From Flavobacteriaceae bacterium (GTDB lineage Bacteria > Bacteroidota > Bacteroidia > Flavobacteriales > Flavobacteriaceae): a stretch of DNA of 46,752 nt. The DNA lies in assembly GCA_021647835.1 (NCBI GenBank), contig JAKITY010000004.1, positions 1 through 46,752 of the forward strand, written 5' to 3'. This document shows, piece by piece, positions 1 to 46,752 of this stretch. The notes below the pieces were generated by a model. It saw only the letters and a list, made by a program, of their open reading frames with translations, was not told the origin of the DNA and did no database searches. Position 1 is the stretch's first letter; each line of letters starts with the position of its first letter. Both the position numbers and the translations under genes were made by a program.

Positions 1-639
1 TGTATGTGCCAATTTATCATCATTGGTAAAAATTGCGCCACCATCACCATAACATCCTACGTTTTTAGAAGGAAAAAATGACGTTGTACCAACATTTCCC
101 ATTGTTCCAGATTTCTTTTTTGTTCCATCAGAAAACGTATAATCTGCTCCAATTGCTTGTGCATTATCTTCAATTATAAATAAATTATGTTCTTTTGCAA
201 CTTCCAAAATAGCTTCCATATTAGCACATTGACCAAATAAATGAACAGGTACAATTGCTTTTGTCTTCGGAGTTATAGCCCTTTTCAAAGCGTCAATATC
301 CATATTATAAGTATCCTCTTCAACATCAATTAAAACAGGCGTAAGTTTTAACAACGCAATAACTTCAACTGTTGCTGCAAAAGTAAAATCAACAGTAATA
401 ACTTCATCACCTTGTTCTAAGCCAAGTCCCATCATCGCGATTTGCAGCGCATCTGTTCCGTTTGCACAAGGAATGACATGTTTGATGTCGAGATATTTTT
501 CTAAATCGGCTTGAAAACCTTTGACTTCTGGTCCGCCGATATAATATGCAGTATCTAAAACGCTTTCAAAAGCCTTGTTTACTTGTGGTTTTATATGGTT
601 GTATTGACCAATGAGGTCAACCATTTGAATTTTTTTCAT
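1..639 (-). CDS. DegT/DnrJ/EryC1/StrS-family PLP aminotransferase, 3' part cut by window edge
   Basis: Reverse-strand translation from ATG at 639: MKKIQMVDLIGQYNHIKPQVNKAFESVLDTAYYIGGPEVKGFQADLEKYL...CANGTDALQIAMMGLG...FFPSKNVGCYGDGGAIFTNDD, a typical sugar aminotransferase pattern. Absent from the ORF track, presumably because it runs off the edge. Confidence 0.88.
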   Translation of the reverse strand, partial: MKKIQMVDLIGQYNHIKPQVNKAFESVLDTAYYIGGPEVKGFQADLEKYLDIKHVIPCANGTDALQIAMMGLGLEQGDEVITVDFTFAATVEVIALLKLTPVLIDVEEDTYNMDIDALKRAITPKTKAIVPVHLFGQCANMEAILEVAKEHNLFIIEDNAQAIGADYTFSDGTKKKSGTMGNVGTTSFFPSKNVGCYGDGGAIFTNDDKLAHT

Positions 640-663
640 TGTGATTGATTATTTTAAGAGTAA

Positions 664-671
664 CAAAAATA
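664..671 (-). promoter_or_regulatory. Candidate Bacteroidota -7 element TATTTTTG for the aminotransferase
   Basis: caaaaata on the + strand (TATTTTTG on -), about 25 nt upstream of the start codon; fits TAnnTTTG. Confidence 0.45.
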
Positions 672-691
672 CGAATTATTGGTAAAATAAA

Positions 692-1426
692 TTAGATACG
701 CTTATATACATCTTCAAAAGGGATTCTAAAACGCTCTCCATAAACTCCTTCAGGTTTTCTAATTCCACATGAAACAACCATATTGATTTCGCTACCATAA
801 GGTAAATCCAGTATTTTTTTAATTCGTAACGTATCTGCACCTTCCATTGGGCAAGTGTCATAACCTTCTGCAGCCATACTTAACATAAAGGTTTGTGCTG
901 CAAGTCCAGCAGTTTTGTGTGCTACAATTCTCATGTCCGAAGTTCGTAATTGTCTGTAACTTGGTTTGAAAAGTCCTGCAATCCAGCTAATAGCGTATTT
1001 TATATAGCCAAATAGTCCTAAGAAGTCAGCATAAGCAAAGGGGATAATTTTGGTGTAATATGTAAAAGCAAACTTCTCTCTTGATGAGTATTCACTCATT
1101 GGTTTTTTTCCGTACATTTTCTCCAAATTCTTTCGATGTGTTTTTACGCGCTTTCTCCAAAGGTCTTTTCGTACAACAAAAACAACCATTTCTTTTGCTG
1201 TTTTAGCAGCATTTTGACCTAAGCAAGCGCCTGTTAATTTTTCTAAAACTTCTTTAGATGTAACGTGATAGAATTCCCAAAGTTGCATATTGCTACTATT
1301 TGGTGCTAAAGTTGCCTGTTCGATACACTTTTTTACAATTTCAGAATCTATTTCGACGTCTTTATCATATATACGAACAGATCTTCGATAATTTAATGCG
1401 TCAATAAAGGAAGAATTTTTTTTCAT
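692..1426 (-). CDS. Nitroreductase family protein
   Basis: ORF 244 aa; N-terminal ...ALNYRRSVRIYD... and ...ATLAPNSSNMQLWEF..., C-terminal ...HKTAGLAAQTFMLSMAAEGYDTCPMEG typical of FMN nitroreductases. Confidence 0.85.
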   Translation of the reverse strand: MKKNSSFIDALNYRRSVRIYDKDVEIDSEIVKKCIEQATLAPNSSNMQLWEFYHVTSKEVLEKLTGACLGQNAAKTAKEMVVFVVRKDLWRKRVKTHRKNLEKMYGKKPMSEYSSREKFAFTYYTKIIPFAYADFLGLFGYIKYAISWIAGLFKPSYRQLRTSDMRIVAHKTAGLAAQTFMLSMAAEGYDTCPMEGADTLRIKKILDLPYGSEINMVVSCGIRKPEGVYGERFRIPFEDVYKRI

Positions 1427-1456
1427 TTGGTGAAAATACGAAAAAACACCTTAAAA

Positions 1457-2620
1457 TTAATGACTATGTGCCTTGCTGATTTCCATTATTTGATGAATAT
1501 CGTCATCCATAATTTCTTTTTTTACATCAGCAAATTTTAAAAATTCGGGGTACATGATGTCTAACTGCGTTTTTGTTAATTCATAGCCAACATTTTTTGC
1601 TCTGTATGCCAATGCTGCTCTTCCGCTACGAGCAGTTAGAACGATAGAAGATTCGGTTACACCAACATCAGTAGGATCCATAATCTCGTAGGTTTCACGA
1701 TTTTTTATGACACCATCTTGATGAATTCCAGAACTGTGTGAAAAAGCATTATCACCAACAACTGCTTTATTAGGTTGTACAAGCATTCCCATATGTTCTT
1801 GTACCATTTTACTGGTTCCGAAGAGCATTTGAGTGTTAATATTGGTATCTAAATTTAAGTAAGGGTGTTGCTTCATAATCATCACAACTTCTTCCAATGC
1901 AGTATTTCCTGCACGTTCGCCAATACCATTAATCGTACATTCTATTTGACGTGCGCCATTTGTAATTCCAGCAATTGCATTGGCAGTTGCCAATCCTAAA
2001 TCGTTGTGACAATGACAAGATAGAATGACATTGTCAATACCTTTTACGTTCTCTTTTAGGTATTTCATTTTTGCACCATATTCTTCAGGTAAGCAATAAC
2101 CTGTTGTGTCAGGAATATTTAAAACTGTTGCTCCTGCTTTTATAACTGCTTCGCAAACACGAGCCAAATATTCATTATCAGTTCTTCCAGCATCTTCAGC
2201 ATAAAATTCTACATCTTCTACATAAGTTTTTGCATATTTTACAGCCTGTACAGCACGCTCAATAATTTTTTCTGGAGTAGAGTTAAATTTGTGAATAATA
2301 TGTGGTTCTGAAGTGCCAATTCCTGTATGAATTCTCGGTCGTTTTGCGTACTTTAATGACTGAGCAGCAACATCAATATCGTTTTTATGAGCACGAGTAA
2401 GTCCGCAAACAGTAGCGTTTTTTATCAGTTTAGAAATTTCTTCAACCGATTTAAAATCTCCAGGACTTGAAACAGGAAAACCTGCTTCAATAACGTCAAC
2501 TCCAAGCGTGTCTAACTGCTCTGCAATGATTAATTTTTGCTCAGTATTTAGTTTGCATCCAGGAACTTGTTCACCATCTCTTAGGGTTGTGTCAAAAATT
2601 TGAACTCGATTTGTACTCAT
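1457..2620 (-). CDS. leuA: 2-isopropylmalate synthase, short form without an evident C-terminal regulatory domain
   Basis: ORF 387 aa; [17 protein letters not shown], ..[29 protein letters not shown].. motifs of the DRE-TIM metallolyase family. Confidence 0.85.
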
Positions 2621-2769
2621 TATTTAAAATATTTTATCACTTTTGAATATTCAAAAATAAGGTTGGAATTTTAGTTTGTGCATATATATAATAAAACCTA
2701 TACTACATTCAGAGTCTAAAAATGGATGTAAATCATTATTAATCAATAAGATGTAATTATTATTTTACA

Positions 2770-4305
2770 ATGTCTATACGAAAAAAAGATGTATTATTTA
2801 CTTTGGTAAAATCGCTTTCTAAATCAGAAAAACGACAGTTTAAATTGTATGTTGGACGATTAGAAGGAAATTCGAATGCAAATTTTATAGCGCTATTTAA
2901 TATAATGGATAAATCATTGATGTATGATGAGCATTTAATTCTTCAAAAGACGAATATCAAAAAGCAACAGCTTTCTAATTCTAAGGCTCATTTATACAAA
3001 CAACTTTTAGTGAGTTTGCGTTTGAATCCTCAGCATCAAAATATAAGAAGCCAAATTAGAGAACAGTTAGATTATGCAACGATTTTGTACAATAAAGGTT
3101 TGTATAAACAGAGTTTGAAAATTTTAGACAAAGCAAAGAATATCGCCATAGAAAGCGAAGAAAATAATTTGGCTTATGAGATTGTAGAAATGGAGAAGGT
3201 TGTTGAATCTCAATATATTACACGAAGTTTGAGTAGCAGAGCAGATACACTTTCTGTGCAGGCAAAAGAGTTGACTATAAGGAATGTGATGACAAGTAAA
3301 TTGTCAAACCTTTCATTACAATTATATAGTTGGTTGTTGCAAAATGGTTATGCAAAAAGTACTGAAGATATAGAAACAGTAACAAAATATTTTGAATTGC
3401 ATATTCCTAAATATACAATTTCAGAATTAGGTTTTAAGGAGAAATTATTTTTGTATAAAGCATACTTATGGTACAGTTTAATTACTCAAGATTTTGTGAG
3501 TAGTTATCGATATTCTCAAAAATGGATTGATCTTTTTGATGAGTATCCTAAAATGAAAAAAATAAATCCTGTATTTTATTTGAAAGGATATAACTATTTA
3601 TTAGAATCTCTTTTTATGTTGAAATACACAAAGAAATTTAAAGAAATTTTCGCTAATTTTTCTTCAGATATAGAGCACAAGAATTTTTTGTTAAATGATA
3701 ATACAGAGGCAATGACTTCAGTATATTATCATCAGAATAAATTAAATAAGAATTTTTTAGACGCTAATTTCTCTGAAGGAATTGCTTGTATTCCAACAGT
3801 GTTAAAAGAGATAAATCATTTTAAAAATAAGATAGATGAACATCATATTATGGTGTTTTATTACAAAATTGGATGTATGTATTTTGGAGTTGCAGATAAT
3901 GAAAATTGTATTTTTTATCTCAATAAAATTATCTCAAATAAAGAGTTGGCAATACGTGAGGACTTATTGTGTTATGCTCGTGTACTTAATTTGGTAGCGC
4001 ATTATGAAGCTGGAATTGATGAAAACATTGATTTGTTAGTTAAATCTACTTATAAATTTTTAATCAAAATGGATAATCTACACATCGTGCAAAAGAAGAT
4101 GATGCAATTCTTGAGAAGTTTGACTGATATGTATCCAAGTGAGTTGAAATCAGCATTTAAAAAATTACATCAAGAATTAAAACAATATGAAAATCATCCT
4201 TATGAAAAACGATCGTTCTTATATTTAGATATTATTTCATGGTTAGAAAGTAATATTGAGGGGATTCCAATTGCTGAAGTTGTGAAAAGAAAAGTCTCTC
4301 TCTAA
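2770..4305 (+). CDS. Conserved hypothetical protein, predicted alpha-helical / TPR-like
   Basis: 511 aa ORF, full-length, no signal peptide; helical repeat-like composition (..YNKGLYKQSLKILDKAKNIA..). Confidence 0.7.
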   Translation: MSIRKKDVLFTLVKSLSKSEKRQFKLYVGRLEGNSNANFIALFNIMDKSLMYDEHLILQKTNIKKQQLSNSKAHLYKQLLVSLRLNPQHQNIRSQIREQLDYATILYNKGLYKQSLKILDKAKNIAIESEENNLAYEIVEMEKVVESQYITRSLSSRADTLSVQAKELTIRNVMTSKLSNLSLQLYSWLLQNGYAKSTEDIETVTKYFELHIPKYTISELGFKEKLFLYKAYLWYSLITQDFVSSYRYSQKWIDLFDEYPKMKKINPVFYLKGYNYLLESLFMLKYTKKFKEIFANFSSDIEHKNFLLNDNTEAMTSVYYHQNKLNKNFLDANFSEGIACIPTVLKEINHFKNKIDEHHIMVFYYKIGCMYFGVADNENCIFYLNKIISNKELAIREDLLCYARVLNLVAHYEAGIDENIDLLVKSTYKFLIKMDNLHIVQKKMMQFLRSLTDMYPSELKSAFKKLHQELKQYENHPYEKRSFLYLDIISWLESNIEGIPIAEVVKRKVSL

Positions 4306-4359
4306 ATATTAATTTTAAAAATAATAATCATTTTTCGTTAAAATATTAAAAATAAACAA

Positions 4360-4367
4360 TACGTTTG
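4360..4367 (+). promoter_or_regulatory. Candidate -7 element TACGTTTG of the ilv operon promoter
   Basis: Matches TAnnTTTG; lies 10 nt upstream of the leader peptide ATG. Confidence 0.5.
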
Positions 4368-4377
4368 TAATGAATTT

Positions 4378-4437
4378 ATGAAGAATACTATATTAAATAT
4401 CATTTCTATTATTGTCTTAGTGATTATTATCACTTAG
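4378..4437 (+). CDS. ilv operon leader peptide, 19 aa: MKNTILNIISIIVLVIIIT
   Basis: ATG AAG AAT ACT ATA TTA AAT ATC ATT TCT ATT ATT GTC TTA GTG ATT ATT ATC ACT TAG; 8 Ile, 2 Leu, 2 Val codons in 19; followed 40 nt later by a Rho-independent terminator and then ilvD. Confidence 0.88.
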   Translation: MKNTILNIISIIVLVIIIT

Positions 4438-4444
4438 ATGAATT

Positions 4445-4485
4445 AGGAATGTAATAATATTAACACATAAGATTATAGCCTTCCT
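4445..4485 (+). promoter_or_regulatory. Candidate antiterminator hairpin of the ilv attenuator
   Basis: aggaatgtaataat (4445-4458) pairs with attatagccttcct (4472-4485) at 12 of 14 positions (one G-U); the 3' arm overlaps the terminator 5' arm by 9 nt, so the two folds are mutually exclusive. Confidence 0.8.
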
Positions 4486-4506
4486 TGAAAAAGGGAGGCT
4501 TTTTTT
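4477..4506 (+). terminator. Rho-independent attenuator terminator upstream of ilvD
   Basis: agccttcctt-GAAA-aagggaggct (10-bp stem with one U-G, GAAA tetraloop) followed by TTTTTT. Confidence 0.9.
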
Positions 4507-4707
4507 ATGGATAAAATAATAGAGCTTTAAATGAATACGTATGATTAATGTATTTAAAAGCGAATTAAGTGTTTGAAAATAAATAAGTTAAGAGGGTTTA
4601 AAGACTTTTTAGTGTTGTAATAAAATAGAATACTCTTAAAAGAGGTGAATCTCTCAAAGTATTTTTGAACTTTATTCTAAAAAGAGAATGATAAATAAGA
4701 TTTAAAA

Positions 4708-6390
4708 ATGAAATTAAATAAACACAGTCAAAGGTTAACGCAAGATGAATCTCAGCCTGCATCACAAGCAATGTTGTATGCGGTCGGCTTGACAGATGAA
4801 GATATGAGTAAAGCTCAAATTGGAATTGCAAGTACAGGATACGATGGTAACCCTTGTAATATGCATTTGAATAACTTGGCTGCTGAAGTAAAAATAGAAT
4901 GTAAAATTGCTGATCTAGTAGGTTTAGGGTTCAATACAATTGGTGTTTCTGATGGAATTTCTATGGGAACTTCAGGTATGAATTACTCGTTGGCTTCTAG
5001 AGATATTATTGCAGATTCTATAGAAACAGTTATGCACGCTCAAAGTTATGATGCCTTGATTTCTGTTGTAGGCTGTGATAAAAACATGCCTGGAGCAGTG
5101 ATAGCGATGTTGCGTTTAAACCGCCCGTCAATTATGATGTATGGAGGGACGATTATATCTGGAAAATACAAAGGAAAAAAAATAAATATTGTTTCTGTAT
5201 TTGAGGCTTTAGGGCAAAAAGTGGCTGGAGAAATAGATGAAAAAGAATATAGAGAAATCATAAAAAGAGCAATTCCTGGAGCAGGAGCTTGTGGAGGTAT
5301 GTACACAGCAAATACAATGGCTTCTGCAATTGAATGTATGGGCTTTTCGTTGCCTTATAATTCTTCTATTCCTGCAGAAAATCCTAATAAATTATCCGAG
5401 AGCGAAAGAACTGCATTAGCAATAAAAAACTTACTAGAATTAGATTTAAAACCGTTAGATATAATCTCTAAAAAATCTATTGAAAATGCGATTACATTAG
5501 TAAATGCTTTAGGAGGTTCAACGAATGCGGTTTTACACTTTTTAGCAATAGCGCATGCTGCTGATATTGATTTTAGCTTAGATGATTTTCAGAAAGTAAG
5601 TGATAGAACTCCATTAATTGCAGATTTAAAACCATCTGGAAAATATTTAATGGAAGATGTTCATGGTGTTGGAGGAACTCCTACAGTAATGAAATATTTA
5701 TTAGATAATGGTTATTTACACGGAGATTGTTTGACTGTAACAGGAAAAACATTAGCAGAAAATTTAGAAAACGTAACACCTTTAACTTTTGATGATGCGC
5801 AAGATGTGATTTATCCAAAAGACAAGGCATTGAAATCATCAGGAAATATTCAGATTTTATACGGAAACCTTGCAGAAGAAGGCGCTGTAGCGAAAATTTC
5901 TGGTAATGAAGGATTGAAATTTGAAGGAAAAGCAGTTGTTTATAATGGAGAGCAAGCAGCAAATACAGGAATATCAAACGGAGAAGTAGAAAGAGGAGAT
6001 GTAGTCGTCATTAGATATGTTGGTCCAAGAGGAGGTCCTGGAATGCCAGAAATGTTAAAGCCAACTTCGTTAATTATGGGAGCAGGTTTAGGAAAATCTG
6101 TAGCATTAATTACAGATGGTCGTTTTTCTGGAGGAACTCATGGTTTTGTAGTTGGTCATATTACACCAGAAGCACAATCTGGAGGAACAATAGGGTTGTT
6201 AAAAACGGGAGATAAAATAAGTATAAATGTAGAAGAGAACTCTATCAATGTTTTAATTTCTGATAAAGAAATAGCAACTAGAAAAGAAAATTGGGTTGCT
6301 CCAGAATTAAAACACAAAAAAGGAATTTTATATAAATACGCAAAAACAGTTTCATCAGCATCTGAAGGTTGCGTAACAGATAAACTTTAA
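4708..6390 (+). CDS. ilvD: Dihydroxy-acid dehydratase
   Basis: 560 aa; [57 protein letters not shown] motifs. Confidence 0.97.
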
Positions 6391-6392
6391 TC

Positions 6393-8087
6393 ATGAGCAC
6401 ACAAAAAATAACAGGAGCAGAGGCAGTAATTAAATGCCTTTTAGAAGAAGAAGCAAACCTAATATATGGTTATCCTGGAGGCGCAATTATGCCAATCTAT
6501 GATGAAATATATAAATATCAAGATAAATTACAACATGTTTTAACTCGTCATGAACAAGGCGCAGTACATGCTGCACAAGGTTTTGCGCGTGCAACAGGAA
6601 AAGTTGGTGTCGCAATGGCAACTTCAGGTCCTGGAGCAACAAATTTAATTACAGGAATTGCAGATGCTCAGATTGATTCGACACCAATAGTTTGTGTTAC
6701 AGGTCAAGTAACACGTCATTTATTAGGTTCTGATGCCTTTCAAGAAACAGATATTATTGGTATTTCTACACCTGTAACAAAATGGAATTATCAGATTACA
6801 AGAGCAGAAGAGATTCCTGAAGTGTTGGCAAAAGCGTTTTATATCGCTCGTTCTGGTCGTCCTGGACCTGTTTTAATTGATATTACTAAGAATGCTCAAT
6901 TGGAAGAACTCGATTTTTCGTATAAAAAGTGTAAAGGAATTAGAAGTTATCAGCCAAAACCAATTATTGATGCTGCAAAAGTACAAGAAGCGGCAACTGT
7001 CATTAATAATGCAAAAAAGCCATTAATAATTTTTGGTCAAGGAATTATTTTAGGAGAAGCAGAGAAAGAATTAAAAGCATTTATTGAAAAGACAGATATC
7101 CCTGCAGCATGGACTATTTTAGGCTTGTCAGCATTAGAAACAAAGCATCCTTTGAATGTAGGAATGGTTGGAATGCACGGAAATTATGCGCCAAATGTTT
7201 TAACCAATGAATGTGATGTTTTGATCGTTTTAGGAATGCGTTTTGATGATCGAGTTACAGGAGATTTGAGTAGATATGCTAAGCAAGCAAAGGTAATTCA
7301 CTTCGAAATTGATCCAGCCGAAGTTGATAAAAATGTAAAAACAGATGTTGCTGTTTTAGGTGATGTAAAAGAAACGTTAGCGCAAATTTTGCCATTGATT
7401 GATAAGAATAATCATGATGATTGGAAAGAAGAATTCAAGGAGAAAGAAGCCATAGAATTTGATAAAGTAATCAAAGAAGATTTATACCCAACAAAAGAAG
7501 GCTTGACAATGGCTGAGGTTGTTGAGCAAATAAATATTGCTTCAAATGATAATGCTATTATTGTTTCGGATGTCGGTCAGCATCAGATGTTTGCGTGTAG
7601 ATATGCGAAATTTAGTCAGACAAGAAGTAATATTACTTCTGGTGGATTAGGAACAATGGGATTTGCGCTTCCTGCAGCAATTGGTGCTAAAATGGGTGTT
7701 CCAAATCGTGAAGTTGTTGCGGTTATTGGTGATGGAGGTTATCAAATGACAATACAAGAATTGGGAACTATTTTTCAAACAAAAGTACCTGTAAAAATAG
7801 TAGTGCTAAACAACGAATTTTTAGGAATGGTACGTCAATGGCAAGAATTATTTTTTGACAAGCGTTATGCATCAACCGAAATGGCAAATCCAGATTTTGT
7901 AACCATTGCAAAAGGGTATCATATTGAGGCAAATAGAGTTACGGAAAGAGAAAATTTGGTATCAGCAGTTCAAAATATGATGGCTTCAAAAGAAGCGTAT
8001 TTTTTAGAAGTATGTATAGAAAAAGAAGATAATGTATTTCCGATGATTCCAACAGGAGCATCAGTATCAGAGATGAGATTAAGTTAA
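6393..8087 (+). CDS. ilvB: Acetolactate synthase large subunit
   Basis: 564 aa; YGYPGGAIMPIYD, GDGGYQMTIQELGTIFQ ThDP motif; in ilv operon. Confidence 0.97.
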   Translation: MSTQKITGAEAVIKCLLEEEANLIYGYPGGAIMPIYDEIYKYQDKLQHVLTRHEQGAVHAAQGFARATGKVGVAMATSGPGATNLITGIADAQIDSTPIVCVTGQVTRHLLGSDAFQETDIIGISTPVTKWNYQITRAEEIPEVLAKAFYIARSGRPGPVLIDITKNAQLEELDFSYKKCKGIRSYQPKPIIDAAKVQEAATVINNAKKPLIIFGQGIILGEAEKELKAFIEKTDIPAAWTILGLSALETKHPLNVGMVGMHGNYAPNVLTNECDVLIVLGMRFDDRVTGDLSRYAKQAKVIHFEIDPAEVDKNVKTDVAVLGDVKETLAQILPLIDKNNHDDWKEEFKEKEAIEFDKVIKEDLYPTKEGLTMAEVVEQINIASNDNAIIVSDVGQHQMFACRYAKFSQTRSNITSGGLGTMGFALPAAIGAKMGVPNREVVAVIGDGGYQMTIQELGTIFQTKVPVKIVVLNNEFLGMVRQWQELFFDKRYASTEMANPDFVTIAKGYHIEANRVTERENLVSAVQNMMASKEAYFLEVCIEKEDNVFPMIPTGASVSEMRLS

Positions 8088-8091
8088 AATT

Positions 8092-8619
8092 ATGGAAACA
8101 AAAGAGACATATACAATATCTATTTATACCGAAAATAATATCGGATTGTTAAATAGAATTTCAGCAATTTTCCAAAGAAGACATATAAATATTGAGAGCC
8201 TTAATATTTCAAAATCTGAAATAAAAAGTGTTTCAAGATTTACGCTGTTAGTGAAAATTACAGAAGTAGAAGTTAAAAAAATTATTGGGCAAATCGAAAA
8301 GCAAGTAGAAGTTATAAAGGCGTATTATCATACAGATGAAAATACAGTATATCAAGAATCATGTCTGTTTAAATTAAGTTCAGATTTATTGATTGATAAT
8401 GATGAAATACAAAATATTATTAACGATAGTAAAACAAAAGTTATCAATGTGAATAAGGAGTTTTTCGTACTCAAAAAATCAGGAAAAAAAGAAGAAATAG
8501 AAGAATTGTATCACATTTTAGAAAAACATGGAATTATGCAGTTTGTCCGTTCAGGACGTATTGCAATTACCAAAAACAAAATGGATATATCATCAATAAT
8601 AGCAACTTATAATAATTAA
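8092..8619 (+). CDS. ilvN: Acetolactate synthase small subunit (ACT domain)
   Basis: 175 aa; [36 protein letters not shown]. Confidence 0.94.
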
Positions 8620-8623
8620 AAAA

Positions 8624-10102
8624 ATGACAAATTATTTTAACACACTTTCATTAAGAAATCAATTAGCACAATTAGGCGTTTGTGAATTTATGAATAGTGC
8701 TGAGTTTTCAGAAGGAATCTCAAAATTAAAAGGAAAAAAAATCATAATCGTTGGTTGTGGTGCGCAAGGATTAAATCAAGGGCTAAACATGCGTGATTCA
8801 GGATTAGATATTTCGTATGCATTGCGTGAAGGAGCAATTAAAGAAAAACGCCAATCGTATAAAAACGCAACAGAAAATGGCTTTACAGTCGGTACTTATG
8901 AAGAACTAATTCCAACAGCAGATTTAGTGTCAAATTTAACTCCAGATAAGCAACACGTAAGTGTTGTAACAGCAATAATGCCATTGATGAAACAAGGTGC
9001 AACACTGTCATATTCTCATGGATTTAACATTGTAGAGGAAGGAATGCAAATTCGTAAAGATATTACTGTAATTATGGTCGCACCAAAATGCCCTGGTTCA
9101 GAAGTGCGTGAAGAATATAAAAGAGGATTTGGAGTGCCAACATTGATTGCTGTGCATCCAGAAAATGACCCAAATAGTGAAGGGTTTGAACAAGCAAAAG
9201 CGTATGCAGTTGCAACAGGAGGAAATAGAGCAGGAGTTTTAAATTCGTCATTTGTTGCGGAGGTGAAATCAGATTTAATGGGTGAACAGACTATTTTATG
9301 TGGTTTGTTGCAAACAGGATCTATTTTATGTTTTGATAAAATGATTGAAAAAGGGCTTGATGCAAATTATGCTTCAAAATTAATTCAATATGGATGGGAA
9401 ACTATTACGGAAGCCTTAAAATATGGAGGAATTACCAATATGATGAATCGATTGTCAAATCCTGCAAAGATAAAAGCATTTGAATTATCAGAAGAATTAA
9501 AAGGAATTATGCGTCCGTTATTTCAAAAACACATGGATGATATTTTAAGCGGTCATTTTTCTAAAATAATGATGGAAGATTGGGCAAACAATGATAAAAA
9601 TTTACTGACTTGGAGAGCCAAAACTGGCGAAACATCCTTTGAAAAAACTTCAGCAACAGAGCAAGAAATTTCAGAGCAAGAATATTTTGATAACGGAGTT
9701 TTAATGGTTGCAATGGTAAAATCTGGAGTGGAATTAGCATTTGAAACGATGATAGAAGCAGGGATTATTGAAGAGTCTGCATATTATGAATCATTACATG
9801 AATTGCCTTTGATTGCCAATACAGTTGCGCGCAAAAAACTATTTGAAATGAATAGAATCATCTCAGATACTGCAGAATATGGTTGTTATTTATTTGATCA
9901 TGCGTGTAAGCCTTTATTGACTGATTTTATGAAAAATATAGATACTGATGTTATTGGTGAAAAATATGGAGCAGACAAATCAAATGGAGTTGATAACGAA
10001 GAATTAATTTTTGCAAACGAAAGTATCCAATCGCATCCAATTGAAGAAATTGGATATGAGTTAAGAGCCTCAATGACTGAAATGAAAAAAATAATTACGT
10101 AA
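8624..10102 (+). CDS. ilvC: Ketol-acid reductoisomerase, long class II form
   Basis: 492 aa; [49 protein letters not shown]. Confidence 0.97.
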
Positions 10103-10286
10103 TAAATGGTAGTAAACTTTAAAAATAAAGATGATTTCAAATTGTTAATAACAAGAATGCTTATTTTTTTTAGGAGAATACCTTAACGACAACGAACAAT
10201 TATTTGAGTTTATAACTTAATGATGTTTTAATAAAAAGCATTCTCAAAAGTCATAACTTAGTACTCTCAATTTAAATAGCAATTAT

Positions 10287-11900
10287 ATGGCAATCAAAAA
10301 TATATTTCAAGACCCAAACATTCCACAAAAATTTCAAATTAACGACTTAATCATTCAAGATACATACTTGATTAATGGCGAGTTACGAAAATGGACAGGA
10401 GAAACAACTACAGTTAGTTCTGTTATTTATAGCAAAGATAACTTAGGAAATTTGGCTCCAAAAGTAATTGGTTCAATCCCAAATATGCAAGAAGAAAACG
10501 CACTTGAAGCATTAGATGCAGCAGTAAGTGCGTATGATAAAGGTCGTGGAGAATGGCCAAGAATGAAAGTTGAAGGGCGCATTAATAGTATTGAGAAATT
10601 TGTAAAAATGATGGCTGAAACTCGTGATGAAGTTGTAAAGCTCTTGATGTGGGAAATAGGAAAAAACTACGATGCAGCAACAGGTGAGTTTGACAGAACT
10701 ATCGAATATATAGAAGATACAATAGACGATTTAAAAAAGATGGATAGAGAGCATTCTAATCTGCAAAAACATAGTAATGTATATGCGCAAGTGCGTAGAG
10801 GACCTTTGGGAGTTGTACTCTGCATGGGCCCTTATAATTATCCGTTAAACGAAACTTTTTGTTTGTTGATTCCTGCACTTATCTGCGGAAATACAACCGT
10901 TTTTAAACCAGCAAAACTCGGAATTCTATTACTGTCGCCATTATTAAAAGCATTTCAAGAATGTTTTCCAAAAGGAGTTGTAAACCTTATCTACGGAAGC
11001 GGACGTACATTGGCAACACCAATTATGAAAACAGGAAAAGTTGATGTGTTGGCATTGATTGGTAATAGTAAGTCGGCAAATGCCCTGCAAGGATTTCATC
11101 CTAAGCAAAATAGATTGCGCTTGGTTTTAGGGCTCGAAGCAAAAAACCCAGCAATTGTATTGTCTAACTGTAATATTGATATTGCTGTTTCTGAGTGTGT
11201 TGCAGGAGCATTTTCGTACAATGGTCAGCGTTGTACGGCAGTAAAAATAATATTTGTACATAAAGATATTGTTGAAGAGTTTAATAAGAAATTCGCTATC
11301 AAAGTATCAGAATTGAAATACGGATTGCCTTGGGAAAACGGAGTGAGTCTAACGCCACTTCCAGAGCCGAGTAAACCAGAATATATACAAGAATTGATTG
11401 ACGATGCAACTTCAAAAGGAGCGAAAATTATCAATGAAAATGGAGGAGAGCGTGTTGAGAGTTTTGTGTTCCCTGCGGTTTTATATCCAACAGATACAAG
11501 CATGAGAGTATTTCATGAAGAGCAATTTGGACCTGTAGTTCCGATTACTTCTTATGATGATATCAATGAGCCTTTAGATTATATTTCTGATTCTAATTAT
11601 GGACAGCAAGTAAGTCTTTTTAGTAATGATGCCAATGCACTTGCACCGTTGATTGATATGCTGGTAAACCAAGTTTGTAGAGTGAATATCAATAGTAAAT
11701 GTCAGCGAGGACCAGACGTTTTCCCTTTTGTAGGGCGAAAAGATTCTGCGGTAAGTACCTTGAGTGTGCATGATGCAATTCGTTCTTTTTCTATTCGTAC
11801 GTTGGTTGCTTTTAAAGGAACGGAAAGTAATAAAGAAGTACTCGATGAGTTACTTGATAACAAACAATCTAATTTTGTGAGTACGCATTATATATTGTAA
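10287..11900 (+). CDS. gapN: NADP-dependent glyceraldehyde-3-phosphate dehydrogenase (aldehyde dehydrogenase superfamily)
   Basis: 537 aa; [60 protein letters not shown]. Confidence 0.88.
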
Positions 11901-11909
11901 CTTGTAAAA

Positions 11910-12602
11910 GTGAAGAAACTTATTTTTATATTATTTACGATAGTTTTTATTAGTTGTAAAACTGATAAGAATGAGTTTATTGAATTAAATGAAAAAGATG
12001 CTTATTTGTTGATGAATGAGTATCTTATAAAAGATATTTCTGAAAAGAATAGAACTACTGTTTTATATGAATATCAGCTAAATATACCAAGCATTACGGT
12101 TAAGGATGTTGATGATGTAAAGAAAGAAGTTTTTTTCCCAGAAAGTATTATTGATGAAAGGTTTGTTGAAGATGTAGATGTTTCTGATATTGAAATGGAA
12201 CAACCTGTCTTTCTTGAAAGGGCGGAAAAATTCACTACAAAAAAATGGAATCAAGAAAAGTTAGCAAAAATTTCATTCCTTAAAAAAAGTCATGAAGAAA
12301 AAGTAAATTATAAGACTTCACTGATGGATATTTTAAAATCAGATGGGATAATATGGGTTACTCAGATTCATAACGTTTCATATCCAATATTTTACCCTAA
12401 AGAAAAAATGGCAATTATTTATGATGAGCCTTATTATATCGATGGTATGAATTGCCTTCAACAGACTAACTATTATATCTATATTAAAGAAAAGAATGGT
12501 TGGAGAAGTTTGAAAGAATATGGGGTGACTGGAATTTATGGGACTCTATACAATTATTATAAAGATTTAGATTCACAATCTACTCACAAGCCTTCCAAAT
12601 AA
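11910..12602 (+). CDS. Putative lipoprotein of unknown function
   Basis: 230 aa; MKKLIFILFTIVFISCK lipobox-like N-terminus. The last codons (..THKPSK*) lie inside a 22-bp repeat shared with the 3' end of the downstream rluA-like gene. Confidence 0.6.
   Translation: MKKLIFILFTIVFISCKTDKNEFIELNEKDAYLLMNEYLIKDISEKNRTTVLYEYQLNIPSITVKDVDDVKKEVFFPESIIDERFVEDVDVSDIEMEQPVFLERAEKFTTKKWNQEKLAKISFLKKSHEEKVNYKTSLMDILKSDGIIWVTQIHNVSYPIFYPKEKMAIIYDEPYYIDGMNCLQQTNYYIYIKEKNGWRSLKEYGVTGIYGTLYNYYKDLDSQSTHKPSK
12581..12602 (+). repeat. 22-bp direct repeat, copy 1 (tactcacaagccttccaaataa)
   Basis: 21/22 identical to 13277-13298; flanks the ParDE module. Confidence 0.85.
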
Positions 12603-12744
12603 CATCATCAAAAGTTAAATCTGATATTTTATGGGGTTGAGTGTTATTTATCTCATTGATTTTATTTAGCGTTGCAGTAAAATTTTTCCAATATATTTTT
12701 ATTTGGTGCAAATAAGTCGTGTATTGCATCAAAGAACATTTCAC

Positions 12745-12987
12745 ATGCAAACAATTAGAAAATCAATTACATTTACTGACCAGCAAAATGAATGGATAAA
12801 ACTACAGTTGAAAAAAGGTGATTTCACCAATGATAGTGAATATATTCGTAATTTAGTAAGAAAAGATCAACAGCAGCATTTGAAGTTAATGGAACTGAAA
12901 AATGCTATTGATGAAGGTTTTGAGAGTGGTGTTAGCATGAAATCAATTTCAGACATAATCAAAGAAGTTGATAATGAAATTGTATAA
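12745..12987 (+). CDS. ParD-like type II antitoxin (ribbon-helix-helix)
   Basis: MQTIRKSITFTDQQNEWIKLQLKKGDFTNDSEYIRNLVRKDQQQ...; overlaps the downstream toxin ORF. ATG at 12745 preferred over the tracked 12703 start. Confidence 0.85.
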   Translation: MQTIRKSITFTDQQNEWIKLQLKKGDFTNDSEYIRNLVRKDQQQHLKLMELKNAIDEGFESGVSMKSISDIIKEVDNEIV

Positions 12988-13267
12988 ATTATCTGGCGCA
13001 GCATCAAATGATATTGTTATTATCTATAAATTTGGCATTCATCGATTTGGTTTAACTCAAGCCAAGAAATATGTGCTCTCTTTAGAGAAATTCCTTAAAG
13101 AATTAGCAGAGCGACCAGAATTAGCAAGAGATGCTTCGCTATTTGCTCATAACCTACGTTATTACAACTATAAATCATATGTCATTTTTTATCTTTTTGA
13201 TGGTGATAATTCTATTTTTGTCATTAGGATATTAGGAAGTAGAATGAATTTTATTGAGCATTTGTAA
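12974..13267 (+). CDS. ParE/RelE-superfamily toxin
   Basis: MKLYKLSGAASNDIVIIYKFGIHRFGLTQAKKYVLSLEKFLKELAERPELARDAS..YKSYVIFYLFDGDNSIFVIRILGSRMN. Confidence 0.87.
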   Translation: MKLYKLSGAASNDIVIIYKFGIHRFGLTQAKKYVLSLEKFLKELAERPELARDASLFAHNLRYYNYKSYVIFYLFDGDNSIFVIRILGSRMNFIEHL

Positions 13268-13275
13268 GGAAGTAA

Positions 13276-13962
13276 TTACTCACAAGCCTCCCAAATAATA
13301 GTTTCAGGAGTTGGTGCAACCACAACAACAGTTTCTTTACTCACAGGATGTATAAACTCTATTCTACGCGCATGTAGATGAATGCTTCCGTCTTTATTAC
13401 TTCGTTTTGCGCCATATTTTAAATCACCTTTAATATAAGAGCCAATACTGGCTAATTGACAACGAATTTGATGATGACGACCAGTCTCAAGGTCTATTTC
13501 AAGCAAATAATAAGAATCTAATTCTTTGATAACCTTGTAATGTAGAATTGCTTTTTTAGAACCTTCCGTTTCGGTTTTAAAAGCCGTAGATTTGTTGTTT
13601 TTTGGGTTCTTTTTTAGAAAATGAATGAGTGTGTCTTGCTCTTTTTGAGGTTTGTTTTTTACAACTGCCCAATAAGTTTTATTGATAGTCTTTTCACGTA
13701 ACATTTTGTTTAATCGTTCCAGTGCTTTGGATGTTTTTGCAAAAATAATAACACCAGAAGTTGGTCTGTCAAGACGGTGCACAACGCCAAGATATACATT
13801 ATTAGGTTTGTTGTATTTCTCTTTGATATATTCTTTTGCAACATCACTCAAGGGTTTGTCACCAGTTTTATCGCCTTGCGTAATATCTCCTGCACGCTTG
13901 TTAACAATAATAATGTGATTGTCTTCGTGTAGTATTTGGATATTGTTTTTTGTAGAATGCAT
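13276..13962 (-). CDS. RluA-family RNA pseudouridine synthase
   Basis: 228 aa; VVHRLDRPTSGVIIFAKTSKA and ETGRHHQIRCQLASIG motifs. Confidence 0.92.
   Translation of the reverse strand: MHSTKNNIQILHEDNHIIIVNKRAGDITQGDKTGDKPLSDVAKEYIKEKYNKPNNVYLGVVHRLDRPTSGVIIFAKTSKALERLNKMLREKTINKTYWAVVKNKPQKEQDTLIHFLKKNPKNNKSTAFKTETEGSKKAILHYKVIKELDSYYLLEIDLETGRHHQIRCQLASIGSYIKGDLKYGAKRSNKDGSIHLHARRIEFIHPVSKETVVVVAPTPETIIWEACE
13277..13298 (+). repeat. 22-bp direct repeat, copy 2 (tactcacaagcctcccaaataa), at the 3' end of the rluA-like gene
   Basis: One mismatch to copy 1 at 12581-12602. Confidence 0.85.
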
Positions 13963-13983
13963 TTAATTAGTATTCAGTCTTTT

Positions 13984-14081
13984 GTCATTTCGAACGAGGA
14001 ACGAGGAGAAATCGCATCCAGAGAATCACGTTCATTTGTGTTTGAGAAATATGATGAGATTTCTCCTATTGTCGAAATGAC
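13984..14081. repeat. Intergenic palindromic element GTCATTTCGA...TCGAAATGAC
   Basis: Two nested 10-bp perfect inverted repeats: gtcatttcga (13984)/tcgaaatgac (14072) and aggagaaatc (14004)/gatttctcct (14058). Confidence 0.85.
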
Positions 14082-14097
14082 TCATGTATTTGTGATA

Positions 14098-14135
14098 TTT
14101 CACCTTTCACCTTTCACCTTTCACCTTTCACCTTT
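14098..14135. repeat. Heptanucleotide tandem repeat (TTTCACC) x5 plus TTT
   Basis: tttcacctttcacctttcacctttcacctttcaccttt. Confidence 0.95.
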
Positions 14136-14163
14136 GTGCCTCAGACCTTAGTTCCTTTAAACC

Positions 14164-14778
14164 TTATTTAATAAAATCCTCAGCAACATCAGTATTAATT
14201 TGCTCAATAAACTTTAAAACATCCTCTTTTCCCATTGCAGATTCTGATGAAGTTATAAAATGAGTAGGTACACTTTCCCAAGTTTTTAAAAGTTGTTTTT
14301 TATATTTGGTAAAGTTTTTATTTAAAGCAGAATTTCCAAGTTTATCTGCTTTTGTAAAGATAATTGCAAACGGAATCCCATTTTCGCCCAAAAACTGCAT
14401 AAATTCTAAGTCAATTTTTTGCGGTTCATGACGAGAATCAACCAATACAAATGTACAAACTAACTGTTCTCTTTGCAAGAAATAATCTTTAATAAAACTC
14501 TGAAAAGTTTTTCTTTTACTTTTTGATACTTGTGCATAGCCATATCCAGGTAAATCGACCAAAAACCATTCGTCATTAATCTTAAAATGATTGATTAATT
14601 GTGTTTTTCCTGGTTTTCCTGATGTCTTTGCTAACTTTTTATGATTGGTCAGCATATTAATTAAAGAAGATTTTCCAACATTAGATCGACCAATAAAAGC
14701 GTATTCAGGAATTTTTTCGGCAGGACATTTTGAAACATCTGTATTACTGATGACAAATGTTGCAGTATTTATTTTCAT
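14164..14778 (-). CDS. engB: Ribosome biogenesis GTP-binding protein YihA/YsxC/EngB
   Basis: 204 aa; [32 protein letters not shown]. Confidence 0.95.
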
Positions 14779-14782
14779 AAGG

Positions 14783-15547
14783 TTATATCTTACGTTTATC
14801 GAGCCAGTTTATTAAGATTTTATTGAATTCATCAGGATGCTCCATCATTGGCGCATGACCACATTTATCTATCCAAAATAAGTCAGAATCTGGAAGTAAT
14901 TTATTAAAATCTACTGCAACTTCTGGTGGAGTAACATTATCTTGTTTTCCCCAAATTAGGCACGTTGGTACATCCATATTTGGGATGTCATCTGCCATAT
15001 TATGACGTATAGCACTTCTTGCCATTGATAAAGTTCTGAGCACTTTACTTCGGTCATTTACAAGTTCAAAAAGTTCATCGACCATTTCTTTAGTTGCTGT
15101 TTTTTTGTCATAAAAAACAGCTTCAGTTTTTTCTTTAATGTATTGATAATCACCACGTTTTGGGTAGGAATCTCCCATTGCTTTTTCGTACAATCCAGAA
15201 CTTCCTGTAAGAACCATTGCCTTAATATTTTTAAGATTGTGTTTTGCAAAATACAATGATACGTGACCTCCTAAAGAATTTCCAATAAATATAACATTAT
15301 CAACGCTTTTATACTCCATAAATTTTTTAATAAACTTTGCAATATGTTTTACGTTGGTTTTAATCAGTGGTAAAGTGTATAGCGGTAACTCAGGAATCAA
15401 TACTTTGTATCCATTTTTAGAAAAATGAGAAGTAATTCCGTCAAAATTACTCAACGCTCCCATCAAACCATGAAGAACAATGATTGTTTGTCCTTCTCCT
15501 TCTTCAATATAACTAAATCCCCCTTCTTTTTTAAGCGTATAACTCAT
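14783..15547 (-). CDS. Alpha/beta hydrolase
   Basis: 254 aa; [42 protein letters not shown]. Confidence 0.9.
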
Positions 15548-15573
15548 TTAATAAATCTCGATTTTATTTGTGG

Positions 15574-15581
15574 CAAATGTA
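15574..15581 (-). promoter_or_regulatory. Candidate -7 element TACATTTG for the hydrolase/engB unit
   Basis: caaatgta on + strand, about 27 nt upstream of the start codon. Confidence 0.5.
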
Positions 15582-15707
15582 GCCAATTATCAGCAAAATA
15601 CGATTTTTTTAGATACATCACATATTAAAATTCTGAGGATAATTAAAAGTACTGATAATCAGTTAAATATCTCACTTATTTTTTGAAGAATAAAAGTTAT
15701 CAACAAA

Positions 15708-15732
15708 AGTGGTGATAAGTGGTAAAAAGTGG
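15708..15732 (+). promoter_or_regulatory. Candidate MraZ operator: three AGTGG repeats at 10-bp spacing
   Basis: AGTGG(tgata)AGTGG(taaaa)AGTGG at 15708, 15718, 15728, directly upstream of a TACTTTTG -7 element and mraZ. Confidence 0.75.
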
Positions 15733-15743
15733 AAATATTTTTC

Positions 15744-15751
15744 TACTTTTG
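15744..15751 (+). promoter_or_regulatory. -7 element TACTTTTG of the mraZ/dcw promoter
   Basis: Exact TAnnTTTG match about 20 nt upstream of the mraZ start. Confidence 0.65.
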
Positions 15752-15770
15752 AAAATATTACAAAAGATTG

Positions 15771-16244
15771 ATGATAAGCCTAATTGGAACTTATGAGTGT
15801 AAAGCAGATGTCAAAGGACGTTTGATGTTGTCAGTTGCTTTAAAGAAGCAATTGTCTTCTGTGTTGCAAGAAGGCTTTGTGTTAAAACGTGCGGTTTTTC
15901 AGCCTTGTTTGGAGTTGTATCCAATGCAAGAATGGAATGATATGATGCAGAAAGTGAGTAGGTTAAATAGATTTAGAAAAAAGAATAATGATTTTATAAG
16001 ACGCTTTACTGCAGGAGTTAAAATTGTAGAATTAGATGCTTCAGGAAGGTTGTTAATTCCAAATGATTTACAAAAATTTGCTGGAATTACCAAAGAAGTT
16101 GTTTTGTCATCTGCAGTAAATATCATTGAAATTTGGGATAAAGAACGCTACGAAAAAGCAATTGATGATGCAACTGTTGATTTTGGCGAATTGGCAGAAC
16201 AGGTAATGGGAAATGTAATTGATGATGAGGATGGAGTATCATAA
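15771..16244 (+). CDS. mraZ: Transcriptional regulator MraZ
   Basis: MISLIGTYECKADVKGRLMLSVALKKQL..DASGRLLIPNDLQKFAGI; first gene of the dcw cluster. Confidence 0.93.
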   Translation: MISLIGTYECKADVKGRLMLSVALKKQLSSVLQEGFVLKRAVFQPCLELYPMQEWNDMMQKVSRLNRFRKKNNDFIRRFTAGVKIVELDASGRLLIPNDLQKFAGITKEVVLSSAVNIIEIWDKERYEKAIDDATVDFGELAEQVMGNVIDDEDGVS

Positions 16245-17127
16245 TCCTGTTTTATTACACCAAAGTATTGATGGTTTAAATATCAAACCAAACGGAATTT
16301 ATGTTGATGTAACTTTTGGTGGAGGCGGACATTCAAGAGAAATTTTAAATCGATTGAATAATGAGGGAAAGTTGTTTGCTTTTGACCAAGATAAAGATGC
16401 GCAAGATAACGTTATAGATGATGCGCGATTTACTTTAGTTCCTGAAAATTTTAGATATGCAAAAAGGTTCTTGCGATTTTACGGAATAAAAAAAGTAGAT
16501 GGAATACTTGCTGATTTAGGAGTTTCATCACATCAGTTTGATGAAGCTGAACGAGGGTTTTCTACTCGTTTTGATGCGGAATTAGATATGAGGATGAACC
16601 AGAATGATGAAATATCGGCATTTAAAATTGTGAATGGTTATAGTGAAGAGGCGTTGAGTGCAATTTTTTTTAATTATGGTGAACTGAGAAATGCAAGAGC
16701 GTTGGCTAAGAAAATTGCAAATGCAAGATTGGAGAAAAAGATTAAAACAAGTTTTGATTTAAAAGAAATTTTACAACAGTTTTTACCTAAAGCAAAGGAA
16801 CATAAAATATTGGCTCAAATTTTTCAAGCGATACGAATTGAAGTGAATCAAGAGTTGGAAGTGTTGAAAGAATTTTTGGTGCAAACTCCAGAATTACTCA
16901 ATGAAAATGGTCGATTGAGTGTGATTTCATATCATTCTTTAGAAGATAGATTGGTAAAAAGATTTATCAGAAACGGACAGTTTGAAGGTGAGCCTGAAAA
17001 AGATTTTTATGGAAATTTTGAAGTTCCGTTAAAGAAAGTTGGGAAATTAATAATTCCGTCACGAGAAGAAACAAAGAAAAATAATAGAGCGAGAAGTGCA
17101 AAATTAAGAATAGCAGTAAAAGTGTAA
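16219..17127 (+). CDS. rsmH: 16S rRNA (cytosine1402-N4)-methyltransferase
   Basis: 302 aa; EYHNPVLLHQSIDGL, VDVTFGGGGHSREIL, SYHSLEDRLVKRF. Confidence 0.96.
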   Translation: MMMRMEYHNPVLLHQSIDGLNIKPNGIYVDVTFGGGGHSREILNRLNNEGKLFAFDQDKDAQDNVIDDARFTLVPENFRYAKRFLRFYGIKKVDGILADLGVSSHQFDEAERGFSTRFDAELDMRMNQNDEISAFKIVNGYSEEALSAIFFNYGELRNARALAKKIANARLEKKIKTSFDLKEILQQFLPKAKEHKILAQIFQAIRIEVNQELEVLKEFLVQTPELLNENGRLSVISYHSLEDRLVKRFIRNGQFEGEPEKDFYGNFEVPLKKVGKLIIPSREETKKNNRARSAKLRIAVKV

Positions 17128-17460
17128 ATGGGAAAAGTAAAGCGAAATATTTACAATGTTTTGAAAGGAAAATTCCTTGTAAGCGATGATGCTTTTAAAA
17201 ATTGGAGGATGATTATATACGTAGTATTTCTACTACTGTTTATGATTTCTCGTTCGCATAGCACAGATAAGAAAGTAATAAAAATAGCTCAGTTAAACAG
17301 CGAAATTAGAGAATTAAAGGCTGAGTTTATAGATGCGAGGACAAAGGTCATGCGATTGGAACTTGAATCAGTAGTGCAAAAAAAAGTAGTAGAGCGTGGA
17401 TTGCTGCCTTCAAAAAATCCACCAAAAAAAATTAAAGTCATAAATAGAAAAGTAGATTAA
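17128..17460 (+). CDS. FtsL-like small bitopic division protein
   Basis: 110 aa with one TM segment and a short coiled coil; sits between rsmH and the FtsI-like PBP. Confidence 0.75.
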   Translation: MGKVKRNIYNVLKGKFLVSDDAFKNWRMIIYVVFLLLFMISRSHSTDKKVIKIAQLNSEIRELKAEFIDARTKVMRLELESVVQKKVVERGLLPSKNPPKKIKVINRKVD

Positions 17461-17461
17461 G

Positions 17462-19465
17462 TTGGCAGCAGAGAAAAAAAACATACTGAGTAGATTATAT
17501 ATTTTCTTTGTCTTCTTGACCTTATTTTTTATTGCAATAATCTTCAAACTTACCAATATTCAATATGTAGAAGGCGATAGATATCGAAGCCTTTCTATTC
17601 AGCGCACCATAAAAAACGATACCATTCAAGCAAATCGAGGAAATGTATATGCAGATGATGGTAGTTTGTTGGCGACTTCTATGTCGAGGTATGAAATTAG
17701 AATGGATGCTTCAAAGCCTGATGATTCAAAAGTTTTTGAAGAAAATATTCAAGAGTTATCTGTTGAGTTGTCAAAAATGTTGGGTAAAACATCAGATTAT
17801 TATGTTCGACTGATTCGCAAGGCAAGAAACAGAGTGCCAAAACCAAATAGATATTTACTAATAGCTCGAAATATTGGGTATTTAGATTATCAGAAAATGA
17901 AAGCCTTTCCGATTTTTAATTTAGGAATGTATAAAGGAGGTTTTATCGCAGAGCAATCTACAAAACGTGAACATCCTTTAGGGAAAATTGCTGAGCGTAC
18001 TATTGGTTATGATGATTATCGTGGTGCTCCTGGAATTGAAGGCGCATATAAAAAGCATTTGAAAGGGGGTTATGGAGTAAGAAGAAAACAACGAATTGCG
18101 CAAGGTCAATGGAAACCAATTAGTGATAATAATGAAGTAGAGCCTCAAGACGGAAGAGATGTAATCACAACTATTAATGTGAATATGCAAGATATTGCGC
18201 ATCATTCTTTGTTAAGGCAATTGGAATACTACGAAGCAGAACATGGTTGCGTTGTAGTGATGGAAACCAAGACAGGAGAAATCAAAGCAATTTCAAATTT
18301 AGGAAGAGGAAAAAGCGGTAAGTATTACGAAAAAAGGAACTATGCTATTTGGGAATCTCATGAGCCTGGATCTGCATTTAAATTAATGTCAATGGTTGCT
18401 GCATTGGAGTTAAAGGCGATAGATTCGAGTACAGTTGTTGATACGGGAACTGGTAAATACAGAATTTATGGTAGAAGCATTAGTGATTCGCATGAAGGAG
18501 GTTACGGCAAGATTTCTGCCGCAAGAGCATTAGAAGTGTCATCTAATATTGCTTTTGCTCGTTTGATAGATGAAAACTTCAATAAAAATCCAAATAAATT
18601 TATCAATCAGTTAAAGAAAATGCATCTTAATGAGCGTTTAGGCTTGCCATTAAAAGGAGAAGGAATTCCTAATATTCCTGCTCCAGGAGATGAAATATGG
18701 AGTAAAAATGCCTTGCCTTCTATTGCCTATGGCTATAATTTAAGCCTTACGCCATTACAAATACTTACTTTTTATAACGCAATTGCCAATAACGGTGAAA
18801 TGGTAAAACCGCGATTGGTAAAAGAAATTCGTTCTTGGGATAAAAAAGTAAAGGTTTTTGAAAAAGAAGTCATCGATTCTAAAATATGTTCTGATGCGAC
18901 TATAAGTAAAGTCCAAGAGATGTTGAAGAATGTTGTTGTTAGAGGAACGGGAAAAAAACTATATGATGCTAATTTTTCAATGGCTGGAAAAACAGGAACA
19001 GCACGAACGGAATATAGAAATTTTGAAGAATGGAAAAAAGATAGGAAATATATTTCATCGTTTACAGGATATTTTCCTGCGGATAATCCTAAGTATTCAT
19101 GCATTGTAGTAATTCACAAGCCAAACCTTGAAAAAGGATATTATGGCGCAGATGTTTCTGGACCAGTTTTTAAAGACATTGCACAAAAAATATACACAGA
19201 CGCACCACTTTTAAAAGAAATCATTAATAAAGAACCGCAGTTTGCGAGTGTAGATAATGATTTTGAGAAATACAATAAAGCATCAGAAAAACAATTTAAA
19301 ACAATGCCAAATGTTACAGGAATGGTTGGGATGGACGCTGTGTCATTACTAGAGAACTTAGGATTGAAAGTAACATTTATCGGAAATGGAAAAGTGAGAA
19401 ATCAATCTATAAAAATTGGAGAAAAAGTAGTGAAAGGGGCAATTATAAAATTAGAATTAGCATAA
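17462..19465 (+). CDS. ftsI: Penicillin-binding protein 3 (FtsI-like) with C-terminal PASTA domain
   Basis: 667 aa; WESHEPGSAFKLMSM (SxxK), SSN, AGKTGTARTEY (KTG); C-terminal MPNVTGMVGMDAVSLLENLGLKV is PASTA-like. Apparent TTG start. Confidence 0.92.
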   Translation: MAAEKKNILSRLYIFFVFLTLFFIAIIFKLTNIQYVEGDRYRSLSIQRTIKNDTIQANRGNVYADDGSLLATSMSRYEIRMDASKPDDSKVFEENIQELSVELSKMLGKTSDYYVRLIRKARNRVPKPNRYLLIARNIGYLDYQKMKAFPIFNLGMYKGGFIAEQSTKREHPLGKIAERTIGYDDYRGAPGIEGAYKKHLKGGYGVRRKQRIAQGQWKPISDNNEVEPQDGRDVITTINVNMQDIAHHSLLRQLEYYEAEHGCVVVMETKTGEIKAISNLGRGKSGKYYEKRNYAIWESHEPGSAFKLMSMVAALELKAIDSSTVVDTGTGKYRIYGRSISDSHEGGYGKISAARALEVSSNIAFARLIDENFNKNPNKFINQLKKMHLNERLGLPLKGEGIPNIPAPGDEIWSKNALPSIAYGYNLSLTPLQILTFYNAIANNGEMVKPRLVKEIRSWDKKVKVFEKEVIDSKICSDATISKVQEMLKNVVVRGTGKKLYDANFSMAGKTGTARTEYRNFEEWKKDRKYISSFTGYFPADNPKYSCIVVIHKPNLEKGYYGADVSGPVFKDIAQKIYTDAPLLKEIINKEPQFASVDNDFEKYNKASEKQFKTMPNVTGMVGMDAVSLLENLGLKVTFIGNGKVRNQSIKIGEKVVKGAIIKLELA

Positions 19466-20928
19466 TGCAATTATTAAAAGACATATTGTATAAAGTTTCT
19501 GTAAACGCTGTTTATGGAACTACAGATATGTCTGTAAATGCAATTGTTTTTGACTCTCGAAAAGTAGAAAAAAACTGTCTTTTTGTTGCGCAAAAAGGCG
19601 TTACTGTTGATGGTCATAAATATATAGAAAAAGCAATAGAATTAGGAGCGATTACAATTGTTTGTGAAGATATTCCTGCAAAATTAACGAAAGGAATCAC
19701 ATACATTCAAGTTGGTGATTCTAATACTGCTTTGGCAATTATAGCGTCTAATTTTTATGACAATCCATCAAAAAAATTAAAACTCGTAGGGATTACAGGA
19801 ACCAATGGTAAAACTACCATTGCGACCTTATTATATAATTTATTCAGAAAGTCAGGTTACAAAGTCGGATTGCTTTCAACAGTGAATGTTATGGTTGATG
19901 AAACAGAATATGCAGCAACGCATACAACTCCAAATTCTGTTTCAATCAATCATTATTTACACGAAATGGTTGAAGACGGTGTTGATTACTGCTTTATGGA
20001 AGTGAGTTCTCACGGAATTCATCAAAGAAGAACAGAAAGTTTACATTTTTCAGGAGGAATTTTCACCAATTTATCACACGATCATCTCGATTATCACGCA
20101 TCGTTTGCAGAATATAGAGATGTCAAAAAATCATTCTTTGATAATTTGTCAAAAACAGCCTTTGCATTGGTAAATGAAGATGACAAGAATGGGAAAATAA
20201 TGTTGCAAAATACAAAAGCAAATAAAGTTTCGTACGCTTTAAAGTCAATGGCAAATTATAAAGTAAGGATTCTTGAAAACCGTTTTTCAGGCTTATTTTT
20301 AAATATTGATGGAGCCGAAGTTTGGGTAAAACTAATTGGAAGTTTCAATGCGTATAATTTATTAGCAATCTATGCTACGGCAGATTTATTGGGCTTAGAA
20401 AAAATGGAAACACTCAGATTGATGAGTGAATTAGAAAATGTTTCAGGACGTTTTCAATATTTTATTTCTGATGAAGGAATCACTACGATTATTGACTATG
20501 CGCATACTTCAGACGCTTTAAAAAATGTGTTGGAAACGATAAATGATATTAGAACAGGAAATGAAAAAGTGATTACAGTTGTTGGTTGTGGAGGCGATAG
20601 AGATAAGACCAAGCGTCCAAAAATGGGATATATAGCATCAGTTTTAAGTACACAAGTAATTTTTACTTCTGATAATCCTCGAAGTGAAAATCCGCAGACA
20701 ATAATAGACGAAATAGAAAAAGGAGTTGAGCCTCAAAACTATAAAAAAACCCTTTCGATTGTTAATAGAGAGCAAGCAATTAAAACCGCAGGAAAATTGG
20801 CAGACAAAGGAGATATTATTCTCATTGCAGGTAAAGGGCACGAAACATATCAAGAAATAAATGGCGTTCGATTAGATTTTGATGATTATAAAAAAGCCAA
20901 AGCAATATTAAAAGAATTACAGAAGTAA
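19465..20928 (+). CDS. murE: UDP-N-acetylmuramoyl-L-alanyl-D-glutamate-2,6-diaminopimelate ligase
   Basis: 487 aa; [29 protein letters not shown] (meso-DAP-type DNPR motif). Confidence 0.95.
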
Positions 20929-20929
20929 G

Positions 20930-22156
20930 ATGTTATATTATTTATTTGAATACATAGAAAATCACTACCAATTAGCAGGAGCAGGACTTTTTCAGTTTAT
21001 CACGTTTCGTGCCGCAATGGCTTTTATCTTTTCATTATTGATTTCTACAATCTACGGAAAAAAGATTATCAATTATCTGCGTAGAAAACAAGTTGGAGAA
21101 ACAGTAAGAGATTTAGGACTTGACGGTCAAAAAGAAAAAGGAGGAACGCCAACAATGGGAGGAATTATTATCATTTTGGCAACCTTGATTCCAGTTTTCT
21201 TATTTGCGAGAATAGACAATATTTACATTATTCTTTTGATAATCACAACATTATGGATGGGAGCGATTGGTTTTGCTGATGATTATATGAAGATGAGAAA
21301 AAAAGACAAAGAAGGCTTAAAAGGACGTTTTAAAATATTAGGTCAAGTTGGACTTGGAATTATTGTTGGATCAATACTTTATTTTAATGATGATGTAACA
21401 ATAAAAGAAGAAATACCTCAAGGAATTGTGCAACTCGCCGATAATGGAACCCCAAAAATATTCGGCGAAGCGCACAAATCAACAAAAACAACAGTGCCAT
21501 TTTTTAAGAATAACGAGTTAGATTATTCTACAGCATTGAGTTGGTTGGGTGACGGTTATGAGAAGTATGCTTGGATTGTTTTCATTTTAGTTGTGATATT
21601 TATCATTACAGCAGTTTCAAATGGAGCAAATCTCACTGACGGAATTGACGGTCTTGCCGCAGGTTCATCAGTAATAATAGTTGCAACACTCGGCATTTTT
21701 GCATGGATTTCAGGAAACATCATTTTCGCAGATTATTTGGATGTAATGTACATTCCAAATTCAGGAGAAATGGTGATTTTTATCAGCGCATTTGTAGGCG
21801 CTTTGATAGGTTTTTTATGGTACAACACGTTTCCTGCACAAGTATTTATGGGAGATACAGGAAGTCTAACTATTGGTGGTATTATAGCCGTTTTGGCAAT
21901 TTCAACACGTAAAGAATTGTTGATACCAATATTAGCAGGAATATTTCTAGCAGAAAATTTATCAGTGATTTTACAAGTAAGTTATTTTAAATACACACGT
22001 AAAAAGTATGGTGAAGGAAGACGAATTTTTAAAATGTCACCATTACATCATCATTATCAAAAATCAGGTTATCACGAAAGTAAAATTGTAACTCGATTTT
22101 GGATTGTAGGAATTTTATTGGCAGTATTAACGATTGTAACGTTGAAGTTGAGGTAA
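20930..22156 (+). CDS. mraY: Phospho-N-acetylmuramoyl-pentapeptide-transferase
   Basis: 408 aa; [46 protein letters not shown]. Confidence 0.96.
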
Positions 22157-22194
22157 TTTTGAATTACGATTGTTGAAATTAAAGTATAAGAAGC

Positions 22195-23571
22195 ATGTCG
22201 AATAACGAGAATCAAAATCGAAAATCGAAAATCGAAAATCAAAAATTGATTATTCTCGGAGCAGGAGAAAGTGGTGTTGGAACAGCAATTTTAGGCAAGA
22301 AAAAGGGGTTTGATGTTTTTGTTTCAGATAATGGAGCAATCGCAAAAAAATATAAACAAGTTCTTTTAATTAATGAGATACCATTTGAAGAAAAGGGACA
22401 TACAGAAGCACAAGTTTTAACTGCTGATGTAGTCATGAAAAGTCCAGGAATTCCAGACACAGTTCCGATGATAAAAAAGTTGAACGAATTGGGAATTAAA
22501 GTGATTTCTGAAATAGAATTTGCATCACAATTTATCGATGCTACTATTGTTGGAATTACAGGATCAAATGGAAAGACAACAACAACACTATTGACGCATC
22601 ATATATTAAAAAACGCGAATTTAAATGTTGGAGTTGCAGGAAATATAGGGGATAGTTTTGCGAAGCAAGTAGCAGAAAATCAACATGATAAGTATGTGTT
22701 AGAACTGAGTAGTTTTCAGTTAGATGGAATTGAAAAATTCACACCACACATAGCAATTATAACCAATATTACACCAGATCATTTAGATAGATATGATAAT
22801 AAATTTGAAAATTATATCAATTCTAAATTTAGAGTAACAATGAATCAAACCAAAGACGATTATTTGATTTATGATGGAGATGATGAGGTAATTAATGAAT
22901 GGTTAAAGAATAATAAAACAGAAGCACAATTGTTACCTTTTTCAATAGAAAAATCAGTAGATAAAGGAGCGTTTATAAGGGATAATAATATAATAATAAA
23001 GATTAATACAAACGAATTTAAGATGGGAATTACATCATTAGCATTACAAGGAAAACACAATGTCAAGAACTCAATGGCTGCAGCAATGACAGCGCAGTTG
23101 TTGAAAGTTAGAAAAGAAACAATTAGAGAAAGTTTAGAAGACTTTGAAGGCGCTGAACATCGTTTAGAAAATGTGTTGAAAATTAGCGGAGTTCAATATA
23201 TCAACGACTCAAAAGCAACAAATATCAACGCAACATTTTATGCGTTAGATAGTATGAAAACACCAACAGTTTGGATTGTTGGAGGCGTAGATAAAGGAAA
23301 CGATTATTTTGATTTGATGCCTTTGGTTCGCGAAAAAGTAAAAGCAATAATTTGCTTAGGTGCTGACAATCATAAGATTGTAAAAACATTTGGAAATGTA
23401 ATTGATTTGATTGTAGAAACAATGGGAGCAGAAGAAGCTGTAAAAGTGGCTTATAAAATTGCCGAAAAAGGCGATACTGTTTTATTATCTCCAGCGTGTG
23501 CAAGTTTTGATTTATTTGAAAATTATGAAGATAGAGGACGTCAATTTAAACAAGCAATAAGAGAATTGTAA
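22195..23571 (+). CDS. murD: UDP-N-acetylmuramoylalanine-D-glutamate ligase
   Basis: 458 aa; LIILGAGESGVGTAILGKK, GITGSNGKTTTTLLTHHIL. N-terminal NRKSKIENQK comes from a 7-bp tandem repeat. Confidence 0.95.
   Translation: MSNNENQNRKSKIENQKLIILGAGESGVGTAILGKKKGFDVFVSDNGAIAKKYKQVLLINEIPFEEKGHTEAQVLTADVVMKSPGIPDTVPMIKKLNELGIKVISEIEFASQFIDATIVGITGSNGKTTTTLLTHHILKNANLNVGVAGNIGDSFAKQVAENQHDKYVLELSSFQLDGIEKFTPHIAIITNITPDHLDRYDNKFENYINSKFRVTMNQTKDDYLIYDGDDEVINEWLKNNKTEAQLLPFSIEKSVDKGAFIRDNNIIIKINTNEFKMGITSLALQGKHNVKNSMAAAMTAQLLKVRKETIRESLEDFEGAEHRLENVLKISGVQYINDSKATNINATFYALDSMKTPTVWIVGGVDKGNDYFDLMPLVREKVKAIICLGADNHKIVKTFGNVIDLIVETMGAEEAVKVAYKIAEKGDTVLLSPACASFDLFENYEDRGRQFKQAIREL
22214..22241 (+). 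repeat. Heptanucleotide tandem repeat AAAATCG x3 plus AAAATCA inside the murD 5' coding region
   Basis: aaaatcg aaaatcg aaaatcg aaaatca starting 19 nt after the murD ATG. Confidence 0.9.
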
Positions 23572-23573
23572 GA

Positions 23574-24770
23574 ATGAGTAGTATCATCAAAAATATAAAA
23601 GGAGATAGAGCAATTTGGGCAATTATTGTAATGCTTGCCATTTTCTCATTTATGCCAATTTACAGCGCAAGTACCAATTTGGTATATGTTGTAGGTTCGG
23701 CATCAAGCACTTTTTCTATTTTGATGAAACATGCTTTTTTATTATTAATGGGTTTTATTATTCTCTATGGTGTTCATAAAATTCCGTATAGATATTTCAG
23801 TGGCGGATCGGTCTTAATGTTACCCTTAGTTTTTTTACTATTATTATATACCTTGATTCAAGGCGATACTATTGGCGGCGCAAATGCAAGTCGTTGGATA
23901 CGCATTCCGTTTGTAGGAATAGGCTTTCAAACATCTACCTTGGCTGGACTTGTATTGATGACTTATGTTGCAAGATATTTGGCAAGAAACAAAGATAAAG
24001 AGATTGTTTTTAAAGAAAGCTTATGGATTTTATGGCTTCCAGTTGCAGCAATTTTAATATTGATTTTACCTGCCAATTTCTCTACAACAGCTATTATTTT
24101 CACAATGATTTTAGTGCTTGTTTTTCTTGGAGGATATCCAATAAAATACATTCTATATATTCTCGGATTTGGGCTAATCTTTTTATCCTTTTTTGTGCTG
24201 ACAGCAAAAGTATTCCCTAAAATAATGCCAAATCGTGTTGATACTTGGATAAGTAGAGTTGATAATTTTTCTAATAAAAATGCTGAAGAAGCTTATCAAG
24301 TAGAAAAAGCAAAAATTGCCATTGCAACAGGAGGAATCGCAGGAAAAGGTCCAGGAAAAAGCGTACAAAAAAACTTTTTGCCACAATCGTCATCAGATTT
24401 TATTTATGCAATTATAGTAGAAGAATATGGTTTGCTTCTTGGTGGAATTGGCGTTGTATTAGTCTATTTTTTATTGCTATTTCGGATTATGATGGTCGCC
24501 AAAAAAGCACAGACAATCTTCGCAACATTATTGGTTGTAGGAGTTGGATTACCAATCATTTTTCAAGCCTTAATTAATATGGCAGTTGCCGTAAATATTT
24601 TGCCAGTTACAGGACAAACATTACCATTAATAAGTAGTGGAGGAACTTCAATTTGGATGACATGTTTCGCTATCGGAATGATATTGAGCGTGAGTTCAGC
24701 CAAAGATGAATCGCCTACAAACTTAGAACACGATAATCCTTTAAATATTCTCCATGAAACGAGCATCTAA
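23574..24770 (+). CDS. ftsW: Cell division protein FtsW / SEDS glycosyltransferase
   Basis: 398 aa polytopic; GGIAGKGPGKSVQKNFLPQSSSDFIYAIIVEEYG, VTGQTLPLISSGGTS. Confidence 0.94.
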   Translation: MSSIIKNIKGDRAIWAIIVMLAIFSFMPIYSASTNLVYVVGSASSTFSILMKHAFLLLMGFIILYGVHKIPYRYFSGGSVLMLPLVFLLLLYTLIQGDTIGGANASRWIRIPFVGIGFQTSTLAGLVLMTYVARYLARNKDKEIVFKESLWILWLPVAAILILILPANFSTTAIIFTMILVLVFLGGYPIKYILYILGFGLIFLSFFVLTAKVFPKIMPNRVDTWISRVDNFSNKNAEEAYQVEKAKIAIATGGIAGKGPGKSVQKNFLPQSSSDFIYAIIVEEYGLLLGGIGVVLVYFLLLFRIMMVAKKAQTIFATLLVVGVGLPIIFQALINMAVAVNILPVTGQTLPLISSGGTSIWMTCFAIGMILSVSSAKDESPTNLEHDNPLNILHETSI

Positions 24771-24839
24771 AATTTTTATATATAAAAAGGATATTAATAG
24801 CGAACAGCATGTGCTTCCTCTAAAAAATATAATGTGTAC

Positions 24840-25931
24840 ATGAAACGATCGATTAATATTCTATTGAGTGGCGGTGGAACTGGAGGACACATCTATCCTG
24901 CAATTGCAATTGCAAACGAATTAAAGGCACGATTTCCTGATGCTAAATTTCTATTTGTTGGAGCAAAAGACAGAATGGAAATGGAAAAAGTGCCACAAAA
25001 CGGATATGAAATAAAAGGACTTTGGATTTCAGGAATACAACGAAGTTTGTCATTAAAAAACTTATCCTTTCCTTTTAAATTGGTGAGCAGCCTTTGGAAT
25101 GCACGAAAGATTGTAAAACAATTTAATCCTAATATAGTGATAGGAACAGGAGGCTTTGCGAGTGGTCCAACGTTATTCGTGGCAAGTAAAAAAGGTATTT
25201 CGACTTTAATACAAGAGCAAAATTCTTTTCCAGGAATTACAAATAAATTATTGGCGAAAAAAGTAGCTAAAATTTGCGTTGCTTATGATAATTTAGAGCG
25301 ATTTTTTCCTTCGGATAAAATTATTAAAACAGGAAATCCGGTACGTCAAGATCTATTGGAAATATCAAAAAACAGAAGTGAAGCACAACAGTTTTTTAAG
25401 TTAGATGAAACTAAAAAAACACTACTTGTTTTAGGAGGAAGTTTAGGTGCTCGTAAGATAAATCAGTTTATAGAAAGTCAAATTGATTGGTTTGTAGCGC
25501 AAGGAATTCAAATGATTTGGCAAACAGGAAAACTGTATTATAACGATTACAAAAAGTATGACAAGTTAGAAGGAGTGCAAACACATTCATTTTTGAATAA
25601 TATGAATTTCGCCTATTCATCTGCCGATTTTATTATCAGTCGAGCAGGAGCAGGATCAATCTCAGAATTGTGTATCGTAGGTAAGCCAACAATTTTTATT
25701 CCATCACCAAATGTTGCAGAGAACCATCAAGTGAAAAATGCGCAAGCAGTTGTTGAAAAAGATGGCGCGATACTGATTGAAGAAAAGAATTTGTCAGTAT
25801 TTCAAAACATTTTTGAAAGTTTATTAAAAGATGATAATTTACAAGAAAAATTGAGTCATAACATCAAAAAATTAGCATTACCAAACGCTACAAAAACGAT
25901 TGTTGACGAAATAGAAAAGTTGATAAAATGA
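24840..25931 (+). CDS. murG: UDP-N-acetylglucosamine-N-acetylmuramyl-pyrophosphoryl-undecaprenol GlcNAc transferase
   Basis: [63 protein letters not shown] 24840 preferred over GTG 24834. Confidence 0.96.
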
Positions 25932-25932
25932 A

Positions 25933-26036
25933 ACCACAAAGTTCACAGAGTTGTACGCAAAGAGCACAAAGTGAATTTTAGGTTAAAAATAAAAAAACTC
26001 TGAGAACTCTGTGTAAAACTTTGTGTTCTCTGTGGT
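25933..26036. repeat. Imperfect inverted repeat between murG and murC
   Basis: accacaaagttcacagagtt (25933-25952) versus ...aactctgtgtaaaactttgtgttctctgtggt (to 26036). Confidence 0.7.
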
Positions 26037-26049
26037 AAGAAAGAAAAGA

Positions 26050-27396
26050 ATGAATCTAAAACACACACATAATATTTACTTTATCGGCATTGGCGGAATG
26101 GGAATGAGTGCTTTAGCACGCTATTTTGCTATGAACGGTAAAAATGTGGCTGGTTTTGATAAAGTGCAAACTAAAATTACAGATTCACTACAAGAAATTG
26201 GAGTTAGAATCCATTTTCAAGATTCGGTTAATTTAATTTCTGATGAATTTAAAGATTCAGCAAAAGCATTGATTGTTTATACGCCTGCAATTCCAGAAAA
26301 TCATTTAGAGTTGAGTTATTTTAAATCAAATGGTTTTAATGTGATGAAACGAGCAGAAGTACTTGGTAAAATAACAGAGAATACTATTTGTTTAGCAGTT
26401 GCTGGAACACATGGAAAAACAACAACTTCGGCAATTTTAGGGCATATTCTGAAAGAAAGTAGCGTAAATGCAACCTCTTTTTTAGGTGGAATTTCAGAAA
26501 ATTACAATTCTAATTTGATACTTGGTGGAACAGAAATTTCGGTGGTAGAAGCAGATGAATTTGATCGTTCGTTCTTAAAGTTATCACCAAATATTGCTTG
26601 TGTAACATCAATGGATGCTGATCATTTAGACATTTATGGTCAGGCAAGTGCGTTAGAAGATTCGTTTAAAGAATTTGCAGATAAAGTTTCAGATACACTA
26701 ATTGTTTGCAAAGGATTGCCATTAAAAGGCTTGACGTATGCAGTTGATGAAAAGGCAGATTATTATGCTGATAATATTAAAATAAAAAATGGTGTTTACA
26801 TTTTTGATGTAAAAACGCCCACAGAAATAATTACAAATGTGGAGTTCAATCTCCCAGGAAAACACAATGTGCTAAATGCTGTAGCTGCTTTGGCAATGGC
26901 AAATAATTATGGAGTTTCACTTCAGTCTATTGCCAAAGCATTACTTTCTTTTAAAGGTGTTCAGCGCAGGTTTTCGTATAAAATAAAAACAGATAGTTTG
27001 GTTTTGATTGATGATTATGCACATCATCCAACAGAAATAAACGCAGTTGTGAGTTCGGTTAGAGAAATGTATCCGAATCAGAAAGTTTTAGCCGTTTTCC
27101 AGCCACATTTATTTAGTAGAACAAGAGATTTTGCAGATGATTTTGCAAAAAGTTTATCACAATTTGACGAACTTATTTTACTTGATATTTATCCTGCAAG
27201 AGAATTGCCAATTAAAGGTATTACTTCAGAATGGTTGTTGAATAAAATTAATATGGAAAATAAGAGGTTATCTGCCAAAGAAGACTTGCTAGAAAATGTA
27301 AAAAAATCAAAAGCAGTAGTAAAAGTGATGATTGGCGCAGGAGACATCGGAGAATTGGTTATGGATATTAAAGAAGGTTTAGAAAATGAAAATTAA
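26050..27396 (+). CDS. murC: UDP-N-acetylmuramate-L-alanine ligase
   Basis: MNLKHTHNIYFIGIGGMGMSALARYF; AGTHGKTTTSAILGHIL. ATG 26050 preferred; the tracked GTG start at 26023 lies in the inverted repeat. Confidence 0.95.
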   Translation: MNLKHTHNIYFIGIGGMGMSALARYFAMNGKNVAGFDKVQTKITDSLQEIGVRIHFQDSVNLISDEFKDSAKALIVYTPAIPENHLELSYFKSNGFNVMKRAEVLGKITENTICLAVAGTHGKTTTSAILGHILKESSVNATSFLGGISENYNSNLILGGTEISVVEADEFDRSFLKLSPNIACVTSMDADHLDIYGQASALEDSFKEFADKVSDTLIVCKGLPLKGLTYAVDEKADYYADNIKIKNGVYIFDVKTPTEIITNVEFNLPGKHNVLNAVAALAMANNYGVSLQSIAKALLSFKGVQRRFSYKIKTDSLVLIDDYAHHPTEINAVVSSVREMYPNQKVLAVFQPHLFSRTRDFADDFAKSLSQFDELILLDIYPARELPIKGITSEWLLNKINMENKRLSAKEDLLENVKKSKAVVKVMIGAGDIGELVMDIKEGLENEN

Positions 27397-28123
27397 TTGG
27401 AACTACATAAAAGGGAGCTTGTTAATAGTGGTAATGCTATTTCTTTTTGGCTTTTCCAACCATCGAAATACAAGTAAAAAAGTGCAAAGTGTTGACGTGA
27501 GATTTGAGCAAGGAGAGAACCTTTTTATGAATTATGAAATGGTTAATAAGTTGTTAATACAAAATGGAAGTCATGTTAAAAACCAAGCAAAATCCTTAAT
27601 AGATTTGAATAGTTTGGAAAAACAAGTTTTGGCACATCCAATGGTTGAAGATGCAACTACATTTTTAACGATAGATGGACAATTAAAAACAAGTGTTAAA
27701 CAGCGTACACCAATCGGTAGAGTTAATATAAACTCAAAATCATATTATATTGATAGACAAGGAGAAAGGATGCCTTTGTCGAGTAATCATTCAGCACGTG
27801 TACCAATCATAACTGGGGTTTTAAGTAGTGAAAGCACAGATGATTTATATAAACTTTTAATGTTTATTAAACAGGATGAATTTTTGCAAAAACAAATAGT
27901 AGGAATTCATAAATCTGCCGAAAATGATTTTTTATTGATGACAAGAATTGGAAGTCATAAAATAAATTTGGGTAGAATAGAGAATTTAGAAGTGAAATTT
28001 AAAAATTTAAAAACGTTTTATAATCACACAATGACAAATAAAACAATTGAAAATTATAAAATGATAAATTTAAAATACAACAATCAAGTTGTATGCACTA
28101 AAAAAGAACGAAATGGAGCGTAA
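27386..28123 (+). CDS. ftsQ: Cell division protein FtsQ-like
   Basis: 245 aa, single N-terminal TM, position between murC and ftsA, HPMVEDATTF..VKQRTPIGRVN..YYIDRQGERMPLS. Confidence 0.85.
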   Translation: MKINWNYIKGSLLIVVMLFLFGFSNHRNTSKKVQSVDVRFEQGENLFMNYEMVNKLLIQNGSHVKNQAKSLIDLNSLEKQVLAHPMVEDATTFLTIDGQLKTSVKQRTPIGRVNINSKSYYIDRQGERMPLSSNHSARVPIITGVLSSESTDDLYKLLMFIKQDEFLQKQIVGIHKSAENDFLLMTRIGSHKINLGRIENLEVKFKNLKTFYNHTMTNKTIENYKMINLKYNNQVVCTKKERNGA

Positions 28124-29432
28124 TGATATTTCGGTAGGATTAGATATTGGAACAACGAAAATTGTTGCAATGATTGGTCGTAAGAATGAGTATGACAAAA
28201 TCGAGTTACTCGGTATCGGGAAAGCCAAGAGTTTAGGTGTTCATAGAGGAGTTGTTAATAATATTACGCAAACAATTCAATCTATACAACAGGCTGTTGA
28301 TGAGGCAATTGCCGTTTCAGGAGTTCAAATTTCTGATGCTATTGTTGGTATTGCAGGCCAGCATATAAGAAGTTTGCAGCATAGTGATTATATCACAAGA
28401 CCAAATTCTCAAGAAGTTATTGATGAAGCAGATTTAGAAAAATTAGAAAGTCAAGTCCATAAATTAGTAATGCTTCCAGGAGAAGAAATTATTCATGTAT
28501 TGCCTCAAGAATTTAAGGTTGATGGTCAAGCAGAAATAAAAGAACCTATTGGTATGTACGGCGGAAGATTAGAAGCCAATTTTCATGTAGTTGTTGGTCA
28601 AGTTTCTTCTATCAGAAATATTGGAAGATGTATAAAAAGTGCTGGATTGAGTTTAGCAGGAATTACGCTGGAGCCTTTGGCGTCAGCAGATGCAGTTTTG
28701 AGTCAAGAAGAAAAAGAAGCAGGAGTTGCATTGATAGATATTGGCGGAGGAACAACAGATTTGGCAATTTTTAAAGACGGTATTATCCGTCATACAGCAG
28801 TAATACCGTTTGGTGGAAATGTAATTACCGAAGATATTAAAGAAGGATGCTCAATCATTGAAAAACAAGCAGAATTATTAAAAACGAAATTTGGCTCGGC
28901 TTGGCCTGGAGAAAACAAAGAAAATGAAATTGTTTCAATTCCAGGATTGAGAGGAAGAGATCCAAAAGAGATTACGTTAAAAAATCTTTCAAAAATAATT
29001 CATGCACGAGTTGTAGAAATTATTGAACAGACTTTTGTGGAAATCCGTAATTACGGACATGAAGAGTCAAAGAAAAAATTAATTGCAGGTATTGTGTTAA
29101 CTGGTGGAGGCGCACAATTGAACCATATTAAGCAGTTGGTTGAATATATCACAGGAATGGATACAAGAATTGGCTATCCAAACGAGCATTTGGCAGGAGA
29201 TTCAGAAGAAAGTATTTCAAGTCCTATGTATGCAACAGCAGTTGGATTGTTAATGAAAGGACTGAGAGATAAAAAGAAGATGAAAGAAAAAATTGTTGCA
29301 GTTCAATCTGAAGAAAATTCAGATGGAGACCAAGCGCAAATAAATGAAGAAGAGACAATAAAAATAGAAAGAAAATCACTTTTTGAACGATGGTCAGACA
29401 AGTTCAGAGAGTTTTTAGATAACGCAGAATAA
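28113..29432 (+). CDS. ftsA: Cell division protein FtsA
   Basis: MERNDISVGLDIGTTKIVAMIG; ALIDIGGGTTDLAIFKDG. ATG 28113 preferred over 28089. Confidence 0.95.
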   Translation: MERNDISVGLDIGTTKIVAMIGRKNEYDKIELLGIGKAKSLGVHRGVVNNITQTIQSIQQAVDEAIAVSGVQISDAIVGIAGQHIRSLQHSDYITRPNSQEVIDEADLEKLESQVHKLVMLPGEEIIHVLPQEFKVDGQAEIKEPIGMYGGRLEANFHVVVGQVSSIRNIGRCIKSAGLSLAGITLEPLASADAVLSQEEKEAGVALIDIGGGTTDLAIFKDGIIRHTAVIPFGGNVITEDIKEGCSIIEKQAELLKTKFGSAWPGENKENEIVSIPGLRGRDPKEITLKNLSKIIHARVVEIIEQTFVEIRNYGHEESKKKLIAGIVLTGGGAQLNHIKQLVEYITGMDTRIGYPNEHLAGDSEESISSPMYATAVGLLMKGLRDKKKMKEKIVAVQSEENSDGDQAQINEEETIKIERKSLFERWSDKFREFLDNAE

Positions 29433-29458
29433 TAACAATATATAGTACCTACTAAACT

Positions 29459-31345
29459 ATGGATAAATTTAATAACATTTTATTTGATATGCCAAAAAAC
29501 CAATCAAATGCCATCAAGGTAATTGGAGTTGGTGGTGGAGGAAGTAACGCAGTAAACTACATGCTTTCTCAAGGTATCAATGGCGTAGATTTTGTAATCT
29601 GTAATACCGATGCGCAAGCACTTCAAAACAGTCAAGTACCATTAAAAATTCAGTTAGGAGTTACACTTACTGAAGGTCTTGGTGCAGGAGCAAACCCTGA
29701 AGTTGGTAAACAATCAGCTTTAGAAAGTGAAGAGCAAATCAAAGAAATGTTGGGAAGTAATACCAAAATGGTATTTATCAATGCAGGAATGGGCGGAGGA
29801 ACTGGAACAGGCGCCGCACCTGTGATAGCAAAATTTGCAAGAGAACTTGATTTACTGACTATCGGAGTTGTTACGATTCCATTTTCATTTGAAGGGAAAA
29901 CACGTAATGAACAAGCGCAAAAGGGTATTGAAGAATTGCGTAAACATGTAGATTCATTGGTTGTTATTAATAATAATAAATTAAGAGAAGTTTACGGAAA
30001 CTTAGGTTTTAAAGCAGGTTTCTCTAAGGCAGATGAAGTATTGGCAACAGCATCAAGAGGAATTGCAGAAGTAATTACACATCATTATACTCAAAATATC
30101 GATTTAAGAGATGCTAAAACAGTACTTGCTAATAGCGGAACAGCAATTATGGGTTCTGCAAAAGCATCAGGAAAAAACAGAGCAGAAGAAGCAATTGTCA
30201 AGGCGTTAGACTCTCCTTTGTTGAATGATAATAAAATTGAAGGAGCGAAGAATGTATTACTGTTGATTGTTTCTGGAAGTGAAGAAATTACAATTGATGA
30301 AATAGGAGAAATTAACGATTACATTCAAGCAGAAGCTAAAACGAATGTAAATATTATTATGGGAGTTGGCGAAGATACTTCTTTAAACGATTCAATTGCT
30401 GTAACGATTATTGCAACAGGTTTCCATAAAGATCAACAACATCAAATTTCAAATGTTGAGGCTAAGAAAATTATCCATGCACTTGAAGAAGAGCAAGAGG
30501 TAACTTATGATTTTTCTAAAAATGATGAATTAACTCCTTCGCAAGAAGAAGTTATAATTCATGTTTTAGAAGACGATGCAGAGGATACAGTATTTTCTTT
30601 AGATAATACAAAAATAGAAGAAGAAATAGAGTTGATTCCAACATCTGAACTTATAAAAAATATTGAAGTTGTGTATGAAGAAGTTGAAGTTATACATGAA
30701 AAAATGGATGATTTTATAATCACATCAGTAGTAAAAGAGATTGAAGTAAATGACTTTGAAGAAATAACTGCGGATAAAACTGATGAAAATCAAACGGTAT
30801 TTACATTTGATTTACCACTTTCGAAAGATAAAGAATCAGAAGAAAATATTGATATCAACGAAATAGAAGTTGTAGGTCATGTTGTTGTAAAACCAACAGA
30901 AATAAAAGAGGAGCAAGTTTATTTTGAATTAGAAGATCACAATAAAGTTGAAGAATCGTTGAATACCGCAATAAAAAAGGTTGCAGTTAAAGAGAAGGTT
31001 GAGGAAGAATTGCAATTTAATGTTCGTACAGAACCTGTAAAAGAAGTTGAGTCACCAAGTACTGAAGAAGTATCGCCGTTGCATTTAACTATTTCTGAAC
31101 TGCAAAGTCGTTCTCAAGATAGAAAAGAGAAGATGAAGCAGTTTAATTATAAGTTTAATAATAAATTGAATCAAAATATTGATGAAATAGAACGTGAACC
31201 TGCATATAAGAGAATGGGTGTTGAGTTAGATGAAGCAACACTTTCGTCAGAAATAACACAATCAAAAACAACATTAGGTGTTGATGAAAATAATGATTTG
31301 CAATTTCGTTCAAACAATTCTTTTTTACATGACAATGTAGATTAA
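29459..31345 (+). CDS. ftsZ: Cell division protein FtsZ with long acidic C-terminal linker
   Basis: 628 aa; VIGVGGGGSNAVNYM, GMGGGTGTGAAPVIAK; roughly 300-residue linker after the tubulin fold. Confidence 0.97.
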   Translation: MDKFNNILFDMPKNQSNAIKVIGVGGGGSNAVNYMLSQGINGVDFVICNTDAQALQNSQVPLKIQLGVTLTEGLGAGANPEVGKQSALESEEQIKEMLGSNTKMVFINAGMGGGTGTGAAPVIAKFARELDLLTIGVVTIPFSFEGKTRNEQAQKGIEELRKHVDSLVVINNNKLREVYGNLGFKAGFSKADEVLATASRGIAEVITHHYTQNIDLRDAKTVLANSGTAIMGSAKASGKNRAEEAIVKALDSPLLNDNKIEGAKNVLLLIVSGSEEITIDEIGEINDYIQAEAKTNVNIIMGVGEDTSLNDSIAVTIIATGFHKDQQHQISNVEAKKIIHALEEEQEVTYDFSKNDELTPSQEEVIIHVLEDDAEDTVFSLDNTKIEEEIELIPTSELIKNIEVVYEEVEVIHEKMDDFIITSVVKEIEVNDFEEITADKTDENQTVFTFDLPLSKDKESEENIDINEIEVVGHVVVKPTEIKEEQVYFELEDHNKVEESLNTAIKKVAVKEKVEEELQFNVRTEPVKEVESPSTEEVSPLHLTISELQSRSQDRKEKMKQFNYKFNNKLNQNIDEIEREPAYKRMGVELDEATLSSEITQSKTTLGVDENNDLQFRSNNSFLHDNVD

Positions 31346-31373
31346 GTAAAACCCAAAGACGACTAACCCCAAT

Positions 31374-31422
31374 AAAACTCGATTTTTTTCATTAATGATG
31401 AAATTATTTCGAGTTTTTTTTA
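31374..31422 (+). terminator. Rho-independent terminator downstream of ftsZ
   Basis: aaaactcga...tcgagttttttttt inverted repeat with T-run. Confidence 0.7.
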
Positions 31423-31448
31423 TCTTCGCAACCTAAAGAAAACAAGAG

Positions 31449-31895
31449 ATGAGTTTACAGTCAAAAATAATGGAGCAAATGAAAGCAGCAATGAAATCTA
31501 AAGATAAAGTTGCGTTACAATCATTACGAGCAATCAAATCAGAAATATTATTGGCAAACACAAAAGGAGGAGATGTTGGTTTTTCTGAGGCTGATGAAGT
31601 AAAATTATTGCAAAAATTAGTAAAACAACGTAAAGATAGTGCTATACTTTATGCGGAACAAGGTCGCCAAGATTTAGCGGAGCCAGAATTAGCAGAAGCA
31701 GCAATTATTTCACAGTTTTTACCAGCACAAATGAGCGCAGAGGATTTAAAAACATTCATTTCTGACATTATTACAAAAACAGGAGCAAGTAGTATGAAAG
31801 ATATGGGGAAAGTGATGGGAATGACATCTAAAGAATTGGCAGGAAAAGCAGATGGAAAAGCAATTTCATCAATAGTAAAAGAATTACTGAGTTAA
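31449..31895 (+). CDS. GatB/YqeY domain protein
   Basis: 148 aa; MSLQSKIMEQMKAAMKSKDKVALQSLRAIKSEIL..KLVKQRKDSAILYAEQGRQDLAEPELAE. Confidence 0.92.
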   Translation: MSLQSKIMEQMKAAMKSKDKVALQSLRAIKSEILLANTKGGDVGFSEADEVKLLQKLVKQRKDSAILYAEQGRQDLAEPELAEAAIISQFLPAQMSAEDLKTFISDIITKTGASSMKDMGKVMGMTSKELAGKADGKAISSIVKELLS

Positions 31896-31901
31896 ATAAA
31901 A

Positions 31902-31965
31902 GGTCTCGTGGTGTAACCCGCTTCGCAGCGAGGCGAGCTGAATAGCGCACTGGATTTTGGTGTAA
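31902..31965 (+). pseudogene. Partial/chimeric tRNA-like sequence with a GC-rich insert in the D-arm region
   Basis: ggtctcgtggtgtaac + cccgcttcgcagcgaggcgag + ctgaatagcgcactggattt; the last 20 nt are identical to 32246-32265 of the intact tRNA-Arg. Confidence 0.75.
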
Positions 31966-31980
31966 TTAAAATTGAAAACG

Positions 31981-32217
31981 ATGTATATTGTGTATATTCT
32001 TTATAGTGATAGTTTTAATCGAACTTATACAGGCATGACAAGTAATCTTGATAAAAGATTAAGTCAGCATAATGCTGGAAAGAATAGATCGACAAAAGTA
32101 TTTGTGCCCTGGAGAGTAATCTTTAAAGAAAATTTTGACATAAGAATTGAAGCGCGTAAAAAAGAAAAATATTTAAAATCTGGAGCGGGAAGAGAGTTTA
32201 TAAAAAACTTTGTTTAA
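31981..32217 (+). CDS. GIY-YIG nuclease superfamily protein
   Basis: MYIVYILYSDSFNRTYTGMTSNLDKRLSQHNAGKNRSTKVFVPWRVIFKENF..ARKKEKYLKSGAGREFI; canonical GIY-YIG-like YIL..TYTG. Confidence 0.88.
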   Translation: MYIVYILYSDSFNRTYTGMTSNLDKRLSQHNAGKNRSTKVFVPWRVIFKENFDIRIEARKKEKYLKSGAGREFIKNFV

Positions 32218-32230
32218 TTCAGAAAAGTAA

Positions 32231-32304
32231 GGCTCTGTGGCGCAACTGAATAGCGCACTGGATTTCGGCTCCAGCGGTTGCAGGTTTGAATCCTGCCAGA
32301 GTCA
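32231..32304 (+). tRNA. tRNA-Arg (anticodon TCG)
   Basis: Cloverleaf by eye: acceptor ggctctg/cagagtc, anticodon stem ctgga/tccag with loop tttcggc (anticodon tcg), T-arm gcagg-tttgaat-cctgc. Confidence 0.92.
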
Positions 32305-32309
32305 CGGAT

Positions 32310-32371
32310 AAATAGAAAAACCAAACGTCAAAATCAAATTTATTTGAATTTGTAAGTTTGGCTTTTCTATT
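32310..32371 (+). terminator. Terminator-like hairpin after tRNA-Arg
   Basis: atagaaaaaccaaac ... gtttggcttttctat extended inverted repeat. Confidence 0.55.
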
Positions 32372-32528
32372 TTCAAAACGGAGTTTTGCAGGAAATATAA
32401 TCCTGTAAAATATTAAAGAAGAAACTCGATTTTTCTTCCAAAAATCCTCCAAAAAAATGAATGAGAAAGTTAATAGTTTTTTTGAGTTAAAAAAAAACAG
32501 TATTTTGTAAAAAATAAATAATTATTTT

Positions 32529-32906
32529 ATGAAAACAGTATTCTTTCTAATTTCGGTTTTACTTGTTCTTAATGTGTTTTCACAAGAAATTGATGATAAT
32601 AATGACACTATTCTATTACCAACAAGTATTTATACATCTTCATTTGATAAGTTGCAAACTATAAATAGTTTATTGCTAATTAATAAAAAATTAAACTTGA
32701 CATCTTTTGAATTTGTAATATTGAATACGAAGGCTATTAAAAACGGAAACCTTTCTATATCTACTGAAAATATTGGAAAGCAGCCGACTAAATTTATTAT
32801 TGAAACATATCAAAAAATAGCAATGAATAAAGCAATGACAAGCGCGTTCTTTGATATAGATGCTTTATACTACAACAGAACAAACTACCCTTCAGGAAGA
32901 GATTAA
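32529..32906 (+). CDS. Small secreted hypothetical protein
   Basis: 125 aa, N-terminal signal peptide MKTVFFLISVLLVLNVFSQE. Confidence 0.6.
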   Translation: MKTVFFLISVLLVLNVFSQEIDDNNDTILLPTSIYTSSFDKLQTINSLLLINKKLNLTSFEFVILNTKAIKNGNLSISTENIGKQPTKFIIETYQKIAMNKAMTSAFFDIDALYYNRTNYPSGRD

Positions 32907-33011
32907 TAGTAAACAATCCTATTAGTTTTTAAAACTTCCAAATCATGATTAATGTCATTATTTATATGATGATATGTGACTAACTTTATACCTAATTTAA
33001 AAGTTAATATC

Positions 33012-33431
33012 ATGAAAAAAAGAACACCAATTTCCGCAATAATGACTACAGATCTTGTTACTTTAAATTATAATGATGATTTAGTAACGGCAGAACGCTT
33101 GTTTAAAACTAACAACATCAGACATATTCTAGTTGTAAATGGAGATGCTATTATAGGGATGCTAAGTTATACTGATTTACTTCGAATAAGTTTTGCTGAT
33201 GCAGTTGATGAAGATGAGAAAACAGTTGATACAATTGTCTATAATATGTTTACAATTGAACAAGTTATGGTTAAAGACTTAGTAAGTGTTTCATCTTCAA
33301 TGATAATTAAAGAGGTTGCAGAAATCTTATCAAAAAAAGAGTTTCATGCACTTCCAGTAGTAGATAATCATAAATTAGTTGGGATTGTAACAACTACAGA
33401 TTTGATAAATTATTTGATTGAGCAGTTTTAA
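33012..33431 (+). CDS. CBS-domain pair protein
   Basis: MKKRTPISAIMTTDLVTLNYNDDLVTAERLFKTNNIRHILVVNGDAIIGMLSYTDLLR..HALPVVDNHKLVGIVTTTDLINYL. Confidence 0.9.
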   Translation: MKKRTPISAIMTTDLVTLNYNDDLVTAERLFKTNNIRHILVVNGDAIIGMLSYTDLLRISFADAVDEDEKTVDTIVYNMFTIEQVMVKDLVSVSSSMIIKEVAEILSKKEFHALPVVDNHKLVGIVTTTDLINYLIEQF

Positions 33432-33545
33432 CTGTTAGCAAGTGATTTTTAAACTTTGAATGGTTTTAGGAAGATTGTTTGTAGAAAACACCAACAAAGA
33501 CTAAACATATTTATGGTGTATTGTATAATTTTATTTTATCGGTTT

Positions 33546-33656
33546 GGCTATGCTTAGTTGCGACAATTTAGCACTTAACTTTCTAAGTACAAAACCAAGT
33601 TGGAAAAATCGGAGATTTTTCCAAAGTAGAACTGAACTAAGCAATTAAGTATAGCC
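33546..33656. repeat. Imperfect palindrome bordering the HigBA-like cassette
   Basis: ggctatgcttagttgc (33546) pairs with gcaattaagtatagcc (33641) at 14/16; inner perfect hairpin ggaaaaatc-gga-gatttttcc at 33602-33622. Confidence 0.8.
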
Positions 33657-33674
33657 GTTGTTGTGCGTTCGGCT

Positions 33675-33995
33675 TTATGCGATTTCTAATTTTGTATTGT
33701 CTAAAATCACGTTGAAATTGATTTCTGCTTTTAGTGCTTTAAATACACGAATTATCGTTTCAATAGTTGCACTATTTGCATTGTTTTCAAGTTTTGAAAT
33801 CTGAGATTTATTAACTCCAATTAATTTCCCTAACTTTTCTTGCGTTAATTTCTTTTCCTTTCGGGTTGTTCTTATCATCTGTCCCAATAAATCCATTCTC
33901 AACTCGTATTCATACTCATTTCTTTCCTCTGTTCCTTTTTTTCCGATATATCTATCTTCCATTTCGGACAAACTGTATGTTTTCATTTTTGCCAT
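33675..33995 (-). CDS. XRE-family HTH antitoxin (HigA-like)
   Basis: 106 aa; IRTTRKEKKLTQEKLGKLIGVNKSQISKLENNANSATIETIIRVFKAL. Confidence 0.87.
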   Translation of the reverse strand: MAKMKTYSLSEMEDRYIGKKGTEERNEYEYELRMDLLGQMIRTTRKEKKLTQEKLGKLIGVNKSQISKLENNANSATIETIIRVFKALKAEINFNVILDNTKLEIA

Positions 33996-34006
33996 AACCT
34001 TAATTT

Positions 34007-34336
34007 TTAATCGTTAAAATATTGGTTCATAATTTGTTCTGCTTTGATAATCTCTTTTTTTGGTGTTTTTTGAGTTTTTTTAACGAATCCGTTTGTTGCT
34101 ATTACTAACGTGTCATCTTTGTTTCTTTTGTCCCAAAATGCAAGTAGTCGTACCTGTTTATTAGAATATCTCACTTTAAATTCCCAAATATCCTTATTCA
34201 GTTTTTTAAAGAATTTTGAATTATTCGTCTGTTCTGACACTCTAATATTTTGAAATAGTTTCTTGTGTGTTTTTATATCTAAAGTTCGGATAAACTCGTC
34301 TGCACTTTCCAAAAAAATAGTATTAAAATTGCTCAA
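34007..34336 (-). CDS. RelE/HigB-like toxin (Gp49-like)
   Basis: 109 aa; KKLNKDIWEFKVRYSNKQVRLLAFWDKRNKDDTLVIATNGFVKKTQKTPKKEIIKAEQIMNQY; directly upstream of the XRE gene. Confidence 0.88.
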   Translation of the reverse strand: MSNFNTIFLESADEFIRTLDIKTHKKLFQNIRVSEQTNNSKFFKKLNKDIWEFKVRYSNKQVRLLAFWDKRNKDDTLVIATNGFVKKTQKTPKKEIIKAEQIMNQYFND

Positions 34337-34510
34337 TTCAGTTTATTTTAAGCAAAGTTACAAATAGTTTCTATATTTAGCAACTTTTTGTCATTGTATT
34401 TCGTTTTTTGGCTGACGCACAACGGTTCAAGATATGGTTGCGTTTTAATGAACTATATCGTCCGATAGTGTAAAGTTAGTCTAAATAAATGATAAAGTCA
34501 AGTTGTCAAT

Positions 34511-35170
34511 TTAACTATTAGCAAGTACTCTCAAGTCTCTAATAGTTTCCGTAGGATTATCGGCTTTAAAGACGAATGAACCAGCAACCAATACATCTGC
34601 ACCTGCAGATACGAGTTTGTGAGCGTTTTGGTCTGTAACGCCTCCGTCAATTTCGATTTTTGCTTTAGATCCAGATTGTTCGATAAGGTGTTTTAACTGT
34701 ATTATCTTTTTGTAAGTATTTTCAATAAAACTTTGTCCGCCAAAACCAGGATTTACACTCATCAAGCAGATGAGGTCAATATCCATAATTACATCTTCCA
34801 ATACATTAATTGGTGTGTGTGGGTTTAGCGCAACTCCAGCCATCATTCCTTCGTTCTTAATAGCCTGAAGTGTGCGATGTAAATGCGTACATGCTTCGTA
34901 ATGAACAGTCAATATATCTGCACCAACTTCTTTAAAAGTACTAATGTATTGGTCAGGATTTACAATCATAAGATGCACGTCCATCGTTTTTTTTGCGTGT
35001 TTTTGGATGGCTTTTATGACTGGTATTCCAAAAGAAATATTTGGCACAAAAACACCGTCCATCACATCAATATGAATCCAGTCAGCATCGCTATTATTAA
35101 GCATTTCGATATCTCTTTGGATGTTTGCAAAGTCTGCTGCAAGTACTGATGGTGCAATTAGTTTGGTCAT
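34511..35170 (-). CDS. rpe: Ribulose-phosphate 3-epimerase
   Basis: 219 aa; IAPSVLAADFANI, HIDVMDGVFVPNISFG, MSVNPGFGGQSFI. Confidence 0.96.
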   Translation of the reverse strand: MTKLIAPSVLAADFANIQRDIEMLNNSDADWIHIDVMDGVFVPNISFGIPVIKAIQKHAKKTMDVHLMIVNPDQYISTFKEVGADILTVHYEACTHLHRTLQAIKNEGMMAGVALNPHTPINVLEDVIMDIDLICLMSVNPGFGGQSFIENTYKKIIQLKHLIEQSGSKAKIEIDGGVTDQNAHKLVSAGADVLVAGSFVFKADNPTETIRDLRVLANS

Positions 35171-35196
35171 TTGTAGATTGTAAAATTGATTTATGA

Positions 35197-35204
35197 CAAA
35201 TATA
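35197..35204 (-). promoter_or_regulatory. Candidate -7 element TATATTTG for rpe
   Basis: caaatata on + strand about 27 nt upstream of the start. Confidence 0.5.
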
Positions 35205-35224
35205 GTGATAAATGAAAATTAAAT

Positions 35225-35342
35225 CGTCAGTTCGAGTGATTTTCGATTGAAGGAGAAAATTGTATCGAGAACCATTTTAAAAATAATACTTCTCGATACG
35301 ATTTAATTTCGTTACTACTCCATTAAATCACTCGAAGTGACG
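35225..35342. repeat. Intergenic palindrome, cgtcagttcgagtgattt...aaatcactcgaagtgacg
   Basis: Outer arms pair at 17/18; inner arms tatcgagaa/ttctcgata. Confidence 0.8.
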
Positions 35343-35354
35343 AATGATTATTAA

Positions 35355-35388
35355 ATAAAAAAGATGCTGAACAAGTTGTCCAGCATCT
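35355..35388 (-). terminator. Rho-independent terminator of the sigma-factor gene
   Basis: On - strand: agatgctggaca-act-tgttcagcatct (12 bp with one G-U) followed by TTTTTT. Confidence 0.85.
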
Positions 35389-35425
35389 AAATATCTAACG
35401 TCTAAAAATCTAAACGTCTATGTTA

Positions 35426-36289
35426 TTATCCTAAATAAGTTTTTAAGATTTTACTTCTTGATGTATGTTTTAATCTTCTGATTGCTTTTTCTTTTATTTG
35501 ACGAACACGCTCACGAGTTAAATCAAAAGTTTCTCCAATTTCTTCTAGCGTCATTGGATGTGGGTCACCCAAACCAAAATATAATTTTACAACATCAGCT
35601 TCTCTTGGTGTAAGTGTTTCTAAAGCACGTAAAATTTCAACTTTTAATGATTCATGTAATAGTTTTCTATCTGGGTTTGGCGATTCTCCCGAACATAATA
35701 CATCATATAAATTTGAATCTTCTCCTTCAATTAAAGGTGCATCCATAGATACATGACGTCCAGAATTTTTCATAGACTCTTTAACATCTGTAATTGTCAT
35801 ATCTAATTCTTTTGCAATTTCTTCGGCAGAGGGAGGCCTTTCATTTTCTTGTTCTAGTCTTGCAAAAGTTTTATTTATCTTATTTATCGAACCTATTTTG
35901 TTTAATGGCAAACGAACAATTCTTGATTGTTCAGCCAAAGCTTGTAATATAGATTGACGAATCCACCAAACTGCATAAGAAATAAATTTAAATCCACGAG
36001 TTTCATCAAATCTTTTGGCTGCTTTTATCAACCCTAAATTTCCTTCATTAATCAAATCAGGTAAAGTTAAACCTTGGTTTTGATATTGTTTTGCTACTGA
36101 TACCACAAAGCGTAAATTTGCTTTAGTCAATTTTTCTAAAGCTATTTGATCTCCTTGTTTGATACGTTGTGCTAATTCTACTTCTTGATCTGCAGTAATT
36201 AAATCTACTTTACCAATTTCTTGTAAATATTTATCTAAGGATGCTGTTTCTCGGTTGGTAACCTGCTTGGTTATTTTTAGCTGTCTCAT
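35426..36289 (-). CDS. rpoD: Primary RNA polymerase sigma factor (RpoD/SigA, short Bacteroidota type)
   Basis: 287 aa; [66 protein letters not shown]. Confidence 0.94.
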
Positions 36290-36468
36290 TTAATAAAGTC
36301 GTATTTTATATATTAATTTTTCTCAATAACCATTGAGAGTCTACTAACTTATACGTAACAAATTAGGTAAATGTTACAAAAAATAAATTTTTCTTAAAAA
36401 TTGTATGTCTAATTTTTTAAACGAATAGAGCAATAATTTGAAATCTTCAAATAAAATCAACTTACTTA

Positions 36469-36627
36469 GGGTCTGTTACAAAATAACCTTTACATTTTGC
36501 CTTGTTCTTTTGCACACTAACAGTGTTAAAAATACTCACTTTATCTAAGGCTATACCTGCGTTTTTTGCCTCGTTATTGCACAAAATAACGTCGCCAATT
36601 CTGTAAACTTTATTTTGTAACAGACCC
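36469..36627. mobile_element. MITE-like element with perfect 18-bp (24/26 extended) terminal inverted repeats
   Basis: GGGTCTGTTACAAAATAA...TTATTTTGTAACAGACCC, 159 bp, no ORF, flanked by TTA (36466-36468 and 36628-36630). Confidence 0.85.
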
Positions 36628-36711
36628 TTAGCAATGAATAAATAATTTAAGTTTGTTATATTCGCAATAAAAATAACCCTCTTTTAAGCTAAGATATTTT
36701 AAAAAATAATC

Positions 36712-37710
36712 ATGAAAAACGTAATATTAATAATTTTTTTAACATTAACCACCACTATTCACTCCCAAGATTCTTCTCAAGTATATAGTAAATTTACATT
36801 AGAACCTTCTTTTGGTTTGACAAAAATTCAAGACGTAACATACTTAGAGTTTGCCAACTATAATATAGGAGCAAGGTATATGTTAAATAGTAAATTTGGA
36901 ATTAGAATCTCGGCAACTTATACCAATAATATTGAAAACTATTATTCTGGAAACATCCAAGGAGTAATTAATTTAGGAAAAGTGCTTGATTTTCAAGATT
37001 TTACTAAAAGATATACTATTCTCTTAGGTATTGGAGGAGACTATACTTATTTAAATTCAGAGCCCCAATCAAACCTTTTTCATATAAGTAGTAACTTCCA
37101 CTTAACTGGAAGTATAGATAATTTATATAAAATTAATAAAAATATTGCTTTAAAAGCTTCATTAAATGTAGTAACTGGTATAAACAATAATCAACTGAGT
37201 GGTGTTGATGCAAGTACGACCAATTCAATTGGTATAAATTTAGGCGTTTCTATAAATTTAGATAAAAAAGAGCATATTGATTGGCTTGTTGTTGATAACA
37301 GCCCAATCATAATTGACAGTACCAAAACTATAATTGAAAAACCTGTTATAAATAATTACATTACTGAAGGCGGAGATTGTAATTGCAGCCAAAATGAATA
37401 TGTATTTTTTGATAATAACAAATCAAAAATAAAAACTACAGCATTAAATGCAATAATTAAAATAGCGAACTATTTGATAGTTAATCCTGAAAAAGAAGTG
37501 ACCTTAATTGGTTATGCTTCAAACACTAATAATACATCTGCTAGTTATGATATTAAGCTTTCTAAATTAAGGGCTCAAATTGTATTACAAAAATTAGTTG
37601 AATTAGGCGTTTCTAAAGATAGAATAGCGATTATGTTTGAAGGAAAAGATATTAAAAAAGAACAATCTTCATTTGACTTAGCAAGAAGAGTAGAGTTGAT
37701 TATAGAATAA
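36712..37710 (+). CDS. OmpA-family outer membrane protein
   Basis: 332 aa; signal peptide, beta-barrel-like N-terminus, C-terminal YVFFDNNKSKIKTTALNAIIKIANYL..VTLIGYASNTNNTSASYDIKLSKLRAQIVLQKLVELGVSKDRI. Confidence 0.85.
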   Translation: MKNVILIIFLTLTTTIHSQDSSQVYSKFTLEPSFGLTKIQDVTYLEFANYNIGARYMLNSKFGIRISATYTNNIENYYSGNIQGVINLGKVLDFQDFTKRYTILLGIGGDYTYLNSEPQSNLFHISSNFHLTGSIDNLYKINKNIALKASLNVVTGINNNQLSGVDASTTNSIGINLGVSINLDKKEHIDWLVVDNSPIIIDSTKTIIEKPVINNYITEGGDCNCSQNEYVFFDNNKSKIKTTALNAIIKIANYLIVNPEKEVTLIGYASNTNNTSASYDIKLSKLRAQIVLQKLVELGVSKDRIAIMFEGKDIKKEQSSFDLARRVELIIE

Positions 37711-37798
37711 AATGGATGCTATTTTAGGCGAAAAAGGTATAAAACAAAGGGTTTTACTGCAAATATAGTGGGTAAAATAGATTTTAATTATGTACAAT

Positions 37799-37860
37799 GT
37801 CATTTCGATAGAGCGACCTAAGGAGCTACGAGAAATCTCTTTCATTGAGATTTAATTCTA
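37799..37860. repeat. Truncated member of the GTCATTTCGA intergenic element family
   Basis: gtcatttcgatagagcgacctaaggagctacgagaaatctctttcattgagattt shares gtcatttcga and gagaaatc blocks with 13984-14081. Confidence 0.65.
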
Positions 37861-38082
37861 ACTTTTCTTATTGATTTTTAACGGAATCATTGAAACGTTG
37901 TTTTCTCGTCGATAATTTTTGCCTTTATCGGCAAAAAATATCTCTGTCCTTTAGATTTGTATAGTTAAGTTTTTCTTATTTATTAAGTGTTTAACATTAC
38001 AACGGTCTTATTTACTGTAATCTTCTAATTTTTATAGCGAATTTTGGAATGATTTTGTAAAATAAATTTTTTATTATGAACC

Positions 38083-38125
38083 ACTAAAAAAAAACCTCAA
38101 AAAAACTAATTTTTTTGAGGTTTTA
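38083..38125 (-). terminator. Rho-independent terminator of pnp
   Basis: aacctcaaaaaaa-ctaa-tttttttgaggtt perfect stem; T-run on - strand. Confidence 0.85.
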
Positions 38126-38147
38126 AAATATAATGATTAACAAATCA

Positions 38148-40304
38148 TTAATTATCTTCTTTAGGTTTATGTTCCTCACGTGGTGGTCTTGGTAATAGTG
38201 CCTTTTTAGAAACCTTTTCTTTTCTAGTTTTAGGGTCTCTACCAAAATATTTCACATCAAAAACATCGCCCATACTTACAACATCGGTAACATTATTTGT
38301 TCGTTCCCAAGCCAATTCAGAGATATGTAATAACACTTCGTTTCCTGGAGCTTCTACATACTCTACAACTGCGCCAAAGTCAAGCATTTTTATAACTTTA
38401 ACTTCGTAAACACTTCCTCTTTCAGGTTTGAATGTAATAGAATCAATTTTTGCCAATACAGCATCAATTCCTGTTTGGTCTGTACCTAAAATTTCAACAA
38501 TCCCTTCTTCAGTAACTGGATCTTCATTGATAACAATAGTACATCCTGTTTCTTTTTGTAATTCTTGAATTACTTTTCCACCAGGACCAATTAATGCGCC
38601 AATAAATTCTCCAGGAATAGTTTTTGTTACCATTTTTGGTGAATGTGATTTTACATCAGTATTTGGAGATGCAATTGTATCGGTCAATTTACCTAAAATA
38701 TGTAAACGTCCATCACGTGCTTGTGATAAAGCTTGTTCTAATACATCATAAGATAATCCTTTAACCTTGATATCCATTTGACAAGCTGTAATTCCTTTTT
38801 CAGTTCCAGTAACTTTAAAATCCATATCCCCTAAATGATCTTCATCACCTAAAATATCAGATAAAACAGCATATTTCCCTGTTTTTTCATCAGAAATTAA
38901 TCCCATTGCAATTCCAGAAACTGGTCTTATCAGTTGAACTCCAGCATCCATAAGTGCCATTGTTCCAGAACAGACAGTTGCCATAGAAGAAGAACCATTC
39001 GATTCTAATACTTCACTTACAACTCTTACTGTATATGGGCAATCTGCAGGAATCATTCCTTTTAAAGCACGTTGTGCTAAATTTCCATGTCCAATTTCAC
39101 GACGAGAAGTTCCTCTTAAAGGTCTTGCTTCTCCTGTACAAAATGGAGGAAAATTATAATGTAAATAAAATGTTTCCTCACCTTCATAAGATGGGGTATC
39201 TATTTTACTAGCTTCTCTAGAAGTACCTAATGTTACTGTTGCTAATGCTTGTGTTTCACCACGAGTAAAAATTGAAGAGCCATGTGTTGATGGTAAATAA
39301 TCTACTTCACACCATATTGGGCGAATATCTATAGTTTTCCTTCCGTCTAAACGTAAACCTTCATTTAAAGTCAAATCACGAATAGCAGATTTATGTGCTT
39401 TACTGAAATACTTACCAATTAAATCTCCATATTCTTCTATTTCTTCTTCAGAAAAAGAAGCTTTAACACTTTCTTTTACTTCATCAAAAGCTATGCTTCT
39501 TTCTTGTTTTGAAATTCCTTGTTTTGCAATATCATAACATTTTTGGTAAGCTAATTCATTTATTTTTTTTGCTAATTTTTCATCAGTAGCTTCAGTTTCA
39601 TATTCGCGAACTTCTTTTTTACCAAATGCTTCTGCTAGTTTTACTTGAGCAGCACATTGAATTTTAATTGCTTCATGTGCAAATTTAATAGCATCTATCA
39701 TTTCTTCTTCACTACACTCACCCATTTCACCTTCAACCATCATTACAGAATCTGCTGAAGCTCCAATCATCATATCCATATCAGCTTCCTCTAATTGTGC
39801 TCTACTCGGATTGATAATAAACTCTCCATTAATTCTTGCTACACGAGCTTCAGAGATTGCACATTCAAATGGGAAATCACTTAATTGAATTGCTGCCGAA
39901 GCTGCTAATCCAGCTAAAGCATCGGGCATAACATCTTCATCATGAGACATTAACTGAATCATTACTTGTGTTTCTGCATGATAATCTTTTGGAAAAAGCG
40001 GACGTAAAACCCTATCTACCAAACGCATGGTTAGAATTTCATTATTACTTGGCCTTGCTTCTCTTTTGAAAAAACCTCCAGGATAACGACCTGCAGCTGC
40101 AAACTTTTCTCTATAATCTACTGTTAATGGCAAAAAATCTACTGTTCCTGCCTTATAGCTAGAAACTACAGTACACAATAACATTGCTTTTCCCATTTGC
40201 ACAACAACCGATCCGTGTGCTTGTTTTGCTAATTTTCCGGTTTCTATTGAAATGGTTCTTCCATCACCTAAATCAATAGTTTCTTTAAATACTTTTGGAA
40301 TCAT
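38148..40304 (-). CDS. pnp: Polyribonucleotide nucleotidyltransferase
   Basis: 718 aa; RNase PH repeats, [32 protein letters not shown] (KH), S1 domain. Confidence 0.97.
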
Positions 40305-40506
40305 AATTTGTTTTTTGTATTTACTTTTATTGCAAGTAAATTTATTAATTCATGGTTAAACTTTTGTAGTTGTGTTGTTTTTACTCTTTTTTATACCAAT
40401 TTAATTTTGTGCTGTCGTGTAGTTGAATTAATTTTTGCAAGATTGAGGCAAAATATTTTAGTCTAGCTTTTGTTATAGTCAACTATTTTAACGAAAATAT
40501 TGTGAA

Positions 40507-40527
40507 CCCGCCTGCCGGCGAGGCAGG
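40507..40527. repeat. GC-rich 21-bp palindromic insert cccgcctgccggcgaggcagg
   Basis: cctgcc-ggcga-ggcagg perfect 6-bp stem in AT-rich intergenic DNA; related to 31917-31937. Confidence 0.7.
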
Positions 40528-40654
40528 AATTAAACAATTTCAATGCGACATTATAATGTTAAATTAGTATTATTGATAGAGTATCGTTTGCCAATGAATT
40601 ACCTTAGTTTTTCTTTTAATCAATTTAACTAAAAGGTATTTTGTAATATTTTAA

Positions 40655-40690
40655 AAAATGAAAATGAGAGACATAAAGCCTCTCATTTTT
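40655..40690 (-). terminator. Rho-independent terminator of rpsO
   Basis: aaaaatgagag...ctctcattttt inverted repeat immediately after the stop codon. Confidence 0.75.
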
Positions 40691-40960
40691 TTATTTTCTT
40701 AAACCTAATTCTTTAACTATTGCACGATATCTTGTGATATCAGTTTTAACTAAATAGTCTAATAAATTACGTCGTTTACCTACTAGTTTCACTAATGAAC
40801 GCTGTGTATTGAAATCTTTACGATTCTTTTTTAAATGTTCTGTTAAGTGACTGATTCGGTAAGTAAAAAGAGCTATTTGCCCTTCTGATGAACCTGTGTC
40901 TTTTTCAGATTTTCCATGTTTTTTGAAAATTTCTGCTTTCTTTTCTGTTGCTAAATACAT
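40691..40960 (-). CDS. rpsO: 30S ribosomal protein S15
   Basis: 89 aa; DTGSSEGQIALFTYRISHLTEHLKKNRKDFNTQRSLVKLVGKRRNLLDYL. Confidence 0.98.
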   Translation of the reverse strand: MYLATEKKAEIFKKHGKSEKDTGSSEGQIALFTYRISHLTEHLKKNRKDFNTQRSLVKLVGKRRNLLDYLVKTDITRYRAIVKELGLRK

Positions 40961-41015
40961 GCTAACATTAAATTTTTATTAATAATTTTTATGTACTAAT
41001 TTCTTAATTAGGTGG

Positions 41016-41023
41016 CAAATGTA
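41016..41023 (-). promoter_or_regulatory. Candidate -7 element TACATTTG for rpsO
   Basis: caaatgta on + strand upstream of rpsO. Confidence 0.55.
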
Positions 41024-41080
41024 ATACTATTATTTTGATTGGCAATACTTTGAAGAAAGTACTTTAAACTAACTTTAACC

Positions 41081-41572
41081 TTACTGTATAACTTCCCAAA
41101 TTTCACTCACTTTTGTTTCTTCCTTAAAAGATTTAATGAGTTTTCCTTTTTTGGAATAAATCAAGATACTTGGAAAGGTTTCTGCTCCAAACAAATTAGA
41201 AAAAGTAAGTCTATAATCTTCTACAAAAGTGATATTTTCTTGGGTAAAGCTATACTTGTCTCTATATTCTCTAATCGCATCCTTTTGCTCGTAAGAAATA
41301 AAAATCATTTCTAAATCTTTAAAAACATCTATTTCTTTAGAAAGCCATTTTCCTTGTTTTTGACAATGATCACATTCAGAATTAAAATAAAAAAATAATT
41401 TAGTTCGAACAGTATCTAAACTATTTTTTACAAAAGGCTTACGATCAAGAGTTGCAAATGAAAAATAGGGTATTACTTTTGCTACTTCAACAGTTGTATT
41501 TTTTGTTGACTTACAGCTATTAAAAGCAAATATTACACAAATAAATAATGCAATTGTATTAAGTTTCTTCAT
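41081..41572 (-). CDS. Thioredoxin-like (TlpA/redoxin-type) lipoprotein
   Basis: 163 aa; lipobox MKKLNTIALFICVIFAFNSC; YFNSECDHCQKQGKWLSKEI (CxxC). Confidence 0.8.
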   Translation of the reverse strand: MKKLNTIALFICVIFAFNSCKSTKNTTVEVAKVIPYFSFATLDRKPFVKNSLDTVRTKLFFYFNSECDHCQKQGKWLSKEIDVFKDLEMIFISYEQKDAIREYRDKYSFTQENITFVEDYRLTFSNLFGAETFPSILIYSKKGKLIKSFKEETKVSEIWEVIQ

Positions 41573-41968
41573 TTATTTATAATTTATTAATCTTGTAAAC
41601 GCAAAACCCTGCTTCTTGAATTTTTCCCTTAGATTTTGGACTTACAACAAACTAGGTTCAACTTCAAAAATAGCAGTTATTTATTTTTATTTGGATGCTG
41701 TCTTGTGTCAAAAACTCTTACAATATAGACTTTTATTTTCCCTACTCTACATGTAATTTTATAATGGTCGTTTAATTCATTTTCTGTATTTATGTTTTAA
41801 GGTGGGTTCTGAAAATTCATTTTTTTACTCACGCCTTTTCTTATTTTTTAAATAGGTGTTTTCGCCAAAGGCGGACAGGCTGTGATGTGCTTCATAATTC
41901 AAAGAACAAAGATAAGAAATAAGATGTGAAGCGATTCTTTTTAGTAAAAACTAGAAACATTTTACACA

Positions 41969-42164
41969 ACTGCCAATACTATAAAAGCAAACCTTGATAA
42001 CATATTAAACTTCTTTATGAATAGAAATACCAACGCAAATGCAGAATCATTTAATGCCAAAATCAAACTCTATTAGAGCAAATTTAAGAGGTGTATCGGA
42101 TACTAATTTTTTACTTTTTAGATTAACACAAACTTTTTGCCTAATCCCCATAAATAATATGTGA
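41969..42164 (+). pseudogene. 3' remnant of a transposase (ISL3/ISAon1-like), frameshifted
   Basis: Translated in two frames: TANTIKANLDNILNFFMNRNTNANAESFNAKIKL / IRANLRGVSDTNFLLFRLTQTF, resembling the conserved C-terminus of these DDE transposases. Confidence 0.75.
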
Positions 42165-42238
42165 TCCCAATTTTTATAGTAAATTTTGGGAAGAAATTTC
42201 TAACTAATAATAATAATCCCTATTTATTAAGAAAATAA

Positions 42239-43099
42239 TTATTTCCTTATCGGTTGATTTAGAATCAAATCAAGATATAGATTAACTTGTGTTTTTAAAT
42301 TTTTTCTTTCAATAATTTTATCTAAAAAACCATGTTCTAATAAAAATTCTGAACGTTGAAATCCTTCAGGTAAATCTTTACCTGTGGTATCTTTTACAAC
42401 TCTAGGTCCGGCAAAAGCAATTAAGGCATTTGGTTCAGCAAAATTCACATCACCTAACATTGCATACGAAGCTGTAGTGCCACCCGTAGTTGGGTCTGTA
42501 CATAAAGAAATATAAGGAATGCCTGCTTCAGCCAATTGAGCTAATTTAGCAGATGTTTTTACCAATTGCATTAATGATAGAGAAGCTTCTTGCATACGAG
42601 CTCCACCTGATTTTGAAATCATTAAAAATGGTGTTTTATTTTTAATAGAATATTCAATGGCTCTAGCTATTTTTTCTCCTACAACACTACCCATTGAACC
42701 TCCAATAAAACTAAAATCCATAGCAGCAATAACCAAATTTTTTCCTAAAGATTTCCCTACAGCAGTACGAACAGCATCGGTTAAATTGGTTTTTTCTTTT
42801 GCTTCTTTTAATCTATGGGTGTATTTTTTTGTATCACTAAACTTTAAAGGATCTTTAGATGCTAGTTTAGGATTTAGCTCTTTAAATTGATTGTCATCAA
42901 ACAGAATTTCAAAATACTCAGCACTACCAATTCTAACATGATAACCATCTTCTGGACTTACATATAAGTTGGTTTTTAATTCATCAGAATCTATTATTTT
43001 TCCACTAGGTGTTTTATACCACAACCCTTTTGGAACATCTTTTTTTTCAATTGTAGGGGTTTGAATTCCCTTATTTTTTCTTTTAAACCAACTACTCAT
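42239..43099 (-). CDS. accD: Acetyl-CoA carboxylase carboxyltransferase subunit beta
   Basis: 286 aa; [76 protein letters not shown]. Confidence 0.96.
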
Positions 43100-43169
43100 A
43101 GCTTATTGTTTTTTATTGTTTGATTTTATTTTCAAACAATTATTATAACTTTTAAAAACAGAGGGGCAA

Positions 43170-43212
43170 TTTAGAAAAAAAAAGGAGAACCAACTAAAAA
43201 AGTTAGCTCTCC
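43170..43212 (-). terminator. Terminator downstream of fba
   Basis: ggagaaccaac...gttagctctcc, 9/11 paired; T-run on - strand. Confidence 0.7.
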
Positions 43213-43221
43213 AATTTTAAA

Positions 43222-44289
43222 TTAAAGTGTATCGATATTATTTAAGTCTTTAAATGCTTGTTTTAACCGTGCTTTAAAGGTTAATTCTCCTTCTCGTAAC
43301 CATTTTCTTGGATCGTAATATTTTTTATTTGGAACATCATCTCCATCAGGATTTCCAATTTGAGATTTTAAATAATCAACATTTTTTCCAAAATAGTCTC
43401 TAATTCCTGTTGCAAAACCATATTGTAAATCGGTATCAATATTCATTTTTATTACTCCATAATCAATTCCCTCTCTAATTTCTTCAACTGTTGAACCCGA
43501 ACCGCCATGAAAAACAAAATCAATAGTGTTGTGAGGTACATTGTATTTTTCTGAAATAAATTCTTGTGAATTTTTTAAGATTTTAGGAGTCAATTTTACA
43601 TTTCCTGGTTTGTAAACTCCGTGTACATTTCCAAATGCAGCTGCAATTGTAAAACGTGGACTTATTTTTAACAATTCTTCGTAAGCATAAGCAACTTCTT
43701 CAGGTTGCGTATATAGTTTTGAAACATCAACATCCGAATTATCTACACCGTCTTCTTCTCCTCCAGTAATTCCTAATTCAATTTCTAGAGTCATTCCCAT
43801 TTTACTCATGCGAGTCAAGTATTTTTTACAAATATCTATATTTTCTTCAATTGATTCTTCAGATAAATCTATCATATGAGAACTATATAGGGGTTTTCCT
43901 GTTTCGGCAAAATATTGTTCACCTGCATCCAACATCCCATCAACCCAAGGCAACAGTTTTTTAGCACAATGATCTGTATGTAAAATTACTGGAACATCAT
44001 AAGCTTCTGCCATTAGATGAACATGTTTGGCACCTGCTACTGCACCTGCTACTGCAGCTTTTTGATCTTCATTAGATAATCCTTTTCCAGCATTGAATTG
44101 TGCTCCTCCATTCGAAAATTGAATAATAATTGGGGCATTTAATTCTTTAGCAGTTTCTAAAACAGCATTTATTGTGTTAGAACCAATAACATTTACTGCT
44201 GGTAAAGCAAATTTTTTCTCTTTTGCTAATTTAAAAATTTCTTGAACTGCATCTCCTGTAGCTACTCCTGATTTAATTTTTTGTGACAT
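43222..44289 (-). CDS. fbaA: Class II fructose-bisphosphate aldolase
   Basis: MSQKIKSGVATGDAVQEIFKLAKEKKFALPAVNV; LHTDHCAKKLLPWVDGML; VFHGGSGSTVEEIREGIDYGVIKMNIDTD. ATG at 44289 preferred over 44328. Confidence 0.96.
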   Translation of the reverse strand: MSQKIKSGVATGDAVQEIFKLAKEKKFALPAVNVIGSNTINAVLETAKELNAPIIIQFSNGGAQFNAGKGLSNEDQKAAVAGAVAGAKHVHLMAEAYDVPVILHTDHCAKKLLPWVDGMLDAGEQYFAETGKPLYSSHMIDLSEESIEENIDICKKYLTRMSKMGMTLEIELGITGGEEDGVDNSDVDVSKLYTQPEEVAYAYEELLKISPRFTIAAAFGNVHGVYKPGNVKLTPKILKNSQEFISEKYNVPHNTIDFVFHGGSGSTVEEIREGIDYGVIKMNIDTDLQYGFATGIRDYFGKNVDYLKSQIGNPDGDDVPNKKYYDPRKWLREGELTFKARLKQAFKDLNNIDTL

Positions 44290-44325
44290 TTTATCTTTTT
44301 TATTATGTGAAATCAATTTTACTGA

Positions 44326-44333
44326 CAAAAATA
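44326..44333 (-). promoter_or_regulatory. Candidate -7 element TATTTTTG for fbaA
   Basis: caaaaata on + strand, about 37 nt upstream of ATG 44289. Confidence 0.5.
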
Positions 44334-44347
44334 CAAAATAATACCAA

Positions 44348-46752
44348 TTAAAATGGATAATTAATACCTATGTTATATACTGCATTACCAAAATTATAAT
44401 TGGTAAACCATTTCTTTTTTGAAATCTGATAAGGTTCATAAGTTTTAAATCCTAAATCAAGTCGAAAAACCAAAAAACCAAAATCATATCTTAAACCCAA
44501 TCCAGAACCAACAGCAATATTACTTAATGAGTTAAAATCTTTTAACTTAGCCTCTTCACTGTATAAATTTGAATTAGTAATATCCCAAATATTACCCGCA
44601 TCTATAAATAATGCACTATATACTTTATTGGTTATCTTGAATCGATACTCTAAATTAGAAATTAATTTAAAAGTTGCAACATTGAACTCTAAATTACTTA
44701 ATTGAGCTCCTGGACCTAAGTCAAAGGTTCTCCACGCTCTTATTTCATTTGATCCACCTGCACTATAACTTCTATTAAAAGGGACGATATTTGAATTCCC
44801 ATAAGGAATAACAGCCCCAACGAAGGTTCTAAAAACTAAAATATTATCTTTTTTTAGTTCCCAATATTTTATATATTCAAATTCGGCTTTAAAAAATTGA
44901 GCTACAGGTACACCAATTAACATTTTTTGTCCTGTATCTTCACTAGTTTTAGTGGCTAATGAAGTTGATAAAGCTCCCGCAGAAATTAATTGAGTTTTTA
45001 AATAAGAAAAATCATTATCATGTATATTGTCTCTAGTATTATATATAAATGAATATGAAATGGCAGGCACCATGACATCTTCTTTCAGTATATTTCGCCG
45101 TTCTCTTACATCAGAAACGGTATTATATTCATTTGGGTGTGTATTTCGATAACCTTCAGCAGGGTCTAAAAGCAATTCCATAAAATCAATGATTTGCTTA
45201 TTATCACTAGATAGGGTTTGCCCCAAAACATCAGCTGAAATAGCATTTAATTTTTTAAATTCAGAACCATATATCCTAAAATAATTATCTATATTTTGGT
45301 TTTTAATGTATTGCAAATTAAAAAGGTCTAGATTGTGAACCATTTTTTTCGAACTTTTCCATGAATACCCTATTCCTCCTGTAATAATTTGTCTATCTAA
45401 ACCTATATTTTTTTGAAAACTTACACTAGTATTTATATCAGTACTCGGAGCCATATACTTGGGTATAATTGAGGAAGTATTTATAGGGAATACAATTCTA
45501 GGAAGTTTTAGTGATGCACTTGAAATAAACTCCCAAGCATTAAAACCTAAAAAGGATGAATTATTAGACTCAACGAATCCTGAATTTAAAATAGATCCTT
45601 GAAAAGATAATTCTAATATTTCAGATCCTTTAAAAATATTTCGCCCTATGAATGATGACTTTGCTAATATACCATAAGGATTGATGTTTGATGTAGTTCC
45701 ATCTAAATCAAAGGTTACTCCAAATTTTTTGAGTGGTTTTAAATATATATCTGCAATTAGTGACTCATCATCATTTTCGGTATAATCAATATCAATTGTC
45801 GATGAAAAAGTTTTTAGTTTCCTTAAATGACTGCGAGTTAAAGTTTTTTCGGCATCTTTATAAACACCTTTAGGAGTGATAAAAAGTGAATTTACTAAAT
45901 GTTTAGGTTTAAATTTCATTTTCCCATAACTGTAAAAGTTATAGCCTTTATATTTTATTGAATCTCTAAATTTTTCGCCTCGGTTTTCTAAGGAAAAATC
46001 AGTATATATATTAATCTCTTTAATTTTTTGAATCTTATACGGAACCTCATATATAACCTCGTTCTCTTTTTTTCTCTTATTCGGAATTTTAAGTACAATA
46101 TTTTTGTAGTAGGTTTGTTTGGTTGAATCTGTCCAAAATCCAATACTATTATTTCCAAAGTGATAAATTCCTGAGTTTCTAAATAAGCCAATCAAACTTT
46201 TTTCTTCCTTTTTAAAATTATCAAAAACAAAAGGGTTTTTACTTTTTATTTTTTAACTTTCTATATGCTCATTATAGATAGAGTCTAAAATTGGAGATTC
46301 TATTTCTGCCGAAATAGAATCCATAAAATATTGATTATTAGTAGTAATTTTATAATTAACTCCTACCTCTTTTTTCTTAATTTGAATCGAATCATAAGTC
46401 ACATCTGCATCAAAATATCCTTTTGAAATAAAGTAATCTTTTAACGATTTAGTAGATCTTATTGCTTTATCATTATCAAAAATAATGGGAGCTTGCCCTT
46501 TGGTTAAAAACCAATTATTTAGTCCTTTTTTTGTATTATATATAACCTTTGTTTGTTTTTTTGAAAATACTTTATCATAAAAAGTAATTTTTCTAGGATA
46601 ATTCATCTGCCAAGTGTCAAAAGTTTGTTCAAAATTAAGATCTCCAATATTATAAAAGCCTAATGATAATGGTAAACCAAGTGTTGTTTCATTGGATTTT
46701 TGAACCAAATAGTCATCAAGTTCTGATTCAATTTTTCTTTTATCATTAACCG
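44348..46752 (-). pseudogene. BamA/TamA-family outer membrane protein, interrupted by one in-frame TAA at 46253-46255 (5' end beyond window)
   Basis: ORFs 46253-46708 and 44348-46195 are in the same frame; translation through the stop gives ..IYNEHIES*KIKSKNPFVFDNFKKEEKSLIGLFRNSGIYHFG..; C-terminal barrel ends ..FGNAVYNIGINYPF. Confidence 0.75.

Follow-up and report, generated by a model that had tools for sequence, protein, structure and literature searches.

The question raised by this locus is whether a short branched-chain-rich ORF and a hairpin lying ahead of an ilv operon in a Flavobacteriaceae bacterium act together as a ribosome-mediated transcription attenuator. In the window (the whole 46,752-nt stretch of DNA that was analysed), the leader peptide ORF MKNTILNIISIIVLVIIIT occupies positions 4378–4437 of the forward strand and runs from ATG to TAG. 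Its 19 residues include 8 Ile, 2 Leu and 2 Val (12/19), and both the coordinates and the composition given for this 20-codon frame in an earlier note on the DNA were correct. After a gap of 39 nt, the leader stop is followed by an intrinsic terminator (strands 3:4; 4477–4506, forward strand), which consists of a 10-bp stem, AGCCTTCCTT-gaaa-AAGGGAGGCT, and a T-run, with a hairpin energy of −15.4 kcal/mol. The presence of a terminator between leader and ilvD, as the same note had it, was borne out by a terminator search, in which two overlapping matches were found against 0.2 expected from shuffles. The leader RNA (137 nt) had a folding z of −7.0. Protein family matches likewise agreed with the gene order ilvDBNC after the terminator, all on the forward strand: ilvD (dihydroxy-acid dehydratase, the first regulated gene; 4708–6390; TIGR00110, 721.6 bits), ilvB (acetolactate synthase large subunit; 6393–8087; TIGR00118, 708 bits), ilvN (acetolactate synthase small subunit; 8092–8619; TIGR00119, 100.7 bits) and ilvC (ketol-acid reductoisomerase; 8624–10102; PRK05225, 929.9 bits). 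Further upstream of the leader, leuA (1457–2620) is located on the opposite strand, and no leader was seen in its upstream region on reading by eye. Between leuA and the leader there is a forward-strand gene (2770–4305) that resembles the BT2802 family weakly, scoring 110 of 550 bits.

We examined 181 ilvD upstream regions drawn from the genus and family and from named genomes, scanning for an Ile/Leu/Val-rich ORF whose stop adjoins a strand complementary to a terminator. The full unit, comprising this ORF, the antiterminator strand and the terminator, was found in 75 of the 181 regions, whereas five sets of shuffled regions gave 0–2 units per set and control stretches gave 3 in 2205, two of these three resembling genuine leaders further upstream. 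Thus, the arrangement of leader and terminator exceeds chance. In relatives, the leader has about 20 codons, with the consensus MKKQILNIISIIVIVIISQR, and is followed by a GCCTTCC..GGAAGGC terminator. Leader lengths differ by whole codons. Substitutions exchange Ile, Val and Leu among themselves and preserve the T in the middle of the codon; in a set of 30 leaders with the same number of codons, the second codon position was the least diverse (0.20), followed by the first (0.32) and the third (0.37). The earlier note had proposed an alignment of relatives in which branched-chain codon runs would be conserved and the stem would show compensatory changes. Both were found: Ile/Val codon runs are conserved, most of all at the second codon position, and the arms of terminator and antiterminator co-vary across lineages. 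The description of the leader as rich in Ile, Leu and Val held for Ile and Val, which dominate (31.6% and 14.1% of ilvD leader residues), and did not hold for Leu at just 6%; the sensing of Leu is thus unsupported. A covariance model built from 28 relatives (R1), with both the window and the ilvD relatives closest to it left out, placed its best site in the window's genome at positions 4366–4504 of the window (E-value 5.7e-7; the next had 0.03). Of 150 family genomes searched with the same model, 53 gave matches, most of which lie a few hundred nt upstream of ilvD, and 97 gave none.

Three rival helices are supported by folding and comparative evidence: a protector hairpin, the antiterminator and the terminator. 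In the fold of the window's leader RNA, the protector hairpin (strands 1:2; 4401–4451, forward strand) uses leader codons together with the antiterminator strand, pairing 4401–4408 with 4444–4451, 4412–4417 with 4436–4441 and 4419–4424 with 4429–4434, with an outer helix of 4390–4395 and 4455–4460. The antiterminator hairpin (strands 2:3; 4445–4485, forward strand) pairs AGGAA (4445–4449) with TTCCT (4481–4485) and 4451–4452 with 4478–4479, besides AT-rich inner pairs, and is modest in the window (−7.0 kcal/mol). Across loci, the antiterminator strand starts on the leader stop codon or close to it; the main group reads TAG GGAATGG and another group TGA TACAG. This strand pairs better with its own terminator arm than with the arms of other loci (mean duplex energies −8.67 and −6.69 kcal/mol, respectively; 0 of 5000 permutations, also within the main group alone), and pair counts in 28 aligned sequences gave 81% paired, a score equalled in 0 of 500 shuffles. 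Because relatedness among the sequences remains in the permutation tests, a stronger argument is that entire arms have been replaced together in separate lineages, for example TCCCTTTA with AAAGGGAT and GCCGTTC with GAATGGC. The outer and inner helices of the protector each gave 0 of 5000 permutations (42 sequences), and its pair counts were weaker and less clear than this result. In view of these counts and of a ribosome-free state that varies among relatives, the protector hairpin was rejected as a general feature.

Equilibrium folding of the entire transcript gave the terminator every time and was uninformative; the switch must therefore be kinetic, as in known attenuators. We instead folded the window transcript cut at 4489, before the terminator 3′ arm, with a ribosome footprint. 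The antiterminator pairing was 0.04 with no ribosome (protector 0.94), 0.24–0.53 with the ribosome on codons 1–4, 0.73–0.94 on codons 5–19 and 0.00 at the stop codon. Codon 5, the first branched-chain codon, is also the earliest position that fully frees the antiterminator. For the block at the stop codon to occur, the footprint must extend some 12 nt or more beyond the A site; at 10 nt, the block fails. Among relatives, pairing with no ribosome was variable (median 0.40–0.61), and the difference between stalled and stop positions was at least 0.2 in 79 of 80 ilvD units; this contrast is a consistency check and not independent proof, because it results in part from the position of the antiterminator at the stop codon.

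From these folds and the sequence we infer the start site, translation, stalling and starvation response of the window leader. Transcription would start a few nt 5′ of the leader ATG, and a ribosome would trail RNA polymerase through the Ile/Val-rich leader. With charged Ile-tRNA and Val-tRNA at hand, the ribosome would reach the stop codon (4435–4437) and cover AGGAATG (4445–4451), so that the terminator forms and transcription ends. When Ile or Val is scarce, it would stall on some codon between 5 and 18 and break the protector hairpin; the antiterminator strand thereby freed would pair with the terminator 5′ arm, and polymerase would proceed into ilvD. If the ribosome were absent, the antiterminator strand would be held in the protector hairpin and the terminator would form. 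We judge that positions 4360–4506 very probably constitute a classical ribosome-mediated transcription attenuator of ilvDBNC, the reading that the earlier note had offered and that conservation, covariation of the arms and footprint folding favor.

Two other explanations of the same features should be weighed here. The terminator might just end the upstream BT2802-like gene, which has the same orientation and extends to 4305, and the short ORF might be a chance Ile-rich frame in a gap that is AT-rich and in which Ile codons are common. We consider this very improbable, given that the unit is conserved over many genera with Ile and Val kept while codons change, that antiterminator strand and terminator covary, that the chance rate is about 3 in 2205, and that other operons bear the same plan with matching codons (see below). 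Still less credible is a riboswitch or T-box with direct sensing of a ligand or uncharged tRNA and no translation of the ORF. Such an element could be suspected from the strong structure of the leader RNA and from weak, subthreshold resemblances to rnk_leader (30.6 bits against a gathering score of 50) and Phe_leader (22.9 against 55). However, at gathering score the Rfam search of the window returned tRNA alone and no T-box, riboswitch or leader family, and the pattern of conservation is a coding one, with length changes by whole codons, residues kept and codons tracking the regulated gene.

A third possibility concerns the weight of the attenuator rather than its existence, and depends on the promoters. 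The predicted first promoter has a −7 box, TACGTTTG (4360–4367, forward strand), read from the sequence as the Bacteroidota consensus TAnnTTTG; TAnnTTTG at −7 with TTTG near −33 has been reported as the Bacteroidetes consensus (PMC7366714). Measured from the end of its TTTG, this box lies 8–12 nt before the leader ATG in 38 of 70 first units, and in 21 of 49 a TTG stands exactly 20 nt before the box. The corresponding −33 position reads TTCG in the window and TTTG in relative L003. Because the −7 box is so near the leader ATG, the predicted 5′ UTR is just a few nt long; 5′ UTRs shorter than 10 nt occur in approximately 3.7% of cases in B. thetaiotaomicron (PMC7366714). A candidate second −7 box, TATTTTTG (4660–4667, forward strand), lies between terminator and ilvD, and may start transcripts past the terminator that bypass the attenuator, an outcome that the earlier note counted against its reading. 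Of 45 clade loci, 41 (5.6 expected) contain TAnnTT[TC]G within the 160 nt that precede ilvD, and these include loci that have no attenuator. If most ilvDBNC transcription came from near 4660, the attenuator would be real and its effect small in this lineage. We regard this as rather unlikely: no −33 TTG was found at a fixed spacing from the second box, whereas the relatives' first promoter has such an element, and the fact that all three helices have been maintained speaks for an attenuator that matters. Lacking a −33 partner, the second box appears weaker than the first promoter. In the same interval (4507–4707 of the window), TGATTrrTGTA is found in the window's group, and the counterpart stretch of the sister clade has conserved TTTTGAACATCATAAAA and TGAATTTAAC; together with the −7-like box, these motifs possibly represent a second promoter or an operator.

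The ilvDBNC attenuator belongs to a known class, that of amino acid leader-peptide attenuators. Attenuation of this kind is best documented in Proteobacteria and Actinobacteria, and most Bacteroidota mRNAs have no Shine-Dalgarno sites. In the E. coli ilvGMEDA (ilvL) and ilvBN attenuators, a leader with branched-chain codons and alternative hairpins including a terminator precede the structural genes. The locus described here shares the branched-chain-rich leader, the alternative hairpins and the terminator ahead of structural genes; it differs in its ilvDBNC order, its predicted Bacteroidota promoter and the closeness of its ATG to the predicted start (a few nt), and no sequence relation is apparent, as judged without alignment. 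Both E. coli operons are named in PMC1183508. The comparative survey by Lopatovskaya et al. 2010, which deals with attenuation, may contain earlier predictions for Bacteroidota. The Bacteroid-trp RNA (RF01692), a Trp leader of Bacteroidetes (PMC2864571, PMC6414381), is also a leader-peptide attenuator of this phylum; unlike the present one it senses Trp, and its model had no match in the window or the whole genome. The Corynebacterium ilvBNC leader and ilvB-II motif (PMC10272879) similarly place a branched-chain-rich leader and a terminator before ilv genes, and the C. glutamicum leader reportedly forms without a ribosome binding site, according to a title cited in that paper; this system, however, is actinobacterial, and no Rfam match joins the two. 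In the open literature, with subscription journals largely outside the search, we found no Ile/Val, His or Asn leader in Bacteroidota; the leader peptides described there were Trp leaders (PMC2864571, PMC6414381) and unexplained short ORFs (PMC7366714).

The weaker matches of model R1 included the same chassis re-coded, with Asn-rich, Thr-rich, His-rich and Ile-rich leaders: MRNNNNNNNFNNPNT before a gatC-like gene and gatA, MNTQLHHHHSHICSQANRK before hisG, MKHIITNTTTTTTGTS before thrA, and Ile-rich leaders before ilvA, ilvE (Ile/Val) and an ilvN-like gene. Other weak matches (L236, L237, L242 and L245) were no leaders. In a survey of gatA, the Asn-rich unit preceded gatCA in 11 of 18 loci. The Asn leader reads MxNNNNNNNFNNPNx and is followed by the antiterminator and terminator of the chassis (L238, L239, L241, L243, L252, L253, L255, L256 and L259–L262); Asn made up 68.0% of gatA leader residues. 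The gatA protein scored 431.6 bits, below the TIGR00132 cut-off of 481.1, and is therefore best named GatA-like, and gatC was assigned by eye. An Asn-sensing attenuator on a tRNA-dependent amidotransferase would be unusual. Of 31 family loci surveyed upstream of hisG (L293–L322 and L247), 29 had a His-rich leader (for example MTFIQLHHHHFHTCTQAS), an antiterminator and a terminator, with His at 25.6% of leader residues. The hisG arms have a sequence of their own (ACCCGTTTGAG with CTCAAGCGAGGT), so that the likeness at hisG is one of plan more than of sequence. As for thrA, the chassis unit with a Thr-rich leader was found in just 1 of 31 loci, and thrA was rejected as a regular target. Most thrA genes (L325–L352) are preceded by a Thr/Ile-containing ORF of about 15–40 codons, in many cases with TTPLG or TTLWG as its last residues. 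The stop is accompanied by a hairpin, for example ACCCCTTTGGGGT, that lacks a T-run; this is a different kind of leader. The ilvA leaders carry Ile only and the ilvD leaders Ile and Val, as the pathways predict. As read from the sequences, the codons of the putative leaders match the regulated gene: His for hisG, Asn for gatCA, Ile for ilvA, Thr for thrA and Ile/Val for ilvE. Neither hisG nor a close gatA was found in the window's genome, which is 69% complete.

Two leader–terminator units before ilvD were observed in 13 loci, eight of which were detected by program (L011, L014, L025, L035, L049, L052, L143 and L161) and five by eye (L109, L141, L152, L159 and L178); the window has a single unit. 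As a rule, the second leader follows closely on the first terminator and has no promoter box of its own; in most of these loci the arms of the second unit (CCTGTATCA with TGATACAG) are unlike those of the first. Two attenuators per leader, as in some of these relatives, are also known in Salmonella mgtCBR (PMC3641672), whose signals differ (ATP and proline), whereas both leaders of the tandem ilv loci are Ile/Val-rich. We consider it likely that one Flavobacteriaceae chassis, with near-leaderless ORFs and an antiterminator strand round the leader stop, has been re-coded for each amino acid, including an Asn-codon attenuator at gatCA that apparently senses the product of the amidotransferase, and that the differing antiterminators of tandem ilv attenuators avoid cross-pairing. 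Across this large family, attenuation looks like a common means of controlling the synthesis of Ile/Val and of His, and perhaps also Asn-tRNA formation. It offers a function for unannotated short genes and provides test cases for transcription–translation coupling in Bacteroidota; of specialist interest are the codon-swapped set and the tandem form.

In three genomes of the window's genus (G013, G010 and G012; loci L011, L012 and L014), ilvD is approximately 69% identical to that of the window, and two of these loci bear both the strongest model matches of the genus and tandem units; this combination suggests that operon and attenuator were replaced together. In Chitinophaga and a [Flexibacter] (L057 and L074), longer leaders, Asn-rich and then Ile/Val-rich (MKGNNNNTNTNRIIAGLSSVLSIVVVIIVVIIRHQVGG), are located about 1.2–1.8 kb upstream of ilvD. 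Besides, a SAM-II riboswitch was found near the ilvD region in two relatives (L100, positions 940–1021, reverse strand; L115, positions 3656–3745, forward strand).
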